Both the position numbers and the translations under genes were made by a program. 37,354 bases of DNA from IMG/VR virus record IMGVR_UViG_3300048839_001685, positions 1 to 37,354 of that record; one strand, written 5' to 3'. Source of the DNA: a virus. Numbering within the stretch: position 1 is the stretch's first letter; the number at the start of each line of letters is the position of its first letter. The notes beneath the pieces were generated by a model. That model worked only from the letters and a program-made list of their open reading frames with translations. It ran no database searches and was not told where the DNA came from. Positions 1 through 37,354 of the stretch are shown in pieces.

Positions 1-306
1 GCCCGATTCGCTGACCACGCTGGGGCTCTGGTACGGCGCGACGCTGCCGGCGGGCACGGTGCTGCCCGATTCGCTGACCACGCTGGAGCTCAGGTACGGC
101 GCGACGCTGCCGGCGGGCACGGTGCTGCCTGAATCGCTGACCACGCTGAGGCTCTGGTCCGTCGCGACGCTGCCGGCGGGCACGGTGCTGCCTGATTCGC
201 TGACCACGCTGAGGCTCTGGTACGGCGCGACGCTGCCGGCGGGCACGGTGCTGCCCGATTCGCTGACCACGCTGGAGCTCGGGTCCGGCGCGACGCTGCC
301 GGCGGG
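1..306 (+). repeat. 63-bp in-frame tandem repeat array
   Basis: Units start at 1, 64, 127, 190 and 253; the last is truncated near 306. Four complete 63-bp units differ at only a few positions, mostly in the segment encoding the residues after SLTTL (WY, RY, WS, GS). The array continues to the left of the window. Confidence 0.9.
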
Positions 307-358
307 GTGCGCGACCGCGGCGCAGATCAAGCGGTTCGGGCTGGTCGAGATCGAATGA
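2..358 (+). CDS. 3' end of FNIP/leucine-rich-like repeat protein
   Basis: The gene is cut by the window start, so only its last 118 residues are visible. It consists of about five copies of a 21-residue unit reading roughly LPDSLTTLxL-xxGATLPAGTV, then a short unique tail ending in RFGLVEIE. The LPxSLxxLxL pattern resembles FNIP or BspA-type leucine-rich repeats, which form solenoids used for binding proteins or surfaces. The DNA copies are almost identical, suggesting recent expansion or gene conversion. It lies upstream of and in the same direction as the phage accessory genes. Whether it is a phage cargo gene or lies outside the element cannot be decided without the left boundary. No signal peptide can be judged because the 5' end is missing. 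Confidence 0.75.
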   Translation, partial: PDSLTTLGLWYGATLPAGTVLPDSLTTLELRYGATLPAGTVLPESLTTLRLWSVATLPAGTVLPDSLTTLRLWYGATLPAGTVLPDSLTTLELGSGATLPAGCATAAQIKRFGLVEIE

Positions 359-373
359 GGCCGGGGGTGATGC

Positions 374-898
374 ATGGGCGGGGCGGCACGGAAGCCGTGG
401 CGGGGTGGGGACGGCGGGGCCGCGCCGGTCAGGGTGCGCGAGAAGAACGCCGAGCGCGTGCTCTGCGGGCTGGCGATGCGGGGGACGACGGCGTGGGCGG
501 CGTTCGCGATGACCCTGGTCGAGACCGACGACCCGTGCGACGCGGCGCACGCGGAGTACGACGCGATGCGGTTCCTGCGCCGGGCCGACGCGGTGCCGCG
601 GGCGCGGCGGAGGATGTACCCCGAGTCGCAGATCGTGCGGGCGGGCGGGGTCGCCGTCGCGTTCGACTCGGCGTGCGAGGCCCAGGCGGCGCTGGCGGCG
701 AAGCTGAGCCGCCAGGGCGTGGACCTGTGGTGGAGGCCGGGGCTGCAGTGCCGGGACCTGGCCGAGCTGGTCCGGGCGGGGAGGCTCAGCGTGACCGAGG
801 CCAGGGCGATCACCGAGCCGAGGACCAAGGTGCGATTGACGCCCGAGGAGATGGCGCTGGAGTGGGCGGCGGGGGCGATATTGAGGGGGTCGGGGTGA
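374..898 (+). CDS. Hypothetical accessory phage protein
   Basis: A 174-residue protein I cannot assign. It is rich in Ala, Arg and Glu with no membrane segment or signal peptide, so it is probably cytoplasmic. The segment REKNAERVLCGLAMRG is followed by a helical region and a C-terminal stretch (LAELVRAGRLSVTEARAITEP) that may form a small helical domain. The ATG at 374 follows a G-rich stretch and sits 15 bases after the previous stop, so cotranscription with the repeat protein is possible. The short motif NAExVLxGLA recurs in the small protein at 32,572, which may be chance. Codon third positions are strongly G/C, as expected of a real gene here. Confidence 0.6.
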   Translation: MGGAARKPWRGGDGGAAPVRVREKNAERVLCGLAMRGTTAWAAFAMTLVETDDPCDAAHAEYDAMRFLRRADAVPRARRRMYPESQIVRAGGVAVAFDSACEAQAALAAKLSRQGVDLWWRPGLQCRDLAELVRAGRLSVTEARAITEPRTKVRLTPEEMALEWAAGAILRGSG

Positions 899-1077
899 GC
901 GGGATTCACCACAGAGGCGCAGAGGGCACAGAGAGCAGACCGGATCTTCTCTGTGATCTCTGGGCCTCTGTGGTGAAGGGATCGGAGCGACAGGCGGGAC
1001 GCCTGGCTTGCCGAGGATGAAGAGGGGAGAGAGACAGGCGGGACGCCTGTCCCACCGAGATGAGAAAGGGGTACGCG
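899..1077. repeat. Intergenic repeat cluster: A, C, C
   Basis: Family A copy at 905-977, with arms starting TTCACCACAGAG and ending CTCTGTGGTGAA that can pair as a long imperfect hairpin. Two family C copies follow at about 988-1015 and 1033-1060 (core GGCGGGACGCC). Together they fill nearly all the space before the next gene. Confidence 0.9.
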
Positions 1078-1419
1078 ATGCAGGCGACGAAGATCGGCGA
1101 TGGAGAGGTGATTTCGGGCGAGGTCATGGCGCCCGGCGTGGTCAAGGGGGAGGGGCCGCCGCCGCTGCGGGCCAACGGCCGCGGCGTCCGCACCGGCAAG
1201 TTCCATGTCGGGCTGGTGCTGGCGCTGGGGCGCGGGGAGTGGCTGGTCGCGAAGCTCGACGAGCTCGGGATCAAGGTCTCGAGCGTGAAGGGTACGGTGG
1301 TCCGGGCCAACAGGCATCTGACCAACGGCGAGATGTATCACTACGAGGCGTGGCAGAGCGCGGAGAACCGGATGATCGTCGCCTGCGCGGATGGGCCGCC
1401 GATCCGGCGGTGGAGATGA
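1078..1419 (+). CDS. Hypothetical accessory phage protein
   Basis: A 113-residue protein of unknown role. I chose the ATG at 1078 over the in-frame ATG at 1060 because AAAGGGG lies six bases upstream of it, and because the 1060 start would fall in the end of a family C repeat. The N-terminus is Gly/Val-rich and the central part (GKFHVGLVLALGRGEWLVAKLDELGIKV) looks like an alpha/beta fold. There is no Cys cluster, membrane segment or recognisable catalytic motif. It belongs to the rightward cassette of small genes upstream of the packaging module. Confidence 0.55.
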   Translation: MQATKIGDGEVISGEVMAPGVVKGEGPPPLRANGRGVRTGKFHVGLVLALGRGEWLVAKLDELGIKVSSVKGTVVRANRHLTNGEMYHYEAWQSAENRMIVACADGPPIRRWR

Positions 1420-1591
1420 AGATGCACCGCAGAGGCGCGGAGAAGGCCGGATCTTCTCTGTGATCTCTGGGCCTCTGTGGTGAGGGGAGAGAGGGGATGG
1501 AGAAGAGGGAGAGACAGGCGGGACGCCTGGCTTGCCGGGGGGAGAAGAAGACACGGCTCGGCGAGCCGTGCCGCCGGGATCGGAGGTTGCG
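1420..1591. repeat. Intergenic repeat cluster: A, C, B
   Basis: Family A copy at 1424-1483 with a shortened, diverged left arm; family C at 1513-1540; family B at 1551-1576 (core CGGCTCGGCGAGCCG, self-complementary). The ribosome-binding sequence of the next gene begins directly after B. Confidence 0.88.
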
Positions 1592-1807
1592 ATGGTCGAG
1601 CACGAACGGGTCCGCGAGATGCTGCTGGAGATCGACGAGGACGGGGAGGGGCTGACCTCCTGGGAGATCGACTTCGTCGCCGACCTGGTCGACCGGCACG
1701 CGGCCCGGTTCACGGCCGAGCAGGCGGCGAAGATCGAGGAGATCCACCGGCGGCGGGTCGAGGACCAGGACCGGGAGACCATGGACCTGTGGGAGGAGTG
1801 GGGATGA
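1592..1807 (+). CDS. Small acidic helical protein, hypothetical
   Basis: A 71-residue, strongly acidic protein (MVEHERVREMLLEIDEDGEGLTSWEID at the start), predicted mostly helical. The start at 1592 is preferred because GGAGG lies seven bases upstream; a longer in-frame start at 1532 would translate the B repeat. The final codons overlap the next gene as ATGA, implying translational coupling. Small acidic proteins in phage accessory regions are often DNA mimics or host-takeover factors, but nothing in the sequence shows that here. Function unknown. Confidence 0.6.
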   Translation: MVEHERVREMLLEIDEDGEGLTSWEIDFVADLVDRHAARFTAEQAAKIEEIHRRRVEDQDRETMDLWEEWG

Positions 1808-2205
1808 GCGGCGAACCTTATGTACCGCACCCGCTGCGGCGGCGGCGGGAGAACTATTATAAGAAGTTGCCCACGGGCGGCGTGCTGGTCGCGCGGCCGA
1901 CGCGGTGGGGCAACCCGTTCGTGATCGACATGAGCCCGATCGGGCTCGGGTACGAGGTCCGCTACCAGGTCAGGCCCGGAACGCGGCCCGATGTCATCGC
2001 CGATGGGCTGACGGTCGAGGAGGCCGTGGCCCGCGCCGTGACCGAGTACCGCGCGTGGCTCCGGTGCGCGCCGCGCGGGATCGAGATCGCGGCGGCGGCG
2101 AAGAAGGAGTTGAAGGGGCGCGAGGTGTACTGCTACTGCCCGTTGGACCGTCCGTGCCACGCGGATGTGCTGGCGGAGATCGCCAATGAAGGGAGCGGAA
2201 CATGA
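1804..2205 (+). CDS. DUF4326 domain-containing protein
   Basis: A 133-residue protein with the hallmark features of DUF4326: an early TRWGNPF motif following a VLVARPT strand, a central helical part ending in a YRAWL-type segment, and the C-terminal signature YCYCPLDRPCHADVLAEIAN with conserved cysteines and a histidine. The family is common in phages and in genomic islands; its biochemical role is not established to my knowledge. The Cys/His arrangement (CYCP...CHAD) suggests a metal or nucleotide site. The start overlaps the previous stop (ATGA), and the end overlaps the next gene by four bases, so it sits in a coupled operon. Confidence 0.85.
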   Translation: MSGEPYVPHPLRRRRENYYKKLPTGGVLVARPTRWGNPFVIDMSPIGLGYEVRYQVRPGTRPDVIADGLTVEEAVARAVTEYRAWLRCAPRGIEIAAAAKKELKGREVYCYCPLDRPCHADVLAEIANEGSGT

Positions 2206-2795
2206 GCGATGAGTATGCACCGATGACGATCGAGCAGAGGCTGGACCGGATCGTTCACGACCGGGAGTTCGTGAGAGCGATGGAGGCGCACGGGAACCGG
2301 ATCGAGAGACGGGTCCGCGAGGAGTGTGATCGGAAGTGGGTCAGGGAGATCGGTTCCGCGCTTCGGCGTGTGGACCCGGGCTATGAGCCCGCAGATGGTG
2401 CGCCGCACGAAGCGGTGGCGTGCGGGATCCGCCGGGTCCTTCAGCGGGTCGAGGCCCGGGTCCGGGCGGAGTATGAGAACAGCGGGTCGCCGATGAGCGT
2501 TGATCGGGCAAAGGGACTGGTCAAAGCGGTGCTTTTCGGCGGTCCGGACCCGGGCGCGTCGCTTCTGGACTTGGTCCACGCCGCCCGGATCGTTGCCGGC
2601 AACAAGGAACCGGGTGGAGAGCCCGGCACGACGCGGCTCCATGTGTACCCGGACGATCGCCTGATTGCCGCGGCGTATGTGGCGTGGAATCACCGCCCCG
2701 GACAAACCACTGGATCTTTCGTCGTCGGTCGGGATGTCCGCGTTGTGGTCCGCTCAGAGAAGGAGGTTCGTGATGGCATGGAATCCGAGTCCTGA
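2202..2795 (+). CDS. Hypothetical accessory phage protein
   Basis: A 197-residue protein starting at an ATGA overlap with the DUF4326 gene. The first 60 residues are highly charged and helical (TIEQRLDRIVHDREFVRAMEAHGNRIERRVREE), then a mixed region ending with RPGQTTGSFVVGRDVRVVV. No catalytic or binding motif is recognised, and there is no membrane segment. Phages commonly carry proteins of this shape in their nucleotide or DNA-metabolism cassette. The 3' end overlaps the start of the next gene by 23 bases, again pointing to coupled translation. Confidence 0.6.
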   Translation: MSDEYAPMTIEQRLDRIVHDREFVRAMEAHGNRIERRVREECDRKWVREIGSALRRVDPGYEPADGAPHEAVACGIRRVLQRVEARVRAEYENSGSPMSVDRAKGLVKAVLFGGPDPGASLLDLVHAARIVAGNKEPGGEPGTTRLHVYPDDRLIAAAYVAWNHRPGQTTGSFVVGRDVRVVVRSEKEVRDGMESES

Positions 2796-3033
2796 GGTCG
2801 CGGCGGTTCGGGATGCGGCTCGCAAGATCGGCGAGTCGGGCTCCGTCGATGTGGATCGGGCGGTGCTCATCTATACCACCAGATGCGGCCAGGTCGGGTA
2901 TGTCAGCTATGGGCGGACGAAGGAACTGTGCGCCGCCGCCCGTCGGATGGCCGACGCGATCTACGACCGTCTGCCGGAGATCATGGATCAATGCGAGGCT
3001 GACCACCATCGGCCACGGCCTGGCGGCGCGTGA
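2773..3033 (+). CDS. Small paralogue 1 of a tandem pair, hypothetical
   Basis: An 86-residue protein. The ATG at 2773 has a strong AAGGAGG site five bases upstream. It is clearly related to the first part of the next gene: both begin MxWxP and share the order xxVAxxDAxxKIxE, xVxxxxxVxIYT, a Gly/Cys-containing strand, then ARRMxxAIxDxLPEIM. This reads as a small alpha/beta domain with a C-terminal helix. No function can be assigned. The pair probably arose by local duplication, with the second copy keeping or gaining a C-terminal extension. Confidence 0.65.
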   Translation: MAWNPSPEVAAVRDAARKIGESGSVDVDRAVLIYTTRCGQVGYVSYGRTKELCAAARRMADAIYDRLPEIMDQCEADHHRPRPGGA

Positions 3034-3055
3034 GCGACGAGGAAGGGAGTGTCCG

Positions 3056-3514
3056 ATGACCTGGGATCCGATGCCCGTGAAAGTCGCGATACATGATGCG
3101 GTCAGCAAGATCTGCGAGGCGCACCGTACTCATGCGCATGGGGTGGTGATCTACACCGACGAGAGCGGCAAGTGCGGCTGTATCAACTTCTGGAGCACGG
3201 GGGCGGAGACCATCGCGCGGCGGATGTTACATGCGATCTCTGACCACCTGCCAGAGATCATGCGGCAAACCAAGACCGACATCATTTGGAGCACGGAACT
3301 GCCGACCGACGCGGCCGGGGACCCGGACTTCGACGCGATCGCGGACATGGTCATGTCCCGCGTGGAGATGCTCGAAACCGCCCTGGACACGCAGCCCGAC
3401 GACGCGGGCCGTGAGCGGGTCCGTCGCGAGCTGATCGGGCCGGCGATGGAGCTGCTGGCGCAGTTCTGCGAGCTCGTGCGGCTGGGCAGCGATGAAGAAG
3501 GGGATGAGCCATGA
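3056..3514 (+). CDS. Paralogue 2 of a tandem pair, with helical extension
   Basis: A 152-residue protein starting at ATG 3056 behind GGAAGGGA. Residues 1-70 match the preceding small protein (shared MTWxP, VVIYT, ARRMLHAISDHLPEIM). Residues 75-152 are extra and mostly helical (DFDAIADMVMSRVEMLETALDT... MELLAQFCELVRLG). Unknown function. The stop overlaps the next start by four bases (ATGA). The shared domain with different lengths suggests duplication followed by divergence. Confidence 0.65.
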   Translation: MTWDPMPVKVAIHDAVSKICEAHRTHAHGVVIYTDESGKCGCINFWSTGAETIARRMLHAISDHLPEIMRQTKTDIIWSTELPTDAAGDPDFDAIADMVMSRVEMLETALDTQPDDAGRERVRRELIGPAMELLAQFCELVRLGSDEEGDEP

Positions 3515-3798
3515 GCGAACTTGAGTTCCGGACGAAGCTGGGTCTTGCGGTCGGGATGGCCGAGGTGCTCGGGAATGTCGAGGGCTGGGACGACCTCGCC
3601 GACCAGACCGAGCGGGCGCACACGACGGGGCCGTTCATCGACCCGACGGCGTACATGGTGGCGATGGACCGGCTGACGCCGATGGCGGATCTGTTCCGCG
3701 CGGTCGCGGCGCTGGTCAGGGCAGAGAAGAAGTTCCGCGAGGCGGTCGAGCGGACCGAGGCGAAGTGCGCGGCGATGCGGAAGGCTGGTGGAGCATGA
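3511..3798 (+). CDS. Hypothetical helical phage protein
   Basis: A 95-residue, mostly helical protein: MSELEFRTKLGLAVGMAEVLGNVEGW at the start and a long charged C-terminal helix (LVRAEKKFREAVERTEAKCAAM) that could form a coiled coil. It is linked by ATGA overlaps to both neighbours, so it is almost certainly translated from the same message. I do not recognise the family. Confidence 0.6.
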   Translation: MSELEFRTKLGLAVGMAEVLGNVEGWDDLADQTERAHTTGPFIDPTAYMVAMDRLTPMADLFRAVAALVRAEKKFREAVERTEAKCAAMRKAGGA

Positions 3799-4157
3799 AG
3801 GGCCTCTACGAGATCGCCGAGACGGTGGAGCGGACCAGAGGTGGGGTGGTGATCCACATCGAATCTGACGGAATCGCATTCCAAATGGGCGACCTTCGGT
3901 GCATCGCCTCGAACGGCGGCGGGTGGGATCACCTCTCGGTCTCGCGCCCGGATCGCGTCCCCCGCTGGGACGAGATGGAGTCCATGCGCAAGATCGTCTT
4001 CACGAGGGACGAGTACGCCTATCAGCTCGGCGTGCCCGAGCGCGAGCACATCAACTGCCACCCACACTGCCTGCACTGGTGGCGTTCACAGGGATGCGAG
4101 ATCCCGATCCCGCCGAAATGGATGGTGGGGCCGATCTCCGCCGAGGTGCGAACATGA
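3795..4157 (+). CDS. DUF7694-like phage protein
   Basis: A 120-residue protein with a pattern seen in many phage early regions: GGGWDHLSVSRPDRVPRWDEM, then KIVFTRDEYAYQL, then INCHPHCLHWWR, and a C-terminal IPIPPKWMVGP. I associate this spacing with DUF7694, whose role is not known to me. The conserved His and Trp residues around residues 85-93 suggest a small compact domain. The start at 3795 is set by the ATGA overlap with the previous gene; an in-frame ATG at 3765 would overlap more. The end overlaps the DUF5131 gene by four bases. Confidence 0.7.
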   Translation: MKGLYEIAETVERTRGGVVIHIESDGIAFQMGDLRCIASNGGGWDHLSVSRPDRVPRWDEMESMRKIVFTRDEYAYQLGVPEREHINCHPHCLHWWRSQGCEIPIPPKWMVGPISAEVRT

Positions 4158-5224
4158 GCAAGACCGGCATCGAGTGGACCGAGCAGGCGTGGAACCCGGT
4201 CTCGGGGTGCACGCCGGTCTCGCCGGGGTGCCTGAACTGCTACGCGGCGACGATGGCGGTGCGGCTGCACGGGATGACGGCCAAGGGCCGGAAGGTCACG
4301 GGGTACGGCGGCGAGCCGCTGGCGGCGATGAAGGGCGGGCGGGCGGTCTTCACCGGCGAGGTTCGGCTGCTCGACGAGAAACTGGACGAGCCGTTGCGGC
4401 GGCGCGTGCCGACCACCTGGTTCGTCAACTCGATGAGCGACCTGTTCCATGAGAGGGTGCCGTTCGAGTACATCGACCGCGTGTTCGCGGTGATGGCGCT
4501 CTGCCCGCAGCACACATTCCAGGTTCTGACGAAGCGGGCCGAGCGAATGGCGGAGTACCTCAATCGCCGAGAGATTTCGAGGGCGTGGACGCCAAGCGTT
4601 CGATTCGGAGACGGCGGTAGTGATGCCGCGAAGTGGAAGACGCCATGCGACAGTGTGTATTCGATTGCGTGGGAGATGAAGGGTCGCGAGGCTGCACCAA
4701 GTCTCATCTGGCCCCTCCCCAATGTCTGGCTCGGTGTCAGCGCCGAGGACCAGACGCGGCTGGACGAGCGGCTGGGGCACCTGCTCGCGTGCCCCGCGGC
4801 GGTCCGGTTCCTCAGTTGCGAGCCGCTGCTGGGGCCGATCCGGCTGCCGAGGGACGCGAAGGAGCGCGGGCTGGGGTGGGTCATCGTCGGCGGGGAGAGC
4901 GGGGCCAGGGCGAGGCCGTGCAATGTCCGATGGGTCCGCGAGCTGGTCGGGCAGTGCCGCGACTTTGGCATCCCGGTGTACATCAAGCAGCTCGGGCGGT
5001 TCGTCGTCGACCGCAACGACGCGGGGTTCGACGCGGAGGACTGGGTTGGCGAGGACGGGACGCCGGTCGAGAAGTCGGCGTGGCCGTGCTCGACGCTCGA
5101 TGTGGAGCCGATGGACCCGATGGCGTACCAGGGCGCCCCGGTCCGCGTGCGGCTGAGAGAATCGAAGGGCAAGGTGATGGCCGAGTGGCCGATGGATCTG
5201 CGTGTGCGGGAGGTGCCGGGATGA
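4154..5224 (+). CDS. DUF5131 (phage Gp37/Gp68) family protein
   Basis: A 356-residue protein. The N-terminus GIEWTEQAWNPVSGC, followed by C19-x6-C26-x2-C29 and YA, is the signature of the phage Gp37/Gp68 (DUF5131) family. The family has a three-Cys motif reminiscent of radical SAM enzymes, and further blocks are present: FVNSMSDLFHE, FQVLTKRAERM, NVWLGVSAED, RFLSCEPLLGPI, WVIVGGESGARARP, PVYIKQLG. It may be an iron-sulfur enzyme acting on nucleic acid or nucleotide, but no reaction is established that I know of. Length is somewhat above the usual 230-280 residues, owing to an insertion around residues 138-175 and a C-terminal extension. It overlaps both neighbours by four bases. Confidence 0.9.
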   Translation: MSKTGIEWTEQAWNPVSGCTPVSPGCLNCYAATMAVRLHGMTAKGRKVTGYGGEPLAAMKGGRAVFTGEVRLLDEKLDEPLRRRVPTTWFVNSMSDLFHERVPFEYIDRVFAVMALCPQHTFQVLTKRAERMAEYLNRREISRAWTPSVRFGDGGSDAAKWKTPCDSVYSIAWEMKGREAAPSLIWPLPNVWLGVSAEDQTRLDERLGHLLACPAAVRFLSCEPLLGPIRLPRDAKERGLGWVIVGGESGARARPCNVRWVRELVGQCRDFGIPVYIKQLGRFVVDRNDAGFDAEDWVGEDGTPVEKSAWPCSTLDVEPMDPMAYQGAPVRVRLRESKGKVMAEWPMDLRVREVPG

Positions 5225-5457
5225 GCGGGTCGATCCTTCCTCCTGCCGTCGAGCGGGCCGCGGCCGTGCTGCTGCGCCTCGGGGACGGGCGCGGGACCCG
5301 GGCCGAGGCGGCGGCGGCGATCGCGGCGCTGCTGGCCCATGTCAACCGCCAGGAGGAGCTGATGCGCGAGGCGGCGGGGAAGATCGAGGGTCTGCTGGAG
5401 GAACTGAGGCGGGCTCGCCGCGGAGGCGGAGAGGAAGACCCTGATCCGGCTCTGTGA
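5221..5457 (+). CDS. Small hypothetical protein ended by a repeat
   Basis: A 78-residue protein starting at an ATGA overlap with the DUF5131 gene. It is helical and charged (AAAAIAALLAHVNRQEELMREAAGKIEGLLEELRRARR), suggesting a coiled coil. The last dozen residues and the stop codon come from a degenerate family A repeat beginning near 5416, so the ancestral C-terminus may have been different. Function unknown. Confidence 0.55.
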   Translation: MSGSILPPAVERAAAVLLRLGDGRGTRAEAAAAIAALLAHVNRQEELMREAAGKIEGLLEELRRARRGGGEEDPDPAL

Positions 5458-5516
5458 ACTCTGGGCCTCTGTGGTGAAAAAAGAGGGAGGACACGGCTCG
5501 GCGAGCCGTGCCACCG
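5416..5516. repeat. Repeat cluster: degenerate A, then B
   Basis: Family A at about 5416-5478 has a diverged left arm but an intact right arm ending CTCTGTGGTGAA; it provides the TGA that ends the upstream gene. Family B follows at 5491-5516. Confidence 0.8.
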
Positions 5517-5517
5517 C

Positions 5518-5568
5518 GAGCCGGGCTGCCGGGGGGCGTGCGCCGCGAACCGGCGCGCAGCCCGGCTC
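5518..5568 (+). promoter_or_regulatory. Strong hairpin ahead of the HTH gene
   Basis: A perfect 12-bp inverted repeat, GAGCCGGGCTGC at 5518-5529 and its complement at 5557-5568, encloses a smaller CGCCG/CGGCG hairpin at 5541-5555. No T-tract follows, so it is not a standard terminator. It ends only a few bases before the GGAGG ribosome site of the gene at 5583 and could affect its translation or message stability. Confidence 0.55.
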
Positions 5569-5582
5569 TGGGTAGGAGGCCC

Positions 5583-5825
5583 ATGGATCGACTCGTGTCC
5601 GCGTACATCATGGCCCGGGCCGGTCGGCACGCCGAGGCGGTGCGCGACTGCCTGTGCGGGGAGGAATCGCTCCGGTCCGTGGCCCGGCGCCACGGGGTCG
5701 CGCCCTCGACCCTGGGGCGGCAGGCCCGGAAGGTCCGGGCGGAGGTCAGGAAGTTCGTGGGGCTGCTGGGGGATGCACCACAGAGGCGCAGAGATCACAG
5801 AGAAAAAACTGAATCCCCTTTGTGA
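5583..5825 (+). CDS. Small helix-turn-helix protein
   Basis: An 80-residue protein with a resolvase/transposase-like helix-turn-helix at residues 27-50 (EESLRSVARRHGVAPSTLGRQARKV): a helix, a Gly turn, and a Ser/Thr-rich recognition helix followed by Arg/Lys residues. The ATG at 5583 follows GTAGGAGG. The position just before the packaging genes suits a late-gene regulator or a second terminase-like DNA-binding protein; both are inference. The last 17 residues (from about DAPQRRRDH) and the stop come from a family A repeat starting at 5775, so the native C-terminus may have been replaced. Confidence 0.65.
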   Translation: MDRLVSAYIMARAGRHAEAVRDCLCGEESLRSVARRHGVAPSTLGRQARKVRAEVRKFVGLLGDAPQRRRDHREKTESPL

Positions 5826-5995
5826 TCTCTGGGTCTCTGTGGTGAAAAAACAGGGAGTGACAGGCGGGACGGCGGCCCCACCGAGATGATGGAGGACACG
5901 GCTCGGCGAGCCGTGCCACCGCGAGCCGTGCCACCGAGAGCCGTGCCACTTCGCCACTTCGCCACTTGACCACTTCGCCACTCGACCACTTCCCC
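5775..5995. repeat. Repeat cluster: A, degenerate C, B, CCACTT motif
   Basis: Family A at 5775-5846; a degenerate C at about 5857-5883; B with two extra half-units at about 5894-5946; then five to six copies of a CGCCACTT/GACCACTT octamer to 5992. The octamer run abuts the GTG start of the terminase small subunit candidate, which leaves it no ordinary ribosome-binding site. Confidence 0.85.
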
Positions 5996-6763
5996 GTGAC
6001 GCAGTCGAGCTTCATCGAGACCGGGCTCAGCGGGCCCGAGTACGCGGCCCGGCACGGGGTCACGCCGCAAACCGTGTCGAATTGGATCAGGAAGAAAATC
6101 ATCCCCGCCGAAGGCCCGCCCTGGGTCATCGACCCGAAGGAGGCCGACCCGCGGCTGGCCGCGTACAAGTCGGTCGCCAACCACGGGGGTAAGCGCAAAG
6201 GCGGGGGACGCAAGCCCGGGCGGGGCGAGCCCGAGCCTGATTACGGGGCCTCGCCGATCCTCGCGCTGGCCAAGATCGACCAGCTCCGCGCCGACAAGGT
6301 CAAGCCCGAAGGGGCGATCGACCACGACTTCCTGCTTTACTGCACCGAAGACCTCGCTCAGGCACTGGTTCATTACGGCGACCGCGTCGGGGTCGTGCGG
6401 GCCCAGCTCGAGAACCAGAAGCTGGTCCAGGACAACCGGAGGCGATACCGGGAGAACGCGGTGGCGGAGGGTCGGCTGATCCCCGCCGCCGCCGCCGCCG
6501 ACGCCGCCGCCGAGATGCACGCGAGGGCCAAGGCCCGGCTCGAATCCCTGCCCACCGCCGCGGCCCGCGAGATCGCCGCCGCGGCCTGGATCTCGAAGGA
6601 CAGGATCGACGAGGCCGTCGACCTGATCCGGGCCGCGGGGTGCGACGCCGACACCGGCAAGGCGCTGCGGTCGATCCTCGACCGGCCCGCGGGGCTGGAC
6701 GCGGACATCCTCAGCGTGCTGGAGCATCACGCCCGCCGGGTCTGCGAGGAGATTTCGGTGTAG
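5996..6763 (+). CDS. Terminase small subunit candidate
   Basis: A 255-residue protein directly upstream of the large terminase. The first 35 residues (FIETGLSGPEYAARHGVTPQTVSNWIRKKIIP) form a helix-turn-helix like those that bind the packaging site in small terminases such as Nu1. A basic linker (GGKRKGGGRKPGRG) follows, then a long helical region with an Ala-rich segment (residues about 160-180). The small subunit recognises phage DNA and presents it to the large subunit. I prefer GTG at 5996 over TTG at 5966, since the latter would translate the CCACTT repeats. No good Shine-Dalgarno sequence is visible. The function rests on position and HTH rather than family signature. Confidence 0.65.
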   Translation: MTQSSFIETGLSGPEYAARHGVTPQTVSNWIRKKIIPAEGPPWVIDPKEADPRLAAYKSVANHGGKRKGGGRKPGRGEPEPDYGASPILALAKIDQLRADKVKPEGAIDHDFLLYCTEDLAQALVHYGDRVGVVRAQLENQKLVQDNRRRYRENAVAEGRLIPAAAAADAAAEMHARAKARLESLPTAAAREIAAAAWISKDRIDEAVDLIRAAGCDADTGKALRSILDRPAGLDADILSVLEHHARRVCEEISV

Positions 6764-7040
6764 ACACCACCCCGAGGGCGCGTGAGGGGGACGGCCCCCT
6801 CCGCGCCGCCCCCTTTGGGAGAGGGGGAAGAAAGCGGGGAGAGACAGGCGGGACGCCTGGCTTGCCGGGGGAACACGGCTCGGCGAGCCGTGCCACCGGG
6901 AAGAAGAGTTACCACAGAGGCGCAGAGGGCACAGAGGAAAACCATGAATCCCTCTCTGTGATCTCTGGGTCTCTGTGGTGAATCCGGAATCGGAACACGG
7001 CTCGGCGAGCCGTGCCACCGGGGGCCGTGCCACCTGAATC
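6764..7040. repeat. Repeat-filled gap before large terminase
   Basis: From 6764 to about 6835 a G/C-tract repeat (a GGGGGACGGCCCCC hairpin, then CCCCCTTTGGGAGAGGGGG), a different family from A-C. Then C at 6841-6869, B at 6871-6899, A at 6909-6982 and B with an extra half-unit at 6992-7032. No gene is visible in the gap. Confidence 0.85.
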
Positions 7041-9218
7041 ATGCTGACCGCGCTGGCGACGCCCGAGACGATCAAAGCGGCCGTGCGGTCGGTCTGGACG
7101 CCGCGCGAGCCCGTGACCTGCCTGGACTGGTCGCAGCGCGAGCGACGCCTCACCGGCGAGGGCGCCGGGTCGGCCCGCGTCGGGCCGTACAGCACGGACC
7201 TGGTCCCCTACTTCCGGCAGGTCTACCGCGACCTCGACCACCCGCTGGTCCACGAGATCGCGGTCCAGAAGTCGGCGCAGATCGGCTACTCCGACCTGCT
7301 GATCAACGCGGCCCTCTACACCGCCTGCGAGAAACGGCGCCCCGCCGTCATCGTCTTCCCGACCGAGGACGCCGGGTACGACTTCAACCGGCGGAGGCTC
7401 GTCCCCGCCGTGCGGGCCTGCGCCGCGGCCTCGGCCCTGCTCCGCTCCGACCGCGACATCACCCAGGGCGAGATCCGCTTCGGTCCGATCCCCGTCTGGT
7501 TCGCCTACGCCAGCGTGCGGCGCACGCTCAAATCCGACCCGATCGCCGATGTCCTGGGCGACGAGGTCGACGAGTACCCGCCCGGCGGGACCGCCATCAG
7601 CAACGCCCGCGACCGATCCCGAACCTTCGACCGCCGCAAACTCCTCTGGGGATCGACCCCGGAGAGCCCGGACCAGGAGGGGGGCATCCAGCCTCTGTAC
7701 GAGGCCAGCGCCCATCGGCACCGGTTCCTGGTCCCGTGCCCGATCAGCGGGCGATACTTCGAGCTCTTCGACTTCGCGCTCCTGCGCTGGCCCGGGGGCC
7801 GGGCCGCCGACCCCGACACCGCGGCCCGCCGCTGCTGGCTCCAGAGCCCGCACTTTGCCGCCCACCGCGGCGAGGACGGCGTGGCCGAGGGACGCATCGA
7901 CGAGCGGCACAAGCCGTGGATGGTCCGCAACGGAATCTGGGTCCGCCAGGGCGAATCGGTCGAGTCCGACGAACGCATCCTCGACTACGGCGGGGTTGAT
8001 CTCAGCCTGATCGACGCCGACCAGTTCCGCGAGGCCCCGGCCTCCGGACGCTACCGACGCCTGGCCGAGAAACTCCGGGACCACCCGCACGCGGCCGACG
8101 CGGCCGACTCGGGCGTCCGCATCGTCGGTGGGGACCCCGGCGTCGGGGGATTGCGGCCCCCCGCCTCGACCATGGCCTACCGGATCAACACGCTGGCGAG
8201 CCTGATCGCCGGGGAGGGCTGGGGCGGGATCGTCCGCACGGCCCTAAAAGAACGATTCGGGCCGGACTTTCAGAAAAAAACCATGGGCGTCGCCCCCTCG
8301 ATCCGCGGGGACATCCTGGCCGGCGGGCACCTGCTGGACCGCTGCCTGCCCGCCAGCGCCGGGGGCTACGAGCGCGGGACCGCGCCCGAGCCCGCGGCCT
8401 GGATCTCGGTCGGCGTCGATGTCCAGAAGCACTGCGTCTACCTCCTGGCGATCGCCTTCGGCGGTGAGTACCCGGCGTTGGCCGACGCAATCCGGATCTC
8501 GCGCGAGGAGCCCGCGCAGCTGGCCGATATCGAGGGGGACCTGGCGGCGTGGCGCTGCCGCGTCGGAAGCGTCGCGGTCCGGCCGAGCTTCGTCGGGATC
8601 GACAGCGGGCATTGGACCAGCGATGTCTACGCCCTCATCCGGCGGCTGCGGGCCCGGGGCGTGCGCGCGATGCCGACCAAGGGCGTCGCGGGGGCGCTGG
8701 CTCGCGGGCCCTGGCGGGTGACCCGGACCGCCGAGACCGACCGGCGCGGCCTGAAGACCGGCCGCGAGATCGACCTGATGCACATCGATGTCAACCAGAT
8801 CAAGACCGCGGTCTACCAGCTGCTCGCCGAGAGCAGGCCCGACGCCGAGGTCGGGGCCAATCACCTGCTGCTCCCCGAGGCGTACGCCTTCGACGACGGG
8901 CGGGTCAGCGGCTCGACCGAGGACCTGATCCATCAGCTGACCGCGGAGCGGCGGGTCGAGAAGCAGGTCCGGGGGCGCCGGGTCTGGTTGTGGGAGCCGC
9001 GCAAGATCGGGATCGACAACCACTACCTGGACGCGGCCGGGATCGCCCTGGCCGGGGCCATGGTCCACGGGGCCCACCGGCTGGCGCCGGGGGTGATGCG
9101 GGGGGCGCTGGAGCGGATGCGGATGGAGAAAAGCACGGACCCGGCGCGGGCGGAGCCGCCCGGGCCGCGGATGACGCGATCGGAGATCAGGCGGGAGATG
9201 CGCCGACGCCGGCGCTGA
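7041..9218 (+). CDS. terL: Phage terminase large subunit (GpA family)
   Basis: A 725-residue DNA-packaging motor. The N-terminal ATPase has a Walker A-like QKSAQIGYSD at residues 76-85, a Walker B VLGDEVDEYP at 171-180, and the coupling motif WGSTPES at 203-209. The C-terminal nuclease shows SVGVDVQ (Asp460) and VGIDSGHW (Asp521), likely metal ligands. This architecture is that of lambda GpA: it binds the portal, pumps DNA into the prohead using ATP and cuts it. Length is slightly above GpA (about 640), partly from an insert near residues 345-376 (ADAADSGVRIVGGDPG...) between the two domains. The neighbours (small subunit before, gpW and portal after) confirm the call. All motifs look intact. 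Confidence 0.95.
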   Translation: MLTALATPETIKAAVRSVWTPREPVTCLDWSQRERRLTGEGAGSARVGPYSTDLVPYFRQVYRDLDHPLVHEIAVQKSAQIGYSDLLINAALYTACEKRRPAVIVFPTEDAGYDFNRRRLVPAVRACAAASALLRSDRDITQGEIRFGPIPVWFAYASVRRTLKSDPIADVLGDEVDEYPPGGTAISNARDRSRTFDRRKLLWGSTPESPDQEGGIQPLYEASAHRHRFLVPCPISGRYFELFDFALLRWPGGRAADPDTAARRCWLQSPHFAAHRGEDGVAEGRIDERHKPWMVRNGIWVRQGESVESDERILDYGGVDLSLIDADQFREAPASGRYRRLAEKLRDHPHAADAADSGVRIVGGDPGVGGLRPPASTMAYRINTLASLIAGEGWGGIVRTALKERFGPDFQKKTMGVAPSIRGDILAGGHLLDRCLPASAGGYERGTAPEPAAWISVGVDVQKHCVYLLAIAFGGEYPALADAIRISREEPAQLADIEGDLAAWRCRVGSVAVRPSFVGIDSGHWTSDVYALIRRLRARGVRAMPTKGVAGALARGPWRVTRTAETDRRGLKTGREIDLMHIDVNQIKTAVYQLLAESRPDAEVGANHLLLPEAYAFDDGRVSGSTEDLIHQLTAERRVEKQVRGRRVWLWEPRKIGIDNHYLDAAGIALAGAMVHGAHRLAPGVMRGALERMRMEKSTDPARAEPPGPRMTRSEIRREMRRRRR

Positions 9219-9226
9219 GAGACGCG

Positions 9227-9463
9227 ATGGCCTACCAGTACGCCGACTACGCCAGCCAGGCCACGCCCGCGCTCCGGCTGGCGCGCGCGCGCCTGCACCT
9301 GGCCGAGCTCAGCCAGCAGATCGGCCCGGATGTCAGCCAGGACGGATCGAGCCGGTCGGCGGGGTCGATCACCTCGCGGATCGTTGAGCTCAACGCCGAG
9401 ATCCAGCGGATGGAGCGGCAGGTGAACGGTTCGGGGCGCGCAGCGCGGATGCGGCGGCGATGA
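9227..9463 (+). CDS. gpW-like head-tail connector
   Basis: A 78-residue protein between large terminase and portal, exactly where lambda gpW sits. The pattern (LARARLHLAELSQQIG... a short central strand region around SRSAGSITSR, then VELNAEIQRMERQVNG) matches gpW-type helix-strand-helix connectors, which stop DNA leakage and prepare the head for tail joining. It starts eight bases after the terminase stop, and its stop overlaps the portal start (ATGA). The tail is Arg-rich (RAARMRRR). Call by position and fold pattern. Confidence 0.7.
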   Translation: MAYQYADYASQATPALRLARARLHLAELSQQIGPDVSQDGSSRSAGSITSRIVELNAEIQRMERQVNGSGRAARMRRR

Positions 9464-10962
9464 CCGGACCCGATCGCAAACCCGGGCTGCTGGCCTCGGC
9501 CCGCGCGCTGCTGCGCCTGGGGCGCACGCTGGCGGTGCACGGCTCGTTCGACAACGCGCGGCGGAACCCGCCGCGGTCGTCCGGGCGGGCGCCGCTGGCC
9601 GCGCCCGGGGCCCACCGCGACCGGAGCAGCCTCGACGCGTTGATCCGCGACAGCCAGGCCCTGGCCCGCAACGACCACGCCGTGCGCGCGATGCTCGCGG
9701 CCCAGCGGGACCTCGTCGTCGGCGCCCACCCGGGCGTCGAGGCCGCCACCGCCGATGAATCCTGGAACGACCGCGCCGAGGCGCTGTTTGCCGAATGGGC
9801 GGAGGCCGCCGACCCCGCCGGGCTGATGAGCCTGTGGGACCTCGCCGGGGACATCCTCACCCGTTGCGAGACCGACGGGGGCGTGCTCGTCCACCGCGTC
9901 CGAGCGGACCGGCCCGCGGTCGAGCTCGTCGACGCGATCCGCATCCGCAACCGGGCCTCGGCACCCGACCGGGAGGGCCTGACCCACGGCGTCGAGACCG
10001 ACGGCCGGGGGCGGGTCACCGGGTACTGGCTGGCCCGCTGGAGCCCCGACGGAACGCGTTTGGAGACCGGCGGTGAAATCTTTGTCCCCGCCGGAGTCGC
10101 CTGGCTGATCAACGCGCCGCGTCTCCTGAGCGCGGGGCAGCTGCGGGCCGAGCCCGGGCTCAGCCCGATCATCGACCGGCTCGAGACGCTCAACAGCGCG
10201 TGGGAGGCGGCCATGATCGCCTACGAGACCGCGGCCTCGATCGGGCTGGCCGCGATCCGCGACCTGGCCGACAGCCCCGAGTCGATCGGGGAGATGATCG
10301 CCGGCGGCGCGGACGAGCCCGTCGTCCGCGGCGAGGCGATCTGGGCCCACGGGCTCGTGATGGACTTCCAGGCCGGGACCCAGCTCCAGCAGGTCAAGGG
10401 GGAGCACCCGAAGATGGAGTTCCAGGAGGCGTACTGGATGGAGCTGCAGACGCTCTGCGCGTCGATGGATCTGCCGCTCGAGCTGGTCTTTTACCGCTAC
10501 ATCCGGAACTTCCACGCCAGCCGCTCGGCGATCGCGACCGCCTGGCGTCGGATCGAGCGGCGGCAGGAGTGGCTGGCCCGGGTGTTCGTGCGTCCGCTCT
10601 GGAAGTGGTTCGTCAAGGAAGAGATCGCGGCCGGTCGGCTGGCGGAGATCGAGGGGTGGGACCGCTGCCGCGTGTACCTGGCGCCGATGCCCGTGCTCGA
10701 CCCGCGGATCGAGATCGACGCGGTGCTCGGGGCGATCCACGGCGGGCTGATGACGCACGAGGACGGGCTGATGCGGTTCGGGTACCGCGACCGCGCGGCG
10801 TTCCTCCGCAAGCGGGGCCGGGAGATCGGCGAGGCCATGGAGGCGGGGATCGCGGTGGGCGAGATGAGCGCGCGGCGGACCGTGGTGGAGACGGTCGACG
10901 AGACCGAGGAAATCGTGGATGAGCGGACGGGAGACGGGCCGGGAGCCGAGGACCATAGATGA
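9460..10962 (+). CDS. Portal protein (lambda gpB family)
   Basis: A 500-residue portal protein. Recognisable lambda-family blocks: an N-terminal arm with RDSQALARNDHAVRAML, a DLAGDILTRCETDGGVLV segment, EAAMIAYETAASIGL, a QLQQVKGEHPKMEFQEAYW region, and LELVFYRYIRNFHASRSA then RQEWLARVFVRPLWKWFV. The dodecameric portal forms the channel for DNA entry and exit and binds terminase and connectors. It overlaps the gpW-like gene and the protease gene by four bases each. Length is typical (lambda gpB is 533). No damage visible. Confidence 0.93.
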   Translation: MTGPDRKPGLLASARALLRLGRTLAVHGSFDNARRNPPRSSGRAPLAAPGAHRDRSSLDALIRDSQALARNDHAVRAMLAAQRDLVVGAHPGVEAATADESWNDRAEALFAEWAEAADPAGLMSLWDLAGDILTRCETDGGVLVHRVRADRPAVELVDAIRIRNRASAPDREGLTHGVETDGRGRVTGYWLARWSPDGTRLETGGEIFVPAGVAWLINAPRLLSAGQLRAEPGLSPIIDRLETLNSAWEAAMIAYETAASIGLAAIRDLADSPESIGEMIAGGADEPVVRGEAIWAHGLVMDFQAGTQLQQVKGEHPKMEFQEAYWMELQTLCASMDLPLELVFYRYIRNFHASRSAIATAWRRIERRQEWLARVFVRPLWKWFVKEEIAAGRLAEIEGWDRCRVYLAPMPVLDPRIEIDAVLGAIHGGLMTHEDGLMRFGYRDRAAFLRKRGREIGEAMEAGIAVGEMSARRTVVETVDETEEIVDERTGDGPGAEDHR

Positions 10963-11762
10963 GAACGCTCGCGATCCAGTCCGTGCCGCCGCCGCCGGGC
11001 GAGCGGCCGCCCCCGGCCGACCCGGTCGAAGCGTACCGCGCGCTGGCGCTGGGCTACGCCCGCGCCGCGGCCGGGTCCGACGCGATGCTCGGCCCGTGCG
11101 GGTACCTGGCTTCGGGGATCGCGGTCGTCGTCGTCCGCGGGCCGCTGGGCGAGGACCTGCCGTGGTGGCTGGGGGTCGGGACGCCGTACCCGTGGATAGC
11201 GGAAAGCGTCGACCGGGCCGCGGAGGCGGTGCTCGCGGGCCACGCCTCGTCGGTGCTGATCGACCTGGACAGCCCCGGCGGGGCTACCGACGGGGTCGAG
11301 AGCGCCGCCGATGCGGTCGAGCGGGCCGCGGCCCGCGTGCGCGTGGCCGCGATGACCGACGGCCTGGCGGCCAGCGCCGGCTACTGGCTGATCGCGGGCG
11401 CGGGGGAGATCATCCTGAGCCCGACCGCCCAGGCGGGCTCGATCGGGGCGATCACCGAGATCTACGACGGCTCGCAGGACGAGTGGGCGAGGCGGTACGG
11501 CGTGGTCAAGAGCGCCGACCTCAAGCTCGGCCCGCACGAGCCGATCGGGGAGGACTATTTCGCGATGGTGCGTGAGCACATCGACGAGCTGCACCGGCTC
11601 TTCCGCGGGCGCGTCGCCCGCGGACGCGGGATCGCCGAGGCGGCGATCGACGCGATGCGGGGCCGGATGTACACGGGCCGGGCCGCGGTGGACGCGGGCC
11701 TGGCGGACCGCGTGGCCCTGCCGCGCGAGGTTTATCAGCAACTGACAGGAGCACCGTCATGA
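10959..11762 (+). CDS. S49-family head maturation protease (gpC-like)
   Basis: A 267-residue serine peptidase of the SppA/ClpP-like S49 family, as in lambda gpC. The oxyanion region DSPGG is at 104-108, the catalytic Ser139 lies in LAASAGYW, and the general-base Lys184 is in VVKSADLK. In this family it trims portal and scaffold proteins during prohead maturation. It overlaps the portal gene (ATGA), and the next gene (candidate scaffold) starts within its stop region, as in the lambda C/Nu3 arrangement. No signal peptide, consistent with a capsid role rather than host SppA. Confidence 0.92.
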   Translation: MRTLAIQSVPPPPGERPPPADPVEAYRALALGYARAAAGSDAMLGPCGYLASGIAVVVVRGPLGEDLPWWLGVGTPYPWIAESVDRAAEAVLAGHASSVLIDLDSPGGATDGVESAADAVERAAARVRVAAMTDGLAASAGYWLIAGAGEIILSPTAQAGSIGAITEIYDGSQDEWARRYGVVKSADLKLGPHEPIGEDYFAMVREHIDELHRLFRGRVARGRGIAEAAIDAMRGRMYTGRAAVDAGLADRVALPREVYQQLTGAPS

Positions 11763-12358
11763 CCACGCCGAGTTCGCTCGCCGCGGCCGCGGGCCGGGCC
11801 GCCGCCGTTCCGATCCCCGCCCCCGCCCCCGCCGCAGCCGCAGCCCCCGCCGCGGCCCCCACCCCCGCCGCCGCCGCCGCGATGACCGCCGAGGAGATCG
11901 TCGAGGCGATGGCGGAGATGAGCGAGGAGGATCTGGCCAAGGTCCGGGCGGCGCTGCCCGAGCCGGAGCCCGAGCCGGAGCCCGAGCCCGAGGCGGACGA
12001 CGCGCCGACGGCGATGACGGGCCGGCAGATCTACGCCGCGGCGGTGAAGGCGTTGGGCGATACCGCGGCGATGCAGGCCGCGGCCCGGAGCCTGATCGAG
12101 GAGGGCGTGACCGATCCCACCGCCGTCGCGGCGACGCTGGCCGCGGTCAAGCGGGCGGCGGCCGACGCCTCGCCCGCGCCGATCGGGGGACGCGGGGCCC
12201 CGACGCCAACGGCGGACGAGGACTACGACGGCATGGTGGGACGGGTCATGAAGGAGAAGGGGCTCGCCCTGCACCAGGCCGTGGCCCTGGTGAACAAGGA
12301 GCGCCCGGACCTCCGGACCAAAAAGTTCGGGGACCCCAGGCCGCTCAGCCGCCGCTGA
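11759..12358 (+). CDS. Candidate scaffold protein, Ala/Pro/Glu-rich
   Basis: A 199-residue protein with very biased composition: an Ala/Pro N-terminal tract (residues 9-41), an acidic helix (MTAEEIVEAMAEMSEEDLAKVRAAL), a PEPEPEPE run, then helical segments ending in a basic tail (LRTKKFGDPRPLSRR). AGGAG precedes the ATG at 11759. Its location between protease and major capsid, low complexity and helical acidic core fit a scaffold (lambda Nu3 role), which fills the prohead and is removed. An internal ATG at 11882 could give a shorter product without the Ala/Pro arm. No sequence homology is claimed; assignment is by position and composition. Confidence 0.6.
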   Translation: MTTPSSLAAAAGRAAAVPIPAPAPAAAAAPAAAPTPAAAAAMTAEEIVEAMAEMSEEDLAKVRAALPEPEPEPEPEPEADDAPTAMTGRQIYAAAVKALGDTAAMQAAARSLIEEGVTDPTAVAATLAAVKRAAADASPAPIGGRGAPTPTADEDYDGMVGRVMKEKGLALHQAVALVNKERPDLRTKKFGDPRPLSRR

Positions 12359-12546
12359 GCGGGAAGAGGGCCGGGGGAACCGGCCCGGGAAGGGACACGG
12401 CTCGGCGAGCCGTGCCACCGACTTGAAAAGGGACACGGCTCGGCGAGCCGTGCCACCAGAGCAGGAAGACACGGCTCGGCGAGCCGTGCCACCGACTTGA
12501 AAAGGAACACGGCTCGGCGAGCCGTGCCACCGGAAAGGAACCCGCG
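12359..12546. repeat. Hairpin and four family B units
   Basis: A perfect 7-bp hairpin GGGCCGG/CCGGCCC at 12368-12386 follows the stop, without a T-tract. Four B units then lie at about 12392-12531. The first and third are each followed by GACTTGAAAAGG, so a B-plus-spacer block has been duplicated. The last unit runs into the ribosome site AAAGGAA of the next gene. Confidence 0.88.
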
Positions 12547-13170
12547 ATGACCGTTTCACCGAGTTACCAGGGGGCGACCCCGACGATGAAGTTCGACGCC
12601 GACACCACGCGGTTCCTGCGCGTGGTGGCCAACAGCGACAACGAGGCCGCGATCGCCGGGGCCAACAGCAAGAGCGTCGGCGTCTGCTGGATGAACGATG
12701 TCGATGTCAGCGAGAGCGATCGTGGGTCCGTGCGACTGCACGCGGCGGGGACGACCGTGATGGTCGCCTCGGGCGCGATCAGCGCGGGGGCCCCGGTCTA
12801 CGGGGCCGCGGCCGGCAAGGTCACCGCGACCACGGGGGGCGCGCTCGAGGGCGTGGCCCTGACCGCGGCGGGCGCCGACGGGGACTACATCGAGGTCCTG
12901 CCGATCGGGGCCGAGACCATGCGGCACATCCTGCACACCGTGACCGCGGGGGAGGACACGGCCAACATCGCGACGATCGACACGGGCCTGGGCGTCGTGC
13001 TCAGCTTCGCGCTGGTCGAGACGCGGACCAGCGCGGGCGTGATCCGCGCGGGCAACACCGTGACCTTCGGGTCGGGCGGGGACGCCGGGAAGATCACCGT
13101 CGCCAACAGCAACCTGGCGGCGACGGATGTGATCACGATCTACGCGGCGACCAACCCCGTGACGATCTGA
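12547..13170 (+). CDS. Capsid decoration/cement protein
   Basis: A 207-residue protein just before the major capsid gene. Residues 1-115 have the beta-rich, Ala/Gly/Thr-rich pattern of DUF2190-type or gpD-like capsid cement proteins (ASGAISAGAPVYGAAAGKVTAT...GVALTAAGADGDYIEVLPIG). Residues 120-207 form a second beta domain (HTVTAGEDTANIATIDTGLGVVLSFALVET...). These proteins bind the outside of the expanded head and stabilise it. AAAGGAA precedes the ATG. The two-domain form is longer than lambda gpD (110), so one half might serve another role such as a capsid spike. Confidence 0.75.
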   Translation: MTVSPSYQGATPTMKFDADTTRFLRVVANSDNEAAIAGANSKSVGVCWMNDVDVSESDRGSVRLHAAGTTVMVASGAISAGAPVYGAAAGKVTATTGGALEGVALTAAGADGDYIEVLPIGAETMRHILHTVTAGEDTANIATIDTGLGVVLSFALVETRTSAGVIRAGNTVTFGSGGDAGKITVANSNLAATDVITIYAATNPVTI

Positions 13171-13306
13171 TCGGGGGACGGGCCTCGGGCCCGGAGAGGA
13201 ACACGGCTCGGCGAGCCGTGCCACCGACTTGAGAAGGAACACGGCTCGGGGAGCCGTGCCACCAGTGCCCAGTGCCCAGCGCCTGGCGCTCGAAAGGAAA
13301 TAGGCC
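13171..13306. repeat. Two family B units before the capsid gene
   Basis: B units at about 13199-13225 and 13236-13262, joined by GACTTGAGAAGG, the same spacer as in the gap at 12,393, so the two gaps share a duplicated block. The second unit has one change in its core (GGGGAGCC). Short CAGTGCC repeats follow to about 13280. Confidence 0.85.
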
Positions 13307-14272
13307 ATGCCGATGCAGACCAACGGCGTCGGGACGCCCCGCCAGGACCTGATGGGGGCGTTCCACCAGTTCGATCCCAGTTTCAACAACATGATCGCCG
13401 AGGAGATTCTCCCGGCGTTCGAGGTCGACGAGTACGCCGGCGACTTCGGGGTCGTGCCCGTCGAGGCGTTCACGACCGACTACGGGGACGCCGTGCGGCG
13501 TGCCCCCAAGGCGGCGCGGAGCCGGAGCAGCTGGAGCCCCGGGGCGGACGAGTGGAAGCTCAGGGAATACAGCCACGGCGAGGCCGTGGACCAGACCGAG
13601 GCGCGGATCTACGGGAGCTGGTTCCGCGCCGAGGAGGTCGCCGCGGAGCGGGTGGCCGAGGTCCTCCATGTCCGGCGGGAGCGCGAGGTCGCGGCCCTGG
13701 TCCACAATACCACCACCTTCCCGCTCTCGGGCTCGACCGGGCTCTCGATCACCAACGAGTGGGACGATTCGGTCAACGCGGTCCCCGTCGACGATATCGC
13801 CCAGGGGATCGACGCGATCCGGACGCGGGTCGGCCTGCTGCCGATGAACCTGGAGATCAGCTTCCGGCAATGGCAGGCGCTCTCGAACGCGGAGCAGATC
13901 CTGGAGCGGCTCAAGTACACCAGCAGCCCGGCGGGGCGGCTGGGGCTGGACGAGCTGGCCCGGGCCCTGGCCGTGAACAAGGTCGTTGTCGGCGGTGGCG
14001 TCTACAACAGCGCCAACCCGGGCGCCGCCGCGGCGAGCATGGGCAACATCTGGAGCGACGAGTACGCGTTCCTGTATGTGCCGGGCGGGGGCGACCTCCG
14101 CCGGCCGCAGCTGGGCCGGACTTTCCGCCTGAACGACAACGGCGGGCTGAAGGTGGCCAGCTACGAGGACGAGGACATCAACTCGGTGATCGTCTACGCC
14201 GAGCAGCACCTGCAGCACAAGCTGATCTACGCGGCCTGCGGGTACCTCTTCGGAAATGTGATCACGATCTGA
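13307..14272 (+). CDS. Major capsid protein
   Basis: A 321-residue protein at the major head protein position. The N-terminal part (LMGAFHQFDPSFNNMIAEEILPAFEVDEYAGDF), the central helix-rich section (IYGSWFRAEEVAAERVAEVLHVRREREVAAL) and the C-terminal strand region are consistent with gpE-type HK97-fold major capsid proteins seen with GpA terminases. It assembles the icosahedral shell. AAAGGAA lies eight bases before the ATG. A strong terminator follows immediately, which is typical for a highly expressed head gene. No signs of truncation. Confidence 0.85.
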   Translation: MPMQTNGVGTPRQDLMGAFHQFDPSFNNMIAEEILPAFEVDEYAGDFGVVPVEAFTTDYGDAVRRAPKAARSRSSWSPGADEWKLREYSHGEAVDQTEARIYGSWFRAEEVAAERVAEVLHVRREREVAALVHNTTTFPLSGSTGLSITNEWDDSVNAVPVDDIAQGIDAIRTRVGLLPMNLEISFRQWQALSNAEQILERLKYTSSPAGRLGLDELARALAVNKVVVGGGVYNSANPGAAAASMGNIWSDEYAFLYVPGGGDLRRPQLGRTFRLNDNGGLKVASYEDEDINSVIVYAEQHLQHKLIYAACGYLFGNVITI

Positions 14273-14283
14273 TCCGCGCCGGG

Positions 14284-14315
14284 CCGGCCCGGGGTGACAG
14301 CCGGGCCGGTTCTTT
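14284..14315 (+). terminator. Rho-independent terminator after major capsid
   Basis: Perfect 9-bp stem CCGGCCCGG (14284-14292) and CCGGGCCGG (14301-14309), an 8-base loop, then TTCTTT. It lies 12 bases after the capsid stop codon. Confidence 0.88.
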
Positions 14316-14517
14316 GAAGAGACACGGCTCGGGACACACGGCTCGGCGAGCCGTGCCACCAAGAGCCGGGCGGCCTGAAGCGGGGGACACGGCTCGGCGA
14401 GCCGTGCCACCAAGAGCCGGGCTGCCGGCGAGCCGTGCCACCGCGAGCCGAAGAGGCAGAGGACACGGCTCGGCGAGCCGTGCCACCGGGCTGCATTGAA
14501 ACCCAAGACACGGAGCA
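14316..14517. repeat. Array of whole and partial family B units
   Basis: From about 14,321 to 14,488 there are four or five B units, two of them partial (a cut GACACGGCTCGG at 14321, and CGAGCCGTGCCACC alone near 14428). AAGAGCCGGGC spacers repeat. No coding signal. Confidence 0.85.
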
Positions 14518-14520
14518 ATG

Positions 14521-15138
14521 ATGAAACGGACGCACACGCGGATCGCCGTTCTCGCTTTGGCCCTCACCGCCGCCCTGGTCGCGGCGATGGCCGCGCCCGG
14601 GTGCACCGGGGCCGAGGTCGCCAGGCTCTCTGCCGAGCTCGACCGGTCCGGGGCGGAGATCGCCGCGATCGAAGCGGGGATCGGCGAGATCCGCGCGGCG
14701 CTGGAAGGCCTGTGGCCCGAGCAGCGGGCCCGGGCCGAGCCGTACCTGGCCACGCTCGCCCAGACCCTCGCCGAAGTCCAGGCCCGCGCCGACGGGATCG
14801 GGCAACGCCTCGCCGAGCTCGAGACGACCGAGGGGAAATCCGCGGGCAACTTCCTCCTGGCCGCCGGGGAGATCGCGGCCAGCTTCGGGGGGCTGCTCCC
14901 CCCGCCGTTCGGGGCGCTGGTTCTGGCCGCGGGCACCGCCGCCGGGGGGATCGGCACGGCGATCAACCGGCGGATCGCGGCGGAGGTGGTCAGGTCGATC
15001 GAGGTCGGCAAGCGCGTGGTCACGCCCGAGAGCCCGACCAATGTCGTCAACTTCGATGACGAAACCGTGGCCGCGGTGATCCGCGAGCGGCAGAGCGCGG
15101 CGACGCGGCGGTTCGTGGACCGGGTGCAGGCGGCCTGA
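14521..15138 (+). CDS. Putative lipoprotein with coiled coil
   Basis: A 205-residue protein. A basic N-terminus (MKRTHTRIAV) is followed by a hydrophobic stretch and the lipobox-like LVAAMAAPGC, with Cys about residue 28, so it is probably exported and lipid-anchored. The mature part is helical (ARLSAELDRSGAEIAAIEAGIGEIRAALEGL; IGQRLAELETTEG). A Gly/Ala hydrophobic patch follows (FGALVLAAGTAAGGIGTAI, residues about 129-148), long enough for a membrane segment. Candidates: part of a lysis (spanin-like) set, or a superinfection-exclusion lipoprotein. It lies between head and tail genes, not in a known lambda slot. I chose ATG 14521 over 14518 for spacing to GGAG. Confidence 0.65.
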   Translation: MKRTHTRIAVLALALTAALVAAMAAPGCTGAEVARLSAELDRSGAEIAAIEAGIGEIRAALEGLWPEQRARAEPYLATLAQTLAEVQARADGIGQRLAELETTEGKSAGNFLLAAGEIAASFGGLLPPPFGALVLAAGTAAGGIGTAINRRIAAEVVRSIEVGKRVVTPESPTNVVNFDDETVAAVIRERQSAATRRFVDRVQAA

Positions 15139-15166
15139 ACGGCGGCCTGAACGGCGGCCTGAACGG
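15131..15166. repeat. Three tandem 12-bp units across a stop codon
   Basis: Three exact copies of CGGCCTGAACGG. The first contains the TGA stop of the lipoprotein gene, so expansion or loss of units here would leave the stop in place. Confidence 0.9.
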
Positions 15167-15203
15167 CGGACGGATCGGCGATCGGACCCCGGCGAGTGAA
15201 CCC

Positions 15204-15476
15204 ATGGACGCCGCGCCCTACATCATGACTCTGCTCGAGCGGCACGGCCTGGCCCTGCTGGCCTACACCGTCTCGCTGGCGGCGTTGATCAGCTGGATGC
15301 GCTTCAAGACCGAGGAGCACTCGCGCGAGATCACCGAGATCAAGCGCGAGCACGCCCGCGTCGCCGCGACCATCACGGTGGTGCAGAACAACGCCGAGAG
15401 GCTCACCGCGGTGATCGAGGGGATCGAGCGGCGGACGAGCCTGGTCGAGCAGGACATCAGGAAGGCGAGGGCGTAG
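15204..15476 (+). CDS. Single-pass membrane protein with coiled coil (holin-like candidate)
   Basis: A 90-residue protein. Residues 14-30 (GLALLAYTVSLAALISW) form one membrane helix, followed by a long charged helix (RFKTEEHSREITEIKREHARVAATITVVQ... IEGIERRTSLVEQDI) likely to be a coiled coil facing the cytoplasm or periplasm. Small proteins with one membrane helix plus a coiled coil occur as phage holins, XhlA-like lysis proteins and i-spanin-like proteins. It is 65 bases after the lipoprotein gene and two bases before the next gene, so the three may act together. No endolysin is seen next to it, which limits the lysis reading. Confidence 0.6.
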   Translation: MDAAPYIMTLLERHGLALLAYTVSLAALISWMRFKTEEHSREITEIKREHARVAATITVVQNNAERLTAVIEGIERRTSLVEQDIRKARA

Positions 15477-15477
15477 C

Positions 15478-17577
15478 GTGGCACCGGTCCTGACGATCGA
15501 CATCCACGCCGTGATCACGGCTCTCGGCAAGGCGGACGGGGCATCCGTCTCCGCCGCCGAACTCGGCGTCTCCCTTCTCACGAACGCAGTCGCGGGCACG
15601 CTCCCCAATGGCCAGCGGTGCATCAAGAGCAACGGTGTATCGGCCCTGATCTTCCGGCCCGAGGCGACCGCGACCGCGTCCGCACGCGGCGAGGACTACT
15701 ACGCCGTCCGGTTCAACCTTCGGGCCGAGACCTCCGGCTCGATCACGCCCGCCAACACCGCCGATTTCTTCCGACACGCCGGGACTTCCGAGCCGCGATT
15801 CCACATCTCGGTCAACACAGGCTATGTCGCGTTCGCGTCCCGGCACGGGGCGGCGGCCGGGAATGTCCACCAGTTCAGCCAATCTCAGACCGCGACCGAT
15901 GGGCGAAACCTGCCCTTCAACGAGTCGGCTGAAGTCACATGGTTCGCCGTACGCTCGGGCACGGCGGCCACCGATTTCGTCGGCCTGTTCGTCGATGGAA
16001 CATGCGTCGCGGCGACCAGCGAACTTCAGTCGGATGTGACCTTCAGCAACGGCAACTTCTGTTCCCTGCCGAACACAACCAACTTGACCTGGCAGATCCA
16101 CGGGCTGCTCGAGGTCTACTCGACCGATGACTATGAGGCCGAGGGCCTGCTCGAACCGCCCGACGGTACCTACCGCATCCAGCAGGCGTTCGCGTCGCAG
16201 ACCGCATTCCTTCCTCCGGGCGTGACCATCTCGTCATCCGGCATCGCGCGGGCCGATGAGCGGCAGAATGTCGGCTCCGGCATCAACATCGGCGACCACG
16301 CAATCACACTGACCGGGACCAACGGCTCGTCCGAGACCGTCACCTACAAACCGCCGACCGCGCCGACATTCTCCGCCGCCGGGTTCCTGACCGTGCGCGC
16401 CCGGCAGATACAGGGGGCTTCGCTCGCAACCATAGTGGTTCGGGCTCAAGACACCGCCGGGAACAATATCGTTCGGGTCCGGATCCTTAGCGACGCGATC
16501 GAAGGCAACATCATCGACTACTCCATCGGGGCCGGAGCGTTCGTCACGCTCGCCTCGGGGATCACGCTCACCGGGCTGTATGTCGTCCAGTTCCAGCAGC
16601 GCAGCGACGGGCGGATGGCGATCCAGGTCAAGGACGACACGATCATCAACACGACCGACGGCTCGATCTGGTCCGCCGCCGTCGAGACGGGGCACACCAC
16701 TCCGATCCGGCAGGTCAAGATCACCAGGACCGGCACCTACTTTTCATCCACGGTCACGCGGCGCGGCCATGTCGAATGGCTCCACCGGCCCGTGCTCGGC
16801 ATCTACACCGATTCATGGACCAGCGGGGACGCGGGGAGCGTACCGCTGAACCAGGTTCCCAACCACATTACAGCCATGTGGCGGGGCTCACGGATCGGCG
16901 AGTGCATCCGGCCGCTCGAACTCGGGCCGGTGGTCGGCGGGGCCGACCCGCTCGCGTTCATCACAACCGGCAACGAGCCGTGGGGCCGTCGCGGCTGGAG
17001 CACGACCAACTGGGCGAGCGCTTCACCGAATCTCCCAGATCATGTCATGGGCTCGCTTTGCATCGTCGGCTTTTCGTGCATGAACACGATGGACCAGAAT
17101 GAGGCAACCATCAACGCGGGCGGGTCCGGGCTCGCCACGCTGCTCACGAACACGATCAACACCTATGTCGACATCTGCGAGCGGTTGCTCGCCAACGCCA
17201 ACACGGTCTGGTTCTGCGGGTTCGTGCCGCCGCCGGTCGGATCCTTCGTCGGTCGCGGCCCGACGAGCGAAGCAATGTCCCAGTTCTGTGCCGACGCATC
17301 AGCCGGGATCGTCGAGGCCCTCCGCCTCGTCACCGTGCCGGAGGGCTCGGTGCTGGCGATCTCCGATGTCCACGCCTACGCGGTGGATGTTCAGGCCGAG
17401 GACCCGGCCACAGACTGGGTTTGGGACACGGCTGGCATCCACCTCAACACGACCTTCTTTGACCCGGTGTACGCGGACTACGCGCGGGCGTCGGTGGAGT
17501 TCAGGGGGTATGAGCCGCCGGTGTCCGGCGGCGCGGCCGCGCTCCGCGGGCGGGGCAGGGCCAGGGGCAGGTGGTAG
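15478..17577 (+). CDS. Large surface/tail protein with SGNH-hydrolase-like C-terminus
   Basis: A 699-residue protein with a GTG start one base after the preceding stop codon. Residues 1-420 are beta-rich with two lectin- or laminin-like stretches (for example TSGSITPANTADFFRHAGTS and SLATIVVRAQDTAGNN). Residues about 440-680 look like a SGNH/GDSL hydrolase: block I LGIYTDSWT, block III-like VGFSCMNTMDQNE, and block V DTAGIHLN with the Asp-x-x-x-His spacing. Such domains remove acyl groups from polysaccharide and occur in phage tailspikes. The C-terminus is Gly/Arg-rich (ALRGRGRARGRW). By eye it uses more A and T at third positions than the head genes, hinting at separate origin. Hydrolase activity is inference; the second catalytic blocks are not clear. 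Confidence 0.65.
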   Translation: MAPVLTIDIHAVITALGKADGASVSAAELGVSLLTNAVAGTLPNGQRCIKSNGVSALIFRPEATATASARGEDYYAVRFNLRAETSGSITPANTADFFRHAGTSEPRFHISVNTGYVAFASRHGAAAGNVHQFSQSQTATDGRNLPFNESAEVTWFAVRSGTAATDFVGLFVDGTCVAATSELQSDVTFSNGNFCSLPNTTNLTWQIHGLLEVYSTDDYEAEGLLEPPDGTYRIQQAFASQTAFLPPGVTISSSGIARADERQNVGSGINIGDHAITLTGTNGSSETVTYKPPTAPTFSAAGFLTVRARQIQGASLATIVVRAQDTAGNNIVRVRILSDAIEGNIIDYSIGAGAFVTLASGITLTGLYVVQFQQRSDGRMAIQVKDDTIINTTDGSIWSAAVETGHTTPIRQVKITRTGTYFSSTVTRRGHVEWLHRPVLGIYTDSWTSGDAGSVPLNQVPNHITAMWRGSRIGECIRPLELGPVVGGADPLAFITTGNEPWGRRGWSTTNWASASPNLPDHVMGSLCIVGFSCMNTMDQNEATINAGGSGLATLLTNTINTYVDICERLLANANTVWFCGFVPPPVGSFVGRGPTSEAMSQFCADASAGIVEALRLVTVPEGSVLAISDVHAYAVDVQAEDPATDWVWDTAGIHLNTTFFDPVYADYARASVEFRGYEPPVSGGAAALRGRGRARGRW

Positions 17578-17859
17578 AGGGGGAGTGACAGGCGGGAGGC
17601 CTGTCCCACCGGGGGGCGGAGGAGCAGGAGCGACAGGCGGGACGCCTGGCTTGCCGAGAGAGAGAAGTTCACCACAGAGGCGCAGAGGGCGCAGAGAACA
17701 GACCGGATCCCTCTGTGATCTCTGGGTCTCTGTGGTGAAGAAAAAGAGAGGACACGGCTCGGCGAGCCGTGCCACCAGAGGCCGGGCCGCCGAGCGGGAG
17801 AGGGCCGAGAGCGACAGGCGGGACGCCTGGCTTGCCAGAAAGCGACAGAGAGGAACACC
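17578..17859. repeat. Repeat cluster: C, C, A, B, C
   Basis: C at 17585-17612 (one base changed, GGCGGGAGGCC), C at 17629-17657, A at 17668-17739, B at 17750-17776 and C at 17812-17838. The gap is almost wholly repeats; the ribosome site GAGAGGAA of the next gene follows the last C. Confidence 0.9.
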
Positions 17860-18438
17860 ATGCTGATCACGACTTCGCTGACCATCGACGCGGCGCCCCG
17901 GCGCAAGGCCTCCGCCACCTGGACCGAGGGGCCCCAGGACCGGCCCGCCGACTACACGCCCATCACTCTGGGCCGGCTCTACACCCACGGCCGCTACCGC
18001 GGGGCGATGTGCATGCCCGTCGGCGAGGGCGCCGCCGACGATGTGGTGAGCTACCGCCTCTGGCTCGCCGACGCCATGGCCCTCAGGGCCGGGCCGCGCA
18101 ACACCATCAGCGGACGCGTCAGCCTGGCGCTGCTGGGGACCGGGACCTTCACGCTCTCGACCATGACCGGGGCCGCGGGCGATCCGGTGACCGACCTGAT
18201 GCGCTACGCCGACACGCTGACCTATGTGCCCGCGACCAGCGAGACCACGCCCAAGGGCGCGGGGTCGATGATCCTCGCGGCCCTGACCGAGACCGAGGTC
18301 CAGGTCTACAGCCCCGCGAACAACACGCCGGCCCGGCTGGTCATCCCCGACCTGGGCGGGGGATGGGCCGCGGCGTTCGAGATGGTGTCCGATGACGCGG
18401 CCAAGAAGGGGGCGATGCTGGTCCGGCTGATGGTGTGA
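17860..18438 (+). CDS. Hypothetical virion protein
   Basis: A 192-residue, beta-rich protein (MLITTSLTIDAAPRRKASATWTEGP... ISGRVSLALLGTGTFTLSTMTG... STE VQVYSPANNTPARLVIPDL). GAGAGGAACACC precedes the ATG. It lies at the junction of the head and tail modules, so a connector, tail-tip or decoration role is likely, but no family is recognised. No membrane segment or signal peptide. Confidence 0.6.
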   Translation: MLITTSLTIDAAPRRKASATWTEGPQDRPADYTPITLGRLYTHGRYRGAMCMPVGEGAADDVVSYRLWLADAMALRAGPRNTISGRVSLALLGTGTFTLSTMTGAAGDPVTDLMRYADTLTYVPATSETTPKGAGSMILAALTETEVQVYSPANNTPARLVIPDLGGGWAAAFEMVSDDAAKKGAMLVRLMV

Positions 18439-18659
18439 GGAGCGTTTACCACAGAGGCGCAGAGGGCGCAGAGAACAGACTGAATCGGCTCTGTGATCTC
18501 TGCGACTCTGTGGTGAATGAATGGGTTGGAGCGACAGGCGGGACGCCTGTCCCACCGAGAGAGAAGAGAGAGAGAGGACACGGCTCGGCGAGCCGTGCCA
18601 CCGGCGAGCCGTGCCACCAAGAGCCGTGCCACCGGCGAGCCGCCGGGGAAGGAAGTGCG
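18439..18659. repeat. Repeat cluster: A, C, B with half-units
   Basis: A at 18445-18517, starting six bases after the stop; C at 18531-18558; B at about 18577-18602, followed by three partial B units to about 18,640. The ribosome site GGAAGGAAG of the next gene follows. Confidence 0.88.
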
Positions 18660-19493
18660 ATGATCAGCCCGCCGATCAGGACCGCGGGGCTCAGACGCCG
18701 CGAGCGGAATGTCGCGGTCCAGGCCGAGGCGTTCCGGAAGAAGATCGAGGCCGGACGCGACCGGCTCGACCGCGTCGGCGAGGACTCGGTCAAGGCCATG
18801 GGCTCGGTCTTTCTCGACGCGATCGAGGCGATCGCGCCGAGGGACACCAACCGCTTCGTCCGCGCCTACCAGCAGGCGGGCAACCTCGCCGGGCTCGAGC
18901 CCCGGCCTTTGCTCCCCGTGACCGCCTCACGCAACCGCGAGCTCTTCCTGGCCGCTCTCCAGAAGCAGGCCGAGCACTGGCGGAAGCGCGAGGCGTACTG
19001 GCAGGGGTGGATCGACCGCGCCGACGCCGACGATGCGCGGGGCCTGACCACCAAGGCCGGAAAACCCCGGAAGCCCCGGCGGTCCCAGCCCTGGTACCGG
19101 CGCTATCTCCGGAACCGCGACCGGGCCGCGGCCCGCCTCAACAAGGTGCTCAACATCCTCGCCGAGGCGACCGAGACCGAGAGCTTCTTGCTGTTTGACA
19201 AGGGCCGGTTCATCGCGGGTTCGAACCGGAGCGGCCGGGGCAAGCGCGGGGAGAAGTTTCTGTCGACGATCCGCGCGCAGGTCCACGGGGGCGAGGGGTG
19301 GGTCGAGCGGGCCGGGCCGGTGGCGCTCCTGCACCTGAAGAACAAGGAGGCGCACGCGAGCATCGTGGCCCGGGCGGCCCGGCACGGGCGGCCGGTGGAC
19401 TACGCGCTGCGGGCCATCAAGGGGATCGGCGGGGGCAAGGTCAGCAGGCAGGCCGCGGCGGCGCTGCGGCAGGCGACGGGGTTCGCGGCGTAG
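18660..19493 (+). CDS. Minor tail/tail-completion protein (gpZ-like)
   Basis: A 277-residue protein starting at ATG 18660 behind AAGGAAG. The segment SVKAMGSVFLDAIEAIAPRDTNRFVRAYQQAGNLAG is typical of HK97-gp10 or lambda-gpZ-like proteins, in which a helix and the APRDTG-like loop precede a beta domain. In lambda, Z acts late in tail maturation for infectivity. The central section is very basic (KAGKPRKPRRSQPWYRRYLRNRDRAAARL), and a second domain (residues about 165-255) has alternating strands and ends with IGGGKVSRQAAAALRQATG. Its place upstream of tail-terminator and tube genes supports the call. Confidence 0.65.
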   Translation: MISPPIRTAGLRRRERNVAVQAEAFRKKIEAGRDRLDRVGEDSVKAMGSVFLDAIEAIAPRDTNRFVRAYQQAGNLAGLEPRPLLPVTASRNRELFLAALQKQAEHWRKREAYWQGWIDRADADDARGLTTKAGKPRKPRRSQPWYRRYLRNRDRAAARLNKVLNILAEATETESFLLFDKGRFIAGSNRSGRGKRGEKFLSTIRAQVHGGEGWVERAGPVALLHLKNKEAHASIVARAARHGRPVDYALRAIKGIGGGKVSRQAAAALRQATGFAA

Positions 19494-19670
19494 GGGAGAA
19501 GGGGAGCGACAGGCGGGACGCCTGGGCTGCCAGAGAGAAGAGTTCACCACAGAGGCGCAGAAAGCACAGAGGAAAGATCCGGATCCTTCTCTGTGATCTC
19601 TGGGTCTCTGTGGTGAAAGAGAGCGGAGGACACGGCTCGGCGAGCCGTGCCACCGGGAGCCGGGGTAACC
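19494..19670. repeat. Repeat cluster: C, A, B
   Basis: C at 19506-19533, A at 19543-19617, B at 19627-19654. B runs to within 17 bases of the next ATG, with no clear Shine-Dalgarno sequence. Confidence 0.9.
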
Positions 19671-20042
19671 ATGGGATTCGGCGAGGAGATGCGGGCCGCG
19701 GCGGTGGACATCGTCGGGATCCTCGGCGAGGGGACGGTCACGCTCGTGATCCCCGTGCCCGGGGCCCTGGACCCCGTCGCCGGGACGCGGGCGTCGACCA
19801 CGGTCGAGGCCACACTGCCCGCCGTCGTCCACGGGCTCGACGCGCGGCGATCGGGGGGGATCGACGCGGCCGCCGCCGGACGCGTCACCTTCGCCGTCGA
19901 ACGCGCCGCGCTCGAGGACGCCGGGATCACGCCGAAGATGATCACCCGCAACGCCACCCTCACTCGCGACGGCGTGGCCCACGCCGTGCACGCCGTTCTC
20001 AGCGATCACGGGTTCGTCCGGCTGGAGTGCTCGAAGCGATGA
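19671..20042 (+). CDS. Head-tail joining protein candidate
   Basis: A 123-residue protein: N-terminal helix (MGFGEEMRAAAVDIVGILGEGTVTLVIPV), then a beta-barrel-like pattern ending DAGITPKMITRNATLTRDGVAHAVHAVLSDHGFVRLECSKR. A short helix plus a small barrel is the shape of head-closure proteins (gpFII or SPP1 gp16 type) that seal the portal and dock the tail. The next gene starts within its last codons (ATGATG), so they are coupled. I selected ATG 19671; the in-frame ATG at 19647 would include B repeat sequence. Assigned by position and pattern. Confidence 0.55.
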   Translation: MGFGEEMRAAAVDIVGILGEGTVTLVIPVPGALDPVAGTRASTTVEATLPAVVHGLDARRSGGIDAAAAGRVTFAVERAALEDAGITPKMITRNATLTRDGVAHAVHAVLSDHGFVRLECSKR

Positions 20043-20443
20043 TGGCCGAGATCCAGCGCATCCTGCTGGCGGCCCTGCTCGATGCGGCGCCCGCGGATGT
20101 CCCCGTGCTGATGACGCACGAGGACGACCCCGTCGAGGACGGGCCGTTCATCCGCCTGCACCCCGTGATGGAGGGGCCGCGATCGGCGGGGGACCCGATC
20201 CACCGGGGCCTGATCGCCCGCGTCGGCGTCCAGGTCCCCGTCAGCGCCCTGGCCGCCGACGGGCACGCTTTGGCGGCCCTGGCCGACACCGTCCGCGGGG
20301 CCCTGGCCGGGCGTCGTCTGGCCGGCAGCGGCGTCGCCCTGACCATCGCCGACGGCGTCGTCCGCGTCAGCGCCGCCGATCCCGCTTTGCGTCTGCAGGA
20401 CGCCCAGGTCGATTTCACCGCGTACGCCCAGGTGATCGCGTAG
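20039..20443 (+). CDS. Tail terminator candidate (gpU-like)
   Basis: A 134-residue protein immediately before the tail tube gene. The pattern, with an N-terminal helix (IQRILLAALLDAA), strands around VPVLMTHED and ARVGVQVPVSAL, a central helix (HALAALADTVRGALAG) and a C-terminal strand (AQVDFTAYAQVIA), agrees with tail-terminator proteins of the gpU type, whose hexamer caps the tail tube and joins it to the head. ATG 20042 is an alternative start. Overlaps the previous gene by four bases. Confidence 0.62.
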   Translation: MMAEIQRILLAALLDAAPADVPVLMTHEDDPVEDGPFIRLHPVMEGPRSAGDPIHRGLIARVGVQVPVSALAADGHALAALADTVRGALAGRRLAGSGVALTIADGVVRVSAADPALRLQDAQVDFTAYAQVIA

Positions 20444-20457
20444 CACAGGAGAGTCTC

Positions 20458-20949
20458 ATGGCCAATCTGAACATCAACGATGCGGGGACGATGCGGTTCG
20501 CCAACGGCGGCAGGCTCATCCTCACCGACAGCACGAACAACTACACCGTCCTCACGATCGTCGACGGCACGCTCCGCCTGACCGAGGGGGGACGGGAGGT
20601 CAGCCAGGTCAGCTCGGCGGGGACGCTGCTCCCCCCGACGCTGGGCGACGAGCGGCCCAGCACCGTCGAGGCCGATTTTCTGTATACCGGCGAGCACGGG
20701 ACCAACACCCTGCAGACCCTGATGAGCCACGCGGCCGTCGCCGACGGACTCGCGCCCGAGTTCGGGGTGATCCTCGAGTGGGCCGACGATACCGGCGCGG
20801 AGACCGGCGTGCGCTGCGAGCTGACGCGGTGCTATTTCACCCAGCCGCTGAGCGTGCAGGCCTCGGGGGATCAGGGGCCCGATCGCGTGCAGCTCCGGAT
20901 GGCGAGCCGCGATCCGCATGGGGAGTGGGAGGACTACGACAACTCGTGA
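20458..20949 (+). CDS. Major tail (tube) protein candidate
   Basis: A 163-residue beta-rich protein behind AGGAG. Strands such as RLILTDSTNNYTVLTIVDGTLRL, RPSTVEADFLYTGE and FGVILEWADDTGAETGVRCELTRCYF, ending in RVQLRMASRDPHGEWEDYD, fit tube proteins of the gpV/Hcp-like fold that stack as hexamers. The position directly before the G/GT frameshift pair and the tape measure makes the tube role strong, since this order is conserved in siphoviruses. Confidence 0.75.
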   Translation: MANLNINDAGTMRFANGGRLILTDSTNNYTVLTIVDGTLRLTEGGREVSQVSSAGTLLPPTLGDERPSTVEADFLYTGEHGTNTLQTLMSHAAVADGLAPEFGVILEWADDTGAETGVRCELTRCYFTQPLSVQASGDQGPDRVQLRMASRDPHGEWEDYDNS

Positions 20950-21113
20950 TCGGGCGGGACAGTTCACCATTAAGTCGCAGAGGACACAGAGGAAGACCAG
21001 AATCGACTCTGTGATCTCTGTGTCTCTGTGGTGAAAGATAAAGGACACGGCTCGGCGAGCCGTGCCACCAGGAGCCGTGCCACCAAGAGCCGTGTCACCG
21101 AGAAGGGGGAGCG
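20950..21113. repeat. Repeat cluster: diverged A, B with half-units
   Basis: A at 20963-21035 with a mutated left arm (CACCATTAAGTCGCAGAG); B at about 21042-21069, then two partial B units to about 21102. The site AGAAGGGGGAG follows. Confidence 0.88.
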
Positions 21114-21563
21114 ATGCTGAGTCTGAATGATCTGGAACTGTCGATCCGGCGCGGGGAGGCGGCGGTGATGATCGGGGGCGTCGAGCGCGCCGTCCGCGTC
21201 ATCACCATGGCCGAGGCCGAGGAGATCGAGGCCGTCATCCCCGACGGGCCGGGGGCCAACATCGACCGCAACTGCCTGCACGCCGCGCTCGCCCTGGGCG
21301 TCGACGCCGCCGAGTGGGACACCGAGGGGCTCGGGCTCAAGCCTTTGCCCCCGGACGCGCGGCAGAAGGAGAGCCCCGCGGGCCGTCGGCTGCGCTACGC
21401 CCGGGCCGTGGTCCCACGGCTCAAGGCTTTGCTCACGCCCGCCGAGATCATCGCCGTCTGCGAGGCCAGGCCGGGAAAAGACGAACGGTCCGGCTCGTCG
21501 ACCGCCGCGGCCGCCGGACCCGGACCTGGCACGCCCTCCGCGTCTTCGAGAAGTTCCCGCTGA
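21114..21563 (+). CDS. Tail assembly chaperone G
   Basis: A 149-residue protein between tail tube and tape measure genes, the place of lambda gpG. Residues 1-122 form the shared part of G and the longer GT; the last 27 residues after the slip site are Ser/Ala/Gly-rich and low-complexity (SSTAAAAGPGPGTPSASS), as expected for a frame that is not under strong selection. G-type proteins bind the tape measure protein and hold it ready for tube polymerisation. A slippery heptamer lies at 21473-21479. AAGGGGGAG precedes the ATG. Confidence 0.82.
   Translation: MLSLNDLELSIRRGEAAVMIGGVERAVRVITMAEAEEIEAVIPDGPGANIDRNCLHAALALGVDAAEWDTEGLGLKPLPPDARQKESPAGRRLRYARAVVPRLKALLTPAEIIAVCEARPGKDERSGSSTAAAAGPGPGTPSASSRSSR
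21473..21520 (+). promoter_or_regulatory. Programmed -1 frameshift signal
   Basis: Slippery heptamer GGGAAAA at 21473-21479, read in the zero frame as G-GGA-AAA, the canonical X-XXY-YYZ arrangement. Seven bases later a perfect 7-bp stem GGTCCGG (21487-21493) pairs with CCGGACC (21514-21520). Shifting back one base after AAA enters the open frame that ends at 21652. Confidence 0.88.
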
Positions 21564-21652
21564 TCATGCAGGCCGCGGGGGGGGACCCCGACCGCGTCCC
21601 GCCGGCGGTGCTCGAGCTGTACGGGGGGTATTGCGAGATGGGGAGGGAGTGA
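21479..21652 (+). CDS. GT extension of tail assembly chaperone (-1 frame)
   Basis: The T part of the GT fusion, reached by the -1 slip at 21473-21479. It adds 57 residues to the first 122 of G, giving a 179-residue product. Its reading is protein-like, with aromatic and hydrophobic pattern (RTWHALRVFEKFPLIMQAAG, then AVLELYGGYCEMGRE), unlike the low-complexity zero-frame tail of G. In lambda the T domain contacts the tube protein and recruits it to the tape measure-chaperone complex. It has no plausible start codon of its own near its beginning. Confidence 0.85.
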   Translation, partial: RRTVRLVDRRGRRTRTWHALRVFEKFPLIMQAAGGDPDRVPPAVLELYGGYCEMGRE

Positions 21653-21805
21653 GAATAGAGGGGACACGGCTCGGCGAGCCGTGCCACCTGGGGGAGGTCC
21701 ACCGGGAGAAGAGTTCACCACAGAGGCGCAGAGGGCGCAGAGGAAAGACCTGAATCCCCCTCTGTGGGCTCTGGGTCTCTGTGGTGAGATGGATCGGTAA
21801 CACCT
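21653..21805. repeat. Repeat cluster: B, A
   Basis: B at 21661-21689 and A at 21714-21788 (right arm with TGTGGGCTC instead of TGTGATCTC). The order is reversed relative to most gaps. The tape measure gene follows with only weak ribosome-site similarity (GGTAACACCT). Confidence 0.88.
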
Positions 21806-23473
21806 ATGGCGGACATCACCACCACCATCGGGGCCGACCTGTCGGCGCTGGACGCGGACCTGCGGCAGGCCGTCAGCAAGCAGGAGCGGTACGCGAGTAT
21901 CGTCCGCATGATCGACGAGCGGATCGCGCGCGACGCGGTCCGCAACGCAACCAGCATCCAGCGCGCCAGCGCCGCCGCCGAGCGGCAGTCGATCAACTTT
22001 CTGCACCGGTTCACCACGACCTCCGGCGAGGGGGCCAAGGCCATGCAGGCCCTCGGCCTGCGGGCCCTGTCCGGCGCCGCCGCGGTCGCGCTGGCCACCC
22101 GGGCCATCGGCCGATCCGCCGACGCCTACGGCAAGGAGTTCACCTTCGCGGGCCAGCGGCTGGCGGCGCTCGACCGCCAGAGCGCGGCTTTGGGCTCGAC
22201 GCTGCGCCGCGATTTGTTCGGCGCGTTCGTCGACGGGCGATCGGTCCTCAACGAGACGCTCGGCCTGCTGGAGAAGGGCCGCGAGGCCGCGGCCCGGTTC
22301 GCGGCGAGCTACACGATCATCGGCCTCGGCTCCGAGGGGCTGTTCAACCCCGGGGCGATCCGGGCCGGGGAGGCCGCCGCGGCCCGCGCCGAGCGGATGG
22401 ACCGGGAGGCCGCCAGCCGGGCCGCCGCCGCCGGGCTGGGCCGATCGCTTGCCGAGTCCGAGGCGATGGCCCGGGGCGACCGCTTCGGGGCCGCCAGGGC
22501 CCGCGTGGACGCTGAGTTCGCGGGGTTTTCCGACCGCGTCGGCGCGACGGCGGGGCTGCTCCAGGCCGACCGGCAGGGGCTGCTCGAGGCCGCGAGCGCC
22601 CGCGCCGACCGGGAGATCGAGCGCCTCCGCGCCGAACGCGACGCCGAGCGGGCCGAGCGGGACCTGCGGCGGCGCGGCCTCGCCGCCGACGACGGGAGCG
22701 ACTTCGGGCGCCTGCAATCGTCGGCGTTCCTGGCGGCCGCGGAGGCCCAGGCGAGGGCCCGGAACCTGCTGGGCCAGCCGCTGACCTCCTCCGAACGCGC
22801 CGAGGAGATCGACGCGATCCGGCGCGGGCTGTCCGAGCGCGTCGGCCAGCTGCAGCGCGAGGCTACGCTCTCGGCCGAGCTGCTCCGGCTCGACCGCGAG
22901 CGGGCTGAGGCACTGGGCCTGGACGGGGACGCGCGGCGCGACCGGCTCAGCGAGATCGACGAGGAGCGGCGGCGGGCCGAGGCCCGGGCCGCGATCACCG
23001 ATCCGCGCCGGCTCGGGTCGGCGCTCGCCGGCATCGACGCCGAGGCGGACGCGAGGCGCCGCGACGCGGAGGCCGCCGGGGCGCTGGACCAAGCCCGGGA
23101 GGCCGACCGGCGGGCGAGGTCCGTCGGCGATGCGCGGGACACGCTCGAGAGCCTGCGGATCGAGGGGATGCGGGCCGCGGGCAAGACCCGGGAGGCCGAG
23201 CAGGCCGAGATCCGGCTGCGGTTCGGCGGCATCGAGCAGCGGTTCCGGGAGACCCTGGGCGAGGACGCGGGGCCGTACATCGAGAAGCTCGGGGCGGCGA
23301 TGGCCGAGGCGCTGGCCCGGGCGGGGAAAGAGAAATCGTCGGTGGTCAGCGCGCCGACCGGCGCGGGGGGCTTCGCCGGCGTGCGTCAGGCGATCGGGGG
23401 GGGGGCGAGCGAGCGGGTGCTGAGGAAGATCGAGGAGAACACGCGGAACACCGTGAGCTTCGTGGTGAGGTGA
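21806..23473 (+). CDS. Tape measure protein
   Basis: A 555-residue protein, almost entirely helical and coiled-coil (SALDADLRQAVSKQERYASIVRMIDERIARDAVRN; long Arg/Glu/Ala heptad-like stretches from 180 to 430), with a hydrophobic patch at residues about 82-102 (GLRALSGAAAVALATRAIG). It follows G/GT, as tape measure genes do. It sets tail length and may be ejected to help DNA entry. With the usual 0.15 nm per residue this predicts a tail of about 80 nm. The C-terminus (GASERVLRKIEENTRNTVSFVV) resembles the ends of other tape measures. It is shorter than lambda gpH (853). Confidence 0.82.
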   Translation: MADITTTIGADLSALDADLRQAVSKQERYASIVRMIDERIARDAVRNATSIQRASAAAERQSINFLHRFTTTSGEGAKAMQALGLRALSGAAAVALATRAIGRSADAYGKEFTFAGQRLAALDRQSAALGSTLRRDLFGAFVDGRSVLNETLGLLEKGREAAARFAASYTIIGLGSEGLFNPGAIRAGEAAAARAERMDREAASRAAAAGLGRSLAESEAMARGDRFGAARARVDAEFAGFSDRVGATAGLLQADRQGLLEAASARADREIERLRAERDAERAERDLRRRGLAADDGSDFGRLQSSAFLAAAEAQARARNLLGQPLTSSERAEEIDAIRRGLSERVGQLQREATLSAELLRLDRERAEALGLDGDARRDRLSEIDEERRRAEARAAITDPRRLGSALAGIDAEADARRRDAEAAGALDQAREADRRARSVGDARDTLESLRIEGMRAAGKTREAEQAEIRLRFGGIEQRFRETLGEDAGPYIEKLGAAMAEALARAGKEKSSVVSAPTGAGGFAGVRQAIGGGASERVLRKIEENTRNTVSFVVR

Positions 23474-23656
23474 GGGGAGAGATCACCACAGAGGCGCAGA
23501 GGGCGCAGAGGAAAGACCGGATTCCTCTCGGTGATCTCTGGGCCTCTGTGGTGAAAAAAGAGCGGAAGACACGGCTCGGCGAGCCGTGCCACCGCGAGCC
23601 GTGCCGCCGAGAGCCGTGCCGCCAAGAGCCGTGCTGATATGAGAAAGAAGTAAGAT
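23474..23656. repeat. Repeat cluster: A, B with half-units
   Basis: A at 23482-23555 starts nine bases after the tape measure stop. B at about 23568-23594 is followed by partial units (GCGAGCCGTGCC and similar) to about 23,636. Confidence 0.88.
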
Positions 23657-24388
23657 TTGACCGAGATCGTCAGGAACGCAGCGCAGTACCCCACCGCGTA
23701 CCGCCGGGACGAGGCGGGAAGGGAGTGGGACCGGCGCGTCTTCCGCGTCCGGGCCGCGACCGGCGCGGAGGCGGTGGCCGACGCCGAGATCCCCCCGCGC
23801 GGCGAGGCCTGGCCGGGCAACCCCGCCCTCCGCGTCGTCAGCGAGGAGGCCGAGCCCGACGGGGGGGACTGGTGGGCGGTGACCGTCCACTACGCGACCG
23901 AGGCCGCGGGCGCCGGGGGGGGCGAGCCCGCCCCGCTCGCGGGCACGCTCTACAGCGTCTTCGGCTACGACTCCGGGCAGATCATCGCCGAGTTCGACCT
24001 GGACGGCCAGCCGCTGCGGGACGGGGGGGTCGCCGTCGACATCCGGCTCCCGCGCGTGACCGTGGTGCACCACCGCCCGACGCCGCTCGACCCGGCGATC
24101 GTGCTCGGCCTGATCGGCGAGCCGGGCGAGGCGATCAAGAGCCCGGTCAACCACGCGCCGCTGGCCGTGCCCCCGTTCCAGTGGGAGAACCCCTCGGCGC
24201 CCGGGACGACCTTCAACGCGGGCGAGCTGCGGTACCTCGGCTCGGTCCAGCAGTTCGCGCGCAACGGGCTCTGGATCGTGCGGCACGAGTTCAGCGCGGC
24301 GCCCGACCACCTGGCGCACTGGTGGGAGGACGGCGTGCGGAGGAGCGCGACGGTCTATCCCGAGGCGGACCTCTCGGTGCTGTGGTGA
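23657..24388 (+). CDS. Hypothetical tail protein
   Basis: A 243-residue protein with a TTG start at 23657 behind AGAAAGAAGTAAG. It is beta-rich with many Trp and Pro residues (EWDRRVFRVRAATGAEAVADAEIPPRGEAWPGNP; FQWENPSAPGTTFNAGELRYLGSVQQF; HWWEDGVRRSATVY). It lies in the distal tail block after the tape measure, so a baseplate or tail-tip part is the likeliest role; no family is recognised. The ending (VLW and the sequence CTGTGGTGAAAA) resembles a family A right arm, so the repeat may supply its stop. Confidence 0.6.
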   Translation: MTEIVRNAAQYPTAYRRDEAGREWDRRVFRVRAATGAEAVADAEIPPRGEAWPGNPALRVVSEEAEPDGGDWWAVTVHYATEAAGAGGGEPAPLAGTLYSVFGYDSGQIIAEFDLDGQPLRDGGVAVDIRLPRVTVVHHRPTPLDPAIVLGLIGEPGEAIKSPVNHAPLAVPPFQWENPSAPGTTFNAGELRYLGSVQQFARNGLWIVRHEFSAAPDHLAHWWEDGVRRSATVYPEADLSVLW

Positions 24389-24409
24389 AAAACGACTGAT
24401 CGGCCCGCG

Positions 24410-24907
24410 ATGACCATCCCTCCGCTCCACTTCATGCAGGGCTCGGGCCCGATGCCCGAGGCGTGGAATAAGAACCTGGCGGCGCTGCGCGACGCCGGGC
24501 GGATCACCGTCTCGGCCCCGCTGCAGGCGCGGCGGACGGCGACGGGGACGCACCTGAGCCTGGCGAGGATCGCCGGCCAGCCGCTGGCAATCGGGCGGGT
24601 GCGCGTGGTGGATTCCTCGGCCTCCGAGCCGACGCCGCGGTGGACCGAGCTGGTCTACGCGGTCGAGCTCGAGGACGAAGGGATCGGCCTGCCCGCGCTC
24701 GGGACCGACCCCGAAAGCGAGAGCTATCGGATCCTGCCCAACCTCGCGCGGGACGGGGACGAGCTCCGGGTCCGGCCGGCGCGGCCGGGCAGCGTGGGCG
24801 TGGCGTACAGCTTCTGGTTCGAGGCGGAGGCCGACGGGGTACCGGTGACGGTGACGCGGCGGCTGGTCTGGCTGTTCGATGAGGTGGTGGCGTTCGGGGA
24901 GTGTTGA
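24410..24907 (+). CDS. Hypothetical tail protein
   Basis: A 165-residue protein starting 21 bases after the previous stop. It begins with a Pro/Phe-rich leader (MTIPPLHFMQGSGPMPEAWNKNLAALRDAG), then a small beta barrel-like part (THLSLARIAGQPLAIGRVRVVD) and a second beta half ending VTRRLVWLFDEVVAFGEC. The opening, with a short helix then THLS, resembles small phage structural proteins that sit beside tail fibre genes, but I can give no name. Confidence 0.58.
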   Translation: MTIPPLHFMQGSGPMPEAWNKNLAALRDAGRITVSAPLQARRTATGTHLSLARIAGQPLAIGRVRVVDSSASEPTPRWTELVYAVELEDEGIGLPALGTDPESESYRILPNLARDGDELRVRPARPGSVGVAYSFWFEAEADGVPVTVTRRLVWLFDEVVAFGEC

Positions 24908-24998
24908 GGGATGGGAGACACGGCTCGGCGAGCCGGGCCACCAAAGAGCCGGGCCACCGGAGAAGACACACGGCTCGGCGAGCCGTGCCACCAAGAAC
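24908..24998. repeat. Family B units before the Cys-rich gene
   Basis: Two B units (about 24916-24942 and 24966-24992) with a partial unit between. The first is mutated in its final part (GAGCCGGGCCACC). Confidence 0.85.
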
Positions 24999-26636
24999 AT
25001 GAAGATCCTGGCGGCGGATGGCGTGGTGTTCCTGCGGGGCGGGGCCCTGGTCGACGCGGCGGACCCGTGCGGGTGCTGCGGCGGGGTGATCGCCTACCGG
25101 TGCGACGGGGCCTGGCCGCCCAGGCGGCTCGACGGCCCGGCGCTCGGGGCCGTGCTCCTCGACGCGGACGGGCACTGCTACCGCGTCAGCGCGGACACCG
25201 ACGCCTTCGGCCTGCTCGAGCCCGCCGAGCCCCTCGGTTGGTACGACCCGTGCTGGGACTGCCTCGGGTGCGCGCCGCCCGGGCCCTGCGTGCCGTGGAC
25301 TCTCTGGGGCCGGTTCACCGCGGCGCTCGCGCCGGACGGGCTGGAGACCGCGCCCGCCGGGGACTGCCTCCGGCACGAGAGCGGGCGGCCCTGCGCCGAG
25401 ACCTGGATCCGCGTCGGGCGGTTCACCCGACGCGCGGTCGGGGACTGCCTGTGCGGGTGGACGATAAACGCCGCGGAGATCACGCGCGTCGTGAACGGGA
25501 ACGGAACGACGCGGATCCGCGCGGCGTGGCGCGGGTCCGGCGGGGACGGGTGCGATGCGCTCGACGAGGAGATCGACCGGACCGTGGCGGCCGCGGCGAC
25601 CGCCGCGCCGACGCTGGCGCTGGTGGTCGGCGAATCCCAGTCGGTGATCGAGCCGCGCTGGGCGGACGGGTGGACCGGATCCGGATTCATCGGCTGCCGC
25701 GTGAGCACTTTTTCCGCCTCGATCAACCGATCGATCGACGGTGGCGCCGGATGCGAGGTCGTCGAGAGCGGCGCCTACACCGAGGTCCACATCACCGACA
25801 GCGGATGCGACGGGCTCGAGACCGACCCCGCCGCGCCCAACCTGCTCGCCGTCGGGTGCGGGCACCCGGGCTCAACGGCCTACGAGGCCGCCTCGCTCTT
25901 CGACCCGCAGCGGGTCGAGGACCTGTTCGACGGGCTGATCTACACCGGGGCCGCGGACGGCCTGCCCTACCGCCTGACCGCGCGGGCGACCGAGGAGCCG
26001 GTGACCCAGGCGCTCGAACGCACCGGGCCGGTCTGCGCCGCGCCCTCGGTGACGCTGACGCGGTGCGGGGAGACGGGACCCGCGTTCGCGACAGTGGCCC
26101 GCTGGGACGAGGGCGTGCAGATCGGGGACTGGGCCCGGCTCTCGATCGACGGGCTCGATCTCTGCTACCGCGTGGTCGCGCTCCCCGACAGCCCGGACAT
26201 CACGCCCGACCCGTACGCGGTGCTCGAGTGGGGCGTGGGCGGGTGCGGCGGGTGCACGGGCGGGACCGGGCCCTACGTGCTGCTCCGGTGGTGCGGGTAC
26301 GACCGGTGGTCGCTCGTCGACCAGGGCGCGTACGACGCCGCGGCGGGGGCGGGGCTGCTCGGCCCGATCACGCCGACCAGCGCGGTGGCGCTGGCGCTGG
26401 GGCGGTGTATCCGGATTGACGGGGCCCGGGATGTGACCGGCTTCCCCGCCGAGCTGCTGCTGCCGGTCTCGCTGGATCTGATCATCCTTCGGGCGGCGGA
26501 CCCGGCGAACCGGCTGCCCTCGTGCGCGCAGTGCTGGCCGTCGACCGACCCGGGCGGGCCGGTCGAACCGCCGGGGGACCCGCGGATCGTGGTGATGGAC
26601 CCGCTGGCCGAACTGCTGGGGATGAGCCGTGTGTGA
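24999..26636 (+). CDS. Cysteine-rich distal tail/surface protein, unknown
   Basis: A 545-residue protein with about 27 cysteines, many in close sets: PCGCCGG at 23-29, C85-x2-C88-x2-C91-x5-C97, GDCLCGW at 148-153, GGCGGCTGG near 425 and SCAQCW near the end. The rest is beta-rich, acidic and Trp-containing. Most likely a virion surface protein stabilised by disulfides or by metal; knot-like or zinc-bound modules are both possible. It lies in the distal tail region where receptor-binding proteins are encoded. No recognised family, signal peptide or membrane segment. The ATG at 24999 follows a B repeat and lacks a clear ribosome site; longer in-frame starts would translate the repeat. Confidence 0.7.
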   Translation: MKILAADGVVFLRGGALVDAADPCGCCGGVIAYRCDGAWPPRRLDGPALGAVLLDADGHCYRVSADTDAFGLLEPAEPLGWYDPCWDCLGCAPPGPCVPWTLWGRFTAALAPDGLETAPAGDCLRHESGRPCAETWIRVGRFTRRAVGDCLCGWTINAAEITRVVNGNGTTRIRAAWRGSGGDGCDALDEEIDRTVAAAATAAPTLALVVGESQSVIEPRWADGWTGSGFIGCRVSTFSASINRSIDGGAGCEVVESGAYTEVHITDSGCDGLETDPAAPNLLAVGCGHPGSTAYEAASLFDPQRVEDLFDGLIYTGAADGLPYRLTARATEEPVTQALERTGPVCAAPSVTLTRCGETGPAFATVARWDEGVQIGDWARLSIDGLDLCYRVVALPDSPDITPDPYAVLEWGVGGCGGCTGGTGPYVLLRWCGYDRWSLVDQGAYDAAAGAGLLGPITPTSAVALALGRCIRIDGARDVTGFPAELLLPVSLDLIILRAADPANRLPSCAQCWPSTDPGGPVEPPGDPRIVVMDPLAELLGMSRV

Positions 26637-27003
26637 GTGCGGGGACCGGCGACAAGCAGGGCATACCGCGGAGGCGCAGACCGGAGACACGGCTCGGCGA
26701 GCCGTGCCACCAAGAGCCGTGCCACCGGGGAACCTGCTGGTGTGCGTGGGGTGCTCGGCGAGCGATCGGAGCGGGCGGTGCGGGATCGGGGGCTCGGCGC
26801 TGGCCTGCCCGCGTCGCAAGTTCGACGGGACCGGCGTGGTCTACTGGCCGACCTTCGGCGGGCGGGCGCGCGGCGCGGCCTGGTACGGCGCGCCGATGCC
26901 GCTGCGGTGGTGGTTCCGGGCGAGGTTCGGCGTGTGGGCGAGGGTGGAAGGGTGCGGATGCGTGAAGATGCTGAAAGACGCGTGGCTGTGGGTGAGGCGT
27001 TGA
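26629..27003 (+). CDS. Small Cys-rich protein with repeat in its N-terminal part
   Basis: A 124-residue protein with a GTG start overlapping the previous gene by eight bases. Residues about 18-35 (TGDTARRAVPPRAVPPG) are a translated family B repeat. The conserved-looking part is LVCVGCSASDRSGRCGIGGSALACPRRKFDGTGVVYWPTF, with four Cys, then a Trp/Arg-rich end. A GTG at about 26,739 in the same frame could be the true start, which would put the repeat in the leader instead. Unknown function; it may be a minor virion protein or a zinc protein. Confidence 0.5.
   Translation: MCECGDRRQAGHTAEAQTGDTARRAVPPRAVPPGNLLVCVGCSASDRSGRCGIGGSALACPRRKFDGTGVVYWPTFGGRARGAAWYGAPMPLRWWFRARFGVWARVEGCGCVKMLKDAWLWVRR
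26690..26730. repeat. Family B unit and half-unit inside an ORF
   Basis: B unit at about 26,690-26,715, then a half-unit to 26,730, read in frame within the ORF at 26,629. A decayed A left arm (CCGCGGAGGCGCAGA) lies just before it at about 26,667. Confidence 0.8.
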
Positions 27004-27380
27004 CGATCGACTCGGCGGCGGACGGCGTGGCGCTGCTGGCGTGGGCCGTGCGCGTCGTGCAGGACGCGGGGTTCGAGATCGTGGGCATGGACCCCGCGGC
27101 GGTGAGCGTGCGGCGGGCGGAGATCGGGGGGGAGATGGATCGCGACAGGCGGGACGCCTGTCCCACCGAGAGAGAGAGGACACGGCTTGGCGAGCCGTGC
27201 CACCGCGAGCCGTGCCACCGCGAGCCGTGCCACCGCGAGCCGTGCGGCCGCGAGCCGTGCGGCCGGGAGCCGGAGCAATGGACGGGGGCGGTGTGCGGGG
27301 CGTGCGGGTCGACGCGGCTGGTGGCGTCGGGGTCGTGCGCGACCTGCCACGACTGCGGGGCGACGACGGGGTGTGGGTAG
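26958..27380 (+). CDS. Zinc-ribbon protein with translated repeats as linker
   Basis: A 140-residue protein. Residues 1-60 are a helical and strand domain (ALTIDSAADGVALLAWAVRVV; FEIVGMDPAAVSVRRAEIGGE). Residues about 63-107 are translated repeats (DRRDACPTERERTRLGEPC, then repeated HREPC and GREP). Residues 113-140 form a zinc ribbon: CGACGSTRLVASGSCATC, then HDCGATTGCG, resembling the Cys-rich C-terminal tail of B12-dependent ribonucleotide reductases. In those it holds redox or metal-binding cysteines; here the partner is unknown. ATG 26958 follows GGAAGG and overlaps the previous gene by 46 bases. The repeats sit between two protein-like parts, so they were probably inserted without breaking the frame. 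Confidence 0.65.
   Translation: MREDAERRVAVGEALTIDSAADGVALLAWAVRVVQDAGFEIVGMDPAAVSVRRAEIGGEMDRDRRDACPTERERTRLGEPCHREPCHREPCHREPCGREPCGREPEQWTGAVCGACGSTRLVASGSCATCHDCGATTGCG
27141..27275. repeat. C plus expanded B repeats inside a coding region
   Basis: Family C at 27141-27168, B at about 27178-27204, then four to five half-units (GCGAGCCGTGCCACC-like, the last two GCGGCC) to 27,275, all in frame with the gene at 26,958. Confidence 0.88.
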
Positions 27381-27549
<169 letters not shown>

Positions 27550-28380
27550 ATGGCGACGCGAACCAATACCGTGCTCTCGAACGACATCCTGGCGGCGCTC
27601 GGTGGGACGGTCGAGGCCTCCGACGATGTCCGCTATTCGAGGGAGGGGCCCGCGGCGTACGACACCAACCTCGACGCGCTGGCGGCGATCACGCTGGCGA
27701 GCTTCTACGCGCTGGCGCCCAACGCCAGCTCGTTCGGGGCCGAGGGGACGGCGCTGCAGGTCGACGCGGCCGATGTCCGCTTCGAGGGCGCGCACGAGTT
27801 TTTGCACCTGGCGGGCGTCGCGACCAAGACCATCACCACCCTGCTGATCGCGGGGACGGGCCGGGCCCGCAACTTTTTGAGTTCGATGACCGCGACGCGG
27901 ATGCTGCTCGGGCGCGGCACGCACCGGCTGGCCGGCAGCGCGATCGGGACCACCGCCGATGTCTACGCGGGGGCCCGCGTCGTCGCCGAGCACGGCGCGA
28001 CCGGGTTCACCACCGCGCGGGTGCACCGGGGCGGGCGGCTCGAGCTCTGGCGCGGCGCGGGCTCGCTGGTCGTGACCGGCGGGCGGGCCTCGGTCGAGCG
28101 GGCCGGGCTGACCATCACCGCCGCCGAGCTGGCCGGCGGTGGCGTGCTCGACCCGAGCCTGGGCGTGCCGACGACGCTGACCGTGCGCGACGGCGTGATC
28201 GATCAGCGCCGCATGGCCGCGCCCTGGCCCAGCGGGACGACGATCAACATCGAGGGGCCGCTGGTCGTCATCCCGAGCCCCTCGGGCTCCGTCGGCGATT
28301 GGTACGGCGCGGCGACAGTGAACAACAACGCCAAGATCCAGGTGAGCGTCGGGCCGATGCCCGCGGGGGCGGGGCTGTGA
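27550..28380 (+). CDS. Putative beta-helix tail or surface protein
   Basis: A 276-residue protein. After an N-terminal helical segment (NTVLSNDILAALGGTVEASDDVRY), residues 65-270 alternate short strands and turns rich in Gly, Thr and Val (FEGAHEFLHLAGVATKTITTLLIAG; ADVYAGARVVAEHGATGFTTARVHRGGRLEL; VVTGGRASVERAGLTITAAEL), the look of a right-handed beta-helix as in tailspikes. Its position at the end of the tail block agrees with a receptor-contact role. GGAGATTAG lies before the ATG. The stop overlaps the GTG of the next gene (GTGA). Confidence 0.62.
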   Translation: MATRTNTVLSNDILAALGGTVEASDDVRYSREGPAAYDTNLDALAAITLASFYALAPNASSFGAEGTALQVDAADVRFEGAHEFLHLAGVATKTITTLLIAGTGRARNFLSSMTATRMLLGRGTHRLAGSAIGTTADVYAGARVVAEHGATGFTTARVHRGGRLELWRGAGSLVVTGGRASVERAGLTITAAELAGGGVLDPSLGVPTTLTVRDGVIDQRRMAAPWPSGTTINIEGPLVVIPSPSGSVGDWYGAATVNNNAKIQVSVGPMPAGAGL

Positions 28381-28748
28381 TCCCGGTCTGCGGGCTGATC
28401 GAGCGGGCCCTGGCCGAGTTCGACCTGGACGCGTCGGCGCTGCTGGCGGGCGTGGTCGTCGACTGCGCGCCGCAGGGCCTAGTCCCCGAGCGGGTCAGCG
28501 TGCTGGCGATCGGGGCGCCAATCTGGGCCGAGGCGGTGATCGGCGTCGAAAACCTGAGCGGGGGGGCGGCCCGGCCGTTCGACCCCGCGATGACGCTGGC
28601 GGCGCCCGGCTCGGGGTGGGCCGAGGCGCTCTTCGGGGAGGAGGAGCGCGTGAGCCGGATCCGCGTGGGCGTGGCGACGGCGCAGAGCGGTGAGCGCGTC
28701 AGCGTGCGGGTGGTGGGGTTGTTTGCGCGCTCGGCGGGCGACCGGTAG
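28377..28748 (+). CDS. Hypothetical protein ending the tail operon
   Basis: A 123-residue protein with a GTG start overlapping the previous stop. It is beta-rich (LLAGVVVDCAPQGLVPERVSVLAIGAPIWAEAVIGV; VSRIRVGVATAQSGERVSVRVVGLF), probably another virion or assembly protein coupled to the beta-helix protein. No family is recognised. It ends in a duplicated 12-base motif (GCGACCGGTAGG at about 28737-28760) and overlaps the convergent HTH gene by 50 bases. Confidence 0.6.
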   Translation: MIPVCGLIERALAEFDLDASALLAGVVVDCAPQGLVPERVSVLAIGAPIWAEAVIGVENLSGGAARPFDPAMTLAAPGSGWAEALFGEEERVSRIRVGVATAQSGERVSVRVVGLFARSAGDR

Positions 28749-28917
28749 GGCGACCGGTAGGGCGACGCGCGAAGTCGGGGATCTGATCGGGCGACCAGAG
28801 GTGGGCGCGGCCGGCGTCGATCGCGGGGCGGATCTTCCGCGCGGCGGCGATCTGGCGTACGCGTGCTGGAGTGATCCCGAGGCGCTCGGCGAGCTGGCGG
28901 GTGGTGAGGTAATTCAA
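28699..28917 (-). CDS. Small MerR/excisionase-like HTH protein
   Basis: A 72-residue protein on the minus strand, from a TTG at 28917. Residues 3-50 (YLTTRQLAERLGITPARVRQIAAARKIRPAIDAGRAHLWSPDQI) form a winged-helix DNA-binding domain of the MerR/HTH_17 excisionase type: LTTxxLAxxLG, TxxxVRxxxxxxxI and the wing ending WxxxxI. Such proteins act as excision directionality factors or as repressors of lysogeny genes. The tail is a Pro/Arg/Thr-rich run from a small duplication (PTGRPTGRP). An ATG at 29055 would add 46 low-complexity residues. It probably shares the promoter at 29,594-29,621 with the gene upstream. Confidence 0.68.
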   Translation of the reverse strand: MNYLTTRQLAERLGITPARVRQIAAARKIRPAIDAGRAHLWSPDQIPDFARRPTGRPTGRPPSAQTTPPPAR

Positions 28918-29023
28918 ATCCCGGAGCCCGGCGGTGGCCGGGGCCCGGGGAGCCGCCCCCCGGCGGCTAGGTGTGTAATCGAGCCGGCCCGCGCGGAGCG
29001 AGCGCACCGGGGGGCGGCAAGGG

Positions 29024-29533
29024 TCATGCGGACACGCGGGCCAGGAATGCGGCACGACTCTCGTGCGGCTCGAGCTTGACCCCGTTGTGATGAATGAGCT
29101 TCGCGTACTCTTGGGCGGTGATCTCGGTGTATTTTTCCGGGACCTTATGACCAGGAGCGATCTCTCGCACCTCGGCGATCGGCTGCCAGATGGTGCGGCC
29201 GTACGCGCCGCGATCGCGGCGGAAGGCGACTGCCCAGCCGTACCGCGTCACGCTCGCGGCGGCTTTCGCCGCGGCCACCCGATCGGCGAGACGCGCCATG
29301 CTCGCGGGCGTGGCATCTTCGACCGAGAAAAAGTAGCAGCGCCCCATGCCCTTGCCGCCAGGTCGGAACCCAGCGTGGTGCCACTCGGCAGCAAGCGGCT
29401 TGAGGTCGGCGGCGGTGACCGGGTAGCCGGCCTTCCGCATGGCAGCTGCCAGTTCGCCTGCAGTCAACTTATTCTCGTTCGCCCTCGCGGCCGCGTGGCG
29501 CTCGCTCACAGCTCCAGACTCTGCCAGTGCCAT
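29024..29533 (-). CDS. Hypothetical protein in the leftward regulatory block
   Basis: A 169-residue protein on the minus strand. The ATG at 29533 is chosen because AAGGAG lies seven bases away; ATG 29539 lies one base after it. The N-terminal part (ENKLTAGELAAAMRKAGYPVTAADLKPLAAEWHHAGF) looks like a DNA-binding or helical-bundle domain, followed by a beta part (CYFFSVED), a central helix (ASMARLADRVAAAKAAAS) and WAVAFRRDRGAYGRTIWQPIAEVREI. No family is recognised. A clear sigma70-like promoter lies about 60 bases upstream, so it is expressed in the lysogenic direction and could be a regulator or an immunity gene. Confidence 0.68.
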   Translation of the reverse strand: MALAESGAVSERHAAARANENKLTAGELAAAMRKAGYPVTAADLKPLAAEWHHAGFRPGGKGMGRCYFFSVEDATPASMARLADRVAAAKAAASVTRYGWAVAFRRDRGAYGRTIWQPIAEVREIAPGHKVPEKYTEITAQEYAKLIHHNGVKLEPHESRAAFLARVSA

Positions 29534-29593
29534 TTTCATGCTCCTTGCCCTCGCGGGCTCCCCCGACCTGCTGTCCGGTCGGCCGACAGGTGA

Positions 29594-29621
29594 AGTATAT
29601 CGTACCGGCAAGACTTATCAA
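29594..29621 (-). promoter_or_regulatory. Sigma70-like promoter, leftward
   Basis: Reading the minus strand: -35 box TTGATA (29621-29616), 16-base spacer, -10 box TATACT (29599-29594). The region is notably A/T-rich for this genome. The expected start point is near 29,587, giving a leader of about 55 bases before the gene starting at 29533. Confidence 0.75.
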
Positions 29622-29684
29622 GGGGCAAGGGTAAAAAATCGGCGGATTTCTTTCCGGGGTGTTTCTGTGTGGGTGGTGGTTGGG

Positions 29685-30209
29685 TTAGAAGACCGGGTGG
29701 ATGGGGTCGAGGAAGAGGTCGCGGATGCCGCCGGCGACCAGGGCCCAGAGCACGGCGCAGACCAAGGCCAGGATCGGCAGCAGGAGGCTGAAGATCAGCA
29801 GGGTGATGAGGACGCGCCAGCCGATGGCCTCGGCCAGACGCTTGATGGTGAGGGGGTCGAGGGAGAGGCCTTCGAAGGAGACAGGCGGGACGCCTGGGCC
29901 ACCGGGAGCCGAAGAGGCAGAAGACACGGCTCGGCGAGCCGTGCCACCGGGGGCCGGGTTGCCGGGAGAGACAGGCGGGACGCCTGGGCTGCCGGGGGGA
30001 GGGGAGACAGGCGGGACGCCTGTCCCACCGGAAGCCAGCAGGGCGAAGCCCTGGGCGCGGACGGCGGCCTCGGCCTCGGCCCGCGTGCGGCCCGGGACCG
30101 CGATCTCCTGGGCCTTACCCGTGACCGGGTGCGCGACGCGGAGGCGGTGGCGGGCGGGCGGCGGATGATCCGGCTGGGTCGGATGATTCGGATCGTTCGG
30201 TTGGGTCAT
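29685..30209 (-). CDS. C-terminal membrane protein with translated-repeat linker
   Basis: A 174-residue minus-strand protein beginning MTQPNDPNHP. Residues 20-58 form a small alpha/beta domain (HRLRVAHPVTGKAQEIAVPGRTRAEAEAAVRAQGFALL), as seen at the N-terminus of some secretion ATPase or DUF-type proteins. Residues about 60-115 are translated C and B repeats (GGTGVPPVS, PGVPPVS, GGTARRAV). The C-terminal part (about 130-160, WRVLITLLIFSLLLPILALVCAVLWALVAGG) is a membrane helix or hairpin. A soluble domain, a repeat linker and a membrane anchor suggest a membrane-linked regulator or exclusion protein. It starts inside the repressor gene's 3' end (95-base overlap). The ATG at 30209 is chosen over 30242. 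Confidence 0.65.
   Translation of the reverse strand: MTQPNDPNHPTQPDHPPPARHRLRVAHPVTGKAQEIAVPGRTRAEAEAAVRAQGFALLASGGTGVPPVSPPPGSPGVPPVSPGNPAPGGTARRAVSSASSAPGGPGVPPVSFEGLSLDPLTIKRLAEAIGWRVLITLLIFSLLLPILALVCAVLWALVAGGIRDLFLDPIHPVF
29879..30032. repeat. C, B, C, C repeats inside a coding region
   Basis: C at 29879-29903, B at about 29923-29950, C at 29969-29996 and C at 30005-30032, separated by short GCCGGG- or GGGAGG-type spacers, in frame with the minus-strand gene at 29,685-30,209. All units keep the frame open. Confidence 0.88.
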
Positions 30210-30747
30210 GGGCGCCCCCCTGCGGGTGATAGATCCGCACACTGTACGCGCTCTCGTCGGTCTCGATGTCCGGGTGGCGCACGGGGAGGATCGGGCCGGC
30301 GGGGCCGGCGGGGCCGGGGCTGGCGCCGCCGGCCTGCGGGGGAGGCCGGTCCACGGCGCGCAGGACCGAGCGGATCAGGTCGCGGGCGATCTCCTCCCCG
30401 ACGATCAGCGAGAGCCGCGTCGCCAGGGCGTGGGCCGAGTCCGGCTCCGACTCGGGCAGGACCTCGCCGGGATCATCGACCAGGTCCGCGATCGACTGGG
30501 CCTCGGCGCGCGTCAGCGGGCTGACGCGGTGCAGGTACGCGAGGATCGCCCGGAGCTTCTCGGGCTGACCGTTGAATCGGGACAGGCCCTCGTAGACCAC
30601 GATCGTGGTCCGCGCGACGCCCGAGCCGCGCTGCAGGTCGACCCGGTTCAGGCCGCGGCGGACCCGGAGGGACTTGAAGATGCGGCCGAAGGTCTGCGCC
30701 ACCGTGGACTTTTCGCGGGTCAGAATGGCCACGGATGAGTTTTCCAC
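30115..30747 (-). CDS. XRE-family repressor (CI-like candidate)
   Basis: A 210-residue minus-strand protein. Residues 15-75 form an XRE/Cro-type helix-turn-helix (VAQTFGRIFKSLRVRRGLNRVDLQRGSGVARTTIVVYEGLSRFNGQPEKLRAILAYL). The remaining part has a helical segment (LATRLSLIVGEEIARDLIRSVLRAV), then a Pro/Gly-rich, disordered tail. No LexA/CI-type peptidase motifs are visible, so RecA-driven self-cleavage is not supported. It stands at the divergent switch region, where phage repressors keep lytic genes off. The GTG at 30747 falls about seven bases from a candidate -10 box, implying a leaderless message. An in-frame GTG six codons later (30732) is an alternative. Confidence 0.75.
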   Translation of the reverse strand: MENSSVAILTREKSTVAQTFGRIFKSLRVRRGLNRVDLQRGSGVARTTIVVYEGLSRFNGQPEKLRAILAYLHRVSPLTRAEAQSIADLVDDPGEVLPESEPDSAHALATRLSLIVGEEIARDLIRSVLRAVDRPPPQAGGASPGPAGPAGPILPVRHPDIETDESAYSVRIYHPQGGAHDPTERSESSDPAGSSAARPPPPPRRAPGHG

Positions 30748-30753
30748 AATTTC

Positions 30754-30781
30754 AGACTACTGCTGCACCGAGTTGACGCAA
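30754..30781 (-). promoter_or_regulatory. Leftward promoter for the repressor gene
   Basis: On the minus strand: TTGCGT (30781-30776), 16-base spacer, TAGTCT (30759-30754). The predicted transcript start falls on or within a base or two of the GTG start at 30747, so the message may lack a leader, as for lambda cI from PRM. Confidence 0.5.
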
Positions 30782-30801
30782 GAGCCGAAAGTGATTAGTG
30801 T
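30773..30801 (+). promoter_or_regulatory. Rightward early promoter
   Basis: TTGACG at 30773-30778, a 17-base spacer, and TAGTGT at 30796-30801. Its -35 box overlaps that of the opposing promoter by three bases. One operator-like repeat lies in the spacer and another just downstream. Confidence 0.6.
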
Positions 30802-30830
30802 GCCCGAAAGTGTCGGTTTTCGATTTTCGG
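30785..30830. promoter_or_regulatory. Operator-like repeats in the switch region
   Basis: Two exact direct copies of CCGAAAGTG at 30785-30793 and 30804-30812 (19 bases apart, about two helical turns), and an inverted element TTTTCGG at 30824-30830 that pairs with CCGAAA. The positions would allow a bound repressor to block the rightward promoter. Confidence 0.6.
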
Positions 30831-30974
30831 ACCGGGTGAGGCGGGTTCACCACAGAGGCGCAGGGGGCACAGAGAGCACAGAGGACGTACGGCTGCTCTG
30901 TGGTGAAAAACAGGGGAGGACACGGCTCGGCGAGCCGTGCCACCCGGAGCCGGGCCAACTGAAAGGGGCGCGGG
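30831..30974. repeat. Repeat cluster: short A, B
   Basis: A shortened A at 30846-30907, lacking part of its right arm, then B with a changed extension at about 30917-30960. It forms the leader of the rightward early message. Confidence 0.82.
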
Positions 30975-31541
30975 ATGGCGAGGATCTGGGGTCGGAATGA
31001 TGACGGGCGGGGAGCCGACAGGCGGGACGCCTGTCCCATCGGGGATGGTGGGGACACGGCTCGGCGAGCCGTGCCACCGCGAGCCGTGCCACCGGGTGCG
31101 GTGTGCGTCGAATCGCACCTGGCGGGGGGGACGGGGACATCGCTGCTGGGGCGGCGGCGGATGCAGCGGGATGTGATCGCGGACGCGGCCGGGCTGGACA
31201 CGCACTTGCGGATCGCGGAGGCGCTCTGCCGCGCCTACCGCGACCTGTTCGACGGGGGCGAGCCCGATGTCAACTGGGGGCGGGCCCGCAAGATGCGGGC
31301 GGACCCGGCCTCGCTGGTGGCCGCGGCCGAGGCCGCGTCCTCGAGCTGCCCCGTGATGCAGATCGTGGTCTGGGACCTGCGGCTGGACCGGAGGGGGACG
31401 CTGGCGCTGCTGCACCGCGCGCTGCGGGTCTTCGAGGCCTGGGACGCGGGGGAGCTGATCGGCGTCTACGGCGCCGGCGAGGCGGAGCGGCGCTGCGGGA
31501 TGCGCGACGCGGCCATGAACCCGATCGGGGGGTGGTGGTGA
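30975..31541 (+). CDS. Early rightward protein with N-terminal repeats, unknown
   Basis: A 188-residue protein, the first gene after the rightward promoter (the Cro or early-gene place). Residues 15-41 are translated C and B repeats (DRRDACPIGDGGDTARRAV). The body is helical, with two repeats of Leu-rich helices (LDTHLRIAEALCRAYRDLFDGG; GTLALLHRALRVFEAWDAGELIGVYG). GAAAGGGG precedes the ATG at 30975. Alternative in-frame starts are GTG 31101 and ATG 31161, which would leave the repeats in the leader. It may be an early regulator; no HTH is evident. The end overlaps the next gene by one base. Confidence 0.55.
   Translation: MARIWGRNDDGRGADRRDACPIGDGGDTARRAVPPRAVPPGAVCVESHLAGGTGTSLLGRRRMQRDVIADAAGLDTHLRIAEALCRAYRDLFDGGEPDVNWGRARKMRADPASLVAAAEAASSSCPVMQIVVWDLRLDRRGTLALLHRALRVFEAWDAGELIGVYGAGEAERRCGMRDAAMNPIGGWW
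31017..31093. repeat. C and B repeats inside an ORF
   Basis: C at 31017-31042, then B at about 31052-31078 and a half-unit to 31,093, in frame with the gene starting at 30,975 if that start is right. Confidence 0.82.
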
Positions 31542-32476
31542 TGCTGGCGCGGGCCGTGAATGACATCGGTCAGGCCGGTGGCGTCGAGATCCGCGGGGAG
31601 CGGGTCTCGATCGAGGAGTGCCGGCGGCGGGCGTCGGCGCTGGCGGCCGAGTACGCCGAGGCCCGGCGTGCGGCGATGGGGCGGGGCGTGGCCCTGGGCG
31701 AGCTGCTGACCGCGGTGCGGGCCCAGCTCGGGCGCGGGGCGTGGGGCGCGTTCCTGCAGCGGGCCCGGATAAACATGCACACGGCGAACCGGGCGATGCG
31801 CCTGGCCCGCGAGTATGGGGACGGGGCGGGCGGGATCGACGCCGAGCGGGTCGAGGCCCGCAGGCGCGAGCGGATCGCGGCCGGTCGGATCGATCCGGTC
31901 GGGCCGCTGGCCGTCAAGCCGGTGGCGGAGATGAGCACGCGCGAGGTGGAGCGGGTGATCGGGATGCGGCCCGCGGATCGGTCCAGGCCGGAGATCAGGC
32001 CGCTGGAGATCAGGCCGCCGGCGTTCCTGGCGGGGGCGCGCTCGGTGACGATCGGCGAGACACCGGACAAAGACCCAAACTGTGACCGCGGTCACAGTTT
32101 CCCTGTTTGTACGGTGCCGGATGAGGGGATCGCGGGGCGGATTTCGCCGGACAAAGACCCAAACTGTGACCGCGTCAACATTTCGGGAGCGACCGGCGGG
32201 GGGCCTGGCTTGCCGGAAGCGGGGGGGACACGGCTCGGCGAGCCGTGCCACCAAGAGCCGGGCCGCCGGGAAGGGACAGGCGGGACGCCTGTCCCACTGG
32301 GGATGGGGGCCGGGGCGGGGGCGAGCGGGCGGCAGCTGGGGCTGATCGACCATGTCGCGACCCTGATCGACGAGCTGCACCGCGACCTGTCGGAGCACCG
32401 CGTGGGGCTGGACCAGGTGGCCGAGCGGCTGCGGAGGCTGCTCGGCCTGATCGACGGGAGACCGTCGCACTCTTGA
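31541..32476 (+). CDS. DUF3102-like early protein with repeats and a palindrome
   Basis: A 311-residue protein. Residues 15-85 (CRRRASALAAEYAEARRAAMGRGVALGELLTAVRAQLG... GAWGAFLQRARINMHTANRAMRLARE) resemble DUF3102, a helical phage domain that follows the pattern G-x-x-L-x-x-A-K... W. A second segment (STREVERVIGMRP) follows. Residues about 175-215 come from a pair of palindrome elements (PDKDPNCDR twice), and residues 222-255 from translated C and B repeats. The C-terminus is a helical pair (LIDHVATLIDELHRDLSEHRVGLDQVAERLRRLLGLID). Its gene region may hold a DNA-binding or replication site. The start is ATG 31541, sharing one base with the previous stop. DUF assignment is tentative. Confidence 0.6.
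   Translation: MLARAVNDIGQAGGVEIRGERVSIEECRRRASALAAEYAEARRAAMGRGVALGELLTAVRAQLGRGAWGAFLQRARINMHTANRAMRLAREYGDGAGGIDAERVEARRRERIAAGRIDPVGPLAVKPVAEMSTREVERVIGMRPADRSRPEIRPLEIRPPAFLAGARSVTIGETPDKDPNCDRGHSFPVCTVPDEGIAGRISPDKDPNCDRVNISGATGGGPGLPEAGGTRLGEPCHQEPGRREGTGGTPVPLGMGAGAGASGRQLGLIDHVATLIDELHRDLSEHRVGLDQVAERLRRLLGLIDGRPSHS
32063..32174. repeat. Palindromic element with a second, decayed copy
   Basis: A perfect 24-bp palindrome at 32077-32100 (halves AAACTGTGACCG and its complement) sits in a longer imperfect one at 32063-32114. The first 28 bases are repeated exactly at 32147-32174, 84 bases away and in frame, with a decayed right half. Both lie inside the gene at 31,541-32,476. Confidence 0.88.
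32204..32298. repeat. Cut C, B, half-unit and C inside a coding region
   Basis: A C-like piece (GGCGGGGGGCCTGGCTTGCC) near 32,194-32,216, B at about 32227-32253, a half-unit to 32,270 and C at about 32274-32298, in frame with the gene at 31,541-32,476. Confidence 0.82.
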
Positions 32477-32477
32477 G

Positions 32478-32522
32478 CCGGCGGGGGGATGCGGCGGGCA
32501 TGCTCGCCCCGCGCCGGTTTTT
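32478..32522 (+). terminator. Rho-independent terminator
   Basis: The arm CCGGCGGGG at 32478-32486 pairs with CCCCGCGCCGG at 32507-32517 (two-base bulge), followed by five Ts. It starts two bases after the stop of the DUF3102-like gene. Confidence 0.72.
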
Positions 32523-32539
32523 CTTGTCTCTCTCAACCG

Positions 32540-32571
32540 CCCGCGCCGGTCGACACAGCCGGCGCGGGTTT
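32540..32571 (+). terminator. Second hairpin/terminator
   Basis: Perfect 10-bp stem CCCGCGCCGG (32540-32549) and CCGGCGCGGG (32559-32568), a nine-base loop and TTT. It lies directly before the ATG at 32572, so it could instead regulate that start. Confidence 0.7.
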
Positions 32572-32847
32572 ATGCGGACTTACCGAGACAACGGGGCCGG
32601 GCCGGCGGGAGCCGGGGCGGCCGGGGTGGATGATCCGATTGTCCAGGCGGTGCGGCGCGCCAACGCCGAGCAGGTGCTCGCGGGGCTGGCGATCAACGAC
32701 GCGGTGCGGATCCGGCGGATCGAGCGGCAGGTGAACGGCCAACCGCAGTGGATGATCAGCATGCCGCCCGCCAAGCCGCCGGCGCGCGCGGCGCCGATCG
32801 TCGATGTCCACGGGCTGGACCACGGGCCGAGCCGGTGCGGAGCGTGA
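32572..32847 (+). CDS. Small hypothetical phage protein
   Basis: A 91-residue protein. The central part (VDDPIVQAVRRANAEQVLAGLAINDAVRIRRIERQVNG) is helical; the rest is Pro/Ala-rich. The ATG at 32572 is two bases after the terminator-like T run and has no good ribosome site, so it may be expressed weakly or from a longer in-frame start upstream. The motif NAExVLAGLA recalls the protein at 374-898. Unknown. Confidence 0.45.
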   Translation: MRTYRDNGAGPAGAGAAGVDDPIVQAVRRANAEQVLAGLAINDAVRIRRIERQVNGQPQWMISMPPAKPPARAAPIVDVHGLDHGPSRCGA

Positions 32848-32858
32848 AGGGGCAGACC

Positions 32859-33122
32859 GTGACGACCATACGACTCAGCGGGAGCGTCTATGTCCGCCCG
32901 GCGGACGGCGCGCCCGTGCTCGCGGTCCGGCTCGAGTGCGCGGCGGGGCACCTGTCGCGGAGCGAGCGGCTGCAAGGCGGCGACGGGATCCCGATGGCCG
33001 CGCGGATCGCGCGGACCGCGGCCGCGATGATGGCCGAGGAGCATGTGCGTGAGAGGATCGCCGAGTGGACCGCGGGCTGGACTCCGTCAGCCCAGCCCGA
33101 GCCAGCGCCGGACATGAGATGA
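32859..33122 (+). CDS. Small hypothetical phage protein
   Basis: An 87-residue protein with a GTG at 32859 behind GAAGGGG; a GTG at 32844 is possible. It has a beta start (TTIRLSGSVYVRPADGAPVLAVRLECAAG), a helix (IPMAARIARTAAAMMAEEHVRERIAEW) and a Pro-rich end. The last 36 bases overlap the convergent recombinase gene. No family is recognised. Confidence 0.5.
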   Translation: MTTIRLSGSVYVRPADGAPVLAVRLECAAGHLSRSERLQGGDGIPMAARIARTAAAMMAEEHVRERIAEWTAGWTPSAQPEPAPDMR

Positions 33123-34286
33123 GGTTTCGAGGAACGGCTCGTCGGGCAGCGAACGGATATAAGTTTCGTGCACGCCGGAGATGACATGGCCGACCATGAC
33201 CATCCGCACCAGCCGGGCCAGCTCGACGCGGGAGACCGGGGCCGTGGCCGCGACCGTGATGTGCGTGGCGCGGAACTGGCCCAGCGTGCAGGCCCGCCAG
33301 CGGCTGGATTCGTCCGGCCAGGCCGCGGCCCGCAGCGCCGCGAACCGGCGGCCCAGGCGGTCATCGTTGACGCCCATCAGCGGCGTGCCCGCCGTCGTGA
33401 CCAGGAGGCGATTTCGCGAGACGCGGCGGGACAGGGCGCGGTCCAGGGCGGCGCGGGTCTCGGGCCAGAGCGGGAAACGCCGGATGCTCTCGGTCTTGGC
33501 GCGGGGCTCGTCGATCCACCCGTGATCGTGGCAATCGGTGCGCGCCGGGCGGAAGGCCGCGGGCGTGAGCGCGGCGATGTCGGACTGACGCATCCCCCCG
33601 TTGATCGCCATCCAGAGGCAGGCCTCCATCGTCTCGCGGTCCGTGCCCTCGCGGGCCCGGCAGACCTTGATCAGGCGGCGGATCTGGCCCGGGGTCAGCA
33701 GGCCGGGGCCCGCGAGCCGCAGGTGGCGGCGGCGGACGCGGGCGGGGACCGGACGCAGCGCATCGCCGGTGTTGAACCTGATGTTGTGGTTGCGTTCCAG
33801 CCAGCGCAGGACCGAACGCAACTTTGTGATGCGGATGTGCCGGACGACAGGGCTCAGGTGGCCCCAGGCGGCGTCGATGCCGCGCGACCAGTGGGCCGGA
33901 CGGAGGCGCTCCGGACGCGAGCCCCCGCCGAGCTCGACGCAGACGCCGGCGCAGATCTGCGCGAGGTCGCGGTGGTGGGTGTGCGAGCGTTCGCCCGCGG
34001 CGACGCGGCGCTTCGAGTCGTCCAGGTAGAGCGCGAGGGCCTGGCCGAGGGTGCGGGCCGGGCTGACGACCTGCGAGTGGTGGGGATCATCGGCGAGGAT
34101 CAGCGGCCAGCGGCGGAGATATTCGGCGATGGCGCGGGCGGGGTCGTGCCGCGGTCCGAAGTAGTAGTCGCGGCCGTTGCGGCGCTTGCGCCACTGGCCG
34201 CAGGTGTGGGGCGTGAGGCGGATCAGCCCCGGCCCGTACGGGTCCGGCGTGGGGGGGAGCGGCGGGGTACTTTCGGGGGTAGCCAT
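33087..34286 (-). CDS. int: Tyrosine recombinase (integrase)
   Basis: A 399-residue phage integrase on the minus strand. The N-terminal part (to about 180) contains a core-binding domain (LGQALALYLDDSKRRVAAGERSHTHHRDL... ITKLRSVLRWLERNHNI). The catalytic domain has Arg233 in GGMRQSDIAAL, Lys264 in EPRAKTESIRRF, Arg339 in LGQFRATHIT, His367 in VGHVISG and the nucleophile Tyr376 in HETYI. The usual His of the HxxR box is replaced by Gly336. The ATG at 34286 is chosen; the open frame upstream runs through the attachment site. The enzyme should recombine attP with the tRNA-Thr site about 60 bases away. Confidence 0.92.
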   Translation of the reverse strand: MATPESTPPLPPTPDPYGPGLIRLTPHTCGQWRKRRNGRDYYFGPRHDPARAIAEYLRRWPLILADDPHHSQVVSPARTLGQALALYLDDSKRRVAAGERSHTHHRDLAQICAGVCVELGGGSRPERLRPAHWSRGIDAAWGHLSPVVRHIRITKLRSVLRWLERNHNIRFNTGDALRPVPARVRRRHLRLAGPGLLTPGQIRRLIKVCRAREGTDRETMEACLWMAINGGMRQSDIAALTPAAFRPARTDCHDHGWIDEPRAKTESIRRFPLWPETRAALDRALSRRVSRNRLLVTTAGTPLMGVNDDRLGRRFAALRAAAWPDESSRWRACTLGQFRATHITVAATAPVSRVELARLVRMVMVGHVISGVHETYIRSLPDEPFLETSSHVRRWLGLG

Positions 34287-34338
34287 TTTCCGGCGCAGCG
34301 TAACACCGGAGGAGATCACGCGTTCGGCGCGTGGCCCC

Positions 34339-34385
34339 TTGAGTTCGTAAAGCTTAGGTCGCGAGTTCGAGTCTCGCAGGTGGCT
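34339..34385 (+). other. Right attachment site: 3' part of tRNA-Thr(CGT)
   Basis: Anticodon loop TTCGTAA (34344-34350), then 3' anticodon-stem strand AGCTT, variable loop AGGTC-like, T-stem GCGAG (34361-34365), loop TTCGAGT, T-stem CTCGC (34373-34377) and acceptor AGGTGGC (34378-34384). The 5' anticodon strand (TTGAG) does not match AGCTT, and no D-arm or 5' acceptor GCCACCT is upstream, so this is a fragment. Such 3' tRNA fragments are typical prophage end marks; the complete tRNA should lie beyond the left edge. Anticodon CGT and the expected 5' acceptor fit Thr. Confidence 0.78.
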
Positions 34386-34394
34386 TGGCCCGTA

Positions 34395-34426
34395 ACCCTT
34401 GCATTCACAAGGCTTAAGGTTTTTTT
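34395..34426. other. Near-copy of the att core, with hairpin and T-tract
   Basis: The sequence 34395-34420 resembles 34335-34359 (shared CCCTTG, TTC, AA, GCTT, GGT in order). It has the stem CCTTG/CAAGG (34397-34412) and is followed by seven Ts, so it may be the terminator of the original tRNA, or an older site remnant. Confidence 0.5.
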
Positions 34427-34626
34427 GCGCGGCCCGAGCCCCCCAAAGGTGGTGGATCCGGATCCCGCATGCGAGCATCGACCAAACCCGATCAGGGAAC
34501 CCGCTCGAAACCGGTCGGACGCCTGAAAACAACGAAACCGGGCGTGTTCACGCCCTGTACGAATGAGTAGACTGCGGTACAGCCGAGCCTGGGGAACTCG
34601 GCCGCCGACCGCGACCGGAGGCCGAT

Positions 34627-35556
34627 ATGACACAACGGATGCATTGGGCCGGTATCTGTACGGCAGCGGGGGTTCTCGCCGGGTCCCCTCTGGGGGTGGG
34701 TCTCGCCGTGGTCTCGACGGCCGCGCCCGCGGCGTCGGCCCAATTCGCCGAGGATGATCCCGAATCGCTCGCGATGAAGCGGCAGACCATCGCCCGCCTG
34801 ATGAAGCGGGTGACCATCGAGCTGAGCGATCACCGCCTCGAGGATGTCGTCCAGTTCATCTCCGACATGACCCAGGCCGAGATCACGGCGCTGTGGGCGG
34901 AGGGACGGGACCCCGTCGGGCTCGACCGCGAGTCGCGGATCACGCTGAACGCCCGGAATGTCTCGGCGTTGAAGCTGATCGAGATGGTCCTCGAGCGCGT
35001 CTCGCGTGATGTCCCCCCGGGCGAGGCTTCGACCTGGCAGTTCACGGACTACGGCGCGTTCGAGATCGGTCCCAAGGAACTGCTGAACAAGCGTCGGCGC
35101 GTCGAGATGTACGACATCAACGACCTGCTCATGGAGATCCCGGATTACAACAACGCCCCGGATTTCGATCTGAACACGGTCTTCCAGGTCGGCGGGCAGC
35201 AGGGCGGCGGCGGCGGCGGCGGGCAGAGCCCCTTCCAGCAGCAGGGCACCGACATCGACCGGCGCGATCGGCAGGAACTCGTCCAGGACATCATCGATCT
35301 GATCATCACATCCGTCGAGACCGAGCAGTGGGTCGACAACGGCGGCGAGGCCGCGACCGTCCGCGAGATCCGCGGCGCCCTGTTCATCAACGCGCCCGAC
35401 TACATCCACCGGCAGATCAACGGGTATCCCTGGTGGCCCGCGCGGCAGCAGTCGGCCCGGAACATCAACGGTCGGCGGTATGTCACGCTGGACGGGTCCT
35501 ACGACTTCGCCAAGACCGGGCTGCTGCCGACCATCGAGGTCGAGGGCGTGCCCTGA
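34627..35556 (+). CDS. Exported protein with secretin-N-like region (host)
   Basis: A 309-residue host protein. A signal peptide covers about residues 1-38 (CTAAGVLAGSPLGVGLAVVSTAAPAASA, cut after ASA). Residues 55-115 (VTIELSDHRLEDVVQFISDMTQAEITALW... ITLNARNVSALKLIEMVLERV) resemble an STN/secretin N-terminal domain: a helix, a strand and a Leu-rich helix. Then comes YDINDLLMEIPDYNNAPDF and a Gly/Gln-rich linker (GGQQGGGGGGGQSPFQQQG). The C-terminal helix (ELVQDIIDLIITSVETEQW) leads to a domain ending LPTIEVEGVP. It is not a full secretin (no pore domain). It is probably a periplasmic or cell-surface protein of the host. GGAGG lies at 34617. Confidence 0.72.
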   Translation: MTQRMHWAGICTAAGVLAGSPLGVGLAVVSTAAPAASAQFAEDDPESLAMKRQTIARLMKRVTIELSDHRLEDVVQFISDMTQAEITALWAEGRDPVGLDRESRITLNARNVSALKLIEMVLERVSRDVPPGEASTWQFTDYGAFEIGPKELLNKRRRVEMYDINDLLMEIPDYNNAPDFDLNTVFQVGGQQGGGGGGGQSPFQQQGTDIDRRDRQELVQDIIDLIITSVETEQWVDNGGEAATVREIRGALFINAPDYIHRQINGYPWWPARQQSARNINGRRYVTLDGSYDFAKTGLLPTIEVEGVP

Positions 35557-35641
35557 TCAGCCCCCCGCCCCGCGTCGTACGGCGTGAAACTCGGCCGACT
35601 CCGGGCCTATCGTGCGTCGCGTCCGTACCCGGAGGACACGC

Positions 35642-37087
35642 GTGGCCGCGATCCCGCCGACATTCCCCACGCCCGGTCAGATCCGCGTGCATCAGATCAA
35701 GCAGCGGGTGCTCCCCCTGCTTCAGGCCGGGCAGTTCGAGCTCGCGCTCAGCCTGCTCCAAGATGTCCTGCCGCTGGACCGGCGCGACCCCGAACTCCAC
35801 AAGATGCTGGGCAGCTGCCATTCCGCGTTGGAGCAGACCGACAAGGCCCTGGTCCACCTGCGCCGGGCCGCGGAACTGGGCCTGCATGACCCCGAGACGC
35901 TGCTGATGCTCGCGGGCGTATACAGCAACACGGGCGACCTCGCCGCCTCCCTCCGCGTCATCGACCGCATCCTCCGGGAATCGCCCGACGAGCCCCGCGC
36001 GACCCAGTTCAAGGCCCGCCTCCGGCGCTCGATGGGCGACGCGAAGGGCGCCCTGGCCCTCATCGAATCGGCCCGCGCCAAGGGCATCCTCCACCCGCAC
36101 CTGTCCATCCTCCGCTCCGAGTTGCTCCGGCGCGCCAAACGATTCGACGAAGCCGCGGCGGAGATCGAGGCGGTGCTCGCCGACCCCGCGACCCGCCCCG
36201 CCGACCGGCGGGACGCCTTCTTCGAGCTCGGGCATGTGCGCGACGCGATGGGCGAATACGACGCCGCCTTCGAGGCCTTCAGCCGGGGCAACGGGATGCT
36301 CGAGGAGACCCCGATCATCCCGATCGACGAGTTCCGGCGTGTCTGGTCGCGCGAGGCGATCGACCCGATCCCGCAGCTCTCGCCCCCGAAAGATGGTCCG
36401 GTCTTCGTCGTCGGCATGCCCCGCTCGGGCACCACGCTGACCGAGCAGATCCTCGCGGCCCACCCGCGCGTCGCGAGCCTGGGCGAATCCAACGCGTTGA
36501 ATCTGATGCTCTCGGGCATGCCCCCCGAGGCCTTCCACAGCGAGAAGTCGGTCCGCGCGGTCGCGGAGGGCTACGCGGCACGCACCGTTTCCCCCCGGAC
36601 CGCCAGGGCGGCCCGCGTCGTCGACAAGATGCCGGAAAATTACTTCTACCTCCCCCTCATCGCCCGCGCGCTGCCCGGCGCGAAGATCATCCACTGCACC
36701 CGCGACGCGCGGGACACCTGCCTCTCGTGCTTCTTCCAGAACTTCGGCCCCCGCGTCACCTGGAGCCGGCGGATCGAGACCTGCGCCAGGCAGTTCGTGT
36801 TCTACCGGCAGGTCACTGACCACTGGCGGGAGACGCTGGGCGTCGAGATCCACGAGTGCAATTACGAGAGCCTCACGAGCGACCCGCGCCCCGGCGTGGA
36901 GCGCATACTCGCCCATGTCGGCCTGCCCTTCAACGAGGCCTGCATGGCCCACCACACGCAGAGGGCAACCGTGCAGACCGCGAGCGTGGACCAGGTCCGC
37001 AAACCGATCTACACGACCAGCCAGCAGCGCTGGAAGAACTACGAGAAGCATCTCGGGCCGATGCTGGAGATCCTGGAACAGTATTGA
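35642..37087 (+). CDS. TPR-containing sulfotransferase (host)
   Basis: A 481-residue host protein with a GTG start at 35642 behind GGAGG (a GTG at 35612 lacks a site). Residues 15-215 hold about five tetratricopeptide repeats (for example FELALSLLQDVLPLDRRDPELHKMLGSCH; MGEYDAAFEAFSRGN). Residues 250-470 are a sulfotransferase: the 5'-phosphosulfate loop GMPRSGTTLTEQIL (258-271) and the 3'-phosphate motif HCTRDARDTCLS (351-362). It transfers sulfate from PAPS to an unknown acceptor; planctomycetes have many such TPR-sulfotransferases, often linked to sulfated polysaccharide or protein. It starts about 85 bases after the exported-protein gene, with no clear terminator between. Confidence 0.93.
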   Translation: MAAIPPTFPTPGQIRVHQIKQRVLPLLQAGQFELALSLLQDVLPLDRRDPELHKMLGSCHSALEQTDKALVHLRRAAELGLHDPETLLMLAGVYSNTGDLAASLRVIDRILRESPDEPRATQFKARLRRSMGDAKGALALIESARAKGILHPHLSILRSELLRRAKRFDEAAAEIEAVLADPATRPADRRDAFFELGHVRDAMGEYDAAFEAFSRGNGMLEETPIIPIDEFRRVWSREAIDPIPQLSPPKDGPVFVVGMPRSGTTLTEQILAAHPRVASLGESNALNLMLSGMPPEAFHSEKSVRAVAEGYAARTVSPRTARAARVVDKMPENYFYLPLIARALPGAKIIHCTRDARDTCLSCFFQNFGPRVTWSRRIETCARQFVFYRQVTDHWRETLGVEIHECNYESLTSDPRPGVERILAHVGLPFNEACMAHHTQRATVQTASVDQVRKPIYTTSQQRWKNYEKHLGPMLEILEQY

Positions 37088-37246
37088 ATGAGCCCGGAGC
37101 GACGGCGACGGGCAACTCGTACGCGGAACTCGGTGCGAACCACTTCGGGATCCCCGGGTTCGCGCCCGGTGCCCGCGGTTGGCCTCCGATACGATTCTGG
37201 AATCAAACTCGTGCGTGACGAGCCGCGGGCTCGCGGGCCTTTTGCA
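37088..37246. terminator. Gap with terminator-like hairpin
   Basis: In this gap the stem CGAGCC (37219-37224) and GGCTCG (37228-37233) with loop GCG is followed by CGGGCCTTTT at 37234-37243, a plausible rightward terminator for the sulfotransferase gene. Nothing else is recognised. Confidence 0.5.
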
Positions 37247-37354
37247 TCACGCGGCGTGCTCGTGGTGCTTTCGTCTCCATCGGCGTTGCCGGTGCGCGGC
37301 GTCGATCGCGAGTTTCGCGGCCACCCACAGACGCACCCGCAGCAGGCCGCGGAC
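37247..37354 (-). CDS. 3' end of a leftward host gene, unidentified
   Basis: An open frame on the minus strand enters from the right edge and ends at a TGA (37249-37247). The visible 35 residues (LLRVRLWVAAKLAIDAAHRQ, then a basic end) look like a helix followed by a basic tail. It is convergent with the sulfotransferase gene and next to a hairpin that could serve both. Too short to assign; could be a chance open frame in GC-rich DNA. Confidence 0.35.
   Translation of the reverse strand, partial: VRGLLRVRLWVAAKLAIDAAHRQRRWRRKHHEHAA

Follow-up and report, generated by a model that had tools for sequence, protein, structure and literature searches.

The phage contig analyzed here carries a gene in which two short palindromes, referred to here as C and B, and an expanded run of B half-units are read in frame between a coding N-terminal part and a zinc ribbon. 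We consider it probable that C, B and the half-units are selfish palindromic elements and that an in-frame array of them became the linker of this ribbon gene. The DNA analyzed (the window) spans an entire IMG/VR record (37,354 bases, 71% GC), and its identity as a phage rests on genes for terminase, portal, protease, scaffold and capsid proteins. Coordinates of the features discussed are summarized in Table 1.

Table 1. Palindromes, half-units and the genes or arrays containing them in the phage window.
Feature	Position	Strand	Basis
Ribbon gene with in-frame palindrome array	27000-27380	+	Codon signal, translation, TTGA overlap
Coding N-terminal part MTIDSAADGVALLAWAVRVVQDAGFEIVGMDPAAVSVRRAEIGGEMDR, 48 residues	27000-27143	+	Codon log-odds
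Repeat linker (C, B and half-units), 129 nt = 43 codons	27144-27272	+	
Palindrome C (GACAGGCGGGACGCCTGTCCCACC), translated DRRDACPT	27144-27167	+	
Palindrome B (ACACGGCTTGGCGAGCCGTGCCACC), 1 mismatch, translated TRLGEPCH	27180-27204	+	
Tandem 15-nt B half-units, 5.5 copies, translated (REPCH/REPCG)n	27190-27272	+	TRF score 131
C-terminal zinc ribbon CGACGSTRLVASGSCATCHDCGATTGCG, class II RNR (NrdJ) tail type	27284-27380 (ribbon about 27291-27377)	+	
Intergenic array closest to the ribbon-gene array (C, GA linker, B, half-units)	18533-18640	+	Local alignment
Second phage gene with in-frame repeats, DUF3102-like N-terminal part, ...GGTRLGEPCHQEPGRREGTGGTPVP...	31532-32476	+	Codon signal, profiles
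B (32228-32252), half-unit (32255-32267) and C (32275-32298) within gene 31532-32476	32223-32298	+	

The initial annotation had read C and the expanded half-units as lying in frame between an N-terminal part and the Cys-rich ribbon, and this arrangement was observed: the first stop of the frame is at 27378-27380, upstream it is open back to 26634, and its translation includes ...EIGGEMDRDRRDACPTERERTRLGEPCHREPCHREPCHREPCGREPCGREPEQWTGAVCGACG.... A short GA-rich linker separates C from B, which is followed by four extra half-units of 15 nt each; half-units fall at 27192, 27207, 27222, 27237 and 27252 in exact 15-nt steps that continue to 27264-27272. The perfect run of 15-nt period at 27190-27245 (56 nt) is the longest in the window, and both this periodic run and the copy number of B are above chance expectation. 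Codon log-odds in the N-terminal part ranged from 0.28 to 0.36 per codon for frame 0, against values of -0.5 or lower for the remaining forward frames, and in frame 0 they climb to 0.36 per codon at 27000, next to the end of the upstream gene at 27003. The ATG at 26958, from which the gene had been taken to start, falls within the coding stretch of that upstream gene and is probably not the start, since the codon signal begins at about 27000 and a TTG at that position overlaps the upstream stop (TTGA). TTG 27000 is the likely start.

It had also been pointed out that B and C are free of stop codons in all six frames. This is true of both elements but is weak evidence, as 55% of random 25-mers from this window (and 5% of random 128-mers) are likewise stop-free in six frames. 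Stop triplets make up only 1.3% in the window, and 43 codons would stay open by chance with a probability of 0.58. Six stop-free frames were thus rejected as a special property, being common in this GC-rich DNA. The weight comes from coding sequence on both sides in one frame, supported by codon usage in the N-terminal part and by homology in the ribbon.

The product of the ribbon gene is a protein of 126 residues. It matched the NCBIfam model NF005736 with an E value of 1.4e-4 for the whole protein and 3e-4 for the ribbon alone, far below the whole-enzyme cut-off, as expected of a fragment. The ribbon alone aligns with the last 30 positions of the model and has the NrdJ-type cysteine pattern, and its best phage matches were NrdJ C-termini. 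Class II ribonucleotide reductase (NrdJ) carries a CxxC...CxxC ribbon at its extreme C-terminus, as does the phage protein, where, however, the ribbon sits on a short protein with no reductase part. No Pfam, PHROG or NCBIfam match and no known relative was found for the N-terminal part (27000-27143). No array-less homologue of the ribbon gene emerged from viral contigs, from phage records or from 298 genomes belonging to the class; searches with the gene and its neighbours gave only NrdJ tails or unrelated ribbons, and distant prophages whose capsid protein is related had no B, C or ribbon gene in the stretches read. Splicing the N-terminal part directly to the ribbon improved the NrdJ match from an E value of 1e-4 to 4e-8, but shuffled N-terminal parts improved it about equally, and the splice test was rejected as evidence of insertion. 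With no array-less relative found and the splice test failing its control, insertion into the phage ribbon gene is something we infer by analogy.

B occurs in 29 copies in the phage, all on the + strand, from 1551 to 32252 (the reversed control pattern gave 0). Apart from those in the ribbon gene and in the gene at 31532-32476, these copies are intergenic, and in most cases the final unit stands some 7 to 45 nt upstream of a start codon. The arrays are often ordered A, C, B and extra half-units, as if part of 5′ leaders. The longest exact match of the ribbon-gene array elsewhere in the window (34 nt) lies in the intergenic array at 18533-18640; over the stretch compared, the alignment of the two arrays has gaps of 9, 1 and 1 nt. 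The two single-base gaps convert 16-nt steps to 15-nt steps, a change that fits with keeping of the frame; most intergenic arrays also step by 15 nt, and the spacing is therefore no proof of selection for frame.

The gene at 31532-32476 has a coding signal up to 32020 that resumes in the same frame beyond 32300, and it matched PF11300 (E 9e-5, just below the cut-off) and phrog_15609 (E 4e-6). Neither of the two phage open reading frames that hold B and C in frame has an assigned function. Just upstream of B and C in the second gene, a stretch of about 27 nt encoding PDKDPNCDR occurs twice as a direct repeat. Other repeats in the window include a tandem pair, 98% identical, of a 74-nt unit that contains two B palindromes (12394-12531) and, where the contig begins (1-306), an open frame with almost five tandem repeats of a 63-nt unit. 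The phage also carries a gene whose product combines TPR repeats with a sulfotransferase domain (35642-37087, PF13469 E 5e-37) and a gene matching DUF5131 (4154-5224, PF07505 E 8e-80).

Outside the phage, the exact 25-mer of B was absent from every other viral contig searched, and among 84,980 species genomes it was found at 16 loci, all of them in Phycisphaerales MAGs. With one mismatch allowed, B was present in 18 of 120 genomes of the Phycisphaerales family, and across the phylum its 24-mer form was recovered from 4 of 392 genomes. Given this restriction of exact B to Phycisphaerales, the host of the phage is probably a member of this lineage. Host-lineage genomes of 3-4 Mb contain from a few to some 57 copies, compared with 29 in the 37-kb phage.

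The Phycisphaerales loci provided 113 distinct B copies, and 23 of them sit in an open frame that is flanked on each side by coding signal, a count in which some codon-score calls may be antisense shadows or repeat counts of one gene. For this reason we rely on genes supported by homology. FAH aligned end to end with a solved relative, with a gap at HGSESRAT. In TrpE, the structure alignment halts at RTMVV and restarts at RTWTYHIQAAGG, skipping PTEGGTAPGGAALRAVDEESQTHGSESRAT, and for most relatives in the family the match is split in two, with the insert left out; at this site the aligned relatives mostly have seven to a dozen or so residues and the B-bearing TrpE about 30. The structure alignment of RecG is broken at two inserts (residues 516-552 and about 629-677), and alignments are gapped or broken at the B insert in the middle coil of ClpB and at that between residues 191 and 223 of PGI. 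B in SMC occupies a lineage-specific stretch flanked by two matched blocks. Pfam backs DnaE, asparagine synthase (AsnB), a UvrD-type helicase, methionyl-tRNA synthetase (MetRS) and a DUF58 protein, while the support for NuoL is an antiporter domain upstream of the B site.

AsnB contains expanded half-units (GGTAPGGTALGGTALGGTALRAV), the same kind of 15-nt expansion that the phage shows. Host inserts often pair two B copies in head-to-head orientation, with GGTGGC...GCCACC as their ends; the flanks of relatives at these sites are too diverged to show any target-site duplication, a criterion for MITEs. At the TrpE loop, where genome G359 holds B-type inserts, genome G311 (locus L188) has a different GC-rich palindrome (GCGGGCTGGAAAGCCCGC) in frame. 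The proposal in the initial annotation that such elements serve as ready-made linkers within which half-units expand thus holds for the host lineage, where entry into genes in frame and expansion there are strongly supported, and is further supported by the second phage gene; for the ribbon gene itself it stands as an inferred case, no homologue joining the two parts directly having been found.

In 11 of the 12 homology-supported host genes, B is read in the phase giving HGS[AE]SRAT or, reversed, GGTA[RL]RAV, and only the synthetase differs. With all phases equally probable, a bias at least this strong (11 or more of 12) would arise with a probability of 5e-5 for one given phase and 1.4e-4 for any phase. 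No phase of B contains a stop, and the preference therefore suggests either selection on the peptide or a preference for certain targets. The usual host phase encodes no cysteine. Both phage genes translate B as TRLGEPCH, a phase unlike that of these 11 host genes.

These observations may be accounted for by the following model. B and C would be short palindromes, shared by a Phycisphaerales lineage and the phage analyzed here, that multiply as selfish, non-autonomous elements, settling mostly between genes and at times in a tolerant loop or linker of a gene. Within genes, copies would persist only if in frame at such a loop. As the units are stop-free in every frame and the half-unit measures 15 nt (five codons), an in-frame copy would give the protein a flexible linker, whose length could later change by whole half-units without loss of the frame. 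In the phage, an array like that at 18533 may in this way have become the 43-codon linker joining the N-terminal domain to the NrdJ-type ribbon. The array, its open frame with coding signal and homology on its flanks, the intergenic near-copy, the second phage gene and the host insertions with insert-less relatives are observed; the ribbon gene would once have been array-less, its protein is presumably made, the half-units may have grown by slippage, and any mode of movement is likewise conjectural. The repeat segment of the ribbon protein is predicted to be a disordered linker, at low confidence and from a single-sequence structure prediction of poor quality that used no alignment.

Alternatively, an N-terminal gene may have lost its stop and now run through an ordinary intergenic array into a separate ribbon gene of 29 codons that begins with GTG 27291, the fusion being a by-product. 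Every other array but one is intergenic and ends at the short distance from a start codon given above, a pattern that GTG 27291 with GGAG upstream would match; moreover, the ribbon can be a module, since NrdJ tails end in such ribbons, and fusion would be easy because array DNA is stop-free. We nevertheless regard this explanation as unlikely. A free-standing ribbon gene of 29 residues would be unusual, ribosomes starting at 27000 would make the fusion anyway as there is no stop between 27000 and 27378, and true insertion into genes does occur in the host genes. Short reads joined or stretched at repeats could in principle produce such an array in a metagenome contig with many near-identical arrays, and the copy number in the 56-nt perfect tandem run could be wrong. 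However, the longest exact match elsewhere in the window is below the usual assembly words, the frame and the ribbon are intact, and independent genome assemblies show similar insertions in conserved genes, making an assembly artefact highly improbable.

The regular spacing of five cysteines, one every five residues, next to a cysteine-rich ribbon could also indicate that the repeat peptide was selected as a functional linker or a metal-binding arm acting with the ribbon, and the frame used in the ribbon gene encodes cysteine, unlike the usual host frame. This too we hold to be improbable: the same phase is found in the second phage gene, which has no ribbon, the linker is predicted (with low confidence) to be disordered, and no relatives were found in which the cysteines could show conservation.

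Insertion of selfish palindromes in frame, the reading preferred here, has precedents, and the B and C insertions are the same kind of phenomenon as the following elements. Rickettsia palindromic elements (RPEs; Ogata 2000, as cited in PMC10969869 and PMC3767692) are described as palindromes of about 100-150 bp from low-GC genomes, many of them intergenic and some in frame in unrelated housekeeping genes that they do not destroy. B and C are similarly palindromic, dispersed and in frame in unrelated known genes, with insert-less homologues in the case of the host genes, but they are about 25 bp long, GC-rich, stop-free in all frames and arrayed as 15-nt half-units, and they occur in a different phylum and also in a phage; length and occurrence set them apart. 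Palindromic elements of Wolbachia and coding palindromes of Methanocaldococcus jannaschii are also protein-coding and found in housekeeping genes (cited in PMC2996958); the likeness to B and C, which occur in different organisms, is one of description. Intragenic REPs, GTAG/CGTC-tagged palindromes of 20-40 bp with RAYT transposases, occasionally lie in genes, and REP families have been reported in Planctomycetes (PMC3733652). B and C are likewise short palindromes and occasionally intragenic.

Counting GTAG only, the tag was present within 16 nt upstream of 0 of 29 B copies in the phage, 1 of 44 in G359 and 7 of 25 in G003, and was rejected as a constant feature of B on these counts. The Y1 transposase (PF01797) was absent from the phage; among the MAGs, which are incomplete, it was absent from G001, G002 and G004 and present in G003, G005, G359, G205 and G319. 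In the six loci read, including the strongest host ones, B and C were not adjacent to Y1 genes, which makes RAYT a less likely mobilizer as far as these loci go. Near its Y1 gene, locus L177 of G003 has a GTAG-headed palindrome (GTAGCCACGGG...CCCGTG) resembling the GTAG-headed ones beside some host B copies.

Our search of the open-access literature, with most subscription papers lying outside it, returned no report of coding palindromes for Phycisphaerae or phages. What is new here is the occurrence of coding palindromes in another phylum than that of Rickettsia and Wolbachia, and in a phage. In-frame palindromes in housekeeping genes have mostly been treated as an oddity of these two obligate intracellular bacteria. 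We tentatively raise the possibility, itself doubtful, that Phycisphaerales not known to be intracellular have a lineage-specific coding-palindrome system that is carried and spread by phage, in which frame-neutral 15-nt half-units lengthen loops of essential enzymes and the element is tuned to survive within genes by its lack of stops and a preferred phase that yields small polar residues. Occurrence in planctomycetes, and of the same repeat in a phage, would open to test the generality of such palindromes as a source of new protein segments, their carriage by phages, and the reason for the prevalence of one codon phase when no frame contains a stop.

Follow-up and report, generated by a model that had tools for sequence, protein, structure and literature searches.

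Gene layout

The IMG/VR virus record IMGVR_UViG_3300048839_001685, which comprises 37,354 bases with a G+C content of 71%, was analysed whole, and this entire stretch is referred to as the window. Phage genes encoding a terminase, a portal protein, a head protease, a major head protein (capsid), and an integrase were recognised by PHROG matches, and no tRNA genes were found in the 37,354 bases. The integrase, terminase, portal, and capsid matches mark the record as an integrase-bearing phage genome, one of the features looked for in an immunity switch. A TPR-sulfotransferase gene at 35612-37087, with broad matches in 48 plasmid records, may represent host DNA.

The coding potential was assessed with a codon signal trained on nine genes chosen from the record. 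For the repressor-like gene on the left of the region 30748-30830, the minus-strand frame scored best in the windows 30200-30600, with signal up to about 30700, and by this signal the gene is a genuine coding gene (Table 1). No codon signal was seen between about 30700 and 31100 (windows 30700-31000); on the plus strand it begins near 31100 and supports both rightward genes. The same signal places the repressor and the early genes divergently around a common non-coding region, another feature looked for in an immunity switch. The minus-strand frames 30752-31201 and 30795-31415 and the plus-strand frame 30605-31000 were rejected as genes, their codon scores being negative, and position 30975 was rejected as the start of the right gene because no codon signal precedes about 31100.

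The first 90 residues of the repressor matched the PHROG 8 transcriptional regulator (E 7.8e-4), and the helix-turn-helix (HTH) residues scored 15.1, 15.2, and 13.8 bits against HTH_3, HTH_31, and HTH_19, respectively, all under the Pfam cut-offs of 23-30.2. A C-terminal S24 peptidase domain of the lambda CI / LexA type was not found, and neither Pfam nor NCBIfam gave a match beyond the HTH. The single-sequence AlphaFold2 model of the protein was poor (pLDDT 42).

On the right, neither Pfam nor NCBIfam gave a match for the first gene, and among the PHROGs there was only an unknown family (E 0.14). No Cro-like gene was recognised there, though lacking a match does not imply lacking a function. 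Within the DUF3102-like frame that follows, a perfect 10-pair inverted repeat at 32077-32100 scored as terminator-like on both strands. Further to the left of the repressor gene, 28699-29055 on the minus strand encodes a HTH_17/excisionase-like small protein, possibly an excisionase or a second regulator. The record's top promoter-like site, TTGATA-16-TATACT (10/12), also lies on this side, at 29594-29621 on the minus strand; the start predicted from it, at about 29587, falls downstream of TTG 29611, the listed start codon, and the gene may therefore begin at ATG 29539.

The segment 30834-30975 matches many other places in the record, including 31052-31091, and a 401-base query from this region gave 45 further matches. 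Short repeats with a CACAGAG-type hairpin and a CACGGCTCGGCGAGCCGTG palindrome are scattered over the phage genome at more than 40 further places, also between structural genes. Neither the phage nor the plasmid collection contained matches to these dispersed repeats, and a dispersed-repeat pattern had no match in viral_contigs. Because the gap to the right of 30845 holds such recurring repeats, the rightward leader, from the predicted start to the first gene, would be about 290-350 bases long.

Table 1. Positions of the genes and sequence features around the predicted divergent promoters.
Feature	Position	Strand	Remarks
Repressor-like gene	30115-30747	-	210 aa from GTG 30747; codon signal +0.24 per codon; putative XRE-type HTH at about residues 20-73
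Fifth CGAAAR	30715-30710	-	Inside the repressor gene, near +33 from the leftward start
Alternative repressor start GTG	30732-30730	-	In frame; 15-base leader; anti-SD -3.3 kcal/mol, at the background median
Possible leftward -10, TAGTCT	30759-30754	-	TAnnnT; 16-base spacer; predicted start 30747
Possible leftward -35, TTGCGT	30781-30776	-	3/6; hexamer match; 30776-30778 common with rightward -35
Rightward -35, TTGACG	30773-30778	+	5/6; hexamer match
Rightward -10, TAGTGT	30796-30801	+	3/6, TAnnnT; 17-base spacer; predicted start 30808
Operator-like repeat 1, CCGAAAGTG	30785-30793	+	Within the rightward spacer; centre -19 from rightward start, -42 from leftward start
Operator-like repeat 2, CCGAAAGTG	30804-30812	+	Past the rightward -10, over the predicted start; centre +1 from rightward start, -61 from leftward start
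Two inverted CGAAAA motifs	30822-30817 and 30829-30824	-	Second lies in TTTTCGG 30824-30830
Stretch with dispersed repeats	30845-31095		Between rightward promoter and first gene
First rightward gene	31101 (GTG) or 31161 (ATG) to 31541	+	Coding signal from near 31100; no family
Second rightward gene, DUF3102-like	31541-32476	+	Pfam DUF3102, E 8.9e-5, 23.2 bits (cut-off 24.4)
Phage integrase	33087-34532	-	PHROG 1 integrase, E 4.7e-17; sign of temperate element

Predicted divergent promoters and the repressor start codon

All hexamer pairs on both strands were scored with E. coli frequencies, from whose consensus host promoters may deviate; on this scale, the rightward and leftward pairs ranked 2 and 33, respectively, among the 373,190 pairs scored in the window. 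A -35 box with at least five of six matches, a TAnnnT, and a spacer of 16-18 bases occur together at two sites only in the record, 30773 (+) and 29621 (-). In a stricter promoter scan with a threshold of 9 of 12, neither the rightward nor the leftward promoter was listed.

The scores were compared with those of 2000 dinucleotide shuffles of 30748-30845, and a second test with simple criteria used 5000 shuffles. The rightward score was equalled in 34 of the 2000 shuffles (43 of the 5000 under the simple criteria), suggesting that the rightward promoter, as a hexamer prediction, is more than a chance occurrence and well supported. The leftward score was equalled in 545 of 2000 and 638 of 5000 shuffles, respectively; taken alone, the leftward promoter is weak, no better than chance. 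Both promoters appeared together in 11 of 2000 shuffles by score and in 6 of 5000 under the simple criteria. The initial annotation had described overlapping divergent promoters with three bases in common between their -35 boxes. The hexamers and the common bases are present and the rightward promoter exceeds chance, whereas the leftward promoter by itself does not.

The two predicted starts are 61 bases apart, and the leftward one coincides with the G of the repressor GTG, in agreement with the earlier placement of this codon at the transcript start. This GTG is the first start codon past an in-frame TAG, which belongs to the proposed leftward -10, and its anti-SD pairing is +0.3 kcal/mol, i.e. 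it is without ribosome-site pairing. A leaderless repressor message beginning at GTG 30747 would fit this geometry and is possible as a prediction. The leaderless reading depends on the weakest element of the layout, since the leftward promoter alone is not above chance, and a repressor start at GTG 30732, behind a short leader, is equally open.

Operator-like repeats

The two copies of CCGAAAGTG, which had been reported to lie 19 bases apart in the rightward spacer and past the -10, were found at 30785 and 30804, and the inverted TTTTCGG reported with them was likewise located. Exact CCGAAAGTG is absent elsewhere in the record on both strands. The shorter motif CGAAAR, which was picked post hoc, occurs 15 times in the record; four of the copies fall in 30786-30829, and a fifth one lies at 30715. 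This fifth copy is the only CGAAAR downstream of the leftward predicted start, and may be a candidate site to shut off the repressor gene. An origin of the CCGAAAGTG repeats as part of the dispersed repeats was rejected, the latter starting near 30834; no tandem array over the CCGAAAGTG repeats and no RNA family in the region were found.

A 9-base direct repeat arose in 34 of 2000 shuffles of 30748-30845 and in 70 of 5000 in the simple-criteria test, and direct repeats of at least 9 bases were present in 140 of 761 real 98-base windows of the contig. The CCGAAA cluster was the sixth contig-wide, and clusters as extreme were seen in at least 10 of 40 shuffled contigs. The strongest hexamer cluster of the record lies at 5945-5992, where AAGTGG or its complement occurs five times in 46 bases.

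XRE dimers usually have palindromes as binding sites. The best palindrome, which involves repeat 2, was not significant, being equalled in 147 of 500 shuffles. Repeat 2 and TTTTCGG could form a hairpin (z -1.87), but the predicted rightward message would begin within it.

With the criteria set post hoc, both promoters together with a repeat inside the rightward footprint, in the present geometry, were found in none of 5000 shuffles. The combination of promoters and repeat exceeds chance. Together, the repeats and the rightward promoter make a good candidate immunity operator.

Search for relatives

For the repressor, no relative was found in viral_contigs or genome_contigs and no match in the PDB. 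In the phage collection, three Listeria phage proteins matched its HTH part only (E 0.1), and in the plasmid collection there were 16 Streptomyces matches (E 0.2). The first rightward gene, the integrase, the DUF3102-like gene, and the pattern of the CCGAAAGTG repeat pair had no match in viral_contigs; the DUF3102-like gene had none in the phage collection, and the terminase none in genome_contigs.

The capsid protein gave eight weak phage matches and one viral contig. With a two-sequence capsid alignment, 80 distant relatives with 30-36% identity were kept. In 47 of these 80 records, no repressor or integrase relative was found, in a search that had no positive control and in which most records were fragments. 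HTH_3 genes were present in 3 of 12 longer records.

Proposed mechanism and alternatives

The region 30748-30830 is plausibly a prophage immunity switch, in which the repressor gene and the outward strong promoter would have a common control region. The initial annotation had proposed such a switch, with the repressor blocking the early promoter and possibly controlling its own. The XRE-like gene, the gap, the strong promoter, the integrase, and the phage head genes elsewhere agree with this setting, and the proposal is partly supported. The leftward promoter at chance level weakens the leaderless reading, the repeats lie upstream of that promoter, and the right-hand gene starts about 290-350 bases from the rightward start.

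We consider it rather probable that a temperate phage is controlled from here, with the XRE-type repressor on the left, an early operon on the right, back-to-back promoters between them, and the repressor acting on the CGAAA repeats. Repressor dimers on the repeats in the rightward spacer and over the start would turn the strong promoter off and so give the dormant state. Binding should block the rightward promoter because repeat 1 lies in its spacer and repeat 2 over its start.

Repressor bound at repeat 1, which is centred at -42 from the weak leftward start, might activate its own promoter while blocking the rightward one. Lambda CI at OR2 activates PRM from a position of about -42. For the leftward promoter, activation would be more natural than a block, because both repeats are centred upstream of it; by analogy with lambda OR2/PRM and RcoLS20 of pLS20, the chances that the repressor activates itself from repeat 1 appear about evenly balanced. 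In addition, polymerase could not fully occupy both promoters at once where the -35 boxes overlap, and this would sharpen the either/or choice.

A repressor that only represses, acting on the rightward promoter and on its own, with the leftward promoter elsewhere or of a host-specific type, is unlikely as an explanation. It would account for the poor leftward hexamers, which shuffled sequences often equal, and for the CGAAAR downstream of the predicted leftward start, and the initial annotation likewise had the repressor blocking the early promoter and possibly controlling its own; the repeats, however, lie upstream of the leftward promoter, not on it.

It is decidedly doubtful that, beside a real rightward promoter, the repeats arose by chance or are the sites of some other protein, such as an integrase or a replication protein, with the XRE-like protein acting elsewhere. 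The frequency of 9-base repeats in the contig windows, the palindrome that is not significant, and the distance to the right gene, which lies behind the dispersed repeats, are consistent with such a reading. Against it, the repeats fall precisely on the spacer and the start of the best rightward promoter, and the whole combination did not arise in the 5000 shuffles.

A decayed prophage remnant, in which dispersed repeats entered the spacers and the switch no longer functions, would explain the many further repeat matches and the repeats that separate the rightward promoter from its gene, but is highly improbable, given that open frames with a positive codon signal exist for the repressor, integrase, terminase, portal, protease, and capsid.

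If the reading as a temperate-phage control region acting through the CGAAA repeats is right, the locus would offer a minimal immunity region that can be tested, in a phage whose high-G+C host is uncultured and with a repressor for which no relatives were found. It would also mark the genes to clone for immunity tests, and ideas on switch function would be unchanged. A very compact switch of an uncultured lineage, in which a short XRE-like repressor with no relatives found would act through direct-repeat operators 19 bases apart, silencing the strong promoter and switching on its own weak, leaderless message from GTG, all without Cro, seems quite unlikely.

Comparison with known systems

The layout resembles lambda OR (PRM/PR) and PY54 immB, for which the available portion of the source describes a divergent repressor and early gene, one intergenic region, and operators in the early promoter (PMC4488713). 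The cI messages of both phages are reported there as leaderless, that of PY54 beginning with AUG, and lambda CI is reported to activate its own promoter (PMC4488713). Lambda and PY54 have three related palindromic operators, whereas the operators here look like direct repeats. In addition, the start codon here would be GTG instead of AUG, no S24-type C-terminal domain was found, no Cro was recognised, and the predicted starts are 61 bases apart with overlapping -35 boxes.

The lactococcal TP901-1 CI/MOR system similarly has back-to-back promoters around a central operator, another operator lies on the lytic promoter, and a leaderless message is not mentioned in the available part of that report (PMC7250872). 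Unlike TP901-1, the present locus has no recognised MOR-like gene, and its operator sequence is different.

For self-activation, RcoLS20 of the Bacillus plasmid pLS20 is reported to repress a strong promoter and to activate its own promoter, which is weak and overlaps the strong one (PMC4207663). The pLS20 layout has overlapping divergent promoters; here, such promoters are predicted from hexamer matches. pLS20 concerns plasmid conjugation and not a phage, its promoters coincide fully, and a DNA loop and a further operator at a distance belong to the system. Overall, the putative switch is of an ordinary, known type in a poorly known phage.
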